DNA from: a bacterium
GTDB taxonomy: Bacteria > Armatimonadota > UBA5829
Length of the DNA stretch: 64,000 bases
NCBI GenBank assembly: GCA_021371935.1
Contig: JAJFVF010000002.1
Location: forward strand, 434,001-498,000
Direction of reading: 5' to 3'
Every line of letters begins with the position of its first letter. The stretch's first letter is position 1. This document shows, piece after piece, positions 1 through 64,000 of this stretch. A program made the position numbers and the translations under genes. The notes under the pieces are model-generated. The model ran no database searches, was not told the DNA's origin, and saw only the letters and a program-made list of their open reading frames with translations.

Positions 1-1762
1 TATCCTTGCCGCCGCCTATGCCCAGATGCCGTATCGTACTTGCATACCACCAGAACGCGAGGCAGTTGTCATTGTCCTTATCCATGTTGATATGCAGGTA
101 TAGCGGAATTTCATAGCACAAGTTGTAGTAGAAGAGACTCAATGCCTTACCCGAGAGCAGGTCCTCGAATGGGTCCCACATAAACTCGAATGCCCACGCT
201 TCATTGAAGACTCCACCGCCATGCAGATAGTACATCGGCAAGTAACGTACACCCCATGGCCACACCGGATCATGCACTTCTGTCAGTATATTTGGATGGC
301 TCTCATGGAGCTTGCGAGAAAGCTCTACAACCGCCCGCGCATGCATATTTGGGGTGGTGGGTACCGGGTGGCCATGATTCGGGTCATAGCATGCTCCTCG
401 CCAGTCGAACTCATCAAACATTACAAAGCTCATTCCTGCATCTGCGAGCTTGCGAATTCTCTGGAGTTTCTCCTCCTGATACCGAGTGTAGCATACACAC
501 GGTTCATAAAAGGGCTTGTAATCGTCTGGCTTGCAGTAGTAGCCTATGTTGCCGTCCGCGCGATGAGCGTACATATCAGGATAGCTATTACAATAGCTGC
601 GGCCGATCGTGCGAAATGCCGTCTTGAGGCCATATTTGTTTTCTATGGTTTTTACGAATTCTGCAGTATCACCCAGACGCTCAGTATCCCAAATGGTCTC
701 ACCTTCGCAGACCTCCCAGCCTGGGTCGAGGTATAATGCCTCACAGCCGACATCGCGAGCCATGCCTGCCTCTCGCTCCAGCGCCTCAATTGAACAATGC
801 TGTGCCAGAGCCTGTCGATTGTTGTGGTGCCAGCCGATGTTATAAAGCTCGTTCCAGTGGACAGGCGGATCATAATTTTCCGGTAAACCGTGTCCCCGCG
901 AGTTCATAAATTCGCGGAACATATAGCTTCCCTGTCTCCACAATCCTTCATAAAAATGATAGCGAGTCTTTCCAAAGATGAAAGCCGCGCCCGACTTCAG
1001 ACTATGCGCCTCGGTCGGCTCGTCATAGAGTGACGCCGACGCTCCGCCAAATGTAAGGTACCTCGCGCCTTCACGAAGCTCTGTGTCGAGCATAGAATAC
1101 TCTATGGAATCGGGATTATACTTAATGATCAGCAGTCCATTTTCGCCATCTGTCCATGCCCATCCTTCAGATCTGGCTCTACTCTTGTCAACTACTTCCT
1201 GCGCCAAACGCTGTGGATGGTGGTTCTCTGAGCACTCATACCGGGCTTTATAGAGATCATCGAGCTGATAGTCATGCTTTTTGCCGTCAGTTTGGAGCCT
1301 GAATGGGAGAGCAACAAGCCTGTAATCTTCAATGTCTATTCCAGGACCGCCATAACGGCTGGGTTTTTCAAGCTTCTTGCGAAATCCGAACCGATAGCCG
1401 CGAAGTACAAGGTCGTTTTTTCCCAAGTTACGAATAGTAATCTGTTCTTCCAGGTACTCGTCGCCTTCGGGCAGAAATAATTTATGTGCCACTCTTACCA
1501 ATTGTCCGCCGTCGGCCGCACCTAAAACGCCTGTGATGGTCACGACTTTGCCTGAGCTTGTGATCTCTTCGTTGATGACGGGTGTGAACAGCCCATCAAG
1601 ATATACGATCTTATCGTCATACTCGACTATTGCTGAGTATCTATATTCGCTGTCCGCAAAAAGGACGCCTGTGTAAGCGTCCTTAAGTACTATTTTCTGC
1701 AGCCGATTATCATATTCCAAGTCGAGCTGATATCTGCTGGTATGAAAACTCTCCAGGTTCAT
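1..1762 (-). CDS. Glycoside hydrolase, alpha-galactosidase-like (partial)
   Basis: The minus-strand frame is open without a stop from ATG 1762 to the window edge, giving 587 residues with the C-terminus missing. The start has AAGAGGA just upstream. The N-terminal third looks beta-rich. After it comes a barrel-like region with LYLDPGW near residue 345 and MFDEFDW near 448-454, followed by many Trp, Tyr and His residues. This layout, a beta domain followed by a TIM barrel with Asp-bearing strand ends, resembles clan GH-D enzymes (GH27/GH36), which cleave alpha-galactosides with two Asp residues. The exact family and substrate cannot be decided from the sequence. No signal peptide is visible at this start, so a cytoplasmic enzyme is likely. 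It stands apart from its neighbour, with about 55 bp to the acetyltransferase stop. Confidence 0.6.
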   Translation of the reverse strand, partial: MNLESFHTSRYQLDLEYDNRLQKIVLKDAYTGVLFADSEYRYSAIVEYDDKIVYLDGLFTPVINEEITSSGKVVTITGVLGAADGGQLVRVAHKLFLPEGDEYLEEQITIRNLGKNDLVLRGYRFGFRKKLEKPSRYGGPGIDIEDYRLVALPFRLQTDGKKHDYQLDDLYKARYECSENHHPQRLAQEVVDKSRARSEGWAWTDGENGLLIIKYNPDSIEYSMLDTELREGARYLTFGGASASLYDEPTEAHSLKSGAAFIFGKTRYHFYEGLWRQGSYMFREFMNSRGHGLPENYDPPVHWNELYNIGWHHNNRQALAQHCSIEALEREAGMARDVGCEALYLDPGWEVCEGETIWDTERLGDTAEFVKTIENKYGLKTAFRTIGRSYCNSYPDMYAHRADGNIGYYCKPDDYKPFYEPCVCYTRYQEEKLQRIRKLADAGMSFVMFDEFDWRGACYDPNHGHPVPTTPNMHARAVVELSRKLHESHPNILTEVHDPVWPWGVRYLPMYYLHGGGVFNEAWAFEFMWDPFEDLLSGKALSLFYYNLCYEIPLYLHINMDKDNDNCLAFWWYASTIRHLGIGGGKD

Positions 1763-1817
1763 TAACAATCCTCTTGGTTATAGACAGGCACACGATGGGC
1801 ACCTGCAGTATTTCTTA

Positions 1818-3038
1818 CTATCCCGGTTCAACCCACGAGCGAAATGGAGTGAGTGGAGAAAATACGCCTGAAGCATCCACAAGGGCCCGCATCGCGTCCC
1901 CATCTGTCTTGATCTTGCCGAGTTGCCAGGCATACATTGGGTCCAGATAGCCAGTGTATAGTTTTGCGAGTGTTTGGACATCCATTCGCAGCTTGTTGTT
2001 TGACAGTGGCTTATCGATTTCAACTTTTCCGTCTTTAGCCCTGACATCAAATTCAAATCCATGCGCAAAGACAGGATCGTCTATCGAAAGTGTAAAGCTG
2101 CAGGATATGTGTTCCATCGGTTTCAGTGAAGCCATGGCTTTTAAGGGGTCAGCTATCCTGAACTCAAAGGACGGCCTGACCATCGCATTGATCAGTCGCG
2201 GGTTCGGAATCCCATGGAAGAACAAGTCATCAACCGGGGTACTAAATCTGATCCTCGCGTCGGGCTCAATGGATGCGAGCATTGCAAGAATATTCCGTCT
2301 GTGCTCATTATCTGGGCACATAATCTCGCTTATAAAGAACAGCTTTCTTTCTTCTTCTGTGCGCACTGCATATATCGCATATCCTGAAAGCTGTCCGTCG
2401 TCAGCAATGCTGACTATGACCCTTCTGCCTGTTTCGACAACAGATGCTAAACTTTCTTTGATATGTACAATCCTGTCCCACCAATCATCAGACCTAAGCG
2501 TAGAACAGTTATAGTCTCTGGCGCAACTATCGTAAATCTTCTTGATCTCGGGCAAGTCGTCAAGTGAGGCATAGCGGGCTTTACTAGGGTCTCCGATAGT
2601 AGTAAGAGCGCTTGCATCAGCAGTGTAAGTCCTTACCTCACAACCCACTTCCCAACCAAATTTACGATAATACTCATATGAAGCAGGCCATAATGATGAA
2701 GTAGAAATACCTTCTTCACGCAAGAGCTTTACGCATTGGGTAAGTAAGGCCTGCGCACATCCATGACGTCTGTGCTGCGAGAGCGTACACACTGCACCTA
2801 CGGCAGAGTGGCTGACTTCAGCATCACCAACATATACCGGGCCTGGGGTGCAGATCAATGTGGAGACAAGTTCCCCATCGACCTCGCAGACCAGAATAAA
2901 CCTCTCGCCAAACATCTCAGCAATCGTATGAAACGAACTCTGCCACTTATCTTGGTCCTGGCCAAAGACTACATAGGCAATATCAGCTGCCTTTTCGACT
3001 TCCGCAGGCGTGGGATTTCTGACAATTAATTCGGGCAT
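1818..3038 (-). CDS. GNAT-family N-acetyltransferase, Eis-like
   Basis: The protein has 406 residues. The N-terminal GNAT domain shows the acetyl-CoA pyrophosphate loop QHRRHGCA at residues 88-95, followed by the usual WPASYEYYRKFGW strand and helix. Length and layout match the Eis family: GNAT, a second degenerate GNAT, and a C-terminal SCP2-like fold. That family acetylates amines on aminoglycosides, peptides or proteins. The C-terminal part contains many charged residues, as expected for the SCP2-like domain. The ATG at 3038 has a GAGGGGAG ribosome site about nine bases upstream. The gene reads in the same direction as the hydrolase before it and wrbA after it, but the gaps suggest separate transcripts. 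The substrate is unknown. Confidence 0.8.
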   Translation of the reverse strand: MPELIVRNPTPAEVEKAADIAYVVFGQDQDKWQSSFHTIAEMFGERFILVCEVDGELVSTLICTPGPVYVGDAEVSHSAVGAVCTLSQHRRHGCAQALLTQCVKLLREEGISTSSLWPASYEYYRKFGWEVGCEVRTYTADASALTTIGDPSKARYASLDDLPEIKKIYDSCARDYNCSTLRSDDWWDRIVHIKESLASVVETGRRVIVSIADDGQLSGYAIYAVRTEEERKLFFISEIMCPDNEHRRNILAMLASIEPDARIRFSTPVDDLFFHGIPNPRLINAMVRPSFEFRIADPLKAMASLKPMEHISCSFTLSIDDPVFAHGFEFDVRAKDGKVEIDKPLSNNKLRMDVQTLAKLYTGYLDPMYAWQLGKIKTDGDAMRALVDASGVFSPLTPFRSWVEPG

Positions 3039-3108
3039 AAATTTACACTCCCCTCAACTGGAGTATTCTATTAATCGTCGTTATCTTCCTGCGAGAAGAC
3101 AATGCATA

Positions 3109-3741
3109 TTAATCGTCTGAAATTGTTTTTCTGCCGAGTTTGATCATATACGCGAGCATGGTGGTTCTCTTGCCCAAAAAACGTGCGGCTGCAAGATCGT
3201 TCTGTGTTGGAAGCTGGTCTGATTCAGGTCCGCTTACAGAGCTTACACCATATGGTGTGCCCGCCGAGAACATAATCGGATCGGCATATCCCGGCGGCAC
3301 TATAATCATGCCAAGGTGCATAAGTGGATTGAGCATTGCAAGTAGTGTCGACTCATTGCCGCCATGAGCTGTGCTTGTGCTCACAAACACCGATGCAACT
3401 TTGTCGATGAGTGCGCCTTTCATCCACAGCGGTCCGGTCTTATCGATTACAAGTTTCATCTCCGCCGTTGGGTTTCCATAGCGCGTAGGAGTCCCCAAAA
3501 AGATGGCATCCGCCCATTCCATGTCGTCGTTGGTTGGTTCTTGATATGTGTTCATCATTTCTTTGCGGGCTGCAGCCCAGCGAGGATCCTTGGCAATTAC
3601 CTCTTCTGGAGCAAGGTCTGCCGCTCTCCTGATGCGCACATCCACATCACTTACCCCTCTGGCACCTTCGGCAATCGCTTCTGCCAGCGCCCTGGTGTTC
3701 CCGTAGCGAGAGTAGAACACAACCAATACATTTGTCATCAT
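3109..3741 (-). CDS. wrbA: NAD(P)H:quinone oxidoreductase, WrbA flavodoxin family
   Basis: The 210-residue flavodoxin-fold protein carries the FMN phosphate loop SRYGNT at residues 11-16, GTPTRYGN at 83-90 and TAHGGNE near 124-130, all hallmarks of WrbA. These cytosolic tetrameric enzymes reduce quinones by two electrons using NAD(P)H and protect against oxidative stress. The length matches the family (about 200). Two consecutive ATGs (3741 and 3738) are possible starts behind an AGGGGGAA ribosome site; I keep the outer one. It is divergent from the membrane protein gene at 3914. Confidence 0.92.
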   Translation of the reverse strand: MMTNVLVVFYSRYGNTRALAEAIAEGARGVSDVDVRIRRAADLAPEEVIAKDPRWAAARKEMMNTYQEPTNDDMEWADAIFLGTPTRYGNPTAEMKLVIDKTGPLWMKGALIDKVASVFVSTSTAHGGNESTLLAMLNPLMHLGMIIVPPGYADPIMFSAGTPYGVSSVSGPESDQLPTQNDLAAARFLGKRTTMLAYMIKLGRKTISDD

Positions 3742-3913
3742 AGCTTTCCCCCTAATTGATTTTCAGGTATTATATTGCTGAGTTGGTATTTACCGCTCTG
3801 TGCGGTCTTGCTAAACCAAATTCGTCTGATTTGATTGGATGAATGTGGAATACAGGCTTGTAGTGCGTCTGAAAGAGAAAACGACAAAATATCTTGTCGC
3901 TGGAGGCCACCAA

Positions 3914-5596
3914 ATGGAAGAGCAATTGAATACTATGAGTCCGAGAAGTCGAAATAAGACTATTCCTCTTGTTGTAGTGCTGCTGCTGATTGCGGCATCT
4001 TGTCTTGCGGCTTATTATATGATCGCTGTATACTTTAGGTCCCCGGTTGATCCCGCCACATATGTGCCTGCAAATGCAGTTGCAGCCGTGACGGTCGACC
4101 TTACACAAACAGCCGAAAAAGAAGCTGCACTCAAGACAATCCTAACGATATTTAAGGACGCAGGTGTAAAGGACCCGACACACAGGTTCTTTGAAGAAGT
4201 CAATAAGCAGCTTAGGATTGATATAAAGAGTGATGTTATTGGCCATTTGAGCGGCGTGGGCGCTGCGGCAGTGCTGCCTGCAATGACAGGAAAGCTGCCG
4301 CAGATAATTGCCGTTGTTGGAACCAGGGGTGAAAACGATTCAAACGCGATTATGACAAAGCTGGGCGATCAGCTAAATAAGAAGAAAGTAAAATTCGACA
4401 GATTGGAGTATGACGGTTTTTATTACTACTATGTCCCATCAGAGGGTTCGCGAAATCCGTATTCGACTGGGATCGCCAGCTATGTCGGTGCGGTAAAGAG
4501 TGGTATTGTTTATGCCAACAGTGATGAGGCATTTAAGGTTGTTGTGGACACCGCCAAAGGCCGGTCGAACCTTGCCGACAACGAATATTTCAAAACCATG
4601 CGCAAGAAGGGCGGGTCGACGTTTGCATCGGTCTATTATAATGGCAAAAGCTACTATAAGCTGATCGGTCCGGCTTTCAAAATCGCCTCAGGACAATTTG
4701 CCCCCGGTGCGGATAACATGATAAAGGACCTGATTGAAAACAACGTTGCCGCAGTGGGTAATTTCGACGCAACTGCGGACGGAATAAGTTTTCACCTCAA
4801 GGGCATCACGAAGAAGCCCATTCAGTCCGATAGTGTCTCGATCGAAGAACTAGCGTCATTTGCTCCGAAGGGAGCAGCGGTAGTTGCTGCGACTACGGGA
4901 TTCGATAATGCCTGGCAAGACTTTAGAGTCCAGATGGACTCTAACCCACAGATAGCTGGACAAATGAATATGATGTCCAACCAAATTCAGCAGTTTATCG
5001 GAATCGATCCGTATGCAGACCTGTTTGATAGGATAACGGCAGTCGGCGGATATTATGACCCGACGGGACCTCTCAAGATGAATACTATTTGCGGCAATAT
5101 GACGTTAGTTTTCAAAATGGATAAGCCCGATGTCATGCGGAATTCGCTAACAAAGATACATACTGCACTCTCGGGTTTTGGCTTTGTTCAGATCAAGCCC
5201 GCCAAGGTGGGAGGAGTTGATGCAGCCATAGTCCCACTTGGTCAGAGTGGGGTGTTTTGCGATGCAATATCCGGCAATTGTCTATTGCTGAATTTGAGTG
5301 GGTCCAACACGGCTGAGGGACTAAAGAGCGCTATAATGACTTCCGCAGGCAAGTCTCCGTCTATTGTGAGAAGCAAGTCATTCCAGAGCGTGGCAAAACT
5401 ATTGCCGAAGAAAGCAACCGCTCTAATATACTGCGACTCCGGTTCGACAATGGGTTTCATTGCACAAAATGTCCCGGCCAGTGACCGTAAAATTGTTAAA
5501 TCTGTTAGCAAAAAAATCGGTGCGTTTGGTGTGACGATTGGCTCAACCGGCACCAAATACGAAATGAAAGCTGTAATGCCCTTCAAAGTGCGCTGA
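3914..5596 (+). CDS. Membrane-anchored DUF3352-like protein
   Basis: With the chosen start the protein has 560 residues. I prefer ATG 3914 over the frame opening at 3839 because GGAGG lies seven bases before it. A short basic N-terminus (PRSRNK) is followed by one hydrophobic segment at about residues 16-40, predicting a single-pass anchor with a large exterior domain. PANAVAAVTVDL directly after the anchor, and a repeated pattern of two similar halves with long beta/alpha stretches, recall DUF3352 proteins, whose function is unknown. No catalytic motif is recognised. A short hairpin (5590-5607) spans the stop codon but lacks a T run, so it is at best a weak terminator. Confidence 0.6.
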   Translation: MEEQLNTMSPRSRNKTIPLVVVLLLIAASCLAAYYMIAVYFRSPVDPATYVPANAVAAVTVDLTQTAEKEAALKTILTIFKDAGVKDPTHRFFEEVNKQLRIDIKSDVIGHLSGVGAAAVLPAMTGKLPQIIAVVGTRGENDSNAIMTKLGDQLNKKKVKFDRLEYDGFYYYYVPSEGSRNPYSTGIASYVGAVKSGIVYANSDEAFKVVVDTAKGRSNLADNEYFKTMRKKGGSTFASVYYNGKSYYKLIGPAFKIASGQFAPGADNMIKDLIENNVAAVGNFDATADGISFHLKGITKKPIQSDSVSIEELASFAPKGAAVVAATTGFDNAWQDFRVQMDSNPQIAGQMNMMSNQIQQFIGIDPYADLFDRITAVGGYYDPTGPLKMNTICGNMTLVFKMDKPDVMRNSLTKIHTALSGFGFVQIKPAKVGGVDAAIVPLGQSGVFCDAISGNCLLLNLSGSNTAEGLKSAIMTSAGKSPSIVRSKSFQSVAKLLPKKATALIYCDSGSTMGFIAQNVPASDRKIVKSVSKKIGAFGVTIGSTGTKYEMKAVMPFKVR

Positions 5597-5674
5597 CAGC
5601 TCAGCGCAATTAGGCTTGACAATTCTGTTCGGGACAAGGTTGTTCCGACGAGATAGCCAAATTACATTCTGTTC

Positions 5675-5703
5675 TTGCCGAGATGCAGGAAAAATTGTAT
5701 AAT
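5675..5703 (+). promoter_or_regulatory. Sigma-70-type promoter for rpoZ
   Basis: TTGCCG at 5675-5680 and a perfect TATAAT at 5698-5703 are separated by 17 bp. It lies about 115 bp upstream of rpoZ and directs transcription into it. Confidence 0.7.
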
Positions 5704-5766
5704 ATCTTACGAGTAGGGAAATCGCTATTTTGTGATTTCTGGGTATTTGTGTGTACCGGACTCTGA

Positions 5767-5786
5767 CAAGCCGTATAATCGGCTTG
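5767..5786. promoter_or_regulatory. Inverted repeat around a TATAAT hexamer
   Basis: CAAGCCG (5767-5773), TATAAT (5774-5779) and CGGCTTG (5780-5786) form a perfect 7-bp inverted repeat whose six-base centre is itself a -10 consensus. It lies about 30 bp before rpoZ. It could be a second promoter with an operator, or a small attenuator hairpin in the leader from the 5675 promoter. No good -35 was found for it. Confidence 0.45.
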
Positions 5787-5817
5787 GGTCACAATTCACG
5801 AGGTGATACAACCACAG

Positions 5818-6390
5818 ATGATATATCCATCCGCAGATAAACTTGAAAACATGGGCAGCAAGTATGCGTTAGTCGTGCTTGCTGCAAAACGAGCAAAGCA
5901 GATCAAGAGCGGCGTGCAGCCTCTAATAAACACGGACTCTAAAAATCCGCTGACAATTGCTCTGGAGGAGATAGCTGCAGGCAAGATCACATGCGAGGTG
6001 CCAGACACAGACGTCATTACGACAGTTGCCGAGGAACCCGAAGTTGCCCAGTTGCTGGCGATCCCTGAAAGACCTGAGGGAGAAGAGGAAGAGCTCGAAC
6101 TTGAGACGGTTGAGGAAGAAACCACTCTGACACTCGATGAGGATATCTCAGAGGACGACGAGCTTGATGAGCTCGAAGATGAAGAAGAGGAAGAGCCGCT
6201 TGATCTCGGGCTGGACGAAGATGAAGGTGAAACCGAAGATGTGGTTGAGCAGGATTTGGACGACGAATTGGCACTGGATGAAAAGCCCAAACGCAAACGA
6301 AAATCCAAGGCTGACATAGAACCAGATATAGATATTGATGCTATTGGCGAAGATATTATTGCCGACGAGGAAGAAAACTCGGAGGACTAA
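5818..6390 (+). CDS. rpoZ: RNA polymerase omega subunit with acidic tail
   Basis: The first ~65 residues are a clear omega subunit: an N-terminal SKYALVVLAAKRAKQI segment and NPLTIALEEIAAGKI. Omega binds the beta' subunit and assists assembly of RNA polymerase. The remaining ~120 residues are very unusual for this family (normally 70-110 in total). They are dominated by Glu, Asp and Leu, with a basic KRKRKSK patch near residue 160 and an acidic end. ATG 5818 is preferred, with GAGGTG upstream; a GTG in frame at 5803 would add five residues but lacks a ribosome site. It is followed by dnaJ after ~95 bp. Confidence 0.88.
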   Translation: MIYPSADKLENMGSKYALVVLAAKRAKQIKSGVQPLINTDSKNPLTIALEEIAAGKITCEVPDTDVITTVAEEPEVAQLLAIPERPEGEEEELELETVEEETTLTLDEDISEDDELDELEDEEEEEPLDLGLDEDEGETEDVVEQDLDDELALDEKPKRKRKSKADIEPDIDIDAIGEDIIADEEENSED

Positions 6391-6485
6391 TCACATTTAG
6401 TATTTGGGATTTTTGATTTTATATTTTGTTTGGGGACCGTAACGGCCGAGGATGACAATGCGTTCCTCGGTCGTTGGATTTTGAT

Positions 6486-7625
6486 ATGGTTAATAAAAAA
6501 GACTACTATGAAACGTTGGGTGTGGCGCGAGATGCCGACCTGAACACAATAAAAAAAGCATACAGGCGATTGGCGCGACAGCATCACCCGGACGTGAACT
6601 CTGCCGCCGATGCAGAAGCAAGGTTCAAAGAGATAAACGAAGCATATCAAGTGCTCTCAGACCCGGAGAAGCGTGAAATATATGACCGATATGGCCAGCA
6701 GGGGCTCGAAGGTGCAGCACAAGGTCAGGGATTCGGTGGATTTGAAGGCTTCGGGGGTTTTGAAGATATATTCGATATGTTTTTCGGCGGTGGCCCAAGT
6801 GCCGGCGCGACGCGCGGACGAACCGGAGCCGAACGCGGAGATGATCTTCGTTATGACCTTGAAATGACTCTCGAAGAGGCTGCACACGGAGTCAGCCGCA
6901 GCATCCGCTATACTCGGATGGAAACTTGCCAAGTATGCAGCGGCACCGGTGCAGAACCGGGCACCAAACTTGAGACATGCACTCTATGTCACGGAAGCGG
7001 TCAGGTCAGGCAGCAGCAGCAGAGCATATTCGGCACCCAGATCAGGATTGGAACATGCCCCAAGTGTCATGGTGAAGGAAAAACTGTAGGCTCGCCATGC
7101 AAAGAGTGTTCCGGTCAGGGCAGAAAGCGCAAGACAATCGAAAAGAACGTGGATATCCCTGTCGGGGTCGACAGTGGTATGAGAATACGCCTCTCAGGTG
7201 AGGGCGATGCCGGACGCAGAAGCGGACCCAGTGGTGATCTGTATATAATCACTCATGTAAAAAAACACGACTACTTCGAGCGCAGAGGCAGCGACCTTTG
7301 GAGCGAAGTTACGATTGGGTTTGCAACGGCAGCCCTTGGTGGTCAGATCGATGTGCGGACTATAGACGGCACATCCGAATTGGATGTATCGCCGGGGACG
7401 CAGTCCGGTGAAGTCTACTCGTTAAGAGGTAAAGGCATGCCTGACCCGACCGGTGGCCGGGCTGGTGACCAGAATGTGGTCCTGCGTGTGGAAACTCCGA
7501 CAAGACTTACGGACCAGGAAAAAGAACTGCTAAAACAGTTCGCCGAACTGCGTGGAGAAGACATTAAAGAAGCGCAGGGCAAAAATTTCTTTGAACGAGT
7601 GAAGGATGCCATACACGGACTATGA
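6486..7625 (+). CDS. dnaJ: Chaperone protein DnaJ
   Basis: This is a type I J-protein of 379 residues. The J domain opens the protein, with HPD in QHHPDVN. A Gly/Phe-rich linker ([13 protein letters not shown]) follows. Four zinc-binding CxxCxGxG repeats are present ([32 protein letters not shown]), then the C-terminal substrate-binding domains. DnaJ delivers unfolded substrates to DnaK and stimulates its ATPase in the cytosol. I chose ATG 6486 (MVNKKDYYE), which matches family N-termini; an upstream TTG at 6474 would add four residues. The gene overlaps prmA by four bases (ATGA), so the two are translationally coupled, as in many bacteria. Confidence 0.97.
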
Positions 7626-8503
7626 GATGGGTCGAGATTACCGTAAACGCCACTGGTGAATCGGCAGAGGCTGTCAGCAATATTCTTATCGAGGAAGGCT
7701 GCGGCGGAACAGCCACAAGCAGTCTCGTGAAATCCGACAAACAGACAGCCAATGACATCATCGGATATTTGCCGGTTGACGACAGGCTTGAAGGCAGACT
7801 GCAGAATATCAGTGAGCGGGTAAAGACTCTGCCGGACCTTGGGCTGAGCCTTGCAAGTGATGAAATAACTATCAAACGAGTTAAGGACGAAGAGTGGGCA
7901 TCGGCGTGGAAGAAGTTTTTCAAGCCCCTAAAGATAGGCCGAGTCGTAATCAGACCGACTTGGGAAGAGTATGATCCGCAGCCGGACGATATTGTGATCG
8001 ACCTTGACCCGGGCATGGCCTTTGGAACGGGCAGTCATCCGACCACAAAACTCTGCCTGGAAGCTCTGCAGGATTATGTAAAAGGCGGCGAAACCGTTCT
8101 GGACATGGGGACAGGCTCGGCTATCCTTGCGATGGCTGCGGCAAGGCTCGGTGCCGCGAGGGTTGTTGGGCTGGAGATCGACCCGGTGGCAGTGGAAGCA
8201 GCAGTAGATAATGTAAAGCGAGTGAATCTGGGCAACACGATTAAAATAGAACGCGCAGACTCGCCATCGGCATTTGAGGGCCAGGCCGACATAGTGCTGG
8301 CAAATATTATCGCGAAGGTCATTATCGACATGGCCGAAGGGCTCGCGTCAAAGGTTAGGCCCGGTGGAATATTAATCGCTTCGGGAATCGTAGTCGAGCG
8401 CTCACAGGAAGTGATCGACACTCTGACCAGTCTTGGACTGAAGCTGCACGAAGTGCGGCAGGGCGGCGACTGGGTGGCTCTGGTCTTCAAGCAGCCGGAT
8501 TAG
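7622..8503 (+). CDS. prmA: Ribosomal protein L11 methyltransferase
   Basis: The protein has 293 residues, the usual PrmA length. An N-terminal substrate-recognition domain precedes a Rossmann methyltransferase. GTGSHPTT at 135-142 is the family signature, [10 protein letters not shown] at 161-170 is the SAM-binding motif I, and LANIIAKV is the motif that stands in for NPPY. PrmA trimethylates several lysines and the N-terminus of L11 in the cytosol. Its ATG overlaps the dnaJ stop, and rsmE follows after 38 bp, giving a dnaJ-prmA-rsmE operon found widely in bacteria. Confidence 0.96.
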
Positions 8504-8541
8504 TTCAGTTTACAACCTTTTGACTTTTTTACTCTACATAT

Positions 8542-9291
8542 ATGGCTAATCACCGCAGATTCTTAATAGACCCCAATCAGATAAATGGCTCCGACGCCGT
8601 AATTACAGGCGAGACGGCAAGGCAGATCACAAAAGTCCTGCGCCTGAGAGAGGGCGATATGATCTGTCTGCTCGATGGGCTGGGAAATGAACACAGCGCC
8701 CTGATATCCTCTATTACGAAAGAGCAGGTATCCACAAGAATAATCACAACCAACTCCTGCGACCGCGAACCGAGACTGCGCCTCACCCTAGCAATCTGCC
8801 TGCCTAAGGGCGACAGGCTGGACTTTATTGTTCAGAAGTGCGCCGAGTTGGGAATATCAAGATATATAATAGTGAACTCGGAGAGGGTCGTGACCAGGCT
8901 CGATGAATCCAAAACCGCTGATAGGCTCGCCAGATGGCGCAAAATTGCATCTGAAGCAGTGGAACAGTGCGGTGGCGCTCGAATTCCCGAGCTGACGGGT
9001 ATAGTCGATTTTGCCGAGTTGCCGGATGAGATAAAGAAATATGACCTCGCGCTGATCGCATGGGAAGAAGAGCAAAGTGTCGGAATCAAGAGCGCGTTGC
9101 GGAAAAATGCAGGGGCTGAGTCTGTCATGCTCATTGTGGGCCCTGAAGGCGGGCTTATCGAAAGTGAAGTGGCATCCGCAAAGTCTGCTGGGGCGGTATG
9201 CGTGAGCCTGGGTAGACGAGTCCTGCGGACTGAAACGGCGGCGATTGCGGGGTGCGCGGCAATACTCTATGAGCTGGAAGGCGAATTGTAA
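8542..9291 (+). CDS. rsmE: 16S rRNA m3U1498 methyltransferase
   Basis: The 249-residue SPOUT-class methyltransferase shows the knot motifs IVGPEGG near residues 198-204 and LGRRVLRTETA near 223-233, which together bind SAM. An N-terminal PUA-like domain (residues 1-70) binds rRNA. RsmE methylates N3 of U1498 in the 30S decoding region. It sits third in the dnaJ-prmA-rsmE cluster. Upstream bases are poor in Shine-Dalgarno signal, yet the start MANHRRFLID matches family N-termini. Confidence 0.95.
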   Translation: MANHRRFLIDPNQINGSDAVITGETARQITKVLRLREGDMICLLDGLGNEHSALISSITKEQVSTRIITTNSCDREPRLRLTLAICLPKGDRLDFIVQKCAELGISRYIIVNSERVVTRLDESKTADRLARWRKIASEAVEQCGGARIPELTGIVDFAELPDEIKKYDLALIAWEEEQSVGIKSALRKNAGAESVMLIVGPEGGLIESEVASAKSAGAVCVSLGRRVLRTETAAIAGCAAILYELEGEL

Positions 9292-9432
9292 TCGAGTGAT
9301 GGACACAGGTTCCAACATCCAACCCTGCAGGAATTCGGCTGCAGGTGGGGAAGGAAAAATTAGAGTGCCGAGCGAGCATGGCTCCCGCTGAATCGGCATG
9401 ACCCAAATTTGCAAAAGTGGAGCCTGTAAAAT

Positions 9433-10998
9433 ATGGCGATTATTGAAAAAAACACCTTGGGAATAAAGCAGCTCAGGGTTACAGACAACCTGGAGCAACT
9501 CCTGGATGTCCTGCCGCCCCCGGTTCGACAGAGACTGGAAGAACAGGAAGATGTGGAGGACCTGCTTGAAATAGTCATGGACCTGGGACGAGAACCCGAA
9601 GCACGGTTTCCATTAAGAGTGATGCAGCTATCCGATATCGCTGTTAAAGCTGAGGATATAGCCTACGTCGTCGAGCGAGTCGGCCAGTTCGGCAAGGACA
9701 ACCGTGCCGGTATTGAACGAACTCTCCATCGAATATCGGCAATACGTAACAGGCAGGGGCATATAGTCGGTCTGACATGCCGCATTGGGCGTGCAGTCTA
9801 CGGCACCATTGATATTATCCGCGACGTGGTCGAAGGCGGACGCAGTATACTGATGCTCGGGCGGCCCGGGGTCGGCAAGACAACCAAGCTCAGAGAAGTG
9901 GCCAGAATACTGTCGGACGAGTTTAAGAAGCGCGTGGTGATAGTCGATACATCCAATGAGATAGCAGGGGATGGAGATATCCCACACCCCGCCATCGGTC
10001 ATGCTCGTCGAATGCAGGTTGCGACACCCGACCAGCAGCATGCCGTGATGATCGAGGCAGTTGAAAACCACATGCCGGAAGTGATCGTGATCGATGAGAT
10101 AGGCACTGAGCAGGAGGCTTTCGCCGCCCGAACCATTGCCGAACGGGGGGTAATGCTGGTTGCGACGGCTCATGGTAACTCCCTTGACAACCTGCTGATG
10201 AACCCGACACTCTCGGATTTGGTGGGCGGGATCCAGACCGTTACTCTGTCCGATGAAGAAGCAAAACGCCGCGGGACTCAAAAGACCGTCCTTGAACGCA
10301 AGGCTCCGCCCACATTCGACGTCTTGATCGAGATCATGGAGATGGACAAACTGGCGATCCATCACGATGTGGCTGATATTGTTGACAAGATGCTGCGCGG
10401 TGCGCCTCCAAGACCTGAGATCAGAGTCCGCAATCCCGAGGGCGAAGTTGAAGTAGTTCAGCCGAGCGACCTGGTGAGCAGGGGTGAGTCTCAAAGGTCC
10501 AGACTCGAACACGAGCATGAGGTTGTCGAAACACACCCGATGACCGCGATTGTAAAAGTCTTCCCGTATGGTGTCAGCCGGAACCGCTTGGAAAGGGCAA
10601 TTAAAGAACTCAAAGTCCCGGCGTATATCATCAAGGAACTCGGCGAGGCCAATGCCGTCGTTACCCTGAAAACGCATGAGCGCAAAGATATAGGTCTGCT
10701 GCAGGAAGCAAAACGCCGCGGTGTACCCGTATATGTGATTAAGAGTAACACATATGCGCAGATTGCGGGCGTGATGCGTGATATCTTCCACCTTGGACCA
10801 TCCAATGAGGAAGAAGGGGCTCTGCGTGAGGTTGAAGAGGCCGTCCAGCGGCTGGTGGAGACAGGTGAGCCTCAAGAGCTTGCACCGCAATCGAGCTTTA
10901 TCAGGAGGATTCAGCACCAGTTGGTGGAGAAGTATGACCTGACATCAGAGAGCGTCGGGACAGAACCCTACAGAAGAGTAAGAATATTCAAAGGGTAA
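9433..10998 (+). CDS. R3H-domain AAA ATPase, SpoIIIAA/Ycf45-like
   Basis: The protein has 521 residues. An AAA+/secretion-type ATPase core has Walker A GRPGVGKTT at 143-151, Walker B VIVIDEIGTE around 217-226, and VATAHGNSLDNL after it. The C-terminus (RRIQHQLVEKYDL through EPYRRVRI) fits an R3H single-stranded nucleic acid-binding domain. This architecture is known as Ycf45 in cyanobacteria and plastids and is related to SpoIIIAA of endospore formers; its role outside sporulation is unknown. Start ATG 9433 has GTGGAG upstream. It precedes tmk by 27 bp, a gap consisting largely of a heptamer repeat. Confidence 0.87.
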   Translation: MAIIEKNTLGIKQLRVTDNLEQLLDVLPPPVRQRLEEQEDVEDLLEIVMDLGREPEARFPLRVMQLSDIAVKAEDIAYVVERVGQFGKDNRAGIERTLHRISAIRNRQGHIVGLTCRIGRAVYGTIDIIRDVVEGGRSILMLGRPGVGKTTKLREVARILSDEFKKRVVIVDTSNEIAGDGDIPHPAIGHARRMQVATPDQQHAVMIEAVENHMPEVIVIDEIGTEQEAFAARTIAERGVMLVATAHGNSLDNLLMNPTLSDLVGGIQTVTLSDEEAKRRGTQKTVLERKAPPTFDVLIEIMEMDKLAIHHDVADIVDKMLRGAPPRPEIRVRNPEGEVEVVQPSDLVSRGESQRSRLEHEHEVVETHPMTAIVKVFPYGVSRNRLERAIKELKVPAYIIKELGEANAVVTLKTHERKDIGLLQEAKRRGVPVYVIKSNTYAQIAGVMRDIFHLGPSNEEEGALREVEEAVQRLVETGEPQELAPQSSFIRRIQHQLVEKYDLTSESVGTEPYRRVRIFKG

Positions 10999-11004
10999 CT
11001 CATT

Positions 11005-11025
11005 ACCCAACACCTAACACCCATC
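11005..11025. repeat. Heptamer array, three units, abutting tmk
   Basis: ACCCAAC, ACCTAAC and ACCCATC occur in tandem and end exactly at the tmk start codon. They are related to the arrays at 11616, 12283 and 33017 (there on the opposite strand as YGGGTGY). The array takes the place of a Shine-Dalgarno sequence for tmk. Confidence 0.55.
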
Positions 11026-11634
11026 ATGACAGGTTTTTTTCTCACAATTGAAGGCATAGAAGGCGCAGGTAAAAGCACTCTTGCCCATGAGCTTGCAAAG
11101 GCACTGCAAGATAATGAGCGCGAGATCATAGTGACACAGGAACCGGGTGGTTCTGCTCTGGGCAACAAAATCAGGCAGATTTTGCTCGATAGATCGAATG
11201 TAATATCCGACCGAGCGGAACTGCTGCTCTTTGAAGCGGCAAGGGCGCAGCATGTGGAAGAGACCATTCTTCCGGCGCTGCGGCGCGGGGCAATAGTGAT
11301 CTGTGACCGTTTTGCCGATTCATCAACTGCTTACCAGGGATACGCCAGAGGAATCGACAAAGATACGGTCAGAGCGCTAAATGATTTCGCCGCGGCGGGT
11401 CTTGTGCCCGACCTGACGATACTTCTCGATCTTCCCGCATCGGAAGGGCTTGCGCGTCAGCAAAAGATAGACAGAGTATCATCAGAAAAGCTGGAATTCC
11501 ATGAAGCCGTAAGGCGCGGCTTTCTTGAACTGGCAGATACTGAGGGCGACAGATTTATTGTTTTCGATGCCACGAAAAGTATTGATGAAATCGTTGAGCA
11601 GGCTCTTATTATGGTGATGGGTGTCTGGCGATGA
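11026..11634 (+). CDS. tmk: Thymidylate kinase
   Basis: The 202-residue enzyme has the P-loop IEGIEGAGKST at residues 8-18, the QEPGG substrate motif, and the DRF-SSTAYQGYARG lid region. It phosphorylates dTMP to dTDP with ATP in the cytosol, an essential step of DNA precursor synthesis. Length is typical. There is no clear ribosome site because a heptamer repeat fills the leader. The stop overlaps the next gene by four bases. The last residues are encoded within another heptamer run, so the C-terminus may have been altered by repeat growth. Confidence 0.96.
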   Translation: MTGFFLTIEGIEGAGKSTLAHELAKALQDNEREIIVTQEPGGSALGNKIRQILLDRSNVISDRAELLLFEAARAQHVEETILPALRRGAIVICDRFADSSTAYQGYARGIDKDTVRALNDFAAAGLVPDLTILLDLPASEGLARQQKIDRVSSEKLEFHEAVRRGFLELADTEGDRFIVFDATKSIDEIVEQALIMVMGVWR

Positions 11635-11643
11635 GTGTTAGGC
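11616..11643. repeat. Heptamer array across the tmk stop codon
   Basis: Four 7-bp units, GATGGGT GTCTGGC GATGAGT GTTAGGC, span the end of tmk and the first codons of the nucleotidyltransferase gene. They are degenerate copies of the repeat family seen at 11005, 12283 and 33017. The overlapping start/stop (ATGA) of the two genes lies inside the array. Confidence 0.45.
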
Positions 11644-12350
11644 AAGGAAATGTTTGCCATTCTGCACAAAAAATTGCGGATGAGATAATCTCTGCCCTTC
11701 GCGCTGTAACGTCGGTTGAAGCAGTTGCGCTGTTTGGGTCACTTGCGGAAGGGCGCACTGATATGTGGTCGGATGTAGACATGTGGGTGGCATGCCGCGA
11801 TGTGGAAACGACTCAATGGACTGCAGCAGCAGCGATTCACGAGGCAAAACTGGTGCTTTATTATAGGCCGTTCACTCTGGTAAGGCAGCCATCAGGCCGA
11901 TACTGGTTTGTGGACGAATCGCCTTTTCAAAAACTTGATATCAGCTTCCATTCGAGGGAGGATTACGCAGCGTTACATCAAAAAGCAGGCGAGCGTGGTG
12001 ATAGGTCACTTGAACTCTACCATGCACAAAACGCTGGAATGCCTGACGTAGCCCATGTAAAAATGTGTCCACTGGCAATCAGTGGCATGGAACAAGAGGT
12101 CGGCAATTACATTTATCAGTCGCTGCGGTCTCTGAAGCATTGTTTTAGAGGCATAGAGGATGACAGAGGATTTGACGGCTTGAATGCTGCAGCACAAAAA
12201 CTGTCTCGGGATACTGTAATGGCAGGCGGCAGGATCGGGGAGCTGGTGCATAAGGTTGCCGAAATGGTCCGCAACTGCATATGCCTAACACCCGATATAC
12301 ATCACCCAACTGGAGGTGTCTATGAAGCTATTGATCTCAATCATCCATGA
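11631..12350 (+). CDS. Nucleotidyltransferase-domain protein
   Basis: This 239-residue protein has an N-terminal minimal nucleotidyltransferase fold (MNT/polymerase-beta type). The motif ALFGSLAEGRTDMWSDVDMWV (near residues 33-53) contains GS followed by two Asp residues, the metal ligands. Related enzymes transfer nucleotides to antibiotics, proteins or RNA; the target here is unknown. The C-terminal half is mainly helical with CMPL and histidine-rich stretches, resembling substrate-binding domains of aminoglycoside-type transferases. It is inserted between tmk and darA, which lie close together in Firmicutes. Its 3' end overlaps the darA start, so the C-terminal ~10 residues may not be conserved. 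Confidence 0.72.
   Translation: MSVRQGNVCHSAQKIADEIISALRAVTSVEAVALFGSLAEGRTDMWSDVDMWVACRDVETTQWTAAAAIHEAKLVLYYRPFTLVRQPSGRYWFVDESPFQKLDISFHSREDYAALHQKAGERGDRSLELYHAQNAGMPDVAHVKMCPLAISGMEQEVGNYIYQSLRSLKHCFRGIEDDRGFDGLNAAAQKLSRDTVMAGGRIGELVHKVAEMVRNCICLTPDIHHPTGGVYEAIDLNHP
12283..12310. repeat. Heptamer array upstream of darA
   Basis: GCCTAAC ACCCGAT ATACATC ACCCAAC is a four-unit degenerate 7-bp tandem repeat. It falls in the 3' end of the nucleotidyltransferase frame and just before the darA ribosome site (GGAGG at 12312-12316). Confidence 0.45.
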
Positions 12351-12651
12351 AAGGGACAAACAGAGAGTAAGCGACGCACTTTTGCAGGCGGGTCACAAGT
12401 TTACAATAGTCGCCTCGACCGGCGGGTTCCTGCGCGACGGCAACACGACCCTGCTGCTCGGCACTGACGAAGAAAATATAGACGATATAATTGAGACCAT
12501 TCAAGGTTGCTGTTCGTCCAGGGACGAATATGTCAACCAGCCTCTTCCCGATGCGCTGGGGGCAACAGGAGTTATGATGAACCCGGTGAAGGTGAAAGTG
12601 GGAGGGGCGATTATATTCGTGGTGGATGTGGAGAAGTTCGTACGTGTCTGA
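12322..12651 (+). CDS. darA: Cyclic di-AMP receptor, PII-like (DarA/PstA)
   Basis: This 109-residue PII-like protein starts MKLLISIIHERDK and contains FTIVASTGGFLRDGNTTLLLG, the DUF970 signature. The family forms trimers that bind cyclic di-AMP in Firmicutes and relatives and signal through unknown partners. ATG 12322 has GGAGG five bases upstream; a GTG at 12316 lies inside the ribosome site. Its position between tmk and holB matches the Bacillus tmk-darA-yaaR-holB order, supporting the call. No cyclase gene (disA/cdaA) is in the window. Confidence 0.9.
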   Translation: MKLLISIIHERDKQRVSDALLQAGHKFTIVASTGGFLRDGNTTLLLGTDEENIDDIIETIQGCCSSRDEYVNQPLPDALGATGVMMNPVKVKVGGAIIFVVDVEKFVRV

Positions 12652-13660
12652 TTGCACAGGTTTCAACAAGATAATTGGGCAGGAGCTTGCCAAAAAAGTG
12701 CTCGTCAGGGCATCGCGTGAGCAAAACCCCACTCACGCCTATCTCTTCCTCGGATTAAGAAGCACAGGAAAGACAACACTCGCACGCGAGTTCGGCAAAT
12801 CTCTGGACTGCCTGGACCCACGCGAAGGACATGCATGCGGCGAGTGTGCAATCTGTCATGCAGTCGAGCATGGCAACTTTCCTGATATCAGAGTGTGGTC
12901 ACCAGAGGGTCAGAACACTAAGATAGACCAAATGCGCGAGATGCGTGAGATGGCCAAATTCGCACCGACGCGGGGTAAGTGGAAGATCAATATCATCGAG
13001 CAGGGAGATACTCTCAATGAAGAGTCGGCAAACTGCATATTGAAACTTCTCGAAGAGCCGCCGGATTATCTTATCAACATACTCCTGTTTAGAAATGCGG
13101 CTAATGCCCTGCCTACTATTCGTTCGCGATGTCAGCTTATAAGGTTTACCCAAGTCGATGCAAACGAACTGTGCGATAGGCTGATCGAGGACTTTGATGC
13201 AGGCGAAGAAGAGGCCAAGTTCCTGGCAGTATACTCACAAGGTTGCCCCGGAAGGGCGATCGAGCTTATCGGCAATGAGTCTTTTTTTGAGAAGCGCAAC
13301 AGGATCATTCGACTGGCACATGACGTCTGCTCGGGCAGCCCATGGCTAGCTCTCAAACTGGCAGGCATTCTACGGTCCTCGGACGATGATAAGAGCGCAA
13401 GAGAAAATGTGATCGAGTCTCTGGATATGCTGCTGGTGTGGTATCGAGACCTGTTGGCAGTCAAATCGCAGGGCAATGGTGCTGCGCTGGTGAATTTGGA
13501 CAAAGTGGATGAGATAAAGTCCCAGTGCACACACTATCCGCACGCCGGCCTACTGGCAAATGCAGTCGACTCGATACTTTATACAAAACGGGCGATACTC
13601 GGCAATGCCAGTGCTCCCATTGCGACTGAAGCGTTGATGATGCGTTTGGCAGCCTCTTGA
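12644..13660 (+). CDS. holB: DNA polymerase III delta' subunit
   Basis: This 338-residue AAA+ clamp-loader subunit has Walker A GLRSTGKTTLA, a four-Cys zinc module (CLDPREGHACGECAIC), the sensor/Walker B region INIIEQGDTLNEESAN, and the SRC arginine-finger motif in TIRSRCQ. Delta' works with delta and tau/gamma to load the beta clamp. It keeps an intact P-loop, which delta' often lacks, so a DnaX-like paralogue is a minor alternative. The GTG at 12644, with GGAG ten bases upstream and overlapping the darA stop, is preferred over ATG 12626, which has no ribosome site. Confidence 0.87.
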   Translation: MSDCTGFNKIIGQELAKKVLVRASREQNPTHAYLFLGLRSTGKTTLAREFGKSLDCLDPREGHACGECAICHAVEHGNFPDIRVWSPEGQNTKIDQMREMREMAKFAPTRGKWKINIIEQGDTLNEESANCILKLLEEPPDYLINILLFRNAANALPTIRSRCQLIRFTQVDANELCDRLIEDFDAGEEEAKFLAVYSQGCPGRAIELIGNESFFEKRNRIIRLAHDVCSGSPWLALKLAGILRSSDDDKSARENVIESLDMLLVWYRDLLAVKSQGNGAALVNLDKVDEIKSQCTHYPHAGLLANAVDSILYTKRAILGNASAPIATEALMMRLAAS

Positions 13661-13713
13661 CAAGCGCACATATGTTCGATAGAATGCAGCATCATTAACT
13701 CAAGGAGACAGAC

Positions 13714-14064
13714 ATGGAGAATATTATTGGCGCGTGTGGACTCAGTTGCAGTGAGTGTGATGCATATAAAGCAACTCAGGCAAATGATCATGAGGCAATC
13801 GCAAAGGTTGCTGCTGATTGGAGCAAGCAGTTTGGGGCAGATATACAGATGGAAAGTATCCTATGCGACGGATGCATGACTGATGGCAATCGCAAGTGCG
13901 GACATTGTGCTGAGTGTGAGATCAGGGCATGTGTGGTGAGCAGGGGTCTTGCCAATTGTGCTTACTGTGATGACTTTGGCTGCGAGAAACTGACTAACTT
14001 CTTCCAGATGGCTTCGTGTGCTGAGAAAAGTCTAAACGAAATACGGGCAGGATTGGGAAAGTAG
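13714..14064 (+). CDS. DUF3795 cysteine-rich protein
   Basis: This 116-residue protein opens with IIGACGLSCSECDAYKAT, the DUF3795 signature, and has about fifteen Cys residues in CxxC-like pairs (CDGC, CGHCAEC, CAYCDDFGC). It probably binds zinc or an iron-sulfur cluster; the function of the family is unknown. An AAGGAG ribosome site precedes the ATG. A DUF169 gene, another redox-associated family, follows on the same strand. Confidence 0.8.
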   Translation: MENIIGACGLSCSECDAYKATQANDHEAIAKVAADWSKQFGADIQMESILCDGCMTDGNRKCGHCAECEIRACVVSRGLANCAYCDDFGCEKLTNFFQMASCAEKSLNEIRAGLGK

Positions 14065-14152
14065 ACTTTACTAAAAGCACAAGGTGGCAAGGATAGGTAA
14101 AGCCTATACTGACATCTATCGCTTGTAATCTTGTTTTATACAAGGAGTGTAT

Positions 14153-14890
14153 ATGGACAGCGTCCTTGCAAATAAGCTTAAGCTGAAATACTCACCTGTG
14201 GCAATGATACTTGCAAATACCAAGCCCGCAGATGCGATGCAGTTCAAAAAGGGAACCTGGGGATGTGTGATGGCGATGTTCTCGGCTGCAGCTAAGGGCA
14301 AGACTGCCGTATTTGACTATCAGACTACCACATGCGGCGGTGGGCGTATAGGACTGGGCTTTTGCGAGGAATTTGAAGGGCCGCCGGGTGGAATCGAGTA
14401 TTTTCTATCAACAGGCAGAGGTGAGGGATTTCCAGAGGGTGAGGGATATAAAAAGACACCCAGGCTTGCCAAAGCATTTGTTGACTGCCTTCCAAGGCAA
14501 ACAATTCCGTTCGACTACGTGATATTCAAGCCGCTGGATTCAATCGATACTGAAGTTGAGACACCGGTTCTGGTGAGCTTTCTGGTAAATCCGGATCAGT
14601 TGTCTGCGCTTGTTGTGCTTGCAAACTATGACAGAGCGACAAATGACAACGTCAAAATCGACTTCGGCGCTGGATGCCACAGCATATTCCTGCTTCCTTA
14701 CGCCGAAGTGGGAAAAGCCAATCCTAAAGCGGTTGTTGGTGCAATTGATATAACCGCTCGGCCATATGTTGATCCAGATACTCTCACATTCACCCTGCCA
14801 TGGCAGATGTTCATTGAAATGGAAGCCGATGTGCCGGACAGTTTTCTTGAGAAAAAGGATTGGAAGAAGGTGCGTAAAAGGATAAGGTGA
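14153..14890 (+). CDS. DUF169 family protein
   Basis: This 245-residue protein fits DUF169: LKLKYSPVAMILANTKP near the start, then KGTWGCVMAMFSAAAKGKTAVFD and a conserved TTTCGGGRIGLGF. The family occurs in anaerobes and archaea and its function is unknown. ATG 14153 has AAGGAG upstream; the GTG at 14147 would add two residues. It is flanked by a DUF3795 gene and a LysE-type exporter on the same strand. Confidence 0.82.
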   Translation: MDSVLANKLKLKYSPVAMILANTKPADAMQFKKGTWGCVMAMFSAAAKGKTAVFDYQTTTCGGGRIGLGFCEEFEGPPGGIEYFLSTGRGEGFPEGEGYKKTPRLAKAFVDCLPRQTIPFDYVIFKPLDSIDTEVETPVLVSFLVNPDQLSALVVLANYDRATNDNVKIDFGAGCHSIFLLPYAEVGKANPKAVVGAIDITARPYVDPDTLTFTLPWQMFIEMEADVPDSFLEKKDWKKVRKRIR

Positions 14891-14942
14891 TAACGAACCT
14901 AATCTCCAGCCATCTAACTTTTAGAAAGGCAGTCGTATTGCC

Positions 14943-15557
14943 TTGGGATTTCTTGCTAAGGGGGTCATAATCGGCTTTTCTATTGCCGCCCCCGTAGGGC
15001 CGATTGGAATATTGTGCATTCGCAGAACCCTTGCATATGGTCGCGCATCGGGTTTTGTCTCAGGGCTGGGTGCAGCCAGCGCTGATGCTATGTATGCGGC
15101 TGTTGCGGGCTTCGGTCTGACTGCAGTATCACATTTTCTCATCAGCAATAACTTATGGCTACGCCTGCTTGGTGGAGCTTTTATGTTCTACCTTGGCATC
15201 AAAATGATTCTGGCCAAGCCGGAACTTGCCAGTGCGGATCACAAGCATGAAGGGCTCATTGAAGCGTATTTGTCCACGGTGGTCCTCACCCTTGCAAACC
15301 CGATGACAATAGTCTCATACACAGCCGTATTCGCAGGATTGGGAATCGGGGCGGTCGGCCATGGTATAGCATCGGCAGCAGAGATAGTATCTGGAACACT
15401 TGTGGGATCAAGCCTGTGGTGGCTGACACTGAGCATTGGGGTTGGCTTCATCAGCAACAGCCTGGATAGCCATAAGCTAAAGTGGATCAACCGCGGGGCG
15501 GGTATGATTATCCTGGCTTTCGCAGTGCTGATTATGGCAGATGTCAAGTTTGCTTGA
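14943..15557 (+). CDS. LysE/RhtB-family amino acid exporter
   Basis: This 204-residue membrane protein has five to six hydrophobic segments. The N-terminal FSIAAPVGPIGILCIRRTL and a central ANPMTIVSYTAVFAGLG are the LysE family signatures; the second is the NPxxxxxF-type motif. Such proteins export amino acids or related small molecules across the cytoplasmic membrane. The start is a TTG at 14943 with an AAAGG about a dozen bases upstream. Substrate unknown. Confidence 0.88.
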   Translation: MGFLAKGVIIGFSIAAPVGPIGILCIRRTLAYGRASGFVSGLGAASADAMYAAVAGFGLTAVSHFLISNNLWLRLLGGAFMFYLGIKMILAKPELASADHKHEGLIEAYLSTVVLTLANPMTIVSYTAVFAGLGIGAVGHGIASAAEIVSGTLVGSSLWWLTLSIGVGFISNSLDSHKLKWINRGAGMIILAFAVLIMADVKFA

Positions 15558-15697
15558 CAGCGCAGCCAAGGCCAGGAGGTATATATCCTTAGTATAGAGA
15601 AGTCTAAATTAACACAGCAGGGTTGTGCGATTCAAGTGATAATCCATATCAAAACAACCTAAGCATGCCCCAATCAGTATGTTTTAGTTCTTAATTT

Positions 15698-17170
15698 ATG
15701 CGATATTCGATCATCTTCGTAATAGTCTTGGTGCTGGTATCCGGTTTCATCGCCTATTTCGGTGACCTGCTTGGCCGGAAGATGGGCAAGAAACGCCTGA
15801 GCGTTTTCCGGCTCCGTCCGCGTTACACGGCGATTGTTGTAACCACCATCACAGGCATGGTCATATCTGCACTGGTGCTGGCTACGCTGCTTGCAGGCGA
15901 TAAGAGCTTTAGAGAGGCTTTCACTCAGTGGGAGACCGTGACTTCTCAAAACAAGCGCCTTGCGATCGAGAGTAAGAATTTTGAAGTGCGTAACAAAGCT
16001 CTCCAGGTGCGCAGTATTCAACTTGAAAAAGAAGCTGACAGGCTCCAGAAAGAGGCCGATAAGGCGCGCAAAACCGCAGTTGAAGCTAAAAAAGCCAGAA
16101 ATGCAGCAGTTGAGGTTGTCTCAAGACTTAAGAAAGAGATTATTGAGCGCAAGCAGGAGCTTGATGCCCTGCGAAAGAAGAGCAATGCCACCCAAAGTGA
16201 GCTGGCAGCGAAAGCAAAACAGCTCAATGAAGTCCAAAAGCATCTGCAAATCGCCAGAAATAACCTCAAGGCTAAACAGACCGAGCTTACAAGCGTCCAG
16301 GCTCGCCTGGCAGCCATAGGCGCCCAACTCATTCAGACCAGGGTACAGCTGGCAGAGGCTGAAGAGACACTCAAACAGCAGGAGCTCGAGATTGACCAGC
16401 AGCGAAGCACACTTTCGGAGCAGAAAAAACTCCTCGTTGAACTAGGCAAGCGTTATTTAAACTTCCAGCAGGAAACGATGGAACTCAGAAACTCTGAGCT
16501 GAAATTCCGACAAGGTGATGAACTCGGGCGAGGTGTAATCTCACCGCGCCAGTCGACTCTCGGAATAAAGGGAGATTTGCTATCACTGCTCGAAAACTTA
16601 AGCCAAAAAGCTGAAAAAGCGGGCGCAAAGGTCGGCGACAATGAAAGAGCAATCCAACTGATATTCCTGCTTGATGCTCAAAGCTACATTGGCGAGCGGG
16701 AGTGCATAGATATGGCTGCGAGCACAATTGCAAGCGGCAGGCTTCAGAATGCGGACGCGCTCGTTCAAATTGTCTGTGCAAGAAACACTGTCGAGGGCGA
16801 ACAAGTTCCTGTGGAGCTTCATCTATATCTCAACAATCTCGTTTATCCAAAAGGTAAGTTTATTACCCGCTCAAAGATTGATGGGCGTCAGTCCGAAGGT
16901 CGAATACTGCTGTCTGTGATCTCTTTCCTGCAGACAGATGTCAGCCGTTCTGCTCTCAGAGCTGGCATTATCCCCATATCAAACCCCGACCCGCGCATAA
17001 CTGCCGGAGTCGACCCGGGCACTCAAGTCGAGGGATTGATGGCTGTGGTCGATAAGATCAAGGCAGAAAACACCACTGTCAAACTCGATGTATATGCCAC
17101 GGATGATATCTACGCCGCAGACCCCATAAACATGAACAATATCCGCTTCAACGTGACCAGGGCCGACTAA
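15698..17170 (+). CDS. DUF3084 coiled-coil membrane protein
   Basis: This 490-residue protein starts with two hydrophobic segments (about residues 4-20 and 47-68) separated by a basic loop with GRKMGKKRLSVFRLRPRY, the DUF3084 N-terminal signature. A long coiled coil of Glu, Lys, Gln and Leu heptads follows (about residues 85-260). The C-terminal globular part of about 220 residues has no recognised motif. DUF3084 proteins are common in cyanobacteria and Armatimonadota-like genomes and their role is unknown; a structural function at the envelope is plausible. It stands alone between the LysE gene and the kds cluster. Confidence 0.8.
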   Translation: MRYSIIFVIVLVLVSGFIAYFGDLLGRKMGKKRLSVFRLRPRYTAIVVTTITGMVISALVLATLLAGDKSFREAFTQWETVTSQNKRLAIESKNFEVRNKALQVRSIQLEKEADRLQKEADKARKTAVEAKKARNAAVEVVSRLKKEIIERKQELDALRKKSNATQSELAAKAKQLNEVQKHLQIARNNLKAKQTELTSVQARLAAIGAQLIQTRVQLAEAEETLKQQELEIDQQRSTLSEQKKLLVELGKRYLNFQQETMELRNSELKFRQGDELGRGVISPRQSTLGIKGDLLSLLENLSQKAEKAGAKVGDNERAIQLIFLLDAQSYIGERECIDMAASTIASGRLQNADALVQIVCARNTVEGEQVPVELHLYLNNLVYPKGKFITRSKIDGRQSEGRILLSVISFLQTDVSRSALRAGIIPISNPDPRITAGVDPGTQVEGLMAVVDKIKAENTTVKLDVYATDDIYAADPINMNNIRFNVTRAD

Positions 17171-17244
17171 CCCGAATTATGCTCGTTGAGGATAATTCGG
17201 GTCCGGACGCGCATCATTCACATTTCTCGTGAATAATGCGCGCG
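17171..17244. repeat. Double-hairpin dispersed repeat, copy A
   Basis: Starting right after the DUF3084 stop codon, CCCGAATTAT pairs with ATAATTCGGG (17171-17201), and a second stem of about 12 bp ends in GTGAATAATGC. A second copy lies at 27154-27227. Positions of both copies directly behind stop codons suggest a terminator or REP-like element. Confidence 0.7.
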
Positions 17245-17252
17245 AAAGATTG

Positions 17253-17281
17253 TTGTAACCCTCTGCCGTCTCTGCTATAAT
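17253..17281 (+). promoter_or_regulatory. Sigma-70-type promoter for the kds operon
   Basis: TTGTAA at 17253-17258 and perfect TATAAT at 17276-17281 are separated by 17 bp. The first start codon of the operon follows at 17297, with GGAGGAAG just before it. The transcript leader would be only about 10 bases. Confidence 0.7.
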
Positions 17282-17296
17282 TGCGGCGGAGGAAGT

Positions 17297-18295
17297 ATGA
17301 ACCCGCAAGTTTTTGACGAACAAGACAGACAAAGAGCCCTCAGCCGCGCGTCCGCAACTTTGAAAAGCGAAGCTGAAGCGATTCTCAAGCTCTGTGACCG
17401 GCTGGATACAGCATTTGCCGAAGCAGTTGAGATGATCCTCAAATGCCGGGGCAGGCTGGTAGTCACCGGTATGGGCAAGTCAGGCGCTATAGGCCGCAAG
17501 CTCGCCGGAACATTCTCGAGCACAGGCACTCCATCTCTTTTTCTTCACCCAGCCGAGGGAATTCACGGCGATTTGGGCATGGTGACAAGTGACGATGTGG
17601 TGCTGGCTCTCTCTAATAGTGGAGAATCCGAAGAGATAGTAAATATTTTGCCTGCAATAGCCCGCATAGGGGCAAAAATGATCGCGATGGTCGGTAGAGA
17701 TGGCTCGACCCTGGGGACATATGCCAACCTGGTGCTTGATACATGTGTGGAGTGCGAAGCGTGCCCGCTGGGTCTGGCTCCTACCACCAGCACTGCCGTC
17801 CAACTGGCTTTGGGTGACGCCCTTGCCCTGGCTGTAATGGAGGCAAGGCACTTTACCAAAGAGGATTATGCGCTCTTCCACCCCGGCGGCGCACTCGGCA
17901 GAAAACTGCTATTGAGAGTGAGCGATGTTATGCGCACGGACAAGGCGGTGGCGATCGTTAAGCGCGAAACAATCCTTCGGGACACTCTTTTTGCAATCAC
18001 AAAAGCCGGTGCCGGCGCAGCGCTTGTGGTGGACGCAGAAGGAAAGCTGGCCGGGATTATCACCGATGGAGATGTGCGCCGCGCGATCCTGGCTGATGAA
18101 GCCGCACTCAACAAACAGGCTGCAGAGGTGATGAGTGTCGGCCCCAGGACGATTTCGCCAGACAAGCTGGCGACTGAAGGCCTTCACCTTATGGAAGCTC
18201 CTCCCAGACAGATTGGTGAAATGCCGGTGGTGGTGGATGAAAAACCCGTGGGTGTGCTGATGCTAAAAGACCTGGTTGCGGCTGGGATCGTATGA
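17297..18295 (+). CDS. kdsD: Arabinose-5-phosphate isomerase, KpsF/GutQ/KdsD family
   Basis: This 332-residue protein has a SIS sugar-isomerase domain (VVTGMGKSGAIGRKLAGTFSSTG; SNSGESEEI; PTTSTAVQLALGDALA) followed by two CBS domains (DVMR, GIITDGDVRRAI, VMSVGPRTI). The isomerase converts ribulose-5-phosphate to arabinose-5-phosphate, the first committed step of KDO synthesis for LPS. Length matches the family. It overlaps kdsC by four bases, which supports a shared KDO role. The presence of both genes implies an outer membrane with KDO-type sugars. Confidence 0.93.
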   Translation: MNPQVFDEQDRQRALSRASATLKSEAEAILKLCDRLDTAFAEAVEMILKCRGRLVVTGMGKSGAIGRKLAGTFSSTGTPSLFLHPAEGIHGDLGMVTSDDVVLALSNSGESEEIVNILPAIARIGAKMIAMVGRDGSTLGTYANLVLDTCVECEACPLGLAPTTSTAVQLALGDALALAVMEARHFTKEDYALFHPGGALGRKLLLRVSDVMRTDKAVAIVKRETILRDTLFAITKAGAGAALVVDAEGKLAGIITDGDVRRAILADEAALNKQAAEVMSVGPRTISPDKLATEGLHLMEAPPRQIGEMPVVVDEKPVGVLMLKDLVAAGIV

Positions 18296-18855
18296 TGGAT
18301 GAACGTCTGAAACGCATCAAGCTGCTTGCAATGGATGTGGACGGCACTCTAACTGACGGCGCCATGATATTTCATGGCGGCGAACAGATAAAGTCTTTCA
18401 GCGTATATGACGGTCTGGGCATCAGGCTGGCCATGAACTATGGTCTGAGGATCGCCTGGATCACGGGCAATGTCACCGAGTCTGTGGCACGCCGCGCCCA
18501 TATGCTCGGCGTTGAGGATGTCTATCAAGGTGTGCGATATAAATCCAGAGCAATCGACGAGATTGCAAAGCTCTATTCTCTCAACCGCAATGAAATAGCA
18601 TATATAGGCGATGACCTCAATGACCTGCCCGCATTCGAGCGCGCGGGTTTCTCTATTGCCGTCCCGAATGCCGCCGAAGAGGTTAAAGCGCGTGCAGATA
18701 TGACCACCAGGCTTGCAGGCGGTAAGGGTGCAGTCCGCGAAGCTATCGAGACGATCCTCAAAGCAGGCGGCAGATGGGATGATGCTGTGCGCAGCTTCCT
18801 CGATGAGCTGGCTCTTGAGGAAGATATCAAGAAGGGCCCGGAGGCTGTCGCCTGA
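18292..18855 (+). CDS. kdsC: KDO-8-phosphate phosphatase, HAD family
   Basis: The 187-residue HAD phosphatase starts with the nucleophile motif MDVDGTLTDG (residues 14-23), has ITGN as motif II, and GDDLNDLPAFERAGFSIAVPNA as the C-terminal metal motif. This matches KdsC, which removes the phosphate from KDO-8-phosphate in the LPS pathway. The substrate-specific CMP-KDO steps (kdsA, kdsB) are not in the window. The start overlaps the kdsD stop by four bases, and the stop shares one base with the phosphoesterase start, so translation is coupled. Confidence 0.92.
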   Translation: MMDERLKRIKLLAMDVDGTLTDGAMIFHGGEQIKSFSVYDGLGIRLAMNYGLRIAWITGNVTESVARRAHMLGVEDVYQGVRYKSRAIDEIAKLYSLNRNEIAYIGDDLNDLPAFERAGFSIAVPNAAEEVKARADMTTRLAGGKGAVREAIETILKAGGRWDDAVRSFLDELALEEDIKKGPEAVA

Positions 18856-19592
18856 TGGCGCGCATCACCATTTTCCATACCTCCGATATGCACAATAAGC
18901 TCACTGCCAAGCTGGCGGCACGTCTGCATGACCTTAAGTCGGAAGTTTCAGACAGTATCATGCTCGACTCAGGAGATGCGATATGGGCGGGCAACATATA
19001 CTGGCGGCCCGGTGGGGAGCCTGCACTGGAATTGATGAACTCCGTGCCTTATGATGCCATATCCATGGGCAACCGTGAGTTTCATTTCATGGCGATAGGC
19101 GTCGATTCAAAGACTTCAAAAGCCGATTTTCATGTCATGAGCGCAAACATCCGCTCATCCAAAGCCGACCACACGCTCAAAATACCATCTCACATCATTC
19201 TTGAGCGCGCAGGAGTGCGCATAGCAGTAATTGGGCTGAGCGTTCCGTGCATTACAGAGAAGATGCTTGTAAAAAAAGTGTCGGACTATTATTTTGTGCC
19301 GCCCATCGAGGCAGCAGCAGAAATTGTCACCAAGCTGCGCAAAGACGCGGATGTGGTGGTTGCTCTGACTCACATCGGGATCAAGGCCGACCGTGAGCTG
19401 GCTGAAAGCGTGTCCGGGATCGATATTATTCTTGGCGGGCACGCCCATGTCCTGGCCGAGGAGCAGGTTGGCGGGACATGGATATTTCATCATGGCTTCT
19501 ATGCCAACTATGTCGGCAGAGTTGAAATTGATATCGATTCTGGTCATATAACCGATGTTTCCAACGAACTGATGCCTCTGGCGAAAGCGTAG
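18855..19592 (+). CDS. Metallophosphoesterase, 5'-nucleotidase-like N-terminal domain
   Basis: This 245-residue protein matches the catalytic N-terminal domain of UshA/CpdB-type nucleotidases. Metal-binding motifs appear in order: TSDMHNKL near residue 9 (DxH), LDSGDA, MGNREFH and GGHAHV near residue 196. The C-terminal substrate domain of full nucleotidases is absent and no signal peptide is seen, so it acts in the cytoplasm on an unknown phosphoester. It sits between kdsC and a lipid-linked glycosyltransferase, so a role in sugar-nucleotide recycling is possible. Confidence 0.82.
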   Translation: MARITIFHTSDMHNKLTAKLAARLHDLKSEVSDSIMLDSGDAIWAGNIYWRPGGEPALELMNSVPYDAISMGNREFHFMAIGVDSKTSKADFHVMSANIRSSKADHTLKIPSHIILERAGVRIAVIGLSVPCITEKMLVKKVSDYYFVPPIEAAAEIVTKLRKDADVVVALTHIGIKADRELAESVSGIDIILGGHAHVLAEEQVGGTWIFHHGFYANYVGRVEIDIDSGHITDVSNELMPLAKA

Positions 19593-19599
19593 GAGAGAC

Positions 19600-21456
19600 G
19601 TGGAGACATTACTTGCCATAATTTTTCTGTTTCTTCTGGTTTTTGCTGCAACGGGTGCAGGCAGAGTGGCATGCAGCCTGTGGTCACGAAAGTCAGACCC
19701 GGCAGGCGAGAGGTTTATTGTCGATACGGCTCTGGGTCTGGGAGTGTTGTCACTGGTTTTTTTTGTCATATCAGCAGCTCAACTGCTCAAAACACCCCTA
19801 CTAGTAGTAGTTTTCTTCGTTTTCACTTGTATTGGCATCTTCTCAATCATCAACAAACACTATGGCGCTCTATCTGAATTTCGTGCTTTCGTAATTTCGT
19901 GTTTTCGTGATAAAAAACTCTCCGGCATAGTGTCGGCAATTCTTCTCGCCATCATAGCAATTGCAGTGCTCATTCCGGCTTTAGCGCCGCCGTCTATGTC
20001 CGACTGGGACTCTCTGGCGTATCACCTGTCCGTGCCCAAGCTCTTTTTGAATCACGGTGGAATGTATTATATCAGCTTCATGTCTCACTCCAATTTCCCC
20101 ATGCTGATGGAGACCATCTATACTCTTCCGCTGCAGTTCGATAACCCTGCCGCGGCGAAGATGGTTACATACCTGACGGCTGTGCTGCTCGTTGCATCGG
20201 TTATGCTGCTGACCAGGAAGCACTTTAGCTCCAAAGCAGCACCGCTTGCGGCAATAGCATTTGCCGGGATGCCCATAGTTATGTGGCTGGCCACGACCGC
20301 ATATATAGACATCGCTATGGCTCTATACACTGTTTTGGCAGTCCATCTGCTGCTTAACTATCTGGATCAGCCCGAGAGGCACTATATTATTGGCAGTGCT
20401 GTTGCCGCGGGATTTGCTGCATCGACAAAAATGACCGGTCTGGTCATTATTCCACTGATCTTGGCGTGGCTGCTCATCGACCGGTTCTGCTCGCAAGGTC
20501 GGAAAATCGAGTGGAAAAACGGTCTTGCATTTGTCGTGGCGGCACTGATTGTATGCTCGCCATGGTATATTAAGTCTGTAATCTACACAGGCAGCCCGGT
20601 CTATCCGTTCTTCTATTCTGTATTTGGGGGCAGGAATTGGACAGCCGAGCTTGCACACAATTATTCGACCCAGCAATCTCTATTCGGTATGGGTCATGGC
20701 TTGGCGGCTTTCCTGATGCTGCCGTATAACCTTGCTTTCCATTCAGAGAAATTTTATGACACTGCCGGACTTTTTGTGGGACCAATATTTCTTGTCGGGC
20801 TGCCGGTTTTGCTGCTCGCCAAGTACCGCAGCCGAAAGCTCGTCGGTCTGACGCTCTTTTTTCTGGCTTTTTTGATCACCTGGTTCGCACTGACCCAACA
20901 AAGTCGATATCTTGTGCCGGGTTTCGCTGTTCTGGCCGTACTTATTGCAGCGCTTGCATATAGCGATGGTCGTTTTCACATATCGTATTACGCTCTGTGG
21001 AGTGTATTTTTATTGACGGCTGTCTTCGGGATATTGACACTCTGTTCAGCTATAACAAACACAGCGCCGGTTGTCTTTTGCCGCGAAAGCCGGGATGAAT
21101 ATCTTTCCAGAACGCTCGACATCTACCCCGCCGATCAATGGATCAACGAAAATCTGCCGGCCGACGCGAAGATAGCGCTCTTTGGCGATACCCGCGGTTT
21201 TTACCTCGACAGAGCGTATGTCTGGGCTGACCCTGGTCACAATGCAGAGTTTACTCGATACTTTGCATCGCCGAAAAAACTGGTCAGATATCTTAAGAGC
21301 CGTGGAGTGACCCATGTCTTGATAAACTACAGCTTTTACCCTCAATGGGGCAAGGGCACGCAGGCTGTATATGGCGCAATCGACAAGGGATTATTAGAAC
21401 AAATTTATCCGAATGGAGACGGTTTGGACAATGCCGTCGTATATGTAATTAGATGA
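19600..21456 (+). CDS. GT-C fold membrane glycosyltransferase
   Basis: This 618-residue protein has about ten to twelve hydrophobic segments. A large loop with PPSMSDWDSLAYHLSVPKLFLNH lies after the first segments; its Asp resembles the catalytic DxD-like position of GT-C transferases, and a C-terminal soluble part follows. Such enzymes add lipid-linked sugars at the outer face of the membrane. A GTG start at 19600 has AGGAGAG upstream. It contains an octamer repeat at 19879-19910. It overlaps the GT2 gene by four bases; GT2 enzymes often make the lipid-linked donor for such transferases, suggesting they work together. Confidence 0.85.
   Translation: METLLAIIFLFLLVFAATGAGRVACSLWSRKSDPAGERFIVDTALGLGVLSLVFFVISAAQLLKTPLLVVVFFVFTCIGIFSIINKHYGALSEFRAFVISCFRDKKLSGIVSAILLAIIAIAVLIPALAPPSMSDWDSLAYHLSVPKLFLNHGGMYYISFMSHSNFPMLMETIYTLPLQFDNPAAAKMVTYLTAVLLVASVMLLTRKHFSSKAAPLAAIAFAGMPIVMWLATTAYIDIAMALYTVLAVHLLLNYLDQPERHYIIGSAVAAGFAASTKMTGLVIIPLILAWLLIDRFCSQGRKIEWKNGLAFVVAALIVCSPWYIKSVIYTGSPVYPFFYSVFGGRNWTAELAHNYSTQQSLFGMGHGLAAFLMLPYNLAFHSEKFYDTAGLFVGPIFLVGLPVLLLAKYRSRKLVGLTLFFLAFLITWFALTQQSRYLVPGFAVLAVLIAALAYSDGRFHISYYALWSVFLLTAVFGILTLCSAITNTAPVVFCRESRDEYLSRTLDIYPADQWINENLPADAKIALFGDTRGFYLDRAYVWADPGHNAEFTRYFASPKKLVRYLKSRGVTHVLINYSFYPQWGKGTQAVYGAIDKGLLEQIYPNGDGLDNAVVYVIR
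19879..19910. repeat. Octamer array TTTCGTGN in coding sequence
   Basis: Four 8-bp units, TTTCGTGC TTTCGTAA TTTCGTGT TTTCGTGA, occur inside the GT-C gene, where they encode the loop around FRAFVISCFRD. The period of 8 is not a codon multiple, but four units (32 bp) were accommodated without breaking the frame. Confidence 0.6.
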
Positions 21457-22124
21457 AACTCAGTGTCATCATACCAGCCTATAATGAAATGACCACGATT
21501 GAAGAGGTCCTAAGGCGGGTCCGCGCGGTAGATATCGAAAAGGAGATAATCGTCGCCGATGACTGCTCAACGGACGGCACGCGTGAGTTCGTGCATACGC
21601 AGCCGGACGTAATCCTTGTCGAAAACCCGGCCAATCTGGGTAAGGGCGCGTCCATTCGAGCGGCGCTTGAGCATGTCAGCGGAGATATTGTCCTGATTCA
21701 GGATGCCGACATGGAATATGACCCGGATGATTATCCAAAACTGATACAGCCTATACTAGACGGCAAGGCCGACCTGGTTTATGGGTCACGATTCTTGCAA
21801 GGTAAGCCAAAGATGCGGCTTGCCAACTATTATGCCAACAAGCTCTTTGCTTTTATGGCAACAATCCTCTATGGCATCAAAGTCACCGACGAAGCCACGT
21901 GTTACAAAGCATTCCGCACGGATGTCATAAAAAGCTTCAATCTTCACTGCAACCGGTTCGAGTTTTGCCCGGAGGTCACCGCGCGCCTCCTGAAGCGCCG
22001 CCATAGATATACCGAAGTCCCGGTCTGGTATAAGGCGCGCAGCCATGCTCAGGGCAAAAAAATTACCTGGCGTGACGGCCTCGAATGCATATGGACCCTT
22101 CTCAAGTATAGATTTACTGGATAA
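21453..22124 (+). CDS. Glycosyltransferase family 2, polyprenyl-phosphate type
   Basis: The 223-residue enzyme has the GT2 fold: SVIIPAYNE at the start, ADDCSTDGT near residues 35-43, IQDADMEYDPDDYP with the DxD metal site, and a C-terminal VPVWYKARSHAQGKKITWRDGLE typical of dolichol-phosphate mannosyl/glucosyl synthases. It lacks membrane anchors, unlike some family members. It likely makes a polyprenyl-phosphate sugar for the GT-C enzyme whose stop codon it overlaps. Confidence 0.9.
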   Translation: MKLSVIIPAYNEMTTIEEVLRRVRAVDIEKEIIVADDCSTDGTREFVHTQPDVILVENPANLGKGASIRAALEHVSGDIVLIQDADMEYDPDDYPKLIQPILDGKADLVYGSRFLQGKPKMRLANYYANKLFAFMATILYGIKVTDEATCYKAFRTDVIKSFNLHCNRFEFCPEVTARLLKRRHRYTEVPVWYKARSHAQGKKITWRDGLECIWTLLKYRFTG

Positions 22125-22147
22125 CGCGCATAAAGTCGAGTCGGCGT

Positions 22148-22621
22148 ATGGCCAATAATGGTATTAGTCCTGCGTCTCGCGAGTTTATGGAGGCTTTTGT
22201 TTTGAGACAAGGCGAAGTCATGCAGCTGGAGATACCCAGTTCTCCCGAATACGTCACGATCGTCCGCCATGCCGTAGAAGGTGTCGCCCGGCGGATGCAT
22301 TTTGACGCCGACCAAATCGAGGATCTCAAATTGGCCGTTGGTGAAGCATGCACCAACGCAGTCAAATACGGCTGCCCCACAGATGACAATCCCAACGTAG
22401 AAGTAAAGTGCGTGATGCTGCCGGACTGTCTCAAAGTAGAAATAAGAAACAACTGCAAAGGACCGGGCTGTCCTGTATTTCCAAACCGCGTCGACCCAAG
22501 CAGAGAAGGCGGACGTGGCCTCTATCTGATGCGCCAGCTTATGGATGAAGTGAACCTCAAGTGGGAGCATGGAATCGCCGTAGTTACGATGCTTAAGCGT
22601 ATCAGCCCCGTGATGATATAA
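22148..22621 (+). CDS. Anti-sigma-factor-like ATP-binding protein (RsbW family)
   Basis: The 157-residue protein has a single HATPase domain. The N-box GEACTNAVKYG is at residues 65-75 and the G-box DPSREGGRGLYLMRQLMDE lies near the C-terminus. This matches RsbW/SpoIIAB-type serine kinases that bind and inhibit sigma factors. No sigma factor or anti-anti-sigma partner is nearby. It ends the glycan operon and precedes mnmG by about 50 bp. Confidence 0.83.
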   Translation: MANNGISPASREFMEAFVLRQGEVMQLEIPSSPEYVTIVRHAVEGVARRMHFDADQIEDLKLAVGEACTNAVKYGCPTDDNPNVEVKCVMLPDCLKVEIRNNCKGPGCPVFPNRVDPSREGGRGLYLMRQLMDEVNLKWEHGIAVVTMLKRISPVMI

Positions 22622-22672
22622 CCTGCCTTAGTGCAGTCTTTGCCCCTGCGTCCATGTTATAATTTACCTGTT

Positions 22673-24550
22673 ATGCAAAGTTATGATGTTATTGTCATCG
22701 GGGCGGGGCATGCTGGCTGTGAGGCTGCATTGGCTTCAGCTAGAATGGGTCTGGATACACTCCTTGTCACTATCAATATAGAGACCATCGGCCACATGCC
22801 ATGCAACTGCAGCGTAGGCGGACCTGCCAAAGGGCATCTTGTACGTGAGATAGATGCTCTGGGCGGCGAGCAGGCTTTGGCAACCGACGCCACATATACT
22901 CACATCCGTTTGCTCAACACGGGCAAAGGTCCTGCCGTACATGCCCTGCGTGCACAGGTTGATAAGCGGCTATATCAAGACCATATGCGCTTGACCGCTC
23001 TGCGCCAGCCCAGGCTTGATGTAAAGCAGGCTATGGTCGAAGAGATCGTAACGGAAGGAACAGGTAACAGGCAGCATGTAATAGGCATACGAACTCAGAC
23101 GGCCATAGAGTATGGCGCCAAGTGTGTGATCGTTACGACTGGAACCTTTCTCAAGGGTCTGATACATATCGGCGAGACTCAATTTTCGGCCGGCAGAGCG
23201 GGTGAGTTTGCATCGAATAAACTCTCCGATAGCCTGCGCTCCCTCGGATTTGAACTCGGCAGACTCAAAACAGGCACCACTGCCCGGATCGATAAAAAGA
23301 GCATCGACCTTACCAAGTGCGAAAGGCAGGACTCCGAACCCGACGCCGGACCATTCTCGTTCATGTCGGGTCATATCGAGCGGGAGGGTCTGCTTCCGTG
23401 TTATCTTACATATACCACAAGTCAAACCAAGGATATAATCCTGCGCAACCTCAAGCGCTCTGCTATGTACGGCGGGAGAATCCATGGCGTCGGACCCAGA
23501 TACTGCCCCTCGATTGAGGATAAATTGGTCAAGTTCCCGGACAAGGAGAGGCATCAGGTCTTCCTGGAACAGGAGGGCTGGAATACCGATGAGATTTACG
23601 TCCAGGGTATGTCTACAAGCCTGCCTGAAGAAATTCAACTTGAGTTTTTGAAGAGCATCCCCGGCCTTGAAGATGTAAAAATGCTGCGGCCGGGTTATGC
23701 CATAGAATATGATTTCGCTCCACCGACTCAGCTCAAGCCCTCGCTTGAGACAAAGCTGGTAGATGGTCTCTTCTTTGCGGGTCAGATAAATGGGACATCG
23801 GGTTACGAAGAGGCGGCTGCCCAGGGTCTTATGGCGGCTATAAACGCATCGCGCAAGATCAAGGGCGAGGAGCCAATTATAATAAGACGCGATCAGGGTT
23901 ATATAGGGGTAATGATAGACGACCTGGTGACCAAGGGGGTCAATGATCCATACAGGCTCTTAACAAGCCGCGCTGAGTATAGGCTTTTGCTCAGGCAAGA
24001 CAATGCAGATACACGGCTCACCCCGATAGGTCGAGAAGCCGGGTTGGTCGACGATGAGCGGTGGTCCCGTTTTACAGAAAAGACCAGGCTAATTGAAAAA
24101 GAACGCACAAGGCTTTCTGAGACTTATATAAAGCCGTCGGATAAAGCTGTGCTGGATGCATTGGGTCTGGACCTGACGGACCGCGCTTGTTCGCTGGAAG
24201 AAATACTGCGCAGACCTGAGATATGCTACTCGGATATCGCAAAGGCAGTCAAAAATGGCGATGTTCCACCCGATGTGGCCGAACAAGTGGAGCTTGCAAT
24301 CAAATACAGCGGATATATCGAGCGTCAGGAAATGCAAGTGGCACAGGCACATAAAATGGAAAGAAAATCCATACCCGAGGGCATCGAATATGACCATATG
24401 AAATCGATTTCCCGCGAAGCGAGAGAAAAGCTGACTCGAATCAGGCCAACAACACTGGGGCAGGCATCTCGCATACCGGGGGTGACACCCGCAGATGTTG
24501 CGATGATTGCAGTTTTTTTGGAACAAGTGGGCAGGCGAGATCGTCAATAA
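22673..24550 (+). CDS. mnmG: tRNA uridine-5-carboxymethylaminomethyl enzyme MnmG
   Basis: The 625-residue protein begins [23 protein letters not shown], the FAD-binding motif of MnmG (GidA). It has [22 protein letters not shown] and the C-terminal tRNA-binding domain. With MnmE it modifies the wobble uridine of certain tRNAs. ATG 22673 is preferred: a TATAAT at 22658-22663 would place the transcript start only a few bases before it, so a leaderless or near-leaderless mRNA is likely. A GTG 14 codons upstream is therefore not used. rsmG (gidB), often its partner, is about 1.9 kb downstream. Confidence 0.96.
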
Positions 24551-24600
24551 ACTGGTAAATTTAATAGGGAAAACTTAATAGCGGCGCCGGATAGCAGGAT

Positions 24601-26265
24601 TTAGAATTTCGGCCGGACATTGGACAAGTCGCATACAAATGAATTGTATGCGACTTGTCCCACAATAAGCCTTCTATCGCGGCGCATGCACTCATGATTC
24701 TGGTAGACATCCAGATCGCCGATGCCGAAGAGTTCTTTCGAGCCTTCCTGCTCAATATAATCCTCGTCATTTTCCTTACAAATGATAACGATTGGGCTGC
24801 AGTCGGACATCAGTTCGCTTATCTGTGCCTTGTTGCTGATATCGATTGGTTTCTCGTCCAGGTAATAGAACAGCCCGGGTCTCCACAGGTTAAATGCCGC
24901 CACTTTTACTCCGTCCAAAGCAGCGATCCGTTCAGCTATGAGTTTTGTGCTCTTCTGTCTGGAGACTATGGGCATGGCACAGTATATCAGCACCAGCGTA
25001 AAGACAAGCATTCCACCTGTTGTGATCCAAACAGTATTGGCTACCTTTATCCGGCGGGTCATTGAGCCGATCAGCGAAATTGCGAATGCACCCACAAGGC
25101 TTATTCCAATAACGGATGCAGGCATTATGGCAGCAGGGAAGCGCTTAACTGCAAATATAACCAAAGCAGCAGCCAACAGCAGGGATATAGCTAGTCCTGT
25201 TCGTATGCCAATCGAGATTGATTTGGCGGAACTCTTCTCACCCTTGGTCGCTTTCGCGAACAATATACCTACCAATATCGCTGCCGCAGGAAACGCGGGG
25301 TATGTGTAGGTGAAATTTTGAGTCTTTGAGGCTGAGAAAAATACCATCACCACGGCAAACCATGTGACCAAGAGCTTTGCGCCATTATTTGCCCGCCAGT
25401 ATTTTTTGACTGCCTGCGGTAAAAATACACTCCAAGGCAGGAAAAATGCCAGCATTATAGGCACATTTCGCAGATATGAATACCAATACCCGGTCTGGCT
25501 CTTGTGCAGAGGCGCTGCAAATCTGGCTAGATTGTTGGTTATTATGAACCCATCCACAAATGCTCTGCCATGCATCATGCACATCGCGATGTACCAAGGC
25601 AGCCCCATAACCAGCGCAGTAATGGTTCCAATGGCTGCATCAGCCATTCTTAGTTTACGAAGAGATTTTGTCCACCAGAGATGAATGAAAAATGTCACAG
25701 TAAGTAGAAGCGGGACCACGGGACCCTTCGTAAGCATTCCAAAACCTGTCGCGCATCCGCATATCGCGATCCACACGAAACGCTTGCGTCCGGTCGTATC
25801 CAGCCAGAGTCTGTATGCATAGAGAGCAATTACCAAGAAGAAGACCATTATTGCATCGGTCGCCGCGGCATGCGACATTATTATCTGCATCATGGTTGTG
25901 GCTATGACCAGGGACGCAAACACCCCCGTGCGTCTGCCGAAATCATATGAAGCAAGCAGGAATACAATCAGCACAATGCCGACAGCGCAGAGCGCTGACG
26001 GCAACCGCAGTGCAAATTCAGAGAGCCCGAACGTTTTGACTGAAACGGAGGCCAGCCAATAGTACATCGGCGGTTTATCGAACCAGAGCTTACCGGCGTA
26101 GTGCGGGGTCAGCCAGTCGCCGCTCCTGACCATTTCTTTTACGAACTGGCCATATATGGGCTCGTCAGGGTCCAGCAGTGGGTTCGCTCCCAGCCCCGCA
26201 AAATAAAGCACGTAAAAGCCCATTATGACCAACAAAATTATGAAATGGATTCTGAACCGGTGCAT
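24601..26265 (-). CDS. ArnT-like glycosyltransferase, GT39/PMT fold
   Basis: With ATG 26265 the protein has 554 residues. It has about ten to twelve membrane segments and a soluble tail. NPLLDPDEPIYGQFVKEMVRSGDWLTPHY in the first exterior loop, with Asp-Glu at the catalytic site, and KLWFDKPPMYYWL are the family signatures of ArnT and protein-mannosyltransferases. These enzymes move a sugar from a polyprenyl-phosphate donor to lipid A or protein. AAGGAA precedes the start; a TTG at 26316 would add 17 residues without a ribosome site. The extreme C-terminus is encoded within a perfect 17-bp inverted repeat. Confidence 0.86.
   Translation of the reverse strand: MHRFRIHFIILLVIMGFYVLYFAGLGANPLLDPDEPIYGQFVKEMVRSGDWLTPHYAGKLWFDKPPMYYWLASVSVKTFGLSEFALRLPSALCAVGIVLIVFLLASYDFGRRTGVFASLVIATTMMQIIMSHAAATDAIMVFFLVIALYAYRLWLDTTGRKRFVWIAICGCATGFGMLTKGPVVPLLLTVTFFIHLWWTKSLRKLRMADAAIGTITALVMGLPWYIAMCMMHGRAFVDGFIITNNLARFAAPLHKSQTGYWYSYLRNVPIMLAFFLPWSVFLPQAVKKYWRANNGAKLLVTWFAVVMVFFSASKTQNFTYTYPAFPAAAILVGILFAKATKGEKSSAKSISIGIRTGLAISLLLAAALVIFAVKRFPAAIMPASVIGISLVGAFAISLIGSMTRRIKVANTVWITTGGMLVFTLVLIYCAMPIVSRQKSTKLIAERIAALDGVKVAAFNLWRPGLFYYLDEKPIDISNKAQISELMSDCSPIVIICKENDEDYIEQEGSKELFGIGDLDVYQNHECMRRDRRLIVGQVAYNSFVCDLSNVRPKF
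24622..24660. repeat. Perfect 17-bp inverted repeat at the end of the ArnT-like gene
   Basis: The arm at 24622-24638 and its exact complement at 24644-24660 are separated by a 5-base loop (ATGAA). It lies in the last codons of the minus-strand transferase, in the convergent region with mnmG. No T-run follows on either strand, so it is not a standard rho-independent terminator, although it could act on both converging transcripts. Confidence 0.75.
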
Positions 26266-26427
26266 AACTTGGATTGTTCCTTGCAGCGACAAGTGTGTAT
26301 AATGGGGTATACCCAAGACATCGTTTCCTAACCGAATTATCGCATAGATTTTTATACTTGGTCAATAAAATATGTGAGTGGAGCGCTTATCTACTCTCTG
26401 CCAGATATTCTTCGTAGGTTATGTTAT

Positions 26428-27153
26428 ATGACATTTATAAACATAGACGATCTTCAAAGTGGAGCGCTTGAACTGGGAATAGAGTTGTCCGCAAGTCAAC
26501 TGGATCAGTTCGACAGTTTCGCCTCGTTCTTCGTTGAGACAAATAAGCATTTTAACCTGACGCGCATCACAAACCCGCATGAGATTGTCACATCCCACTT
26601 TCTGGACTCGCTGACATGCCTTGCTGCTCTCAACCCGAAGCATGGTGCTAATGTAATTGACGTAGGGTCAGGTGCAGGCTTTCCAGGCATCCCGATAAAA
26701 ATAGCCAGGCCGGATTTGCATGTCAGTTTGCTCGACTCGACATTTAAAAAAGTAAAGTTCATATCTCAGGCAGTCGCTCTACTCGAATTGTCTGAAGTAG
26801 TGCCAATTCATGGGAGAGCAGAGGATATCTGTCGGGACAAAGATTTCAGAGAGAAATTCGACATTGCCTATGCCCGCGCTCTTTCCGAGCTTACGATCTT
26901 GGCCGAACTCTGCCTGCCACTCGTGAAAACAGGCGGGCATGTGGTGGCTCAAAAGAGCAAGTTGATCGATGAGGAGATAAGCCATGCCCGCCCGATAATA
27001 GGTCAGCTTGGCGGACATGTGCATAAGGTTGCGAAAGTAAAAATCCCGCTAACAGATATAATTCGCCGTCTGGTTATTATCTCAAAGGTCAAACCCACCC
27101 CCGAGGCATTTCCACGCTCATACTCACGTATCGTCAAAACTAAACCAGCCTAG
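26428..27153 (+). CDS. rsmG: 16S rRNA m7G527 methyltransferase
   Basis: The 241-residue methyltransferase shows VIDVGSGAGFPGIPIKIARPD as its SAM motif and a final basic tail. RsmG (GidB) methylates N7 of G527 in 16S rRNA; losses confer low-level streptomycin resistance in other bacteria. I chose ATG 26428 (MTFINIDDL) over the upstream GTG 26374 because the extra 18 residues do not resemble the family. A double-hairpin repeat begins at the stop codon. Confidence 0.93.
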   Translation: MTFINIDDLQSGALELGIELSASQLDQFDSFASFFVETNKHFNLTRITNPHEIVTSHFLDSLTCLAALNPKHGANVIDVGSGAGFPGIPIKIARPDLHVSLLDSTFKKVKFISQAVALLELSEVVPIHGRAEDICRDKDFREKFDIAYARALSELTILAELCLPLVKTGGHVVAQKSKLIDEEISHARPIIGQLGGHVHKVAKVKIPLTDIIRRLVIISKVKPTPEAFPRSYSRIVKTKPA

Positions 27154-27227
27154 CTCGGAATATGCGCCTCCCGCATAATCCGGGTCTCCGAGAGCATTAT
27201 TCACATTCCTCGTGAATAATGCGGGCT
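27154..27227. repeat. Double-hairpin dispersed repeat, copy B
   Basis: The sequence aligns with copy A at 17171-17244 over the full length. Stem 1 (CGGAATATGCG with its compensating partner) differs in bases from copy A but keeps pairing. Stem 2 is a perfect 11-bp arm, GCATTATTCAC and GTGAATAATGC. It begins at the rsmG stop codon. A further small inverted repeat (CAATTTAC, GTAAATTG) follows at 27230-27252. Confidence 0.7.
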
Positions 27228-27416
27228 AAGCAATTTACGGTCAGTAAATTGCACGATTGTATGTGGTTTTACTGTTGTGAAAAACTATAGTGATATGCAA
27301 GTGACCAACCGTGATTTACTTAGCGTCTGCGCGTTTTGCGTTTTTCGTATGTTGGGTAACGACATCTGTGACAGAGACGTATATAAAACAACCATGTCAT
27401 TAGTGAGGAAAGCATA

Positions 27417-27923
27417 ATGCGCAATTTACGGTTCATTGTCTTAATTGCAACGGTCTTTACTATCACGCTTGCCTTACGTGCGATTGCACTTCAGACAGGT
27501 GAAAAAGCCCCTGGCTTCAAGCTCAACGACCAGTTCGGCAAGACCTGGGATCTATCCAGCCTATCCGGCAAGGTTGTGGTCGTAGTTGTGGCAAACAGAG
27601 ACTCAGGCAGAGCTATGGGACCATGGGTCGATAACCTAAAAAAGAAATACGGTGATAAAATCCAGCTCCTCGGCTTGATGGATTTACATACTATCCCAGG
27701 CATAGGCCGGGGGATCGCAAAATCGAGGATCAGAAAAGAGACCAAAGACCCACTGATGCTGGATTTCAACGGCTCGACAGCAAAAGCCTATGACGTAAGT
27801 GGCAAAATCCCAGTTGTGGTGGTAATTGATCAAAACTCAGTGGTGAAGGCTGTTCAGAAGAATGAATATAGTACAGACAGGTTCAAGAGCATCTCCAATG
27901 CTGTCGATGCGGCTCTCAAGTAA
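27417..27923 (+). CDS. Cysteine-free thioredoxin-fold protein with signal peptide
   Basis: This 168-residue protein has an N-terminal hydrophobic stretch (residues 5-24) that ends LALRAIALQTG, likely a signal peptide. The remainder looks like an AhpC/TlpA-type fold: GEKAPGFKLNDQFGKTWDLSSLSGKVVVV. No cysteine occurs anywhere, so a disulfide exchange or peroxidase role is excluded. A similar Cys-poor fold occurs in the YtfJ family. It probably acts outside the cytoplasm by binding rather than by redox. The ribosome site GAGGAAAG is good. Confidence 0.65.
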   Translation: MRNLRFIVLIATVFTITLALRAIALQTGEKAPGFKLNDQFGKTWDLSSLSGKVVVVVVANRDSGRAMGPWVDNLKKKYGDKIQLLGLMDLHTIPGIGRGIAKSRIRKETKDPLMLDFNGSTAKAYDVSGKIPVVVVIDQNSVVKAVQKNEYSTDRFKSISNAVDAALK

Positions 27924-28047
27924 GAAGTCTATGTGATCTCCGTTTGATTTCAAAATGATGCAGTACATTCCATTCCATCCAGGCTGCCTGACATGTTATA
28001 ATTGGAGGGTTTGGAAATTATTGACCCACAACGAACTATCGAGGTGA

Positions 28048-29343
<1,296 letters not shown>

Positions 29344-29346
29344 TGT

Positions 29347-29374
29347 AGGAAACAGGAAATAGGAAATAGGAAAT
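29347..29374. repeat. AGGAAAT heptamer array after eno
   Basis: Four 7-bp units, AGGAAAC followed by three AGGAAAT, run directly into the enolase terminator stem. Confidence 0.6.
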
Positions 29375-29407
29375 AGAGCCGGAGTGCTAACCGCACTCCG
29401 GCTCTAT
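29373..29407. terminator. Hairpin terminator downstream of eno
   Basis: A 15-bp stem (29373-29387 with 29393-29407, loop TAACC) with GC-rich core is followed by TTGTTA. It separates eno from vapBC, and because of its symmetry it could work in both directions. Confidence 0.8.
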
Positions 29408-29461
29408 TTGTTATGCTATCATGTAATCACAAATGTGGTATACTGTAATCGGAGGTGCACC

Positions 29462-29701
29462 ATGGTTAGAACTCAGATTCAGCTAACTGAAAATCAGGCG
29501 GAACAGGCTAAACGGGCTGCTGCTCAGATGGGAATATCTATGGCTGAGTATATTCGTCATGCCCTGGATACATCACTGAAGCAGCAATTGGCATTAGAAG
29601 CAAGGCAGCGCGCATTGAACGTAATTGGGTGCGTTAAGTCAGATACGGGCGATCTGTCGGTAAACCATGACCGTTATTTGGAGGAGGCATACTCAGAGTG
29701 A
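29462..29701 (+). CDS. vapB: VapB-type antitoxin (ribbon-helix-helix)
   Basis: This 79-residue protein has an N-terminal ribbon-helix-helix pattern: VRTQIQLTENQAEQAKRAAAQMGISMAEYIRHALD. That fold binds DNA and represses its own operon. The C-terminus should wrap around the toxin. ATG 29462 follows GGAGGTG; the longer frame at 29384 has no support. A TATACT (29439-29444) precedes it. The stop overlaps the toxin start by four bases, the typical antitoxin-first layout. Confidence 0.8.
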   Translation: MVRTQIQLTENQAEQAKRAAAQMGISMAEYIRHALDTSLKQQLALEARQRALNVIGCVKSDTGDLSVNHDRYLEEAYSE

Positions 29702-30099
29702 GTGTATTCATAGATACCTCCGCCATTCTTGCCATATTCGACAGCGTTGACCCTCGAAACAAATCTGCGTCAGCCACTTGGACCGAGTTGATGAACTCAG
29801 ATGATGAAGTGATTACATCAAACTATGTCATCGTAGAAACCACCGCGCTCTTGCACAGTCGGTTTGGCATCGCAATTGCACGCCAATTTGCTGATAACAT
29901 GGTTCCTGTATTTTCTATTGAGTGGGTAGATGAGCAACTTCATAATACTGCAGTCTCAGTTCTCAATGCCGCATCATCCAATAGATCTCCCAGCCTGGTA
30001 GACTGTGTGAGCTTCGAGGTCATCAGGCAACATAAGGTTGATCGAGTATTTGCTTATGACAGGCATTTTGAGGAGCGGGTGTATGAGGTTATCGGATAA
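29698..30099 (+). CDS. vapC: PIN-domain toxin VapC
   Basis: This 133-residue PIN ribonuclease has VFIDTSAILA with the first acidic residue at position 6, VIVETTALL, SLVDCVSFEV and YDRHFEE with the remaining acidic ligands. VapC toxins cleave tRNA or rRNA and are neutralised by VapB. The gene begins with GTG at 29698 overlapping the antitoxin stop. Its 3' end overlaps the convergent HEPN-like gene by 11 bases. Confidence 0.87.
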   Translation: MSVFIDTSAILAIFDSVDPRNKSASATWTELMNSDDEVITSNYVIVETTALLHSRFGIAIARQFADNMVPVFSIEWVDEQLHNTAVSVLNAASSNRSPSLVDCVSFEVIRQHKVDRVFAYDRHFEERVYEVIG

Positions 30100-30703
30100 C
30101 CGAGCATTTCATTGACTCATAAACGCCAGTTCCCATTCGAGAATCAAAGTCGCAACGGTTTTGACTTGGTAGGAGAGAACTATGATTTCCATTATTCTTG
30201 CCAACAAGAACAGCTTCGGCAAATGCTTCAACCTGCTCAAAGAGATTGATTAGAAAATCAGGTTCTCTGACGGGCAGTTTCAGTTTTTCGCCAACCTCAA
30301 CAGGTTCCATACCCAGCGAGATACAGAAACATTTGTATCGCTTGTTGCAGTAGTCTTTGTTATCTTCATCCCACCTGTATTTTTCTTGTAGAAGACCTCT
30401 ATTATGAACAATTGATGTGCGGCAGGCATACAAAGTGACGTACGCACCAAAATAGTCAGGGCAGGCGTTTTCCAATTGTTTGCGTTCTTTGAGTTTAAGA
30501 CTACTGAGTATGAAGTCTAAATCGTCGTATACTCTGATCAATGTATTTTCATTAACCATGTGCGATTCATCATGATGCTCTTCACAGTTCATCGCACTTT
30601 TCGCAAGATCACTCGTGCGTTTTGCCAGCTTGATTACTTCTCTAAGCCGCTGAAAATGTTCGTTCTTGATTTTATCTTTTTTAGAATAATGATGTGTGAT
30701 CAC
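30089..30703 (-). CDS. HEPN-like protein, possible ribonuclease
   Basis: This 204-residue protein is mainly helical. It has ACRTSIVHNRG near residue 92-102, which contains Arg, four residues, then His: an Rx4H pattern like the catalytic motif of HEPN ribonucleases. No relative is recognised with confidence. It starts GTG at 30703, overlapping the stop of the CoA activase gene by three bases, so it is translated downstream of it. It is convergent with vapC and overlaps its 3' end. It contains several Cys residues, including KRYKCFCISLG. Confidence 0.5.
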   Translation of the reverse strand: MITHHYSKKDKIKNEHFQRLREVIKLAKRTSDLAKSAMNCEEHHDESHMVNENTLIRVYDDLDFILSSLKLKERKQLENACPDYFGAYVTLYACRTSIVHNRGLLQEKYRWDEDNKDYCNKRYKCFCISLGMEPVEVGEKLKLPVREPDFLINLFEQVEAFAEAVLVGKNNGNHSSLLPSQNRCDFDSRMGTGVYESMKCSVIR

Positions 30704-33700
30704 TCCACACTCCCGCCTTTTCTACCTTCAACACTCGAAAGCTCAAGAGTCTCTTCGGCCTCTCGGCAAGCCTGCTGCTGACCCTGATAGCGCTCCTTCA
30801 CCTGCCACATAAAACTGACTATTTTTGCATCGCGAGATGAGTCCACAAACCCATCGTAGTCCAGGTTCAAAAACGGTATGTTGTTGTGATGCCGCCTGAG
30901 AGACTGGCTCAAAGCGGTCACTGTATTTCCGGGCATGCAGTTGAATGGGATTACGCTCACGATTCCGGCCAGACCGCGGCGAGCGAAGTCCTCGCTCTTA
31001 CCCATTGAGCAGATTGCCTCTCCACCGAAGTTGTGATCCACATACTTCGAGCCAAGTGCGATAACTTCGGGCGAGGTAATATCGTCATAGCCGTCGAGGA
31101 AGGGCAGTGTCGCATGAGAGAGAGCATGTTCATCCTTGTGAGCCAGTTTTGAATTTGCCCAGTGAGCGGTAAACGTCTTGAGTTCGTCCATTGTGAACCC
31201 ACACTCTTTAAGGCGCTCACCCGATAGGATTCTGGCTATGAAGTTGGAATAACTGAAGAACTCGGTCATCGGAGCAAGCCATGTTTCGGCGCCCTCGGCT
31301 TCCAGCTTCTTAAGTATATCCTGGTTTGCGCCGTCGTGCAGCCGCACAAAGAACTCACCAACGACACCGACCAGGGGTCTATCCTCCCGGCGCATCGGAA
31401 TGCGGGAGAAATCATCCTGTGCGCGCCGCAGCAGCTCCTCGAACTCGTCCAAATGCTTGGTGCTTGTGAGCGTCCTGATCTTTGCACGCTCCACTTTCTC
31501 TTTATGAGCCGGAATGAGCGAAATCACCTTCTGCAGATATCTCTCGAACATGACTTCGCTATCACCCTTGTTGACCTCATAAGGACGAGTCCGCTGCATC
31601 ATCTTAAAGAGCAGGTCGTGACATATAATTGCATCCCATACGACCAGCGCGAACATCAATCCCAATCCACCATGCTCACTTTTGGAGCCGAGGGTCACTA
31701 TGTCTACGTTCTCGCAGCCCATCTTGTCGAGAATACGCCTCTGGAGCATGCTGTACATTCCGAATCGGCATGGTCCCTCAGAGTTTCCCTGGAAGAATGC
31801 TTCCTTCTCCGGGTCGAAGTCCGGCTGCTGTATTCTATAGAGCATATCTTCAGTGGTCATCAGCGCGGGCAGGCATACATCTTCGCTGATCGCTTTGCGA
31901 CCCAAGTTGAGTCCTGCGTCTGGTGACCGGGGCAGAGCTTCAGAATCTATCCCATACGCACGTAGTCCTGCTGCAAGAATACGCGCCGATTCGTTGGCAT
32001 ATGGAATCCACAGCCTGCGGCCTTTGAGCCTTGTGATTGGAGCATCATCGCTGCGGATATCGTCCGTGCCTTTAGCCGCACTTTTACCAGCCGTATCTGC
32101 GAATGCCTCGATTCGTGTGATAACACCTGCGTCGGCTGTATGCTCATCTATCTGCATCATATAGCATGGCTCACCTATTTCATCCTTGAAGAAGGGGTTG
32201 CCGAAAGAGTCGGGTCCGCAGGCAAAATATGTCAGTACGACTGCTTTCAGGCGGGGATCTTCCCGAATCAGCCGGGCAGCCATCAACTTCTTCTGTATCT
32301 GTCGAGAATACGCGTTGGGCCAATGGTCTGATATATCGGCAGCCTCCAACGGCAAAAAGTCCTGCGGGATCGCGAGGATTCCCAGGTCTTGTATTTTCTT
32401 GCCGATATCCATATTGACAACAGGGTCCCACAGTGTATATGGCCGCCCGACCACAATAAAGGCCATTTGGTTTTGAGGCAGGCTTGCCAGCACTTCGGCT
32501 CCGCGTTTTTCCTGCCATCTTCTAAACTTACTGAGGGCCTTCAGACCGATTTCCAGCGCCGCCCTGGACTCACCTGCGCTCTTACCAAGCTCTTTGCCAG
32601 CCTGCACAAAAGTCTTTTCCAGATGCTTGCGGCCGCGCTTGAAGTGAAGCACCGGTGACATATGTTTGATGCCATGCTCAGTTAAACCCACGCAGGATGA
32701 GATGACATCCGGCGCAGCCTGCAGATATGGGCAGGTCTGTGCCTGCCGCATATGCGGGTTAGGCTGCTCGGTGGAGATGACCCGGGGAGCAAAGATGACA
32801 TCCACATTCTTTTCGATCAGGTCGACGTAATGCCCATGTGCAACTTTGAACGGGAAGCATGGCTCACCTATGGCGACGTCCAAGCCCATCTCCACTATTC
32901 GTTTATTGGTCTGATCCGAGACGACTACCTCAAAGCCCAGTTCGCTCAAAAAAGCATTGTAGAGCGGAAAGAGTTCGCTGAACATCAGCCCGCGCGGAAC
33001 GCCCACCCTTAGTTGCCGGGTGTTGGGTGCCGGGTGTCGGGTGTCAGGTGCAGGATGTTGGGTGTCGGGTATTGAAGATTGGGAATGGGAGGGCGAGGCT
33101 CCTGCCGAGCCGATGCTGTTTCCAATCTCAAACATCATCTTTTCGCGTTCAGCAAACAGATCCGGCAGGTGTTCGCCCAGGTTCTTCTTCTGCACTGCGC
33201 TGTATTTCTCGCAGCGGTCGTTATAGAAATATTTTGGTCCGTCCTTTATCTTAAAAGTATTGACATCGCACCTGTTGGCGCACGATTTGCACTCAAATGA
33301 TGTGATCTCATACTCTGTCTCGGCAATCTTGTCGAAGCCTCTGAAAGTGCTGACCTCAGGGTTCGCCAGATATGCAAGCCGTGCGGCTCCCACAGCACCC
33401 GTAATGTGCGGATATGGGGGGACCACAATCTTTCGACCCAGAGCAGTCTCATACGCCGCAACCATCCCTTTGTTGAACGCAACTGCGCCCTGGAATGCAA
33501 TCTTGCCGCCGATATCGCGGCTGGCGACGTTCTTGTTGAGGTAGTTCTTTACGCTGGCAAGGCATATTCCGGCCGCCAAGTCGGCTGCGGGAACGTTGTT
33601 TTGCTGATAATAGACCATGGCCGACTCGGAAAAGACTGTGCATGTCCAGTCCAGGTCCGGCGGACGAGTGTTTTTTATCGCCAGGTCACCGAAATCTTCC

Positions 33701-35121
33701 AGCGGCACACCGAGCCTTGCAGCCTGCTTCTCAAGAAATGCGCCCGTGCCTGCAGCACAGGCCTTGTTCATCTCAAAGTCGATTATCACGTCGCCGTCGA
33801 GCCGGATATACTTGCTGTCCTGACCGCCGATCTCAAAAATTGTATCGACATCCTCGGCGTATGCAAGCGCGCCTGAGGCTTGAGCCGTGATCTCATTTTT
33901 AATAAGGTCGGCTCCTATGTAATCGCCTGTAAGATATCGTCCGCTGCCAGTGGTAGCCGCGGACATTTTGCCGATTACAAATCCTGCATCCTCAAGTTGC
34001 TGATTGATCTTTGCAAGTGTATCGCGCACAGCCGCCAGTGGGTCGCCGTCTGTGCGGCGGTAATATGCCGCCAAGACATAAAACCTGTCGTCCATCTTTG
34101 TGACCACTGCAGCCTTGGTGCTCACTGACCCAATATCTACTCCAAGAGCAGCACGCTCGATATTCCGTGGCAGCTGAGAACTCAAGGCTGTGGTCGAGGA
34201 GCTGATATCGCCTTTGTTCGTCTGCCACTGAATCTCGGATTTCTCAAGCCTGATCGGGTCAGCGCCAGGGTATTCGAGAGGCTTTTTGAGGTGTTCTTCA
34301 AGTTTTGAAATGGCTGTTTTGATGTCGACGACAGCCTCGGCCCGCAGTGCAGCGCCGATTGCCCCTAGGGTTCGATTATACTTGGGAACAAAAAGTCTTG
34401 AACCCAACCCTAGCTCTTCAGATAGATATTTTACGACAGCCGGGTTTTCCGATACTCCGCCGATAAAAGCGACTTTATCGCGAAACTCTTTGCCGCGCGC
34501 TATAGCCGAGCGGTAGTTACGGCTTATGGCCTGATGGATTCCTGCTGCGATTCGATTGCGTGGTGTGCCCTTCTGGTATAGATGCGTGATGTCCGACTCA
34601 GTAAAAACGGCACAGCGCCCGGAAAGTGAGGCTGGGCTTTCGGTTTCGAGAGCTACCTGTGCAAAATCTTCGATAGATGAATAGTTCAGCCGCTTTGCCA
34701 TGTGGTCGAGGAATGATCCACTGCCGGATGCGCATTTGTTGCCCAGATTGGAGTCTTCGACCAAGAGCCTGCCGCTCACGCCGTCGCGTTCAAAGAGCAG
34801 GTATTTTTGAGACTCTCGTCCCATCTCCACAATAGTGTGTACTTCGGGATATAGCCTGTCCACGGCTGTGGCAAGCGCATTCGGCTCGTGTATTGCATCC
34901 GCGCCGATCAGCTCTTTGAGAATACCGGCGCCACTGCCTGTCGCCGCCAATAGGGCCTCGCCATTTACTTGCGAACGTATGCCCTCAAGGATTTCCTTTA
35001 TTCGCCGAAGAGGCTGACCTTGAATATGTTTGACTTCTTGTGGTTCGATCGACCCGTTTTCATGAACGATGACAGTCTTTACGGTATCCGAGCCAACATC
35101 GAACCCTATTCTTGCTGCCAT
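30700..35121 (-). CDS. Acyl-CoA dehydratase activase, BadF/BadG plus DUF2229
   Basis: The protein has 1473 residues. Two ASKHA ATPase domains follow each other (RIGFDVGSDTVK and KCASGSGSFLD, then GVDIGSVSTK and NKACAAGTGAFLEKQA), as in activators of 2-hydroxyacyl-CoA dehydratases, which hold a 4Fe-4S cluster between subunits. A Cys cluster (ECKSCANRCDV) and the DUF2229 region (CFPFKVAHGHYVDLIEK) follow, then a dehydratase-D-like C-terminus. Large single-chain forms are known in anaerobes. ATG 35121 has AAGGAGG eight bases upstream; the 23-residue extension in frame is not used. A repeat insertion near residues 668-703 separates the ATPase and DUF2229 halves. Confidence 0.88.
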   Translation of the reverse strand: MAARIGFDVGSDTVKTVIVHENGSIEPQEVKHIQGQPLRRIKEILEGIRSQVNGEALLAATGSGAGILKELIGADAIHEPNALATAVDRLYPEVHTIVEMGRESQKYLLFERDGVSGRLLVEDSNLGNKCASGSGSFLDHMAKRLNYSSIEDFAQVALETESPASLSGRCAVFTESDITHLYQKGTPRNRIAAGIHQAISRNYRSAIARGKEFRDKVAFIGGVSENPAVVKYLSEELGLGSRLFVPKYNRTLGAIGAALRAEAVVDIKTAISKLEEHLKKPLEYPGADPIRLEKSEIQWQTNKGDISSSTTALSSQLPRNIERAALGVDIGSVSTKAAVVTKMDDRFYVLAAYYRRTDGDPLAAVRDTLAKINQQLEDAGFVIGKMSAATTGSGRYLTGDYIGADLIKNEITAQASGALAYAEDVDTIFEIGGQDSKYIRLDGDVIIDFEMNKACAAGTGAFLEKQAARLGVPLEDFGDLAIKNTRPPDLDWTCTVFSESAMVYYQQNNVPAADLAAGICLASVKNYLNKNVASRDIGGKIAFQGAVAFNKGMVAAYETALGRKIVVPPYPHITGAVGAARLAYLANPEVSTFRGFDKIAETEYEITSFECKSCANRCDVNTFKIKDGPKYFYNDRCEKYSAVQKKNLGEHLPDLFAEREKMMFEIGNSIGSAGASPSHSQSSIPDTQHPAPDTRHPAPNTRQLRVGVPRGLMFSELFPLYNAFLSELGFEVVVSDQTNKRIVEMGLDVAIGEPCFPFKVAHGHYVDLIEKNVDVIFAPRVISTEQPNPHMRQAQTCPYLQAAPDVISSCVGLTEHGIKHMSPVLHFKRGRKHLEKTFVQAGKELGKSAGESRAALEIGLKALSKFRRWQEKRGAEVLASLPQNQMAFIVVGRPYTLWDPVVNMDIGKKIQDLGILAIPQDFLPLEAADISDHWPNAYSRQIQKKLMAARLIREDPRLKAVVLTYFACGPDSFGNPFFKDEIGEPCYMMQIDEHTADAGVITRIEAFADTAGKSAAKGTDDIRSDDAPITRLKGRRLWIPYANESARILAAGLRAYGIDSEALPRSPDAGLNLGRKAISEDVCLPALMTTEDMLYRIQQPDFDPEKEAFFQGNSEGPCRFGMYSMLQRRILDKMGCENVDIVTLGSKSEHGGLGLMFALVVWDAIICHDLLFKMMQRTRPYEVNKGDSEVMFERYLQKVISLIPAHKEKVERAKIRTLTSTKHLDEFEELLRRAQDDFSRIPMRREDRPLVGVVGEFFVRLHDGANQDILKKLEAEGAETWLAPMTEFFSYSNFIARILSGERLKECGFTMDELKTFTAHWANSKLAHKDEHALSHATLPFLDGYDDITSPEVIALGSKYVDHNFGGEAICSMGKSEDFARRGLAGIVSVIPFNCMPGNTVTALSQSLRRHHNNIPFLNLDYDGFVDSSRDAKIVSFMWQVKERYQGQQQACREAEETLELSSVEGRKGGSVE
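33017..33093. repeat. YGGGTGY heptamer minisatellite within the CoA activase gene
   Basis: Eleven 7-bp units occur in tandem, for example CGGGTGT TGGGTGC CGGGTGT, becoming degenerate toward 33093. On the coding strand, three units make 21 bases, so the translation is a 7-residue repeat (PDTQHPA, PDTRHPA, PNTRQLR). A short palindrome follows, with GGCTC at 33097-33101 and GAGCC at 33107-33111; it encodes SAGASPS. The surrounding protein is conserved, so this is a later insertion. Confidence 0.8.
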
Positions 35122-35207
35122 AGGATTGCCCTCCTTAAGAGTCGCCCTGCCAGAGGGATCGGAAGAGGCTTGGTTGGAGTTTACCCACAACTTACACGCC
35201 TCTGTGT

Positions 35208-35236
35208 AGTATATTGCGCTTGTTTGCTACAGTCAA
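35208..35236 (-). promoter_or_regulatory. Promoter for the CoA activase gene
   Basis: On the minus strand, TTGACT (35236-35231) and TATACT (35213-35208) are separated by 17 bp, a near-consensus sigma-70 promoter. The ATG lies about 80 bases after the predicted start. Confidence 0.72.
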
Positions 35237-35308
35237 GACTCTGGGCTCAGCGTAAGTGTATTTTATACATCCTCCAGCTTGGAATAGTGCTGCGGGTGCA
35301 GCGTACGC

Positions 35309-35337
35309 TTGACCATTATTGTCCTAACCTTTAGAAT
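35309..35337 (+). promoter_or_regulatory. Promoter for glyS
   Basis: TTGACC (35309-35314) and TAGAAT (35332-35337) are separated by 17 bp. The glyS TTG start is 35 bases downstream. It is divergent from the activase promoter. Confidence 0.72.
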
Positions 35338-35372
35338 AACATTGTCAGTAGAAACGTAGGGAGATCGGCAAA

Positions 35373-36701
35373 TTGGCAAACGTAGAAATGGAGACCATTG
35401 TAAACCTGTGCAAGGCGCGCGGGTTTATTTTTCAATCATCTGAGATATATGGCGGACTCGGCAGCACATGGGACTATGGTCCTCTTGGAGTTGCATTAAA
35501 GCGCAATGTTAAGGATGCCTGGTGGCGCGATATGATCGCCACACGTGACGATATCGTCGGGCTCGACGCAGCAATTCTTATGCATCCGAAGGTATGGGAA
35601 ACATCCGGCCACGTGCAGAATTTTACAGACCCGCTGGTGGACTGCAAACAGTGTAAACAGCGATATCGCGCCGATGACCTTGAAGGTGACAAGTGTCCTG
35701 CGTGCGGTGGTGAACTCACCCAGGCACGGCAGTTTAACTGCATGTTCAAAACATTCATGGGTCCGGTAGAGGACAACGCCGCAGTGGTCTATATGCGGCC
35801 TGAGACCGCCCAGGGAATATTCGTCAACTTCACAAATGTTCAGCAGGCGACACGCAAAAAGCTGCCGTTCGGAATCGGCCAGGTCGGCAAATCTTTCAGG
35901 AACGAGATCACTCCCGGTAACTTCACCTTCCGCACGCGTGAGTTCGAGCAAATGGAGATGGAGTTTTTCTGCATACCGGGCACTGACGACGAATGGTTTG
36001 AGTATTGGGTCAAAGAGCGGTGGAACTGGTACAAAAAACTGGGCATGAAAGAGGACAATCTCCGCCTGCGCGCGCATGATCCGGCTGAGCTTGCATTCTA
36101 TTCCAAGGGCACGACCGACATCGAATATAAGTTCCCGTTCGGCTGGGGTGAGCTTGAGGGGATTGCCAACCGCACCAACTATGATCTTACCAAGCACTCG
36201 GAAGGTTCAGGCAAAGACCTCACTTATTTCGACGAGCCAAGCGGACAACACATTACACCATACGTAATCGAGCCTGCTGCTGGTGCAGACAGAGCCACAC
36301 TTGCATTTCTGATCGACGCCTATGATGTCGAGATCATAGAAAAGGGTGACAAAAAAGACAAGCGCACGGTTCTGAGGCTCAGCAAAGACCTTGCTCCGGT
36401 TAAGGCGGCTGTTATGCCTTTGCTGCGAAATCGCCCTGAAATAGTCGATACTGCCAAGAAGCTCGCTCACGACCTGCAGCGAGCATTCCCGACCATGTAT
36501 GATGACACAGCATCCATTGGCAGGCTATATAGGCGTCAGGATGAGATTGGGACCCTGTGGTGCATCACGGTGGACGTGCAGACAGTTGAAGAAGATAATC
36601 AGGTCACCATACGCGACCGCGATACCATGGAGCAGATAAGGATGCCTATTGAGGGCGTAAAGCAGTATCTCAGAGATAAACTCGAAGATGGAGACTGCTA
36701 A
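35373..36701 (+). CDS. glyS: Glycyl-tRNA synthetase, alpha2 type
   Basis: The 442-residue enzyme is the single-chain class II form used by archaea, eukaryotes and many bacteria. Motif regions seen are YGGLGSTWDYGPLGV, the zinc site CKQCKQRYRADD with CPACGG, EFEQMEMEFFC, the TTDIEYKFPFGWGELEGI segment and YVIEPAAGADRATLAFL. It attaches glycine to tRNA-Gly. The start is TTG at 35373 with GGGAGA upstream. The second subunit type (glyQ-glyS pair) is absent. Confidence 0.96.
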   Translation: MANVEMETIVNLCKARGFIFQSSEIYGGLGSTWDYGPLGVALKRNVKDAWWRDMIATRDDIVGLDAAILMHPKVWETSGHVQNFTDPLVDCKQCKQRYRADDLEGDKCPACGGELTQARQFNCMFKTFMGPVEDNAAVVYMRPETAQGIFVNFTNVQQATRKKLPFGIGQVGKSFRNEITPGNFTFRTREFEQMEMEFFCIPGTDDEWFEYWVKERWNWYKKLGMKEDNLRLRAHDPAELAFYSKGTTDIEYKFPFGWGELEGIANRTNYDLTKHSEGSGKDLTYFDEPSGQHITPYVIEPAAGADRATLAFLIDAYDVEIIEKGDKKDKRTVLRLSKDLAPVKAAVMPLLRNRPEIVDTAKKLAHDLQRAFPTMYDDTASIGRLYRRQDEIGTLWCITVDVQTVEEDNQVTIRDRDTMEQIRMPIEGVKQYLRDKLEDGDC

Positions 36702-36755
36702 AAATTTAGAATAAGGACGCATGCAGAGTTGTCTATAGCAACCGCTGGACCGCCA

Positions 36756-36784
36756 TTGATCAACGCTCTTTGTTTTGGTATAAT
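36756..36784 (+). promoter_or_regulatory. Promoter for tRNA-Glu
   Basis: TTGATC (36756-36761) and TATAAT (36779-36784) have a 17-bp spacer. The tRNA begins 10 bases after the -10 hexamer. Confidence 0.72.
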
Positions 36785-36794
36785 AATAAAGTGT

Positions 36795-36869
36795 GGTCCC
36801 ATGGTGCATCGGTTAGCACACGGCTCTTTCAAGGCCGGGAGAGGGGTTCAACTCCCCTTGGGACCGCCA
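36795..36869 (+). tRNA. tRNA-Glu (UUC), prophage attachment site
   Basis: All cloverleaf parts fit. The acceptor stem GGTCCCA (36795-36801) pairs with TGGGACC (36859-36865). The D stem GTGC/GCAC is present. The anticodon stem CGGCT/GGCCG encloses the loop CTTTCAA with anticodon TTC at 36828-36830. The T stem AGGGG/CCCCT has loop TTCAACT. CCA is encoded (36867-36869). The serine recombinase reading frame ends inside its 3' half, so this gene is the likely prophage insertion site (attL side). Confidence 0.95.
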
Positions 36870-38533
36870 CCGATATGTATACTTGCGAGCGCTCGGGGGT
36901 CAATGAGATTGCCTTCGAGCGTTTTTGTTTCCGGGTCCGCTTTTATTTCCACAACAAGCCTTTTCAGTATCGATCTTCTTTGAGAGAAATCGGTCGACGT
37001 CGCAGCTTCAGCTACCTCATCCCGAAATTGCCTGAGCTTTTCAATATCCACCTTCGGAGGTCTCTCAATATCATTCACCAGCCGTAAACGCTCAAGAGCA
37101 GCAGATGTATCGTTTATGCGCTGCTTCAGTTCATCACTGCTCCGCACACTGCCGGCAACATCAAGAAGATTGGAAAGCCGCTTCTCAAGACGTTTAGCTT
37201 CACGCTTCCTTTCAGCAGAAGTGTCTGTAAAAGCACTCCAATAGTCATCGACTTGGTGATTCATTTCATCTGCCCACTGCTGCAGTTTATTGGGATCGTC
37301 CGGCATACGGGCGAGTATTTTACTGAACACAAGGTTCTCTATTGTGTCTCTGGGAATATTCCAAGACGGTCCGCAGTCTGCGCCACGGCGATAGAGGTGT
37401 GAGCCACAAACATAGTAATCGCCTGATTTGCGCTTGATACCTGCATAGTTCGCACCACAGTGTTTACATTTCAGTAAGCCACCTGAGAGCGCAAAACGTG
37501 ACTCCTCCCCTTTCCTCCCTGGTTTGGGCTTCCGATCTATATGCTCTACCATCTTTCTGATGTCGTCACACTCCTGTTCCGTGATAATGGCCGGGTGAGC
37601 ATCCGGCACGACAATCCATTCAGACGGGTCTCTTTGCTGTCGATTATTGCGGTCAGTACAATCTTCTCGATTCCAAAATGCGATGCCTGAATATTGATAC
37701 AGCCGCGTCCAATCGCCAATAAGCCCCTGAACGGTTGTATGACTCCATGCAGCTCGCTTGCTCGGAGTAGGAATGCCTGCGCTGGTCAGCTTGGCGGCTA
37801 TCGTATCGTATCCGAGATGCTGCCCGAGTCGCCAATCCAGCAGCATAGTCCTCGCCCACTCCCATACCGGCTTGCCTGCAACTACCGTGTCATCGAGCAC
37901 CCAAATGACCTTGTAGATATCCATGGACTTGGCGGACCGACCGACCTTGATACGATGCTTTTTGTATCCCCACTGCGCCCAACCGCCGTTTTTATATGCC
38001 CATCCGGTGTCGGGATCGCGCTGCTCGAAATTGGTCTTCATGTTCGGAATGACGACGTTTCTCAGCTTGATAGAGAAGAGGCGGTTCAGCGACCAGGTGA
38101 GAGGCATCATAATGGCGCCGGTCTCCGAGTCGGGGTCGTAATAGCCTTCTTCTGCCGACTCTATGCGGACACCGTGGCGGAGGAGTTCCCGCTGGATTAC
38201 CTGGGCATTGTCTCCTCTACTGAACCGATCATAGCGCCATACGAGCACGACTTTAGTATTCGGGTCTGCCTTGGAATCACTGAGCAATCTCTTCCATCCG
38301 ACACGCAGATCGTCGTCTTTGAATGCCGAAATGCCCAGGTCCTCATACCACTGGACGATCTCATACCCGCGCTCGCGGGCGTAAGCCTCGATCCGCTTGC
38401 GCTGAGTCTCAGGGCTTATATTCTTTTCGGCGGAGCGCTCGTGGCTGACGCGCACGTAGGCGCGGGCACGCTCCTGCTTGAGAGGCTCCTGGTCGGTTTT
38501 GTTATGAGAATTGAGGAGATCGTATAATGACAT
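36848..38533 (-). CDS. Large serine recombinase (phage integrase)
   Basis: This 561-residue protein has a resolvase N-terminal domain with the catalytic Ser in YVRVSHERSAEK and Arg in RYDRFSRGD. A recombinase domain follows in the middle, then a zinc ribbon with LLKCKHCGANY and YYVCGSHLYRRGADC, and a C-terminal coiled coil rich in Glu, Lys and Arg. Large serine recombinases integrate phages at short att sites. The stop codon at 36848-36850 and the last seven codons lie inside tRNA-Glu. The gene starts 3 bp after the stop of the SNase gene, so the two are likely co-translated. Confidence 0.93.
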   Translation of the reverse strand: MSLYDLLNSHNKTDQEPLKQERARAYVRVSHERSAEKNISPETQRKRIEAYARERGYEIVQWYEDLGISAFKDDDLRVGWKRLLSDSKADPNTKVVLVWRYDRFSRGDNAQVIQRELLRHGVRIESAEEGYYDPDSETGAIMMPLTWSLNRLFSIKLRNVVIPNMKTNFEQRDPDTGWAYKNGGWAQWGYKKHRIKVGRSAKSMDIYKVIWVLDDTVVAGKPVWEWARTMLLDWRLGQHLGYDTIAAKLTSAGIPTPSKRAAWSHTTVQGLIGDWTRLYQYSGIAFWNREDCTDRNNRQQRDPSEWIVVPDAHPAIITEQECDDIRKMVEHIDRKPKPGRKGEESRFALSGGLLKCKHCGANYAGIKRKSGDYYVCGSHLYRRGADCGPSWNIPRDTIENLVFSKILARMPDDPNKLQQWADEMNHQVDDYWSAFTDTSAERKREAKRLEKRLSNLLDVAGSVRSSDELKQRINDTSAALERLRLVNDIERPPKVDIEKLRQFRDEVAEAATSTDFSQRRSILKRLVVEIKADPETKTLEGNLIDPRALASIHIGGGPKGS

Positions 38534-38536
38534 CTG

Positions 38537-39235
38537 TTACGGCTTGCACACCTTACAGGCCTTATATCCCTTCTTCTTCGCCTCAGCACGGCTGATTAAC
38601 GTGACCTTCGAGTTCTTAATCGTCCGGCAGTCCCGGCGATGGTAACAATTGCCGGTCTCGGCTATGTATACCTGGTCGACAATAGCCTGCTTCTTCGGCT
38701 GCACAGCAGGCTCTTCAGATATATCCTTGCCTCTGCGCTGTGCTCTGAACTCCCACGGCGGGATCGGGTCCGTCTTCGCCCACAGACCGAGCTTTGCGGC
38801 TTTCGCTTCCGATTGATTCTTTGGAAGTTGCGTCGACTTGGGCGCGTATTCTTTCCACCACCACGCCATACCCATGGCCACGAGTTTCTGGTTCAGGTTG
38901 ATCTTGTCCGGCAGGATCACGACGGCCACGACCCGGTTGTCGCGATCCCGACTGGCAGGCTCGATAGAGACCCTTTTACCTGCCGCCAGTTCGGTTGTCG
39001 CCTTTGTGGCCTCCGGACCGAACTCTTGGTTCTTCTCCGGGCAGTCTATACCGAAAAGCCTGATATGCTCGACCGCCTGGCCGTGCTGCACCTCTATCGT
39101 ATCGCCGTCCAGGACCCGCAGGACCGTGGCGGCGTAGGGGCGCTGGGCGCTGAAGGCCGGAGAACAGCAGAGGAATTGGCATATTATAATCCAAGACCAG
39201 GCGAGTAATACCCTCATTCTCATTTTTGCTTTCAT
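38537..39235 (-). CDS. Secreted staphylococcal-nuclease-like protein
   Basis: With ATG 39235 the protein has 232 residues. A hydrophobic signal segment (VLLAWSWIIICQFLCCSPAFS) is followed by the SNase fold: TVLRVLDGDTIEV, IRLFGIDCPEKNQ and an Arg/Glu-rich active-site region (RDNRVVAVVI). A C-terminal module (NCYHRRDCRTI ... KACKVCKP) has Cys and His and resembles a small metal-binding unit often attached to secreted SNases. Such enzymes cut DNA or RNA outside the cell. MRMRVLL at 39223 is an alternative start. It sits with other moron-type genes between the recombinase and the repressor. Confidence 0.84.
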   Translation of the reverse strand: MKAKMRMRVLLAWSWIIICQFLCCSPAFSAQRPYAATVLRVLDGDTIEVQHGQAVEHIRLFGIDCPEKNQEFGPEATKATTELAAGKRVSIEPASRDRDNRVVAVVILPDKINLNQKLVAMGMAWWWKEYAPKSTQLPKNQSEAKAAKLGLWAKTDPIPPWEFRAQRRGKDISEEPAVQPKKQAIVDQVYIAETGNCYHRRDCRTIKNSKVTLISRAEAKKKGYKACKVCKP

Positions 39236-39242
39236 CCTGGTT

Positions 39243-39908
39243 TCACAGCCCGAGCAGTTGCTTTTTCTTTGCTTGGAACTCAGCTTCCGTAATGATACCC
39301 TGATCCCTGAGCGATGCGAATTTAACCAACTCGTCTGCCTCACTCGGCTTGCTGGGCGCTGTATCGCTTGAAAATTTTTGCCTCAACTTTCCATCTACGA
39401 ACGCCCTCAGTTCCTCGAAATCAGGTAGTTGCGTCTGGCTAAACATAACAGTATTTTCGTCGTGGGTAGCATTCAAAATCCCCGCTTTGCTCTCTTGACT
39501 ACCCTGAAAAACAAACTGAATATATCCGTTTGTCAGCGTTCCTGGTTTCCTGAACTGGATAGCCGACAACTGGTTGATATAGATGATCTTGTTGCCATCG
39601 AGACCGTTAGTCAAAAAGCCCAAGAAGCGCTTGCGGCTGATCGTTATTGAGTTCTGATCGTATTCAATTTCACCATTAACACCTTTGATAAATCTTGGAA
39701 ACTGATCCGACGATATCTGTTTTGTTGGCTCTATAGACTGGGCAAACGGGCTCGTTGCTTGCTGGTTAGTTGCCACAGTGGTTGCTGCTGTGGGTGCGGT
39801 CACCCTTTGGCCATAGGAGCCAGCAGACGACACGGGTGTTGAGCACTTGAAGCATTTGTTCAGATTATCGGGATTAGGGTAACCACATGCAGGACATTTC
39901 CAACTCAT
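39243..39908 (-). CDS. Zinc-ribbon, DUF4429-like and SHOCT protein
   Basis: This 221-residue protein has three parts. The N-terminal zinc ribbon has CPACGYPNPDNLNKCFKC (two CxxC pairs). A middle PH-like DUF4429 region has IIYINQLSAIQFRKPGTLTNGYIQF. The C-terminal SHOCT helix pair has KFASLRDQGIITEAEFQAKKKQLLGL. SHOCT segments are short oligomerisation or membrane-association helices. It is likely cytoplasmic. It lies seven bases upstream of the SNase start, on the same strand. A lysogenic-conversion role is possible but not shown. Confidence 0.72.
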   Translation of the reverse strand: MSWKCPACGYPNPDNLNKCFKCSTPVSSAGSYGQRVTAPTAATTVATNQQATSPFAQSIEPTKQISSDQFPRFIKGVNGEIEYDQNSITISRKRFLGFLTNGLDGNKIIYINQLSAIQFRKPGTLTNGYIQFVFQGSQESKAGILNATHDENTVMFSQTQLPDFEELRAFVDGKLRQKFSSDTAPSKPSEADELVKFASLRDQGIITEAEFQAKKKQLLGL

Positions 39909-39998
39909 ATATGCCTCTCCGTTCTCGTATTATATGCATCTATCATTGATTTGATTTTGTATTTTGAGAATCATTGCGAGTAATACCCTCCGTATTTT

Positions 39999-40658
39999 TC
40001 ACCAACCCGAAAGGTCTTTAAATTTAGCTGAGGCAACATTATCCTCAAGCGCAACCGCCTCGAATTTCCATATGCCACCCGGTTCAAGATTGTTTATATT
40101 GGCCATGGCTGATCCGATTTGAGCATTACTACTATCATAAACATTGAATTCGATTTGGACATATGAATATGTCCTATTGCTATTGTTTTTCACCACCCCT
40201 TTGATGCTTTGGCCTTCCACCGACCAATCTTGCAGCGTCAAATCTTTAGTGGTTTGGCTCGTGTCTTCTGTAGCGGGGGTAGAGTCAGATGAACCAGTTT
40301 GTGTGCCTCCCACCAGTGCACCGATGATACCAAGCAAAATAAACAGCCCCAAGCAACCGATTGGAACACTCAACCATTTCGGGAAGTTATTCTTTGCTGC
40401 CTCTGTTTTTGGCATAATTACCGGAGGTGGAGCTTGCATTGCCTGTGTCTGCGCAGGCACGGTTGTTTGTGCAGATGGATTAAATACCCCTATACAGATG
40501 ACATTCTGCTCTGCTACCACTTTAAAGTAATTTGGTTGACTGGGGTGTTGTTGAACCGATATGATTCGAGCAGTCTGTCCAACTTGCCCATTATAGATTA
40601 TCCTGACGGTCCTCCCAACTTCGGGTCTGTCGAGAAATGTGACCTGGAATTCATTCAT
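39999..40658 (-). CDS. FxLYD-domain membrane protein
   Basis: The 219-residue protein has a small N-terminal domain (MNEFQVTFLDRPEVGRTVRII), a Gln/Pro/Ala-rich linker, one membrane segment (VPIGCLGLFILLGIIGALVGG) and a C-terminal FxLYD-type beta domain (VVKNNSNRTYSYVQIEFNVYD). The last part is usually outside the membrane in bacteria. It is a single-pass protein with an interior N-terminus. It belongs to the minus-strand lysogeny cluster. Confidence 0.72.
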   Translation of the reverse strand: MNEFQVTFLDRPEVGRTVRIIYNGQVGQTARIISVQQHPSQPNYFKVVAEQNVICIGVFNPSAQTTVPAQTQAMQAPPPVIMPKTEAAKNNFPKWLSVPIGCLGLFILLGIIGALVGGTQTGSSDSTPATEDTSQTTKDLTLQDWSVEGQSIKGVVKNNSNRTYSYVQIEFNVYDSSNAQIGSAMANINNLEPGGIWKFEAVALEDNVASAKFKDLSGW

Positions 40659-40692
40659 ATGGCTCTCCTCCTGGCCAGATAGCTAAACAGAA

Positions 40693-41076
40693 TTATTTAC
40701 CTTTCTCTCGCGCTGTCATATATACTGCAGCAACCTCGGCAAAATCAAGTTTGCAAGAATAATTGTCAGGAATACAATTGTCTAGTGCATTGATCGTTTC
40801 TAATAGACTATCATCGATGTTTGTGTTTTTGTGGATGTCCTGCCAAGCTACAACAGTTATATCCGCGATTTTTTTTCGACTTTGTGTAGTCTTTCGCTCT
40901 AGGCTATCAAGGTGGTCAGCAAACTGTTTTACAAGCGGATCATTGTCGGATACACTGCCTTGAGCTTGAATAACTGCCATCTTGTGCTCTATTGTTACAT
41001 TTGCATCGGAGTTACTGCACCCTGTTGCTGGCAATATCAGCAATAGCAAAAACACTGTGATACATGGAACTCTCAT
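40693..41076 (-). CDS. Small lipoprotein
   Basis: The 127-residue protein begins with a hydrophobic signal and lipobox LPATGC, predicting a lipid-anchored mature protein from Cys20. The rest is hydrophilic and helical, with two Cys residues (CIPDNYSC) near the end that could form a disulfide. No family is recognised. It probably decorates the envelope of the lysogen, as do other moron-type genes; this is inference. Confidence 0.7.
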   Translation of the reverse strand: MRVPCITVFLLLLILPATGCSNSDANVTIEHKMAVIQAQGSVSDNDPLVKQFADHLDSLERKTTQSRKKIADITVVAWQDIHKNTNIDDSLLETINALDNCIPDNYSCKLDFAEVAAVYMTAREKGK

Positions 41077-41135
41077 TTGTTCTCCTTTTGACCAGAAGAA
41101 CCTGATACTGCTGGGTTCTCAGTAATGTGTTGTGG

Positions 41136-41663
41136 CTAATATTTTAGGTTTTGGCGTAAGGCCAATTCGTTCAACCTGTATCGCATAGCTTGTTCGCTTA
41201 CACCAAACCTTGAGGCTAATACGTTCGTCTTGTTGTTCCTGGTAGAGTGATGAAGCTCTTGAGCTTGTGTTAGGACTGCGGCTGCCGGCATTAGCAAATT
41301 AGCGGCAAAACGGTTGCAGAATCGCTCTCGCGGCTCTTGAGAGCCGTCAATCGAATAGCGGCGGCCTGAATATTCTTGGCGGCGATCCAGCAGGAACTCG
41401 GCTATCTCGTGAGCAATGGTGAATCGCTGCCTGGCAAGCTCGTGATTGCTGTTCATAACTATATACCGCCTTTTCGGCGTCCTCAGCAGATATCCTCCGA
41501 CAGCGTCTTCCATCACTTTGTGCCGGAAGTTGATCTTTAGATATTTGCATATCAGGCTGAGGTTAACCGGCAGCTCGAAATCGAATCTCTTCCAAGCCGA
41601 AGCTGCCCACTCTTGCGCCAAATCAATCGGATTGCTCACTCTCTTCTTTTGCTTCCTCTTCAA
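41136..41663 (-). CDS. ImmA/IrrE-like protein, altered active site
   Basis: The 175-residue protein has the M78-type core: FTIAHEIAEFLLDRR, then RFCNRFAANLLMP. The first His and Glu of HExxH are kept, but the second His is Glu (HEIAE), so the zinc site is damaged. The ERFCNRFAA segment with the third ligand region is kept. ImmA proteins cleave the phage repressor to trigger excision. The gene overlaps the upstream CI-like gene by 41 bases. Confidence 0.8.
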   Translation of the reverse strand: MKRKQKKRVSNPIDLAQEWAASAWKRFDFELPVNLSLICKYLKINFRHKVMEDAVGGYLLRTPKRRYIVMNSNHELARQRFTIAHEIAEFLLDRRQEYSGRRYSIDGSQEPRERFCNRFAANLLMPAAAVLTQAQELHHSTRNNKTNVLASRFGVSEQAMRYRLNELALRQNLKY

Positions 41664-42033
41664 GTATTTCTTTTGCTGTTTCGAGAATCCGCTTTATTGC
41701 AGCAGGATTACGAGATGAGCGCATGCGTATAACTACATCCTTGAAGAGAGGGTCCTTTAGCAATTCCATTGCTTCTGCTGCGCCGTTTAGCTGTCCATAA
41801 TTTTCTGGCATGAAACCAGCCGCCATAAGCAATTCGTTGTGTTCGGTATTTGTTGCTTTAAGAGCTTCAACAATCTCAGCTATACCGATGCGAGTCGGAT
41901 TGCGCTGGCCGCTTTCATATTGCGCAATTTTGGACGGTGTTTTCCCTAGCTTAATAGCTAACTGAAACTGGGACAACCCGTATTTTGCCCTTAGCGCTTT
42001 TAGCGCCGCAGGGAATGGATTTTGTTTACTCAT
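41623..42033 (-). CDS. CI-like phage repressor, XRE-type HTH
   Basis: This 136-residue protein has an N-terminal helix-turn-helix: LKALRAKYGLSQFQLAIKLGKTPSKIAQYESGQRNP. The C-terminal half is helical with a highly acidic end. ATG 42033 is preferred over 42066 because a TATAAT on the minus strand lies within about ten bases of it, suggesting a leaderless transcript, as for other genes here. It faces a plus-strand Cro-like gene across an operator region. It is the likely target of the ImmA-like protein. Confidence 0.8.
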   Translation of the reverse strand: MSKQNPFPAALKALRAKYGLSQFQLAIKLGKTPSKIAQYESGQRNPTRIGIAEIVEALKATNTEHNELLMAAGFMPENYGQLNGAAEAMELLKDPLFKDVVIRMRSSRNPAAIKRILETAKEILEEEAKEESEQSD

Positions 42034-42140
42034 TGCTTCAAGCATTATACAATCCGAAATCACCATTTTATGTGTCTTTCACAAAAAAAGCCTAACGCAA
42101 AATGTGTACTTCATTTCATGAATATATTATTGTTCTGTCA

Positions 42141-42168
42141 TTGCAAATCACTTAAACGATGGTATACT
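42141..42168 (+). promoter_or_regulatory. Early lytic promoter (Cro side)
   Basis: TTGCAA (42141-42146) and TATACT (42163-42168) have a 16-bp spacer. The Cro-like gene starts at 42215. Operator-like palindromes lie just downstream. Confidence 0.55.
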
Positions 42169-42179
42169 CATATTGTATC

Positions 42180-42196
42180 CTATACATTATGTATAG
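42180..42196. promoter_or_regulatory. Operator-like palindrome
   Basis: CTATACATTATGTATAG is a perfect 17-bp palindrome with a central TTA, between the CI-like and Cro-like genes. A half-related sequence (GTATAC ... TGTATCC) lies at 42162-42180. It is probably a repressor operator of the genetic switch. Confidence 0.62.
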
Positions 42197-42214
42197 CACG
42201 CAAGAGGTGAAGAT

Positions 42215-42421
42215 ATGCAGATCAAAACAGGCAACGATCTACGAGCTGAACGAGCAAGACGCAATGTAACCCGTGCTTGGCTGACAAAGATTACCGGCAT
42301 ACCACTTACCACATTGGCAAGTATCGAAAACGGCGATGCCGGACTTACTGAAAAACAACTGTCTTTAGTCATTGATGCGTTTGAGCGATTTGATAATCGC
42401 CACTCTGTATGCGCCGCCTAA
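42215..42421 (+). CDS. Cro-like helix-turn-helix protein
   Basis: The 68-residue protein is almost entirely an XRE HTH: LRAERARRNVTRAWLTKITGIPLTTLASIENGDAGLTEKQL. Divergent orientation to the CI-like gene and the shared operator region point to a Cro function. GAGGTG precedes the ATG. It is the first gene of the plus-strand phage region. Confidence 0.75.
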   Translation: MQIKTGNDLRAERARRNVTRAWLTKITGIPLTTLASIENGDAGLTEKQLSLVIDAFERFDNRHSVCAA

Positions 42422-42546
42422 AGATGCACAAAAGCCCGGCGGCACTTGGCCTCCGAGCCTGAACTGCATCCGATATACGGCTAATTGTATAACATTTTGG
42501 CATAAAGTTCTACTGGTAGAAATGCGGGGTTTTGAAGAGGTTACTT

Positions 42547-42702
42547 ATGATTATGAAAATTGCCAATCTGGATGAACTTGAAAAACTCGTCAGTGAAACG
42601 CGCGAGATGCTCAACAAGCTTTCGGAGAAGCTGGCAGAAATCGAGAACTTCGAGTTTGAGTTCAAGGCTTGTGAGCAGGATGCTAGCAATAAGGATATTT
42701 GA
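42547..42702 (+). CDS. Small coiled-coil peptide
   Basis: This 51-residue ORF (start ATG 42547, with GAGG eight bases upstream) reads MIMKIANLDELEKLVSETRE and continues with Glu, Leu and Lys heptads, an amphipathic coiled coil, then a CEQD tail. No family is recognised. It overlaps the 3' end of the convergent 42683-42916 frame. Confidence 0.5.
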   Translation: MIMKIANLDELEKLVSETREMLNKLSEKLAEIENFEFEFKACEQDASNKDI

Positions 42703-42916
42703 GAGTCTTAGGTGCTTTATGTATGAATTCACAATCGTCTTCACCGCAGCACCAATGCTTGGAAATTGGATCGTCAACAACACATTTTACAATAAGAAGT
42801 TTTGCTGGTCCAAAGTCATCATCTGCCGTTGGCACTTGATATTTTGCTTCTAGATGAACGTCGACTCCCCATTTGGGGCAGACGCCATGGACATAGTGAT
42901 AAGTTACATATCTCAT
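42683..42916 (-). CDS. Small cysteine-rich protein, uncertain
   Basis: ATG 42916 gives a 77-residue frame starting MRYVTYHYVHGVCPKWG, with Cys at CPKWG, KC, WCCGEDDC and YC, a plausible metal-binding layout. TATAAT on the minus strand (42928-42923) lies six bases before the ATG, so a leaderless transcript is possible. It opposes the surrounding early genes, which lowers confidence; but the clean frame and codon use speak for a real gene. Confidence 0.45.
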   Translation of the reverse strand: MRYVTYHYVHGVCPKWGVDVHLEAKYQVPTADDDFGPAKLLIVKCVVDDPISKHWCCGEDDCEFIHKAPKTLKYPYC

Positions 42917-42957
42917 AGGCGAATTATAGCACAAGGGCTTACAGTTGAGATTTTATT

Positions 42958-43257
42958 ATGCGCAAACCGCTTGACCTAACAATTGAATTTGTCGAACCCA
43001 AGCCGGTCACATTTACCAGCCCGATCACAGGCAAGACGCGCCAGGTAGAGCGCACGTTTCCCGGTCTGGCTATCGACTTTGCAGGTGCGATCTGCCCGGA
43101 GATTGCGGCTCTGGTGGAAGCGGTACGTGATACGCCGTTCGCGCTTGCACAGGCCCGCAGGGCACTTGGGGAAGATTTGGACTCGGCAGAGGCGGCGAAG
43201 CAGCAGAGAATTGCGGAACTGAAGCGGGAACTGGCGCTTTTGGAGGGAGTGGCATGA
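42958..43257 (+). CDS. Unknown phage protein
   Basis: This 99-residue protein starts MRKPLDLTIEFVEPKPVTF, with a beta-rich N-terminus and a helical C-terminal half (AKQQRIAELKRELALLEG) that may form a coiled coil. No family is recognised. The stop overlaps the next start by four bases. Ribosome site is weak. Confidence 0.62.
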   Translation: MRKPLDLTIEFVEPKPVTFTSPITGKTRQVERTFPGLAIDFAGAICPEIAALVEAVRDTPFALAQARRALGEDLDSAEAAKQQRIAELKRELALLEGVA

Positions 43258-43385
43258 TAGGCGATTTCGTTTGTTTGGTCATCAGCGGTGTAGTCATAGC
43301 AGTTCCGTTGATAGTTGCAGCTTACTTCGCGGACAAGGAGGCTCTTCGTGATGGAATCGATCTTTCGACTGATGACGAGAGCTGA
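43254..43385 (+). CDS. Small single-pass membrane peptide
   Basis: A 43-residue ORF begins at ATG 43254, overlapping the previous stop. It has one membrane segment (FVCLVISGVVIAVPLIVAAYF) and an acidic, short tail (DLSTDDES). Small membrane proteins of this type are common in phage early regions; the role is unknown. Confidence 0.5.
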   Translation: MIGDFVCLVISGVVIAVPLIVAAYFADKEALRDGIDLSTDDES

Positions 43386-43449
43386 GGCGATGTGGGCGCA
43401 GATGATGTGGGACCTCTGCAAGTTGCCAGCACGTGGGGGGTCGAAGTGA
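43351..43449 (+). CDS. Micro-ORF coupled to the GIY-YIG gene
   Basis: A 32-residue ORF (MESIFRLMTRAEAMWAQMMW ...) starts at ATG 43351 after AAGGAGG nine bases upstream. Its TGA at 43447-43449 shares a base with the GIY-YIG start codon. It may be a leader that couples translation. No domain. Confidence 0.38.
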   Translation: MESIFRLMTRAEAMWAQMMWDLCKLPARGGSK

Positions 43450-43769
43450 TGCCTGTTTACTTGATACATTTCGACCGGCCCTATAAACATGCTCGACATT
43501 ACATAGGGTTTGTCGAGGATGCTGAGGGCATTGAAGCCAGAATGCAACGGCACGAACACGGTAATGGCAGCAGGCTTATGGCTGTTATAACCCAGGCCGG
43601 TATTCCCTGGCGGCTCGTGCGAGTATGGCCAGAGGGTGATCGCAGTTTCGAGAGGCGCTTGAAGAATCGAAAGAAATCAAAGCAGCTTTGTCCGATCTGC
43701 AACGAATCGCTTAGTAAGTATCTGGCCGATGCTCAGATATACAGAGCTAAAGAAAAGGAGGTGGTTTGA
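43449..43769 (+). CDS. GIY-YIG-like nuclease
   Basis: The 106-residue protein starts MPVYLIHFDRPYKHARHYIGFVED. VYLIHF and HYIGF stand in for GIY and YIG; RMQRHEHGNG and a C-terminal FERRLKNRKKS region agree with the GIY-YIG endonuclease fold. A CPIC pair near residue 85 may bind zinc. The family includes homing endonucleases and SLX1-like nucleases. The ATG overlaps the upstream TGA, and the stop overlaps the next ATG. Confidence 0.68.
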   Translation: MPVYLIHFDRPYKHARHYIGFVEDAEGIEARMQRHEHGNGSRLMAVITQAGIPWRLVRVWPEGDRSFERRLKNRKKSKQLCPICNESLSKYLADAQIYRAKEKEVV

Positions 43770-44167
43770 TGTTTTTCAGATTACAGAGGCACGCAACCGA
43801 CGAGACCAAGGCCGTGCATAAAGCGGCGGTCTCTATAGTAAACAACCTGGGCAGCAGAGGCCAATTCGAGGATGAGTATATCTCAATCAAAGTCTATCCA
43901 CGCACAGCAAGCGACCCCGAGAATGTCGCTATCAGGTTACAAGACAACGGAGACGACGGCAAAGGCACCCTGGTCTTTTACGGCACTGCCTGGAGTGGAA
44001 TGGTAGGTTCGTTCAGACCGGGCATGTGGGTTAAACATGTTGTTATGCTCGGCAGTGAAGCCGGAACTAAAGCTGTTGCCTATCGCCAATTGCAAGAAGC
44101 AAAAGAAGCACAGTTTTTCGAGCCTGTCGATGACGGCTTTGTATTCGATCATAAGGAGGTGGCGTAA
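43769..44167 (+). CDS. Unknown phage protein
   Basis: This 132-residue protein (MFFRLQRHATDETKAVHKAA ...) has an alpha/beta pattern with a strand-rich centre (YISIKVYPRTASDPENVAI). No family is recognised. The ribosome site AGGAGGTGG is strong; the start overlaps the previous stop, and the next gene begins one base after its stop. Confidence 0.62.
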   Translation: MFFRLQRHATDETKAVHKAAVSIVNNLGSRGQFEDEYISIKVYPRTASDPENVAIRLQDNGDDGKGTLVFYGTAWSGMVGSFRPGMWVKHVVMLGSEAGTKAVAYRQLQEAKEAQFFEPVDDGFVFDHKEVA

Positions 44168-44377
44168 TTGAGCAATTTGACCAATATGCTTCAGCGTGAA
44201 ATCACCAAGCTCGAAGTCCGCATTATGAACAAGAAACAGCGGCTTGAGCAGGATCAGGTTTCCCTGGAAGTCCTTGAGGCCGACCTTGTTCTTTGGAAAA
44301 ACAAGCTCAAGGAACTGGAAGCAGACGAGACCAGGCATGCGGCCAGAATCTCGGCAGAATCAGAGGTGGTAGTCTGA
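44168..44377 (+). CDS. Short coiled-coil protein
   Basis: A 69-residue protein starts with TTG at 44168, after AAGGAGG. It is Glu, Lys, Leu and Gln-rich (MLQREITKLEVRIMNKKQRL...), a coiled coil in full. No family. Its stop overlaps the SWIM gene start by one base. Confidence 0.58.
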   Translation: MSNLTNMLQREITKLEVRIMNKKQRLEQDQVSLEVLEADLVLWKNKLKELEADETRHAARISAESEVVV

Positions 44378-44676
44378 TGATCATCACAGCGGTAGGTCCC
44401 AAACGAATCGAACGCACAGCCGATCCGGATCGCATCATCCGTAGCGATGAAGTGCTGTGGGCCTACACGCTCAAGCAAATCGATGCCACTCACTGGCTGG
44501 TGAGTCATCCCGTCGATGATGAGCGCAAATACATTGTCGATACTGACCTGATGGAGTGTTCCTGTATGGACTTCCTGTGTCGGATGGACCACGAGGAAAA
44601 GTTGTGCAAACACCTTATAGCGGTCCAGCGGCACATACGACTGATGGGAGGGCTGATCAATGGCCGTCCAGCTTGA
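44377..44676 (+). CDS. SWIM zinc-finger protein
   Basis: With ATG 44377 the protein has 99 residues. CSCMDFLC followed by KLCKHLIAV fits the SWIM motif CxCx(n)CxH, which binds DNA or proteins. The N-terminal part is beta-rich (YTLKQIDATHWLVSHPVDDERKY). The start overlaps the stop of the previous gene. Its 3' end overlaps the next frame by 17 bases. Confidence 0.72.
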   Translation: MIITAVGPKRIERTADPDRIIRSDEVLWAYTLKQIDATHWLVSHPVDDERKYIVDTDLMECSCMDFLCRMDHEEKLCKHLIAVQRHIRLMGGLINGRPA

Positions 44677-45361
44677 GACCCTGCAGTTCGGGTATGCCGA
44701 GTTGCTCACGACTGATGGGCTTTGCCCCTATTGCGGGCAGCCTATGAAACACTTTTACGATGGCGAATCGGGTAGACGATTTGCACAGTGTCAGAACCCA
44801 GAATGTGAATATCTCAGACAGCGAAGTCCGCTAACGGACAGATTGCAAGAGATCAGAAAAGGAGCTATGAACATGCCGGTAATTACAGCAAAAGAACAAG
44901 AGTTTGAACTGATTCCTGAAGGAAGGTATCTCTTCCAGGTAATAGATATCGATGCCGACAAGGGGGATTACGGTCCGTTTTTCAAGATCAAGTGCGAAAT
45001 CCTCAAGCCTGAAGAAGTAGAGGATGTCGAAACGAAAGGCAAGTGGATTAGCGTAATGGCCTCTCAGGTCATTTCCGCAGGCGACAAGCCGTCGAAGTTA
45101 TATCAACTGACCTCTGCTGTATTTGGTAGAGCAATCGACTGCGCAGGTGGCGAAAAGGTCGACACTGACGATCTGATCGGTCGACAATTCTCTGGCGTCG
45201 TTGGCCACACAACTAAAGGTAATGGCGAAAACAAAAGGACCTACGCCAACATACTTAGTTATTCGCCGTACAAGAAGCAGGGCGTTATGCCGGTTGGCGG
45301 CGGCGAGTTTGAAGTCGGAAAAAAGGAAAAGGGCGATGACGACCCGTTCGAGGACGAATAG
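44660..45361 (+). CDS. SSB-like phage protein with N-terminal zinc ribbon
   Basis: The 233-residue frame has two parts. The N-terminal 65 residues hold a zinc ribbon (CPYCGQ, then CQNPEC). The rest resembles a phage ssDNA-binding protein (OB fold): VITAKEQEFELIPEGRYLFQVIDID ... and ends in DDDPFEDE, like the acidic tip of SSB tails. ATG 44868, with AAAAGGAG just before it, could be a separate start for the second part. It precedes a terminator. Confidence 0.66.
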   Translation: MAVQLETLQFGYAELLTTDGLCPYCGQPMKHFYDGESGRRFAQCQNPECEYLRQRSPLTDRLQEIRKGAMNMPVITAKEQEFELIPEGRYLFQVIDIDADKGDYGPFFKIKCEILKPEEVEDVETKGKWISVMASQVISAGDKPSKLYQLTSAVFGRAIDCAGGEKVDTDDLIGRQFSGVVGHTTKGNGENKRTYANILSYSPYKKQGVMPVGGGEFEVGKKEKGDDDPFEDE

Positions 45362-45375
45362 GGTCAGCGGAGCGA

Positions 45376-45398
45376 GGCCCGGCCACTGCGGTCGGGCC
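45376..45398 (+). terminator. Hairpin after the SSB-like gene
   Basis: GGCCCGGCC (45376-45384) pairs with GGTCGGGCC (45390-45398) over 9 bp including a G-T pair, loop ACTGC, followed by ATTATTT. It is a candidate rho-independent terminator or attenuator. Confidence 0.6.
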
Positions 45399-45431
45399 AT
45401 TATTTGCACCTTATAGCAGAGGATCACAAAT

Positions 45432-45788
45432 ATGAGCACAAGATATGAATCACCAAAAGAGCGTCGGGAGCGGGAACGCAGAGAAAAGCAGCAGAGGCTG
45501 ATCAAACTCTGGCAAAAGCAGTTTCCGGTTGGTGCACGAGTGGCTGTGTCCGGCTATTATCCATCATTCAAGATAGTAACTGATATGCATAAGCAGAAAG
45601 TAATAGTCGCCAGGCCGGATAATATCAGCTTCCTCAGAGACAAATTCGGGCGAGTTGAAGCCGTAGCTTTCGCATCTGGTATCGGATTGTGCATCACCGT
45701 GAATATGGACAGGCGAGTTAAAGAGCTTGGCGGTATCAAGCGAGTGTCGTTCAAGCCGGACCAGCTCCGAGTGGTGAGAGAGGATTAG
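45432..45788 (+). CDS. Unknown phage protein, basic N-terminus
   Basis: The 118-residue protein begins with a highly charged helix (SPKERRERERREKQQRLIKLW), then beta-rich sequence (ARVAVSGYYPSFKIV). No family recognised; an RNA- or DNA-binding role is a guess from charge. The next gene starts four bases after its stop. Confidence 0.6.
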   Translation: MSTRYESPKERRERERREKQQRLIKLWQKQFPVGARVAVSGYYPSFKIVTDMHKQKVIVARPDNISFLRDKFGRVEAVAFASGIGLCITVNMDRRVKELGGIKRVSFKPDQLRVVRED

Positions 45789-45792
45789 GAAT

Positions 45793-46197
45793 ATGAATAT
45801 CTATTTAACAGCACGATACGACCGGCGTGAAGAGCTTGAGGTCTACGCAGCCGATCTTGTGCGCCATGGGCACATTGTGACCAGCAGGTGGATTCATGGC
45901 AGTCACGGGGAAGCATTCGTTGATTCCCTTACAATAGCGCGTTATGCCCTGGAAGACTGCGAGGACCTGATGGCAGCAGACATAGTGGTATCTTTTACCG
46001 AACTTTCAGACTCCGGTTTTTCCCGAGGCGGTAGACACGTAGAGTTCGGGCTTGCGGTCGCGTTTGGCAAGAAGCTGTGTGTGGTCGGATATCGTGAGAA
46101 TATCTTCCACTACTTGCCGGACGTCGTTTTCTTTCAAAACTGGTCGGAGTGTCTTGACAGCTTGACGGCACCTCGGGTAGGGACAGCTGTGAAATGA
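45793..46197 (+). CDS. Nucleoside 2-deoxyribosyltransferase-like protein
   Basis: This 134-residue protein has a flavodoxin-like pattern: MNIYLTARYDRREELEVYAADLVRHGH, a DLMAADIVVSF segment, then GGRHVEFGLAVAFGKKLCVVGYRENIFHYLP. The last part is the family signature of nucleoside 2-deoxyribosyltransferases, with Glu in HVEFG as likely nucleophile. The family cleaves or exchanges the N-glycosidic bond of nucleosides; phages use relatives in nucleotide metabolism. It overlaps the Dam gene by four bases. Confidence 0.76.
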   Translation: MNIYLTARYDRREELEVYAADLVRHGHIVTSRWIHGSHGEAFVDSLTIARYALEDCEDLMAADIVVSFTELSDSGFSRGGRHVEFGLAVAFGKKLCVVGYRENIFHYLPDVVFFQNWSECLDSLTAPRVGTAVK

Positions 46198-47075
46198 TTA
46201 CTCAGTCTATGCGCAAACCAATCCGTCCGATCCTGCGCTATCACGGTGGCAAGTGGAGACTTGCACCCTGGGTGATATCGCACTTCCCGCCGCATCGGGT
46301 TTATGTTGAGCCTTATGGCGGTGCGGCATCCGTTCTGATGCGCAAGCCGCGATCGTATGCAGAGATATATAACGAACTGGACCCGGAGGTATATAACGTC
46401 TTCCGAGTGCTGCGGGATCCGGATCTATCTGCTGAACTGGAAAAGCTGCTCTATTTGACACCATTCTCACGCTTAGAGTTCGAGATAGCTTATGAGATCA
46501 AAGAGCAGCTTACGGATGTCGAACAGGCAAGACGCACGATCGTGAAAGCATATATGGGGTTCGGGTCAAACGCCATTCACGCCGGCAAAGCTCGGGGGAT
46601 GTGCACTCGAGCATCGACGTGGACGCACGATACCGGCTTTCGTGCCAACTCGTATCGATCGGGAACCACGCCAGCGCACGATTGGGCGCGGTATCCAAAC
46701 CACATTAGCGTGTTCCGCGATCGACTTGCAGGCGTCGTCATCGAAAACCGCAAAGCGATCGATTGTATGCAGCAGCACGATCGAGGCGACACGCTGCATT
46801 ATGTTGACCCGCCATACGTGATGTCTTCAAGGTCGGATCCCGGCAAGGATTATATGCACGAGATGACAGACGACGATCATCGTGAACTTGCGGAGGTACT
46901 ACGGTCGGTCAAGGGTATGGTTGTGCTTTCCGGTTATCGGTCTGAACTATACGATGAACTTTACGGCGACTGGGAGCGGTTCGATAAAAAGGCTTATGCT
47001 GACGGCGCGAGGGAACGCATGGAATGCTTATGGCTTTCGCCTCGGGCGATGGATGCGCGGGGACTATTGTTTTGA
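46194..47075 (+). CDS. dam: DNA adenine methyltransferase, Dam/D12 class
   Basis: The 293-residue protein has ILRYHGGKWRLAPWV as the SAM-binding motif (like FxGxG), YVEPYGGAASVLMRKPR, NELDPEVYN, and DPPY in HYVDPPYVMS as catalytic motif. It methylates N6 of adenine. Phages use this to escape host restriction or to control packaging. It overlaps the upstream deoxyribosyltransferase gene, and the primase gene follows with its start 45 bases downstream. Confidence 0.9.
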   Translation: MITQSMRKPIRPILRYHGGKWRLAPWVISHFPPHRVYVEPYGGAASVLMRKPRSYAEIYNELDPEVYNVFRVLRDPDLSAELEKLLYLTPFSRLEFEIAYEIKEQLTDVEQARRTIVKAYMGFGSNAIHAGKARGMCTRASTWTHDTGFRANSYRSGTTPAHDWARYPNHISVFRDRLAGVVIENRKAIDCMQQHDRGDTLHYVDPPYVMSSRSDPGKDYMHEMTDDDHRELAEVLRSVKGMVVLSGYRSELYDELYGDWERFDKKAYADGARERMECLWLSPRAMDARGLLF

Positions 47076-47119
47076 CAAATCTGCCGATTGAGCAGTTAAC
47101 ACGGGGAGTAGGCACAAGG

Positions 47120-49507
47120 ATGGCAGAATCGGTTTATCTGACAGCAAGACAATACGCCAAGACAGGGCTGTCGGTAATACCTCTAAAATTGGACGGCAGT
47201 AAAGCTCCAGCGGTTGCCTGGGATACATACAAGACCCAGATCGCCGACGACCGGACACTACGCGGCTGGTTTGTGGCGGGCAATCACGGCATTGCAATCA
47301 TCGGCGGCGCGGTGTCCGGCAACCTGGAGCGCATCGACTTCGATCTGCCCGGCTCGTGCAAAGCCTGGGCGGATCTGGCCAAGGAATGCGGCTATGGTGA
47401 GCTGATAGAATCACTCCCGCTTGTCCGCACGCCCAGGTCAACGCGCTGCTACCATCTCTACTACCGATGTGAGTCTCCGGTCGAGGGCAACCAGCCGCTT
47501 GCCCGGTATCTCGATCCTGACGGCAAGGTCAAGGTCGCTATAGAAACCCGTGGTGAAGGCGGTTATACCATAGCGCCCGGCTCTCCTGTCGAAGTCCACG
47601 AGACCGGCAATCCCTATATACTCGTGCGCGGTGATCTGTGCGATATCCCTGTTATCAGCGCCGATGACCGGGAGGCTCTGCTTGAGATAGCGCGGTCATT
47701 CAATGAGTATATGCCCGATGATAAGTCGACCTCATCACGACCAGAAAAGGAACGCGGGGGCGCTCCGGGCGATGACTACAACGCCCACGGCGACTGGCGG
47801 GAAGTGCTACAGGGTCAGGGCTGGACACGGGTTTGGGAAAAGAGCGAAGTCGAATACTGGCGCCGACCGGGTAAGTCAAAAGGAATATCCGCAACGTGGA
47901 ACTACAAGGACTCCGAGGTGTTCTACGTATTCAGCACGAATGCCCCGCCGTTTGAGGCTGAGCGGTCATACACGCCGTTCGGCATCTACACTACTATTTT
48001 GCACAGCGGTGACTATTCAGCCGCAGCCAGGGCGCTTTCAGGCGAAGGTTACGGCACGCCTGCCGCCTCGGCAACTGTTACACACACACCACGTAAGGAA
48101 GAAAAGCAGATCGATGACAAGGAACTGGCATTCTTCGCTCAGACAGACTTAGGCAATGCCGAGCGGTTTCTGGCCAGGCACGGAAACGATCTGCTCTATT
48201 GTCCTGCATTCGGCAAGTGGTTTGTCTGGGACAATATGCGGTGGGCTGAGGATGAGACCGGCAAGGTCGTACAGCGGTCAGCTTTGACGGTCCGCAAGAT
48301 GCTCGATGAGGCTCAAACGCTTGTAGACGAAGCATCTCAAAAGAGGCTCATCAAATATGCCCGAGCATCTGAATCGAACAACAAAATATATGCAATGCTC
48401 AGTCTGGCGCGTGCCTGGCTCGGTATAGGTTCCGACGATCTCGACTCCGACCCGTGGCTACTAAATTGCAAAAACGGCATCCTGGACCTGCGCAACGGCG
48501 AGCTGCTTCCTCATCGGCAGGACAACTATATAACCAAACTCGTGCCGTGGAATTACAATCCTGATGCAGGGTGTCCGACATGGCTGGAGTTCCTCGATTC
48601 TATATTCCAGGACAACCAGCATATCATCGACTACATCCAGCGGGCGGTAGGCTACGCGCTCACAGGCGTGATACGTGAGCAGTGCCTGTTCTTCCTGCAC
48701 GGAGTCGGCTCGAACGGCAAGAGCACGTTCCTGAACGTCATACAGGACGTTCTGGGCGACTATGCCAAGGACACGCCGACCGAGTCGTTGATGATAAAGC
48801 AAAATGACGGCATATCCAACGATATCGCAAGGCTCAGAGGAGCACGCTTCGTTACGGCTGTTGAGGCGGAGGCCGACAAACGTATGGCCGAGAGCCTGGT
48901 AAAGCGGCTCACCGGCGGCGACACTATCACAGCACGCTTCATGCGGCAGGAGTTCTTCCAGTTCCGGGGCACATTCAAGATATTCCTTGCAGCCAACCAC
49001 AAGCCGGGCGTAAGGGGCACTGACGACGGAATCTGGCGACGTATCAAGATGATTCCGTTCCTTGTCCGTATACCGGACAATCAGCAGGATGCAACGCTTC
49101 CTGACCGGCTCAGGGATGAGGCCGAAGGTATTCTTGCCTGGGCAGTCAGAGGATGTCAGATTTGGCAAAAACAGGGTCTTGGAGAGCCGGAGGAGGTTAG
49201 AGCCGCGACTGCCGAATATCGCGATGAAATGGACTTCCTGGGACCGTTTATTGCCGACCGGTGCATCCTGCAGCCGACCCAGTCTATCAAGGCAAGTGAC
49301 CTCTACAAAGAGTATTTGGATTACTGCGAAACCAGTAAGGACAAACCCATCAGCAGCACTAGGTTTGGGCGGATGATGACGGATAGACCGGGGATTAAAA
49401 AGCAACGGCACAGGTCCGGGAACGGCATCGAATACTGGGGAATCGGTTTATCGAAATATGGAAATAACCTGGATTTTTCAGAGGAAAAAGAATATGACGA
49501 AATATAG
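47120..49507 (+). CDS. Phage primase-helicase, Prim-Pol plus D5/P4 helicase
   Basis: The 795-residue protein is preceded by GGGGAG. The N-terminal part is a Prim-Pol domain (SVIPLKLDGSKAPAV, GNLERIDFDLPG, TIAPGSPVEV). The middle has the D5 N-terminal region with WLLNCKNGILDLRNGEL. The C-terminal SF3 helicase has Walker A LHGVGSNGKSTFLNVIQDVL and GGDTITARFM near. Such proteins lay primers and unwind DNA at the phage origin. ATG 47120 is chosen over 47024 because the extra residues overlap the Dam gene. Iterons follow the stop. Confidence 0.9.
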   Translation: MAESVYLTARQYAKTGLSVIPLKLDGSKAPAVAWDTYKTQIADDRTLRGWFVAGNHGIAIIGGAVSGNLERIDFDLPGSCKAWADLAKECGYGELIESLPLVRTPRSTRCYHLYYRCESPVEGNQPLARYLDPDGKVKVAIETRGEGGYTIAPGSPVEVHETGNPYILVRGDLCDIPVISADDREALLEIARSFNEYMPDDKSTSSRPEKERGGAPGDDYNAHGDWREVLQGQGWTRVWEKSEVEYWRRPGKSKGISATWNYKDSEVFYVFSTNAPPFEAERSYTPFGIYTTILHSGDYSAAARALSGEGYGTPAASATVTHTPRKEEKQIDDKELAFFAQTDLGNAERFLARHGNDLLYCPAFGKWFVWDNMRWAEDETGKVVQRSALTVRKMLDEAQTLVDEASQKRLIKYARASESNNKIYAMLSLARAWLGIGSDDLDSDPWLLNCKNGILDLRNGELLPHRQDNYITKLVPWNYNPDAGCPTWLEFLDSIFQDNQHIIDYIQRAVGYALTGVIREQCLFFLHGVGSNGKSTFLNVIQDVLGDYAKDTPTESLMIKQNDGISNDIARLRGARFVTAVEAEADKRMAESLVKRLTGGDTITARFMRQEFFQFRGTFKIFLAANHKPGVRGTDDGIWRRIKMIPFLVRIPDNQQDATLPDRLRDEAEGILAWAVRGCQIWQKQGLGEPEEVRAATAEYRDEMDFLGPFIADRCILQPTQSIKASDLYKEYLDYCETSKDKPISSTRFGRMMTDRPGIKKQRHRSGNGIEYWGIGLSKYGNNLDFSEEKEYDEI

Positions 49508-49598
49508 AAACCGCAGCCAATCAGGCGTTAAAAACAGGGGCATGTGCCGGATTTTACTGCCAGTGGGGAGACATATGTGTTTGTGTTGTGAACACGCC

Positions 49599-49748
49599 AA
49601 CCCTACAGATTTCTGTAGGGTTGTCACGCTCAACTGTTGGGTTCTGTAGGGTTGAATGTACTATGATTATAGTTATTTATTTAAGCTTAAATATGAGTAA
49701 TGACGCTGATAATAGTCAAACCCTACAGAACTGTGCAGACCCTACAGA
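49599..49748. repeat. Iteron-like CCCTACAGA array, candidate phage origin
   Basis: The 9-bp word CCCTACAGA occurs five times: plus orientation at 49601-49609, 49721-49729 and 49740-49748, minus orientation (TCTGTAGGG) at 49612-49620 and 49643-49651. The first pair forms an 11-bp palindrome arm (AACCCTACAGA) with a 2-base centre. An AT-rich 60-bp stretch lies between the groups. It comes directly after the primase-helicase gene, so an origin is the likely meaning. Regulator sites are an alternative. Confidence 0.7.
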
Positions 49749-49799
49749 ATTGAAACATTGGTGATAATTACACAATCTGTTACATATTGAGGCAAAGAA

Positions 49800-49982
49800 A
49801 TGGGACGCTATCTTAGTATCTTGGAAAGAATGGGTTTTCGGGTCCGGCTTACTCGCAATGGTAAAAATATTGTCGTAACACCTAAGCCGTTGCCTCCGCT
49901 TGCACGACAGATATCTTGCTATAAACCCACAATTATCGAGGAACTAAGATCAATTTTTCGTGAAGCAAAACGGAGGAAATAA
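49800..49982 (+). CDS. TubC_N-like small protein, copy 1
   Basis: This 60-residue protein (MGRYLSILERMGFRVRLTRN ...) has a pattern of two helices flanking a short beta hairpin: L...L..MG..V.L..NGK.IVV.PK.LPPLARQI...K..IIEEL. It resembles the N-terminal docking domain of TubC, found as small single-domain proteins in phage and mobile elements. The role is unknown. It aligns with the N-terminus of the next gene and lies just upstream of it. Confidence 0.68.
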   Translation: MGRYLSILERMGFRVRLTRNGKNIVVTPKPLPPLARQISCYKPTIIEELRSIFREAKRRK

Positions 49983-49983
49983 C

Positions 49984-50427
49984 ATGGGACGATATTTGAC
50001 AGGACTCAAGAACCGTGGATACAGCGTGCATCTATCGAACAGCAGGAAACTGATCGTGTCGCCAAAATTGCCCGACCACCTCCACCGGCAGGTGGTCGAT
50101 GCAAAAGAGACTATTATCGCCGAGCTGCTCGAAATGCAGGCAGTCCCGACCTTGCCGTCTCCCGTGTCGTCTGGCCGGTTCGATAGGCTATCTGACGATG
50201 AGCTTGATGAATTGGAGAAGCATTATATCGCGCTATTTCGATATTGTGCTGACCAGGGTTATCAATATTCTCAATATTGGGAACCGGGAAAACCTAAGCC
50301 CGAGAGACCCTATGTTTATTTAGACTTCGGCAGGCTGATCCCTGCCGGCAGCAGGCAGCAAAAGCTCTATATCTGGCCGATACTGGCCGCGGCGGATGGG
50401 ACTGACTACTGCCTTGTGCTGGATTGA
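49984..50427 (+). CDS. TubC_N-like protein with C-terminal extension, copy 2
   Basis: The 147-residue protein begins MGRYLTGLKNRGYSVHLSNSRK, aligning with copy 1 over ~50 residues (K.IV.PK, L.RQV, K..IIAELL). A Pro/Ser-rich linker and an alpha/beta part (ELEKHYIALFRYC ... YVYLDFGRLIPAG) follow. The second gene probably arose by duplication and later fusion. Start ATG 49984 with GGAGG is strong. No family known for the extension. Confidence 0.65.
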   Translation: MGRYLTGLKNRGYSVHLSNSRKLIVSPKLPDHLHRQVVDAKETIIAELLEMQAVPTLPSPVSSGRFDRLSDDELDELEKHYIALFRYCADQGYQYSQYWEPGKPKPERPYVYLDFGRLIPAGSRQQKLYIWPILAAADGTDYCLVLD

Positions 50428-50464
50428 TACGAAACAATAGTGAACACCGAAAAAGGAGGAAGAA

Positions 50465-50671
50465 ATGATATCTGAAATCAACGGAGTCGTCATGATGACC
50501 GGTCGAGGTCATGCCGGTAAGCGGCATATCGTAATGCCTAACGGCACAAGTCTCTGCGGACGGCAGCTCGGATTTGGCAAGTATGGCAATGGCAATCTGC
50601 GGCCACGAAGCGAAACGGAAGATCGGCTAATATGTAAGATTTGCTTGCGCAAGGAAAAGGAGCTGATCTGA
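50465..50671 (+). CDS. Small zinc-binding phage protein
   Basis: The 68-residue protein has SLCGRQLG and ICKICLRKEKEL, giving three Cys residues and a His/Arg-rich middle, a possible zinc knuckle. AAAAGGAGG before the ATG is a strong ribosome site. The stop overlaps the next start (TGATG). No family. Confidence 0.62.
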   Translation: MISEINGVVMMTGRGHAGKRHIVMPNGTSLCGRQLGFGKYGNGNLRPRSETEDRLICKICLRKEKELI

Positions 50672-51141
50672 TGGCTTACGCTCAGAACACATCCGTCAGC
50701 GTCGAGAACTCGATTATGGAGATTCGCCGGACCGTGAACCGATATAGCGCTGACGGGTTTAGTTTTACCGAGGAGAGCAGGATAGCGAAAGTTGAGTTCA
50801 AGTGCGAAGGTCGGCTGGTTCGTATTTACATGCAACTGCCGGACAAGAACGAAGAGCGCTTTAGACTTACCGAAACCGGACGTGAGAGAACTTCGGAAAA
50901 CGCTGTTTACGCCGCCTGGGAGCAGGAATGCAGGCGGTCATATCGTGCGCTGAATCTTGTCATCAAAGCCAAGCTCGAAGCTGTCGAGTCCGGCATTACG
51001 ACGTTCGACGAGGAGTTTATGGCTCACATCGTTTTGCCGAACGGCAGAACCGTAGGGCAGCAGATGTTACAACCGATGCAGGAAGCGCTGTCAAGCGGCA
51101 AGATGCTTGCGCTGACTGATGGATTCGGAGTGCAGCAGTGA
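50671..51141 (+). CDS. Unknown phage protein
   Basis: This 156-residue protein (MAYAQNTSVSVENSIMEIRR ...) has a mixed alpha/beta pattern with a central KVEFKCEGRLVRIYMQLPD strand pair and a helical EQECRRSYRALNLVIKAKLEAVE. It is of a kind common in siphovirus genomes between replication and packaging genes. No function. ATG 50671 overlaps the preceding TGA; the 3' end overlaps the nuclease gene by four bases. Confidence 0.64.
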   Translation: MAYAQNTSVSVENSIMEIRRTVNRYSADGFSFTEESRIAKVEFKCEGRLVRIYMQLPDKNEERFRLTETGRERTSENAVYAAWEQECRRSYRALNLVIKAKLEAVESGITTFDEEFMAHIVLPNGRTVGQQMLQPMQEALSSGKMLALTDGFGVQQ

Positions 51142-51506
51142 GTCAGGAAGTCTGGACCCCGGAACAATACCGCGCATACCAGCGTGGAGGCGAGATCAAC
51201 ATGCCCGGTCCAGATGCAGCCGAAACGCTATGGCAGGCAAAGGTCGAGCAACTATTCGAGAGTCAGGGCTGGCTCTGCTACCACGTCACAGACAGTCGCA
51301 AAACAAAGGCTGGCTTTCCCGATCTTGTGGCAGTCCATCCGGTTCACGGGCTTATTATCGCCGAGCTGAAAACCAAACGGCGAATTGTAACTGAAGAACA
51401 GGAAGAGTGGCTGAATCGTCTTTGGGGAGCGGCAACACGGGTTTATCTATGGCGCTTCCCTGACGATTGGTCGGAAGCTGAGTCGGTAGCGTTGGGTTTG
51501 ATCTAG
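51138..51506 (+). CDS. VRR-NUC domain nuclease
   Basis: The 122-residue protein has an N-terminal extension and a VRR-NUC/restriction fold: GWLCYHVTDSRKTKAGFPDLVAVHP and LIIAELKTKRRI, with catalytic Asp and Glu-x-Lys. VRR-NUC phage enzymes resolve Holliday junctions or cut structured DNA. It starts GTG at 51138, overlapping the previous stop by four bases. Confidence 0.82.
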   Translation: MSQEVWTPEQYRAYQRGGEINMPGPDAAETLWQAKVEQLFESQGWLCYHVTDSRKTKAGFPDLVAVHPVHGLIIAELKTKRRIVTEEQEEWLNRLWGAATRVYLWRFPDDWSEAESVALGLI

Positions 51507-51551
51507 ATACACATACACAGCAATTATTACTATGCAGGAGGCTAAAGGCAG

Positions 51552-52049
51552 GTGGCAAGGCGGACAATAGCGGTTGAGGAAATTGAAGATGTATTTGCGG
51601 TTGGAGCGGGTCTCTGGGAAAAGGCTTGTAGTCCGTTTTCATATGTCAGTAACATATGCCGCGATCCCGGCCTCACCGGCTTATTATGGCGGGAAGTCCG
51701 CAAGATGATACGCTGGTCACGACGGCAGCGTGGGGGGCTGACGGACTGGCAGCTTGTTGTGCTGGTATGCCACCTGCTCGGAAATAGCGACTATGAGATA
51801 GCAGAGCGGTTTGATTGTGCAAGGCAAACAGTTCAGAAAGCTCGTGTGGTTGCACTGGACAAAATAAGTCTTTATCAGCCAATGAAGCATGGGCTTCTTA
51901 CTGTTATGCTTGAAACCTTTTCTTGGCGTGAGGTGCGCGAGCATATGGCTGATGTCTGTGAAGAATGGTCCGATAAGCAGAAAAATAAAAAAAATGGCTG
52001 CCCCCCTGTTTCACGCTCAAAAAAGTTTTCTTCACGCTCAGACAAATAG
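51552..52049 (+). CDS. Sigma-70 region 4-like regulator
   Basis: The 165-residue protein has a C-terminal HTH: LTDWQLVVLVCHLLGNSDYEIAERFDCARQTVQKARVVALDKI, similar to sigma region 4. Phage late-gene regulators of this type activate packaging and head genes (compare ArpU/RinA classes). It starts GTG at 51552 after CAGGAGG. The last ~25 residues are encoded inside a repeat-bearing stretch. It lies just before the terminase block. Confidence 0.68.
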   Translation: MARRTIAVEEIEDVFAVGAGLWEKACSPFSYVSNICRDPGLTGLLWREVRKMIRWSRRQRGGLTDWQLVVLVCHLLGNSDYEIAERFDCARQTVQKARVVALDKISLYQPMKHGLLTVMLETFSWREVREHMADVCEEWSDKQKNKKNGCPPVSRSKKFSSRSDK

Positions 52050-52096
52050 CGTTTTGGGGCAAAAAGTGGCTGCCCCCCATGCCGTTTTCACGCATG
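51995..52096. repeat. Direct repeats TGGCTGCCCCCC and TTCACGC upstream of terminase block
   Basis: TGGCTGCCCCCC occurs at 51996-52007 and again at 52068-52079. TTCACGC occurs three times (52011, 52032, 52088), with TTCACGCTCA the first two. Their position, before HNH and terminase, fits a packaging (cos or pac) region or a regulator site. The block overlaps the 3' end of the sigma-like gene. Confidence 0.5.
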
Positions 52097-52113
52097 TATA
52101 TAGAAGATAAAAA

Positions 52114-52162
52114 CGGGTCTAGGTTAGCTACCGAAAAGCCAGTTCCCTGCTGGTCTGACCCG
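52114..52162 (+). other. Possible three-way-junction RNA or DNA element
   Basis: CGGGTC (52114-52119) pairs with GACCCG (52157-52162). Inside, GGT/ACC (52122-52124 with 52130-52132) and CCAG/CTGG (52139-52142 with 52150-52153) give two small hairpins. The element sits between the sigma-like and HNH genes. Confidence 0.4.
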
Positions 52163-52198
52163 GGACACTATACAGGGGCATCTTAGGGAGGTGTATTT

Positions 52199-52468
52199 AT
52201 GCCAACAGCTACAAAAAATGCAACGCGCCAAGAACGACACAATGCCGGAAGCCTACTTGCATACGCTATAAAAACAGGGAAAATCGAGAAACCTGAAACA
52301 TGTGAGGCTTGTGGTAAAAACGTTGGCGCAGAGAATATACAAGGGCATCATATTGATTATGAGCACCCATATGAAGTGAAATGGTTGTGTGGCAAATGCC
52401 ATAGAGACCTGCATAGGCAATTAAGAAATTTATATAAAATAGACCGCGATATTTTTCAAAACCTATAG
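52199..52468 (+). CDS. HNH-like endonuclease
   Basis: The 89-residue protein has the treble-clef layout CEACGKNVG, GHHIDYEHPYEV and WLCGKCHRDLHRQ: two CxxC pairs and a double His. HNH proteins next to terminase genes assist cos cleavage in some phages; others are homing endonucleases. AGGGAGG precedes the ATG. A hairpin follows at 52541. Confidence 0.78.
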   Translation: MPTATKNATRQERHNAGSLLAYAIKTGKIEKPETCEACGKNVGAENIQGHHIDYEHPYEVKWLCGKCHRDLHRQLRNLYKIDRDIFQNL

Positions 52469-52540
52469 AACAACAACTATCATCTCCCCGCGCGGTCCGA
52501 CGCGGGCAGAACATCGGCAATATCGGACACCTCCTTTCTG

Positions 52541-52572
52541 AATCGCCCCCGATCCGGCACACGGGGGCGATT
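52541..52572. terminator. GC-rich hairpin after the HNH gene
   Basis: AATCGCCCCCG (52541-52551) pairs with CGGGGGCGATT (52562-52572) over 11 bp, loop of 10. It is followed by ATTACTATG without a T run. It may be a terminator or a boundary of the packaging region. Confidence 0.6.
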
Positions 52573-52578
52573 ATTACT

Positions 52579-52740
52579 ATGACGACTATGACTACGACAA
52601 CAGGCAAAATACGCTTAACCTCCCTCAGAGTGCTCGATCCAGAGCGTGCAAAACTGATTGACATACACGAGGCTTTATGGGCGGATCGGCGGCGCAGGGG
52701 CAAAGCGCGTGCGGGGAAGTATGCTCGGGTGGCGAGGTAG
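52579..52740 (+). CDS. Small basic phage protein
   Basis: A 53-residue ORF begins at ATG 52579 and ends TAG 52740. It starts with Thr-rich MTTMTTTTGKIRL, then LRVLDPERAKLIDIHEALWADRRRRGKARAGKY, basic overall. The terminase small subunit starts eight bases later. No ribosome site seen; function unknown. Confidence 0.45.
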   Translation: MTTMTTTTGKIRLTSLRVLDPERAKLIDIHEALWADRRRRGKARAGKYARVAR

Positions 52741-52748
52741 ATATTGAT

Positions 52749-53180
52749 GTGGCTGCAAAATCCAACAAGGCGACAATGCAAGAGCGGATTGACCACATCT
52801 ATGAGATGCTGGTTGACGGCTATTCCACGCGTGAAATAGTTCGGTATAGTTCGGAAAATTGGAATTTATCCAGGCGACAGACTGAAAAGTTAATAGCTCG
52901 TGCCAACTCGCTCCTTGAGGCCGAATCGAAGCAGCTAAAGCCAATACATTTGAGCAAGGGTATCCGCAGACTGGAGAAACAGTATCATAAAGCAGATGGC
53001 GCTGATGAGATACGTAACGCAATCGCCGCGCAGGCCGAACTCAACAAACTGCTGAAGCTCTATGAATCGCCAAGTGAGCCTGAAGATGAATCCGGCGTAG
53101 ATAATATAATCGAATCCATCGATTCCCGTATTGAGGATATATGGACTGGTGATGAGGCTGAGCAATGCGAAGAGGAGTGA
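52749..53180 (+). CDS. terS: Terminase small subunit (probable)
   Basis: The 143-residue protein has an N-terminal HTH-like part (YEMLVDGYSTREIVRYSSENWNLSRRQTEKLIARA), then an oligomerisation helix and acidic C-terminus, matching phage small terminase subunits, which recognise the packaging site. GTG 52749 with GAGGTAG upstream is preferred; ATG 52677 would overlap the basic ORF. It overlaps the large subunit gene by 16 bases. Confidence 0.75.
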   Translation: MAAKSNKATMQERIDHIYEMLVDGYSTREIVRYSSENWNLSRRQTEKLIARANSLLEAESKQLKPIHLSKGIRRLEKQYHKADGADEIRNAIAAQAELNKLLKLYESPSEPEDESGVDNIIESIDSRIEDIWTGDEAEQCEEE

Positions 53181-54478
53181 CCGCATTCAAGTTTCAGCCT
53201 ATGAGCCGGAAGCAAAAAAAAGTGCTCAGTTGGTGGCGTTCAGGCAGTCCGTATGCCGGTTACGACGGTATCATTGCCGACGGCTCGATCCGCTCTGGGA
53301 AGACAATTGTCTTTATTCTAAGTTTTATTCTCTGGTCTACTCATGAGTTTGCCAGCGGCGGATATAACTTTATTATCTCAGGCCGCACGATTGGCGCGCT
53401 GAAACGCAATGTTGTCAGTCCGATGTTGCGGATACTCAAAGCACTGCGCATAGCATACGAGTATAACCGGTCTGAAAATTATCTCATCTTTGGAAATAAT
53501 ACATACTACCTGTTCGGTGCTGATAACGAAGCATCGCAAGATGTAGTGCAAGGTCTAACGGCTGCAGGTTGGCTTGCAGATGAAATTGCTCTCCATCACC
53601 CCGAATTTATTACTCAAGCACTTGGGCGACTGTTGAGCATTCCGAATTCACTATTTTGGTGGAACTGCAATCCAGAGAGTCCATATCACATTGTCAATAC
53701 CGAGTATATTCTCAAGGCTTGTGAAAAGTACATACTGCATCTGCATTTTACACTGGATGACAATCTGACGCTTTCACAAAAGGCAAAAGAACGCGCAAAG
53801 CGTATGTTTTTCGGTGTATTTTACAAGCGATACATTCTCGGCCTATGGGTCGCCGCCGAGGGCGCGATCTACGATATGTTCGATGAGGCAGTGCATGTCG
53901 TAGATAAGCTGCCTGAAATGGTGCGCTATTGGGTTACCTGCGATTACGGCACCACGAACCCGACTGTGTTCCTGCTTATTGGACAGGGCACGGATAATCG
54001 GTTCTATGTTGTTGATGAATGGCGCTGGGATTCGGTCAAAGAGCACCGGCAGATGACCGATGGACAATATTCTGATGCTCTGCACAAGTTCATAATTTCG
54101 CATAGCGCGCTCGCGAAGTTGCAGTGGATATTCATCGATCCATCGGCTGCCTCGTTCCGGCTGCAGGTCTATAACGATCACAAAGACCTGCGTGCCCGCC
54201 TTATACCGGCAAATAATAGTGTTCTGGACGGTATCCGCAGAGTAAGCACATTGCTCTCGACGCCGTTATTGTTTATGCATCGACGGTGCAAAGGGCTTGA
54301 TGAAGAGCTGAGTGGTTATGTTTGGGACCCCAAAGCACAGGAACGCGGTGAGGATGCACCGGTCAAGCAAAACGACCACGCTCCCGATGCCTTGCGATAT
54401 TGGGCTAACGGCACACGCAATGTGTGGGAGCCGATTCTGAAGAAAATCGCATTACAGACTACTAAGAAAGCAGCGTAG
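53165..54478 (+). CDS. terL: Terminase large subunit, PBSX-type
   Basis: The 437-residue protein has Walker A GSIRSGKTIV, the Walker B-like GWLADEIALHHPEF and NCNPESPYHIVN of the PBSX family, with the nuclease domain after it (TCDYGTTNPTVFLLIG, IFIDPSAASF, NDHAPDALRYWANG). It packages DNA into the procapsid using ATP and cuts it. Length is typical. It is coupled to the small subunit. Confidence 0.94.
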   Translation: MRRGVTAFKFQPMSRKQKKVLSWWRSGSPYAGYDGIIADGSIRSGKTIVFILSFILWSTHEFASGGYNFIISGRTIGALKRNVVSPMLRILKALRIAYEYNRSENYLIFGNNTYYLFGADNEASQDVVQGLTAAGWLADEIALHHPEFITQALGRLLSIPNSLFWWNCNPESPYHIVNTEYILKACEKYILHLHFTLDDNLTLSQKAKERAKRMFFGVFYKRYILGLWVAAEGAIYDMFDEAVHVVDKLPEMVRYWVTCDYGTTNPTVFLLIGQGTDNRFYVVDEWRWDSVKEHRQMTDGQYSDALHKFIISHSALAKLQWIFIDPSAASFRLQVYNDHKDLRARLIPANNSVLDGIRRVSTLLSTPLLFMHRRCKGLDEELSGYVWDPKAQERGEDAPVKQNDHAPDALRYWANGTRNVWEPILKKIALQTTKKAA

Positions 54479-54479
54479 A

Positions 54480-55967
54480 ATGACACTTATAAACTCAAGG
54501 CCATGGCCTCCGACCGGTTGGACGGAGGTCTTTGATTTATATAAAGAGCATGCCGCGTGGTTTTCCGGCGATCCCATTACGCTCAGCAGTGTTTATGCCG
54601 GTCGTTTGGCACATAGCAAGTTTTGGTCTAAACAGCTCATAGCCGAGCGCAGAGTGATGCTGCATGTCCCTGTGGCAGGCGACATCAGTGCAACCAGCGC
54701 ATCGATGCTGTTTTCCGAGCATCCGGTTGTCAAAATTCCCGGTGCGGATGCGTCCGGTTCACCTGAAGAGAAAACTCAACAGCACCTCAACGAGCTTATC
54801 GAGGCAACATCGTTCTTTAATTTGCTCAGCGAGGCGGCCGAGAGCGCTTCTGCTCTGGGCGGGGTGTTTATCAAGGTCAATTGGGACAAAAAACGATCAT
54901 CGTATCCGATCCCCTCGATTGTTCAGGCTGATTGTGCAATCCCGCATTTTTGGTTCGGCATACTGACAAGCGTGGATTTGTATAGAGTCATAGAAACCGA
55001 TGATGATGACGTAACCTGGTGGCACTGTGAAGAGCATACTGCCGGTAAAATCATCAATCACCTATTCCGTGGGACTGAACACGACCACGGTTCTGAGGTC
55101 GATCTTTCTAGTCGGCCTGAAACGGCCGATCTGCCCGCCGAGATAGACACAGGCTTACCCGGACTCGCCTGTAGATACATACCAAATATGCGGCCAAACC
55201 GTCGTTTCAGAAACCGCTCGATAGGTCAAAGCGATTACTCCGGCATTGAAGGGGTCATGGATTCCATTGACGAGGTATGGACATCCTGGATGCGCGACAT
55301 CCGCCTTGGGGTCGGTAGACTCGTCGGCTCACAATCTATGTTTGAGAAAGACTCGGAAACTGGCGAATACTCGTTTGACCTCGACCGCGAAGCATATATC
55401 GCCTTGAATGCACCGCTTGGGGAAGGTAATCTCAAAGACCAGATTGACCAGGTGCAATTCGACATACGTGCGGAAGCGCATAAAGCGACTATAGATTCAT
55501 TGTTGAGGCAGGCATATACGCTTGCGGGTTACTCACCGCAAACGTTCGGGCTGGATATTCAGGGTCAGGCGGAATCAGGTACCGCACTCAAGACTCGTGA
55601 GCGCCGGACGTTTATCACAACAGCAAAAAAAGCCGGATATTGGGCACCTGCGATTGCAGATATCCTGGAGATAATGCTGCAGATCGATAAACGGCACCTT
55701 GACGGTAAGGTCGAGCCACTACGCCCGAATGTGGAGATGCAGGACAGTGTGCAGTCATCTGTGGCGGATATTGCGTCATCACTCGACCTGGTGAACAGGG
55801 CGGCTGCAGTTAGTCTCATCACGAAGATTCGGATGTTGCACCCGGACTGGGGACCCGAACAGGTAGAAGCTGAAAAGCAGGCAATCCTCGACGAGCAAGG
55901 CGCGAACGTGCCGGACCCGACAACACTCGGACGCGGTGATAGTGAGAACGATGAAGAGGCCGAATAA
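54480..55967 (+). CDS. Portal protein
   Basis: The 495-residue protein has a portal-type layout (MTLINSRPWPPTGWTEVFDLYKEHAAWFSGD; MLHVPVAGDISATSASMLF; GQAESGTALKTRERRTFITTAKKAGYWAPAIADILEIM), with a long helix near the C-terminus. The portal ring is the DNA gate of the head. Position directly after terL supports the call. It overlaps the MuF-type gene by one base (TAATG). Confidence 0.87.
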   Translation: MTLINSRPWPPTGWTEVFDLYKEHAAWFSGDPITLSSVYAGRLAHSKFWSKQLIAERRVMLHVPVAGDISATSASMLFSEHPVVKIPGADASGSPEEKTQQHLNELIEATSFFNLLSEAAESASALGGVFIKVNWDKKRSSYPIPSIVQADCAIPHFWFGILTSVDLYRVIETDDDDVTWWHCEEHTAGKIINHLFRGTEHDHGSEVDLSSRPETADLPAEIDTGLPGLACRYIPNMRPNRRFRNRSIGQSDYSGIEGVMDSIDEVWTSWMRDIRLGVGRLVGSQSMFEKDSETGEYSFDLDREAYIALNAPLGEGNLKDQIDQVQFDIRAEAHKATIDSLLRQAYTLAGYSPQTFGLDIQGQAESGTALKTRERRTFITTAKKAGYWAPAIADILEIMLQIDKRHLDGKVEPLRPNVEMQDSVQSSVADIASSLDLVNRAAAVSLITKIRMLHPDWGPEQVEAEKQAILDEQGANVPDPTTLGRGDSENDEEAE

Positions 55968-57457
55968 TGGCCTGGGAACGTGTATACGACTACGTTGACG
56001 CCTATGCTGATGAGATTGGGCGGATATACGCCGAATCCGAGCGCATTATGCTCGAAAAGGTCGCTAAGCGGCTGGCACGCGGGATAGATGAGCCGGGCTG
56101 GGCAGAAAAGAAACTGGCCGAGGTCCGAGCGCTCAAAAAGGATATCAGCGGCGAAATAACCGATCTGGGTGAGAACAGCCAGGATATCGAGGATGCAATC
56201 AACCAGGCTTACGATGCCGGTGCGCAAGAGGCCGTTGACGAGCTGAAGCGGGCAAAGCTCAAAGATATGAGTGCATCTGCATTCACCCGCGGGAATGCTC
56301 TCAAGGCACTCGTCAAAGAGACTGTTGGCGCAGTCGGTTCTACTCACCTGCGGATGTTGAGAGTCACACAGGATGTTTACCGAAACGCCGTAGCTGCCGG
56401 AGCTGCTCAGGTCGTGAACGGCACGCAGACGGTCAGGGAGGCCATCCAGGGTGTCCTTAATCAGTTTGCCGAGCACGGTATCAGTGGATACAAAGATTCA
56501 GCCGGGCGATGGTGGAACGCGCAGTCGTATGCTGAAATGGCGGTCAGGACTGCAGCGGGAAATGCAGCCGATCAGGGACATATCGACAAGCTGCAGGCGA
56601 ACGATCAGGACCTGGGGATTATCTCCAGTCACGGTAATTGTTGCCCGTTGTGCGCACCGTGGGAAGGGCGCGTCGTATCATTCTCTGGCGAATCGAAGAA
56701 ATACCCGTCATTACAAACGGCCATTGATGCCGGATTCAAACATCCAAACTGCCGTCACACCATCGGCTTGTATATCGAGGATGTGACCAGGCCGCATGAT
56801 GTGCCGTATGACCCGGAAGCATACAAAGCTCGTCAGCAGCAAAGAGCAAACGAGCAACATATTCGGCGCTGGAAACGGCGCGAGGCAGTGGCGATCACAC
56901 CGGAAGAGCAGAAGAAAGCCCACGCCAAAGTCCGACAGTGGCAGGCCACGCAGCGCGAGCATATCAAGCAGGCCAACCTTGCCGGAGAGAAGAGGCACGG
57001 CGAGGGTTGGATAACGCTGAAGAGGGATTATTCACGTGAACAGGGACTTGCTGTTAAGCCAAAAGCAACCGGACTTGTTAATGAGTCAAAAAGTGGTATA
57101 ATGCCGTTGACAGTGGACCCAGCTTATTATGGGAAATTGTCCAGCAGAGAGGTAAGAGACTGGTATGTAAGCAGTCTCAAGAGTGTAGTGCCCAAGATCG
57201 ATCCGGCATTGCCGATCAAGGATCGTGCAAGAACTGCTTTTGATGCGAGGAATGAGATTCGTGCGGAGGCAAGGAAGCTGATGTCAAACCCGCATGATCT
57301 CGAAGAGATTCTTTCGACGCACCATGACTTGACGTGGGAAGAGATGATCGATCATAAACGGCGTAAAGGTCTCACCGGAGACGATATCTACAAAGATATC
57401 TTCAAAACTGCAACTAAAACAAACTCGGGTGTCGACAAGAAATTTGGTGCAGAATGA
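55967..57457 (+). CDS. MuF/Mcp2-type minor head protein with probable toxin C-terminus
   Basis: The 496-residue protein has a helical N-terminal half, then the Mcp2/MuF zinc region near residues 221-262: SHGNCCPLCAPWEGR and KHPNCRHTIGLY. A Lys/Arg/Gln-rich linker follows. Residues ~379-496 form a separate module: SREVRDWYVSSLKSV, then ARTAFDARNEIRAEARKLM, RRKGLTGDDIYKDI and TKTNSGVDKKFG at the end. This resembles C-terminal toxin domains on polymorphic toxins; MuF-linked toxins are known. The stop overlaps the next gene by four bases (ATGA). Confidence 0.8.
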   Translation: MAWERVYDYVDAYADEIGRIYAESERIMLEKVAKRLARGIDEPGWAEKKLAEVRALKKDISGEITDLGENSQDIEDAINQAYDAGAQEAVDELKRAKLKDMSASAFTRGNALKALVKETVGAVGSTHLRMLRVTQDVYRNAVAAGAAQVVNGTQTVREAIQGVLNQFAEHGISGYKDSAGRWWNAQSYAEMAVRTAAGNAADQGHIDKLQANDQDLGIISSHGNCCPLCAPWEGRVVSFSGESKKYPSLQTAIDAGFKHPNCRHTIGLYIEDVTRPHDVPYDPEAYKARQQQRANEQHIRRWKRREAVAITPEEQKKAHAKVRQWQATQREHIKQANLAGEKRHGEGWITLKRDYSREQGLAVKPKATGLVNESKSGIMPLTVDPAYYGKLSSREVRDWYVSSLKSVVPKIDPALPIKDRARTAFDARNEIRAEARKLMSNPHDLEEILSTHHDLTWEEMIDHKRRKGLTGDDIYKDIFKTATKTNSGVDKKFGAE

Positions 57458-57756
57458 GCAACATAACCACAAGATCATATGTGCAAGACAACTCAAGGCT
57501 CGTATTGGTAGATATCGATACTGTTGAGTCCGTCGATGCACTGGTCAACTATTGGCGGACTGAATGCGGTGTCATCATAACCGATGAAGTCATCGGACCC
57601 GAGGGCACTGTTGTTATTCGTCTTGCAGTCGACGGCATACCGTTTGTCCTGACTTCTGACGATATGGGAATCACGGAAGTGCACACAGATATCGATGGCA
57701 AGTTCGATCAACTTCGTGAGTTTGTGAAAAATACCGTTGAGCAGAAAGCTGCTTAA
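57454..57756 (+). CDS. Candidate immunity protein for the MuF-linked toxin
   Basis: This 100-residue protein (MSNITTRSYVQDNSRLVLVD ...) is acidic with an alpha/beta pattern (VDALVNYWRTECGVIITDEV, IPFVLTSDDMGITEV). No family is recognised. It overlaps the toxin-bearing MuF gene by four bases and is the last gene before a terminator, which is the typical immunity position. An alternative is a structural head protein, but it has no match to those I know. Confidence 0.55.
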   Translation: MSNITTRSYVQDNSRLVLVDIDTVESVDALVNYWRTECGVIITDEVIGPEGTVVIRLAVDGIPFVLTSDDMGITEVHTDIDGKFDQLREFVKNTVEQKAA

Positions 57757-57771
57757 AGAATAGTGCTGTTT

Positions 57772-57874
57772 GAGGATTAGTGCGATGTGGCAGGACACAT
57801 AAGACACAAGGTTATTCCGATTATATAGCTTCGGTGGAAACAGATTTCAGGTGCTAACTCCTGTGCTAATCCTC
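57772..57874. other. Region bounded by a 9-bp inverted repeat
   Basis: GAGGATTAG (57772-57780) and CTAATCCTC (57866-57874) bracket about 85 bases that contain a further small hairpin (CAGG/CCTG near 57848-57863). It lies between the candidate immunity gene and the terminator. No reading frame of note; it could be a structured leader or trailer. Confidence 0.4.
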
Positions 57875-57894
57875 TTAAATACGATTTTTTATAG

Positions 57895-57924
57895 AGCCTC
57901 CCGGCTTTGTCGGGGGGCTTTTTC
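57895..57924 (+). terminator. Rho-independent terminator in the head module
   Basis: A 9-bp GC-rich stem (AGCCTCCCG with CGGGGGGCTT allowing one G-T pair) is followed directly by TTTTT. It ends the portal-MuF-immunity unit. The metallopeptidase gene begins at 57946. Confidence 0.85.
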
Positions 57925-57945
57925 ATTCAACCATCGGAGATTACA

Positions 57946-58371
57946 TTGACGACTGACTATAATCCGCTCTGCTCTTACATACGCGAGGTGGCCGATAAGC
58001 TGAGGCTGCGTGATTGGGAGTTTGTGTTGAAAGACGAGCCGCCTGAAGACGAGGATGTAAGTGCTGAGATAGTTCCTATTGAGGGTAGGAAACGCGCCTC
58101 AATATATTTATGCACAGGCTTTCGCGAGTTATCTCCAGAGGAACAGCGTCACACGATAGTTCACGAACTGCTTCATTGTCATCTGGAATCGGCTACCGAC
58201 ATAATCCGGCTCGATCTTTGGGAGCATAGAGTTCTCAGTCAAAATGCTTACGATATTCTGATTGGCGGCTTCAGACGGCAGATCGAGTATGCCGTCGATG
58301 CAATTGCCGACGCTATCGCACACAATTTCCCGCTCATCGAGTGGGATGCCAATACGCCTACGCGGGGCTGA
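57946..58371 (+). CDS. Zinc metallopeptidase, HELLH type
   Basis: Starting at TTG 57946 (GGAG six bases upstream) the protein has 141 residues. HTIVHELLHCHLE contains the HExxH zinc site. An acidic part (DEPPEDEDVSAEIV) precedes it; helices follow. The frame-opening GTG at 57907 lies inside the terminator, so it is rejected. Its place between MuF-type and scaffold genes suggests a head-assembly protease, or defence/anti-defence; neither is shown. Confidence 0.72.
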   Translation: MTTDYNPLCSYIREVADKLRLRDWEFVLKDEPPEDEDVSAEIVPIEGRKRASIYLCTGFRELSPEEQRHTIVHELLHCHLESATDIIRLDLWEHRVLSQNAYDILIGGFRRQIEYAVDAIADAIAHNFPLIEWDANTPTRG

Positions 58372-58406
58372 TCGCGGATAAGCCGACGGGCTAATACGGA
58401 GGAACC

Positions 58407-59087
58407 ATGTATACACTTTTTCGATTCTTGCGAATTCCCTTATTCTTCTTAGATGCCGATGACGGAGCAGGTTCCGGCGGCGGCAATGATGACAAGGGTG
58501 CTGGAGACGGCGACCAGGATAAAAATGCTGGCGATGGTAACGGCGGAAATGCCGGAAAGACGTTTACACAGACCGAAGTTGACGATATTGTCAAAAAGCG
58601 CCTGGGGCGTGAGCGCAAAAGCTGGGAAAGTGCTCAGGAAGAAGAGCGCAATAAAGCCCAGATGACCGAGGCCGAGAAGGCCAAGGCCGAAAAAGAAGCG
58701 GCCGAAAAGAAAGCAAAAGATACCAGCACTGCGGCCAATACCCGCGTTATTCGAGCGGAAGCAAAAGTGCAGGCTCTGGCGGCAGGTATCAAGGCAGACC
58801 GGCTCAATTATGCGCTGCGGATGCTCGACTTGTCCGACATCGATGTCGATGACAATGGCGAACCCGATACTGGTGCAATCAAAACAGCAGTCGAAGCTCT
58901 GCTCAAGGATGTGCCGGAGTTGAAGGCTACTGCACCTGACGGCAATGACAAAGGCGGCTCTGATGGATTTCATGGCAATGACGGCAAGCCGCTGACTGAT
59001 GAGATCATAGCCGACATGTCACCTGCCGAAATGGCTAGGCGGATGCCTGAGATCGAGAAATACTATGCCGCGAAACGTAAAAAATAA
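58407..59087 (+). CDS. Capsid scaffold protein, DUF4355-like
   Basis: The 226-residue protein has a Gly/Asp-rich N-terminal part, a charged helix (FTQTEVDDIVKKRLGRERKSWE ... AEKAKAEKEAAEKKAKD), then an ARVIRAEAK-like middle and a C-terminal SPAEMARRMPEIEKYYAAKRKK. This matches phage scaffold proteins of the DUF4355 kind. It sits immediately before the coat gene. GGAGG precedes the ATG. Confidence 0.82.
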   Translation: MYTLFRFLRIPLFFLDADDGAGSGGGNDDKGAGDGDQDKNAGDGNGGNAGKTFTQTEVDDIVKKRLGRERKSWESAQEEERNKAQMTEAEKAKAEKEAAEKKAKDTSTAANTRVIRAEAKVQALAAGIKADRLNYALRMLDLSDIDVDDNGEPDTGAIKTAVEALLKDVPELKATAPDGNDKGGSDGFHGNDGKPLTDEIIADMSPAEMARRMPEIEKYYAAKRKK

Positions 59088-59106
59088 AACTGCGAGGTAA
59101 ACGCAT

Positions 59107-59931
59107 ATGTCTGTCAACAATTTTATTCCCGAACTGTGGTCTGATCGGATATTCCGCAAACTGCAGAAGACTCTCGTTTATGGTTCTCTGGTTAACAGAG
59201 ATTATGAGGGTGAGATTGCCCAGAAGGGCGATACGGTTAAGATCGGCTCTGTAGGACCAGTATCTGTTGAGGACTATACCCCGAATGTTACAAATATCGT
59301 TGCCGAAGAACTTGAAGACTCCCAGATGAATCTGGAGATCACTCAGAGCAAATACTTTGCGTTCAAGGTTGACGATGTAGATGCTCGCCAAGCCAGTGGT
59401 AATCTGATGGCCGAAGGCATGGACAAGGCCGCGTTTAGCATGCGCGATAAGGCTGATCAATACATAGCATCGTTTTACGCCGATGCTAGTTCGATCACTG
59501 AGTCTACAGCTATCACCAGCAAGAATGTCTATGCCGCACTGCTCTCATTAGGAGAAGCCCTGGATGATCTCAATGTGCCTGCAGAAGGTCGTTGGTGCGT
59601 CATTCCCTCCTGGTTCAAGACAAAGCTTGTCTTGGCAAAGTATGTTGTCGAGAACACTTCCAACGATGCGTTCGACAATGGCAGAATCGCTCGTTGCGCC
59701 GGTTTTGACCTGCGTCAGTCCAATAATGTGCCAAACGACGGCACAAACTACAAGATCATGGCCGGAACTGATCGGGCTATCACCTATGCCGAGCAGATCA
59801 ATAAGGTCGAAGCATACAGACCGGAGTCTTCGTTCAGTGATGCTGTTAAGGGACTTCATGTTTATGGCGCTAAGGTCATCGATCCAGACTGCATGGCCGT
59901 TCTTGACGCAACCATCGGCGCGGAGTCGTAA
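59107..59931 (+). CDS. Major capsid protein
   Basis: The 274-residue protein (MSVNNFIPELWSDRIFRKLQ ...) has the pattern of P22-type coat proteins in siphoviruses: KGDTVKIGSVGPVSVEDY, FKVDDVDARQ, and a C-terminal ITYAEQINKVEAYRPESSF. It follows the scaffold gene and is followed by a terminator, in line with high expression. Confidence 0.88.
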   Translation: MSVNNFIPELWSDRIFRKLQKTLVYGSLVNRDYEGEIAQKGDTVKIGSVGPVSVEDYTPNVTNIVAEELEDSQMNLEITQSKYFAFKVDDVDARQASGNLMAEGMDKAAFSMRDKADQYIASFYADASSITESTAITSKNVYAALLSLGEALDDLNVPAEGRWCVIPSWFKTKLVLAKYVVENTSNDAFDNGRIARCAGFDLRQSNNVPNDGTNYKIMAGTDRAITYAEQINKVEAYRPESSFSDAVKGLHVYGAKVIDPDCMAVLDATIGAES

Positions 59932-59962
59932 GGCTCACACCTTCAACTTCAGCAACTTCTAG

Positions 59963-59990
59963 AGGCGTGGTTGTAATGACCACGCCTTTT
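59963..59990 (+). terminator. Rho-independent terminator after the capsid gene
   Basis: AGGCGTGG (59963-59970) and CCACGCCT (59980-59987) form a perfect 8-bp stem with 9-base loop, followed by TTT. It ends the scaffold-capsid transcript or partly reads through. Confidence 0.88.
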
Positions 59991-60012
59991 GTTATTACGA
60001 AAGGAAAATGTT

Positions 60013-60366
60013 ATGGCTGATCAGGCAATTTCTCCCGTGGAACTCGGGATAAACACAGCAAGTGACGCTGTCACTGCAACCTTACTTGCTGCGGCAAATG
60101 ACGGAGTCATCACTCCGGTATCCGACAAAATGATAATCGAGCTTACCGATACCAGTGAGGCTGGCGCGACCGTGCTCATCAAGGCCGGTGGCGATGATTC
60201 ACCTTTGGGCGGTCAGGGCGATATCACGGTTACTCTCGGCGCGAGCGAGACCAAAGCAATATATGTTGAGTCGGCTCGCGTGAAAGCGCTCTCTGGCACC
60301 GACAAGGGTAAGATCAGACTCGACGCGAGCGCGGCTGTATCTGCCAAGGTCTTTCAGTTGCCGTAA
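60013..60366 (+). CDS. Head decoration-like protein
   Basis: With ATG 60013 (AAAGGA upstream) the protein has 117 residues. It is beta-rich with Ala, Asp, Thr and Gly (VISPVSDKMIIELTDTSEAGATVLIKAGGDD). The position directly after the coat gene and the fold-like pattern fit a decoration or head-stabilising protein. No family recognised with certainty. Confidence 0.6.
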   Translation: MADQAISPVELGINTASDAVTATLLAAANDGVITPVSDKMIIELTDTSEAGATVLIKAGGDDSPLGGQGDITVTLGASETKAIYVESARVKALSGTDKGKIRLDASAAVSAKVFQLP

Positions 60367-60377
60367 GGAGGTGAGCT

Positions 60378-60644
60378 ATGTCGGAAATCAAATGGGTTAG
60401 GAAGGGCGGCGTGAATGCCGCCCAAGGCAATACTAAGTCGAAATCGAAGAAAACCACCGAGGCTGCTGCAGAAGTTAAGGGCGGCGCCACCGGCGATGAG
60501 AAGAAGTCGACCGATGCAACAACGACTACCCAAGAAGCACAGGTTACATCAGGAGCTGCAGAGGCCGAAAACGGGGGGGTAACCACTGCAACTGCTGAGA
60601 CAGATGGCGAAAGTTCGGAGACACAAGAGGTGACCGATGAGTAA
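60378..60644 (+). CDS. Low-complexity phage protein
   Basis: The 88-residue protein begins MSEIKWVRKGGVNAAQG and then is mainly Thr, Ala, Glu, Lys and Gly. It is likely disordered. It resembles short linker or tail-like head proteins. GGAGGTG precedes the ATG. The stop overlaps the next start by eight bases. Confidence 0.55.
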   Translation: MSEIKWVRKGGVNAAQGNTKSKSKKTTEAAAEVKGGATGDEKKSTDATTTTQEAQVTSGAAEAENGGVTTATAETDGESSETQEVTDE

Positions 60645-61083
60645 TAAAATTCCTATCGTAGATCACCCTGCAAATCTGGCTGATACCCTCGACGGTGATT
60701 CGCAGCAGATCAGAGGCAAATACAAAAACCTCGGACTCATCATCAATGGTGATGAGGATGGCAATGGCTATCAGATTGCTGCCGGGGCATACACAACCCC
60801 GGTCGTGGTTGATGACATCGGGTGGATGCGATTCTTTATCGTGTTCGGCAAAGCGAAGGATGTGGCGGGGACCGTGTATTTTCAGCGCATAAGTCCTGAA
60901 GGGGAAGTGTCGGTAAGCGAATATACACTGGGAACGGTCATGAATACAGCAGATGAGACGTGGCGCGACTTGGCATCTACCGGCCAGAATTATGCACCCT
61001 GGGGCGGGTCGGCACAGTTGAAGGTCAAAAATACTGGTTCATCACCCGGATGTTACTGGCTGTTGCTGCAATTGTGCGGATAG
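60637..61083 (+). CDS. Unknown structural protein
   Basis: The 148-residue protein is beta-rich (YTTPVVVDDIGWMRFFIVFGKA, VYFQRISPEGEVSVSEY) and carries many Gly, Thr and Ser residues, resembling phage head fibre or decoration proteins. No family. It lies between capsid and connector genes. Confidence 0.6.
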   Translation: MSNKIPIVDHPANLADTLDGDSQQIRGKYKNLGLIINGDEDGNGYQIAAGAYTTPVVVDDIGWMRFFIVFGKAKDVAGTVYFQRISPEGEVSVSEYTLGTVMNTADETWRDLASTGQNYAPWGGSAQLKVKNTGSSPGCYWLLLQLCG

Positions 61084-61092
61084 GAGGTTTTG

Positions 61093-61314
61093 ATGGAACA
61101 GTTGATTTCTAATCTTACAAACGCCGGGCTGATAGATGGCACAGCCATTATCCTCGATCAATTCCAGCGCGTGGACATTGCCGATTTTGAGACGTTCTTC
61201 GGCTCGACGGACGGCAGCTATGACCAGCTCTGCACAGCAGACGATAATGGCGACGGCACAACCAAAGGCTACAAGCGATTCTTTGATGAGTGGCATGCGG
61301 CAGGGATTATATGA
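61093..61314 (+). CDS. Small structural protein
   Basis: With ATG 61093 and AGGAGG upstream the protein has 73 residues (MEQLISNLTNAGLIDGTAII ...), with acidic character (TADDNGDGTTKGY). No family; it overlaps the connector gene by four bases. Confidence 0.58.
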   Translation: MEQLISNLTNAGLIDGTAIILDQFQRVDIADFETFFGSTDGSYDQLCTADDNGDGTTKGYKRFFDEWHAAGII

Positions 61315-61682
61315 ACTACGCAACATCAGCCGACATAACCACATACACCGGCATAGCCGCTGATGCGCTGCCTGGCGATATCGATAGGCTCATAACCCGT
61401 GCATCGGAGATGGTGGACGACATTACGCCCGGTTTCATCGATCTTGACAATGCTGACCATCTCACAGCAGCAAAGAAAGCAGTCTGCGCGCAGGTGGAGT
61501 TTTGGTTGGAGGTCGGGGAGGATCGGGATATAAGCGGACCTGTTGAAACATATGTGGCAGGCAAGGTGCAAATACAAAATGGTGCAGGTGACAACCGCGT
61601 AGCGCCTGGATATCTTGCACCTCGGGCACGGCGTGTATTGCTCAAAGCCGGACTGCTCTATGCCGGGGTGGGTGTGAAATGA
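61311..61682 (+). CDS. Head-tail connector protein
   Basis: The 123-residue protein starts MNYATSADITTYTGI and has the helix-rich layout of HK97 gp6-like connectors: ITRASEMVDDITPGF, KKAVCAQVEFWLEVGED, and a C-terminal RRVLLKAGLLYAG. It forms the ring below the portal. ATG 61311 overlaps the previous TGA. Confidence 0.76.
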   Translation: MNYATSADITTYTGIAADALPGDIDRLITRASEMVDDITPGFIDLDNADHLTAAKKAVCAQVEFWLEVGEDRDISGPVETYVAGKVQIQNGAGDNRVAPGYLAPRARRVLLKAGLLYAGVGVK

Positions 61683-61999
61683 GACTGCCGAGATCGATGC
61701 TGAGGGACTCGATATCGATTGAGCCGCACGCGGGCAATACCGCCTATGGCTCGAAATATGGGGCTGGTTATTCCGAGTCGTGTATATTCGAGCCAGGCTT
61801 CAAAAAAATCGTAGACAGGCAGGGAGCGGAGGTTGTGGCCTCCGCTTTTTGCATACTGGGCGCAACCGCGACAGTCAAGACGCTGGACAGAGTTACTAAA
61901 GATGGGCAGGTCTATGAGGTCATAGATTCACAGCAGAGACCGGTCAATGGCCGGATCGATCATGTCGAGGTCTATCTGAAGTCGATTGGGGCGGAGTGA
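61679..61999 (+). CDS. Head-tail adaptor (head closure) protein
   Basis: This 106-residue protein (MRLPRSMLRDSISIEPHAGN ...) is beta-rich with a GQVYEVIDSQQRPVNGRIDHVEVYLK end, typical of SPP1 gp16-type stopper proteins. It overlaps both neighbours by one to four bases and stays in a connector operon. Confidence 0.72.
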   Translation: MRLPRSMLRDSISIEPHAGNTAYGSKYGAGYSESCIFEPGFKKIVDRQGAEVVASAFCILGATATVKTLDRVTKDGQVYEVIDSQQRPVNGRIDHVEVYLKSIGAE

Positions 62000-62352
62000 T
62001 GGGTGTCAGTGTAAAGCTCAATTGGTATGGCGACCAGGTCACTCGTGAGGTCAAGGAAGCTGCGGCAGAGGGGTTGTTGTTGGGTGCAGAATATCTGCTC
62101 GAAGAGAGTAATCGAGTCGTTCCGCACAACGAGGGAACCTTGCAGCGATCCGGCGAGACCAGCGTTGATGATGAAAAGCTGGAAGCGAACGTCAGTTATG
62201 ATACTCCTTATGCTGCCCGCCTTCACGAACATCCAGAATACAAGTTCCAAAACGGCAGAATTGGGAAGTGGCTGGAAGTGACTTTGAAAAAGTGCGAATC
62301 CGAGGTCGCCAAAATTATAGCTGGTCCAATTAAGAGAGTTTTAGGGGGCTAA
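61999..62352 (+). CDS. HK97 gp10-like tail-connector protein
   Basis: The 117-residue protein has the HK97 gp10 layout: VSVKLNWYGDQVTREVKEAA, NRVVPHNEGTLQRSGETSV, YDTPYAARLHEHP. It is needed for head-tail joining. ATG 61999 shares a base with the previous stop; GGAG precedes it. Confidence 0.82.
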   Translation: MGVSVKLNWYGDQVTREVKEAAAEGLLLGAEYLLEESNRVVPHNEGTLQRSGETSVDDEKLEANVSYDTPYAARLHEHPEYKFQNGRIGKWLEVTLKKCESEVAKIIAGPIKRVLGG

Positions 62353-62354
62353 AT

Positions 62355-62774
62355 ATGTTGATCGCTGAGATCATGCAGTACTTAGATGCCTGCGAGTTAG
62401 TCACGTATGATGCTAACGATACAAGCGGAGATGTGTTCATCGAATTGCCTGCAACACCTGATACATGTGTTGCTGTATTGCCTCAGCCCGGCACGCAATC
62501 GCCTGGTTATGACAACCTAGATAATACCGGTGTGCAGATCATTGTGAGGGGGGCGGCTGATACAGATGTCGAAACCCAAGCACGGGCGCAGGCGATTTAC
62601 GATAAGACACATGGGTTTCGGAACGGGTGGTTCATCAATGGCGGGGCATATATCCTGAGCTGTCTGTCACCGAACGGAGGCATTGTGCCATTGGGCGATG
62701 ATGATAATAGCAGACCGGAATTCGCGGTCAATTTGAATATCAAGTATAGAAATACGAACAGGGAGGTGCGGTGA
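62355..62774 (+). CDS. Tail terminator/minor capsid-like protein
   Basis: The 139-residue protein (MLIAEIMQYLDACELVTYDA ...) has a pattern like tail terminators: LPATPDTCVAVLPQPGTQSPGY, DTDVETQARAQAIYDKTHG, FAVNLNIKYR. It caps the tail tube. The stop overlaps the tail tube start by one base. Confidence 0.7.
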   Translation: MLIAEIMQYLDACELVTYDANDTSGDVFIELPATPDTCVAVLPQPGTQSPGYDNLDNTGVQIIVRGAADTDVETQARAQAIYDKTHGFRNGWFINGGAYILSCLSPNGGIVPLGDDDNSRPEFAVNLNIKYRNTNREVR

Positions 62775-63223
62775 TGGCCGCTGATTCAGTTTTAGCAAGT
62801 TTGGTGAAAATCGAAGTCAATTCAGGGGCGGGATATGTCGAGGTGAAAGGTCTAGACAAAATCACGCCGAAGCATACCACGTCGGATGCCGATATGTCCA
62901 CAAAAGACTCTACGGACGGTGCAGGAAACCAGATCGAACGATTACTGCCTGCACGTAGAGCTAAGTCCTGGGATTTGGAAGGCAAATATTACGTTGATCT
63001 TAGTGATGGAACACGGGATGCAGGACAAGCGGCAATGGAGGCATTGGGCGCTTTGACCGGCACGTCAGCCATTGGCAAGTTCAAGTTTACTCCTGCAGGT
63101 GCAACATCCGGCACTGAGTTTATGGGGACTGTTACGCTTGGCGACCTTGGCGGTGGCGAAAAAGACGATCCGGCGGATTGGAATGCAACAATCCGGTACT
63201 ACAGCGAGGTGTCTGAGAGCTAA
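62774..63223 (+). CDS. Major tail tube protein
   Basis: The 149-residue protein is a TP901-1-like major tail protein: beta-rich with AKSWDLEGKYYVDLSDGTRD, GKFKFTPAGATSGTEFMGTV, and WNATIRYYSEV. The tube polymerises around the tape measure. Start ATG 62774 overlaps the previous TGA; the stop overlaps the chaperone ATG. Confidence 0.82.
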   Translation: MAADSVLASLVKIEVNSGAGYVEVKGLDKITPKHTTSDADMSTKDSTDGAGNQIERLLPARRAKSWDLEGKYYVDLSDGTRDAGQAAMEALGALTGTSAIGKFKFTPAGATSGTEFMGTVTLGDLGGGEKDDPADWNATIRYYSEVSES

Positions 63224-63582
63224 TGAACAACCGATACAAGGATTTTGATCAGGGTCGCGCTGAAAAGCAGGGCGACCCTATTCAGTTTAAGATTCACGGC
63301 ATGCTGATCAACCTGCCGCCTGAAATCCCCGCCATAGTCCCGGTTATGGCGCTCAGACTGACTAAAAAATACGGGACTGAGGCGGATGTGCCTCAAGACG
63401 AACTTGCAGAATTGTCGCTGTCGATAATCGGCAAAAAGGCATTGGATTTGTTATTAGCTGACGGTATTACCACTGATGAACTCGGAGAGGTAATACGTTG
63501 GGCGTTGTCGGTTTATAGCGGCGAGGAAGTTGGAGACGACGCGGGAAACCCGACAGCCCCGGTTCCCGACGCCGGGGCATAG
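63223..63582 (+). CDS. Tail assembly chaperone, short form (gpG-like)
   Basis: The 119-residue protein (MNNRYKDFDQGRAEKQGDPI ...) precedes the tape measure and is the first of two frame products. It ends after a Pro/Asp/Ala-rich tail at TAG 63580-63582. The chaperone binds the tape measure during tail assembly. A slippery heptamer lies 13 codons before the stop. Confidence 0.78.
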   Translation: MNNRYKDFDQGRAEKQGDPIQFKIHGMLINLPPEIPAIVPVMALRLTKKYGTEADVPQDELAELSLSIIGKKALDLLLADGITTDELGEVIRWALSVYSGEEVGDDAGNPTAPVPDAGA

Positions 63583-63800
63583 ACATAATTGCGCGATTCG
63601 GAGATATAGAGGCCGATTTTCAGCGCGAATATAACCTTGATTTGTGGGCGATTATCGACGTCATTTCCTGGCGTCGTTTTTTTGTTTTACTGCAAGGCCT
63701 GTCTGCGGACAGTCTGTTGTTTTCGAGGAATCAGAGACGGTCACATGTTGTGACCTCGAAAGACGAGTTACAGCGGCGATGGAAAGAACTGTTTTTATAG
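63223..63800 (+). CDS. Tail assembly chaperone, long form by -1 frameshift (gpGT-like)
   Basis: After the slippery heptamer the -1 frame is open from 63519 to TAG 63798-63800. It encodes IIARFGDIEADFQREYNLDL, then WAIIDVISWRRFFVLLQGL, a segment typical of the T part of gpGT in many siphoviruses. The -1 frame has no start codon near the 3' ORF that would explain it alone, so fusion is expected. The short to long ratio is usually set by the slip rate. Confidence 0.78.
63543..63549 (+). promoter_or_regulatory. Slippery sequence for programmed -1 frameshift
   Basis: GGGAAAC stands in the zero frame as G GGA AAC (codons 63544-63546 and 63547-63549), the X XXY YYZ pattern. Slipping one base back continues in the frame that stays open to 63800. 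GC-rich sequence follows. Confidence 0.82.
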
Positions 63801-63810
63801 GCGGTGCGCT

Positions 63811-64000
63811 ATGGCATTAAAAGTCGGCGAGCTTTTCGCTGTCCTCCGGCTTGACAAAGGCAGCTTCGACAAAGATATGAACGGTGTCGAGAGTCGGTTT
63901 GGCCAGAGCGAAAAGACGATCAACAATCTCAAGAATAAGACTTTGATCGGCCTCGGGGTGGGATTGGCTACACTCGGAGGCGCAGCATTTAAGTTCTCAA
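63811..64000 (+). CDS. Tape measure protein (partial)
   Basis: The ATG at 63811 opens a frame to the window edge (63 residues): MALKVGELFAVLRLDKGSFD, then a GVESRF and a hydrophobic LIGLGVGLATLGGAAF stretch, typical for phage tape measures. The tape measure sets tail length. The gene follows the chaperone by 10 bases. C-terminal part is outside. Confidence 0.85.
   Translation, partial: MALKVGELFAVLRLDKGSFDKDMNGVESRFGQSEKTINNLKNKTLIGLGVGLATLGGAAFKFS

Follow-up and report, generated by a model that had tools for sequence, protein, structure and literature searches.

A large serine integrase gene that ends inside a tRNA gene raises two questions: whether the end of the tRNA is the attachment site of the element, and whether integration changes the C-terminus of the enzyme. 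We addressed both for an integrase gene in a window of 64,000 nucleotides, i.e. the entire stretch of DNA analysed, which corresponds to C2:434001-498000, a part of one of the 22 contigs of the source genome (G000). The genomes compared with it were drafts. The integrase gene runs from 36848 to 38533 on the minus strand and encodes, in its attL (lysogen) form, a protein of 561 aa with an ATG start and catalytic Ser30. ARAGORN detected tRNA-Glu(TTC) at 36795-36869 on the plus strand as the sole tRNA of the window; it is the host target of integration and is found occupied or empty across relatives. The integrase C-terminus in attL reads ...IHIGGGPKGS, followed by a TGA stop at 36850-36848. The 22 nt at 36848-36869 comprise the stop and six and a third integrase codons, antisense to the 3' strand of the T-stem, the acceptor strand and CCA. 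The original prediction had placed the recombinase end antisense in the T arm and acceptor of tRNA-Glu, and ARAGORN and the open reading frame bore out both coordinates and residues. Its count of seven codons (GGGPKGS) inside the tRNA needs only a trivial correction, as the first glycine codon is partly inside.

Pfam comparison of the 561-aa protein gave Resolvase (E = 5e-20), Recombinase (E = 7e-15) and Zn_ribbon_recom (E = 2e-10), i.e. the domain order of the large serine recombinases, and places the enzyme in the serine family and not among the SSV-type archaeal tyrosine integrases. The catalytic serine is present, and R28-V29-S30 is invariant across 29 sequences. The AlphaFold model of the 561-aa form is ordered up to about residue 551, and its last ten residues have a pLDDT below 50. 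Helices 414-462 and 467-487 of the model form a coiled coil inserted in the zinc domain. The best fold matches in the PDB were SPbeta integrase complexes (9dxh, 9y66 and 9dxd); PhiC31 and Bxb1 were also matched, with E-values down to 5e-20. Low global TM scores to these matches are explained by different domain orientations. All known domains are intact in the 561-aa form.

To find the right border, k-mers of the tRNA end were compared with the 27 kb that follow the window on the right. One exact 16-bp direct repeat, CCCCTTGGGACCGCCA, is present at both prophage ends. The attL core (36854-36869) is the 3'-terminal 16 nt of the tRNA gene, with CCA included, and the attR core is located outside the window at C2:512038-512053 (window-equivalent 78038-78053). 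The attachment site had been predicted within the 3' end of the tRNA, with a partial tRNA-Glu 3' end as right border beyond the window, and both were found; attR carries a tRNA-Glu 3' fragment, where an attR free of tRNA sequence would have spoken against the prediction. Allowing up to 3 mismatches, no further copy of the 25-bp tRNA end was detected inside the window. The attR core is followed on its right by TGCTTCCAGCAACAAACGCTCGTGG and a terminator-like hairpin.

Based on the position of the second core copy, the prophage measures about 41.2 kb (36854 to window-equivalent 78053). The part inside the window is 36854-64000, and the remainder continues to C2:512053. Terminase, portal, capsid and tail-type genes follow rightward from about 53 kb, together with an amidase gene (all by inspection). 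The left flank contains a glycyl-tRNA synthetase-like host gene (35373-36701, plus strand; an open reading frame named by sequence inspection). In the relatives G003, G002 and G005, tRNA-Glu is present without an insert, and the alignment of these empty sites to the joined G000 flanks runs past the core, e.g. CCATGCTTCTCACCAAAAACGCTCGTGG in G003. The element is a prophage by its defined borders, the empty site of relatives and its morphogenesis genes (gene content by inspection), and the phage-borne copy of the 3' end keeps the tRNA-Glu whole.

Also within the prophage, at C2:506464-511643 (window-equivalent about 72.5-77.6 kb; loci L002/L003), is a type II CRISPR-Cas system that appears complete. 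It comprises Cas2, Cas1, an open frame for a Cas9 of about 1,050 aa and an array of 12 repeats of 36 nt, mostly at a 66-nt spacing, in which one pair of spacers is identical except for 2 nt. The prophage of G004 showed no similarity to this region over 3 kb next to its attR.

Among the large serine recombinases found in this phylum, an antisense tRNA overlap at the 3' end was found for 18 of the 22 genes of the same clade and for 13 of the 56 others. The same geometry in 18 of 22 clade relatives indicates that the overlap is not due to chance. Close homologues that end before the tRNA had been named as a case against the prediction; they end inside a tRNA as well. The view that tRNA targets are rarer for large serine recombinases did not hold in this phylum (31 of 78 genes examined overlap a tRNA), although it agrees with the literature. 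A survey of actinobacteria describes serine recombinases at tRNA genes as rare and names tRNA-Leu and tRNA-Ser cases (PMC3218068). In a survey of Mycobacterium, tRNA overlap is described for the tyrosine-integrase sites but for none of the six serine sites (PMC10654092). According to the Islander paper, no serine integrase is known to have a tRNA gene as its target (PMC4383910); contrary to this, large serine recombinases often use tRNA 3' ends in this phylum.

The overlapped tRNAs were Glu(TTC), Glu(CTC), Met(CAT), Gly, Asn, Asp and Arg. The distance between tRNA end and stop varies and all three frames occur, resulting in familiar antisense peptides, GAGFEPATFGL and GVEPPPRP among them; residues encoded by the tRNA are therefore under no common protein constraint. 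A function of these residues was rejected, since frame and length vary freely among relatives, and in view of the three frames and the predicted disorder they are probably incidental. For annotation this means that database integrase C-termini of this kind are antisense tRNA sequence and that the true end of the integrase gene may be located tens of kilobases away.

The attP was obtained by joining the two prophage ends in silico rather than read from an excised circle. In this reconstruction the GGTATATGTATATTCCC side is joined via CCCCTTGGGACCGCCA to the integrase body, and the site is located inside the integrase reading frame. The best symmetry centre in G000 is the TT at core positions 5 and 6 (36858-36859), the predicted crossover dinucleotide, between the arms ATATACATATAC and GATATGTATAC. 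The latter, at 36872-36882 inside the integrase CDS, is the phage-side arm and an inverted repeat of the former, which is located at the other prophage end. The best symmetry centre in the attP of G004 is the same, and in that of G022, whose integrase is 39% identical, these core positions hold a CT, with TGTCTACATTG as the arm on either side. The arms thus centre on one core position in three phages, and all three sites have the form of a serine-integrase attP, in which inverted-repeat arms flank a central dinucleotide within about 50 bp. In the attP of a Listeria integrase, zinc-domain motifs are found about 16-24 bases from the central dinucleotide, and the layout found here is like that described for this enzyme (PMC3783163). 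With attP within the integrase CDS and coding conserved on both sides of it, the gene has the layout of a self-splitting integrase.

Read from attL, the integrase has 561 aa and ends in ...GGGPKGS; read from the reconstructed attP, it has 588 aa, with GGGPKG followed by a 28-aa tail, DRGICIFPTSFHFVATLNKKRGHGFRAA, and a stop. The original prediction that excision changes the recombinase C-terminus was thereby supported, with attP reconstructed in silico. The tail codons and stop are located at the other prophage end (C2:511951-512037, minus strand; window-equivalent 77951-78037). The tail is conserved in two further species. The integrase of G004 is 90% identical and uses the same tRNA, and its attP form continues after GGGPKG with NRGICIFPTSFRFTATLNKKRGHGFRSA and a stop; attR of this phage is on another contig than attL, beside the host Mfd gene. 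Tail copies ending in a stop were also found in G003 (NREICIFSASFRFVATLNKKRGHGFRAA) and in a relic on contig C9 of G000 (...QFTATLNKKRGHGYRAA).

Selection on the tail was tested by simple simulations of random placement, without a codon model. The tails of G000 and G003 differ in 16 of 84 bases, 11 of which are third codon positions, and in 5 residues versus 10.5 expected from random placement (p = 0.00075); for the part of the tail beyond the att arm, p was 5e-5. The comparison of G004 with G003 gave p < 5e-5. The pair G000 and G004 has diverged too little for an informative test (p = 0.07, not significant), so the case for selection rests on the more distant G003 copy, a fragment beside tRNA-Ser in an assembly that contains neither the phage nor a matching integrase. 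Identity within the tail is 0.77-0.89 and drops to near random past the stop, where the closest pair still has 0.57 in the first 30 bases. The stop codons of the four tail copies are TAA, TAA, TGA and TAG, the last one in the relic. The mostly synonymous changes, the end of conservation at the stop and the differing stop codons indicate that the tail is selected, with a DNA-level constraint mixed into the signal where the tail DNA doubles as an attP arm. Judged from the sequence, integration thus swaps a selected 28-aa tail for one tRNA-derived serine. The idea that the attachment site encodes the last residues of the enzyme holds as far as the overlap goes, but selection falls on the removed tail; this lost part, rather than the probably incidental tRNA-derived residues, is the functional candidate.

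The C-terminus exchange could also be a harmless by-product of plain economy, in which attP happens to be placed where int ends, any adjoining sequence can supply a stop, and the enzyme depends on neither the tRNA residues nor the tail. About 28 open codons are not rare by chance, the clade C-termini come from different tRNAs in each of the three frames and have very different lengths, the model is disordered after residue 551 and the tails of distant members do not align. However, the coding pattern in the G000, G004 and G003 tails, conservation up to the stop and the use of three different stop codons make this explanation unlikely, and similar tails are present in G022 and a G002 relic.

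The G022 phage represents a second lineage. Its integrase gene lies at the tRNA-Glu of contig C103. A matching attR core, flanked by a terminator of the tRNA type, was found on another contig (C49:10529). The joined frame reads ...SGSARG SCGNVDMFEITFNSKPRWYCITQRGIWQQS and ends in a stop. Its tail sequence FEITFNSKPRW resembles FEIVFGDKRRY of the G002 relic (0 of 2000 shuffles scored as high), which follows the same kind of core but is out of frame with the remaining int fragment. Similarity between the G000 and G022 tails was not significant (p = 0.12), and none was detectable for the tails of the distant members (G020 relic, G259 and G233). The right ends of G234, G259, G233 and G020 were guessed from 11-13-bp repeats; the resulting tails had no recognisable similarity and were not used as evidence. 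Conserved right-end copies in G034 were not considered clean evidence either, as this stretch contains tRNA-like sequence. A search of the genome contigs for relatives gave only one, weak, and the phage collection contained relatives at 37% identity or less only. IMG/VR contained two at 57-58% identity (L074 and L075), which show no attP because both contigs are cut at the int stop. A degenerate tail pattern had one match in IMG/VR, by chance.

Relics consisting of att core and integrase tail were observed in chromosomes without phage at G000:C9:99177-99335 (next to tRNA-Leu), G003:C145:17610-17784 (next to tRNA-Ser), G022:C49:15222 and G020:C47:16187; two of the four retain the int 3' end. 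In the G003:C145 relic, the sequence opposite the tail is similar to the downstream flank of tRNA-Glu. A perfect palindrome, TTGACATTATTC-N6-GAATAATGTCAA, precedes the relics at G000:C9:99177 and G003:C145:17610; neither the window nor the right flank contains it. In addition, integrase genes at G002:C96:4147-5187 and 22819-24507 and in G282:C4 (L063) end in a 17-21-bp tRNA 3' fragment followed by unrelated sequence, as in attP or tandem-element junctions.

Short relics of core and tail beside other tRNA genes (G000:C9 and G003:C145) would also be expected if the tail codons were conserved as a small separate gene or as a DNA element of the prophage end, the fusion to int in attP being incidental. 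One relic has its own upstream ATG frame, and the first third of the tail overlaps the attP arm. Against this, the third-position pattern is exactly in the int frame in G000, G004 and G022, the intact phages share no start codon or ribosome site, and the relics carry the att core, as expected of old attR or attP pieces. We consider this explanation very improbable.

The most likely reading is that of a prophage of about 41 kb with tRNA-Glu as attB and attP inside int, which would produce a 588-aa form on infection and an altered 561-aa form in the lysogen. At the sequence level, this is backed by both borders, the empty site, the symmetry of attP, the two reading frames and the selection on the tail. 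The integrase would use the 3' end of tRNA-Glu as attB, with attP inside its own gene just past the region encoding the folded zinc domain and coiled coil. On the circular phage, int would read through attP into the conserved tail of 28 codons. After integration, these codons would remain at the right prophage end, and the int body would be fused to antisense tRNA sequence that contributes one serine and a stop; the phage copy of the tRNA end would repair the tRNA. We infer that the 588-aa form, made on infection, is integration-proficient and that the 561-aa lysogen form is less active or needs a directionality factor for excision. In that case, the enzyme would report the state of its own att site. 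Candidate roles of the tail are to promote integration, to block excision, to stabilise the enzyme, or something else.

The exchange might act as a direction switch, as the original prediction had suggested: attP x attB would be the preferred reaction of the tailed form, and attL x attR that of the tail-less form, whether or not a directionality factor takes part. This would fit the replacement of a selected tail by one residue on integration, and serine integrases are directional, with synapsis controlled by the C-terminal region (PMC3783163). However, known serine integrases obtain their direction from the coiled coil and a separate RDF protein, and effects on stability or expression would give the same pattern; a direction switch is therefore a tentative proposal. 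Similarly doubtful is that recombination produces two integrase forms in a clade of tRNA-targeting phages, a tailed, circle-only form that integrates and a tail-swapped, lysogen-only form that is inactive or excision-specific. If true, a direction switch would be written into the attachment site and used by this clade. Serine integrases are important tools for genome engineering, and the way in which their direction is enforced is an active question. The locus would provide a natural case of a conserved C-terminal tail removed by the enzyme's own reaction, and the role of the tail is directly testable, since both protein forms are defined to the residue.

Partial precedents for this arrangement are IntP of Myxococcus phage Mx8, the archaeal suicidal integrases, the streptococcal rumA ICEs and, as the closest one, DsiB of Dehalococcoides. 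IntP is reportedly a tyrosine-type integrase, unlike the serine integrase described here. DsiB is a CcrB-like large serine recombinase specific for ssrA, and its gene is likewise located next to attL, antisense over the 3' end of the targeted RNA gene; its element has a 20-bp repeat of the RNA 3' end, akin to the tRNA-end repeat in our prophage (PMC3146451). The stop codon of dsiB was called unclear, and its authors suggest that full function may exist only on the circular element. It differs in its tmRNA target, in the second recombinase DsiA and in being part of a genomic island rather than a prophage; this part of the protein was described as divergent, and a conserved tail at the other end was not reported (PMC3146451).

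The rumA ICEs have a single serine integrase, with one repeat in the target gene and the other in the integrase gene; the 3' parts of the two genes trade places on integration, so that the integrase acquires a different C-terminus, as in the present case (PMC4701971). Their target, however, is a protein-coding gene that is itself altered, not a tRNA, and the accessible text describes no selection test on the lost tail (PMC4701971). Mycobacterium AICEs (tRNA-Leu) and Ralstonia phage RSM1 (tRNA-Ser) also integrate into tRNA genes by large serine recombinases, but belong to another clade and other hosts, and the accessible text describes no overlap of gene and target (PMC3218068). The SSV-type archaeal tyrosine integrases share with our enzyme an attP inside the integrase gene, which is split on integration; the archaeal split detaches a catalytic part (PMC8371274), while our enzyme loses only a 28-aa tail and keeps its domains intact. 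The review cited for these enzymes likens integrase splitting to direction control and calls self-disruption exclusive to archaea (PMC8371274). Compared with the open-licence literature, our data provide evidence for a new case, a bacterial serine integrase of a tRNA-targeting clade in which the part cut off would be a conserved protein tail.
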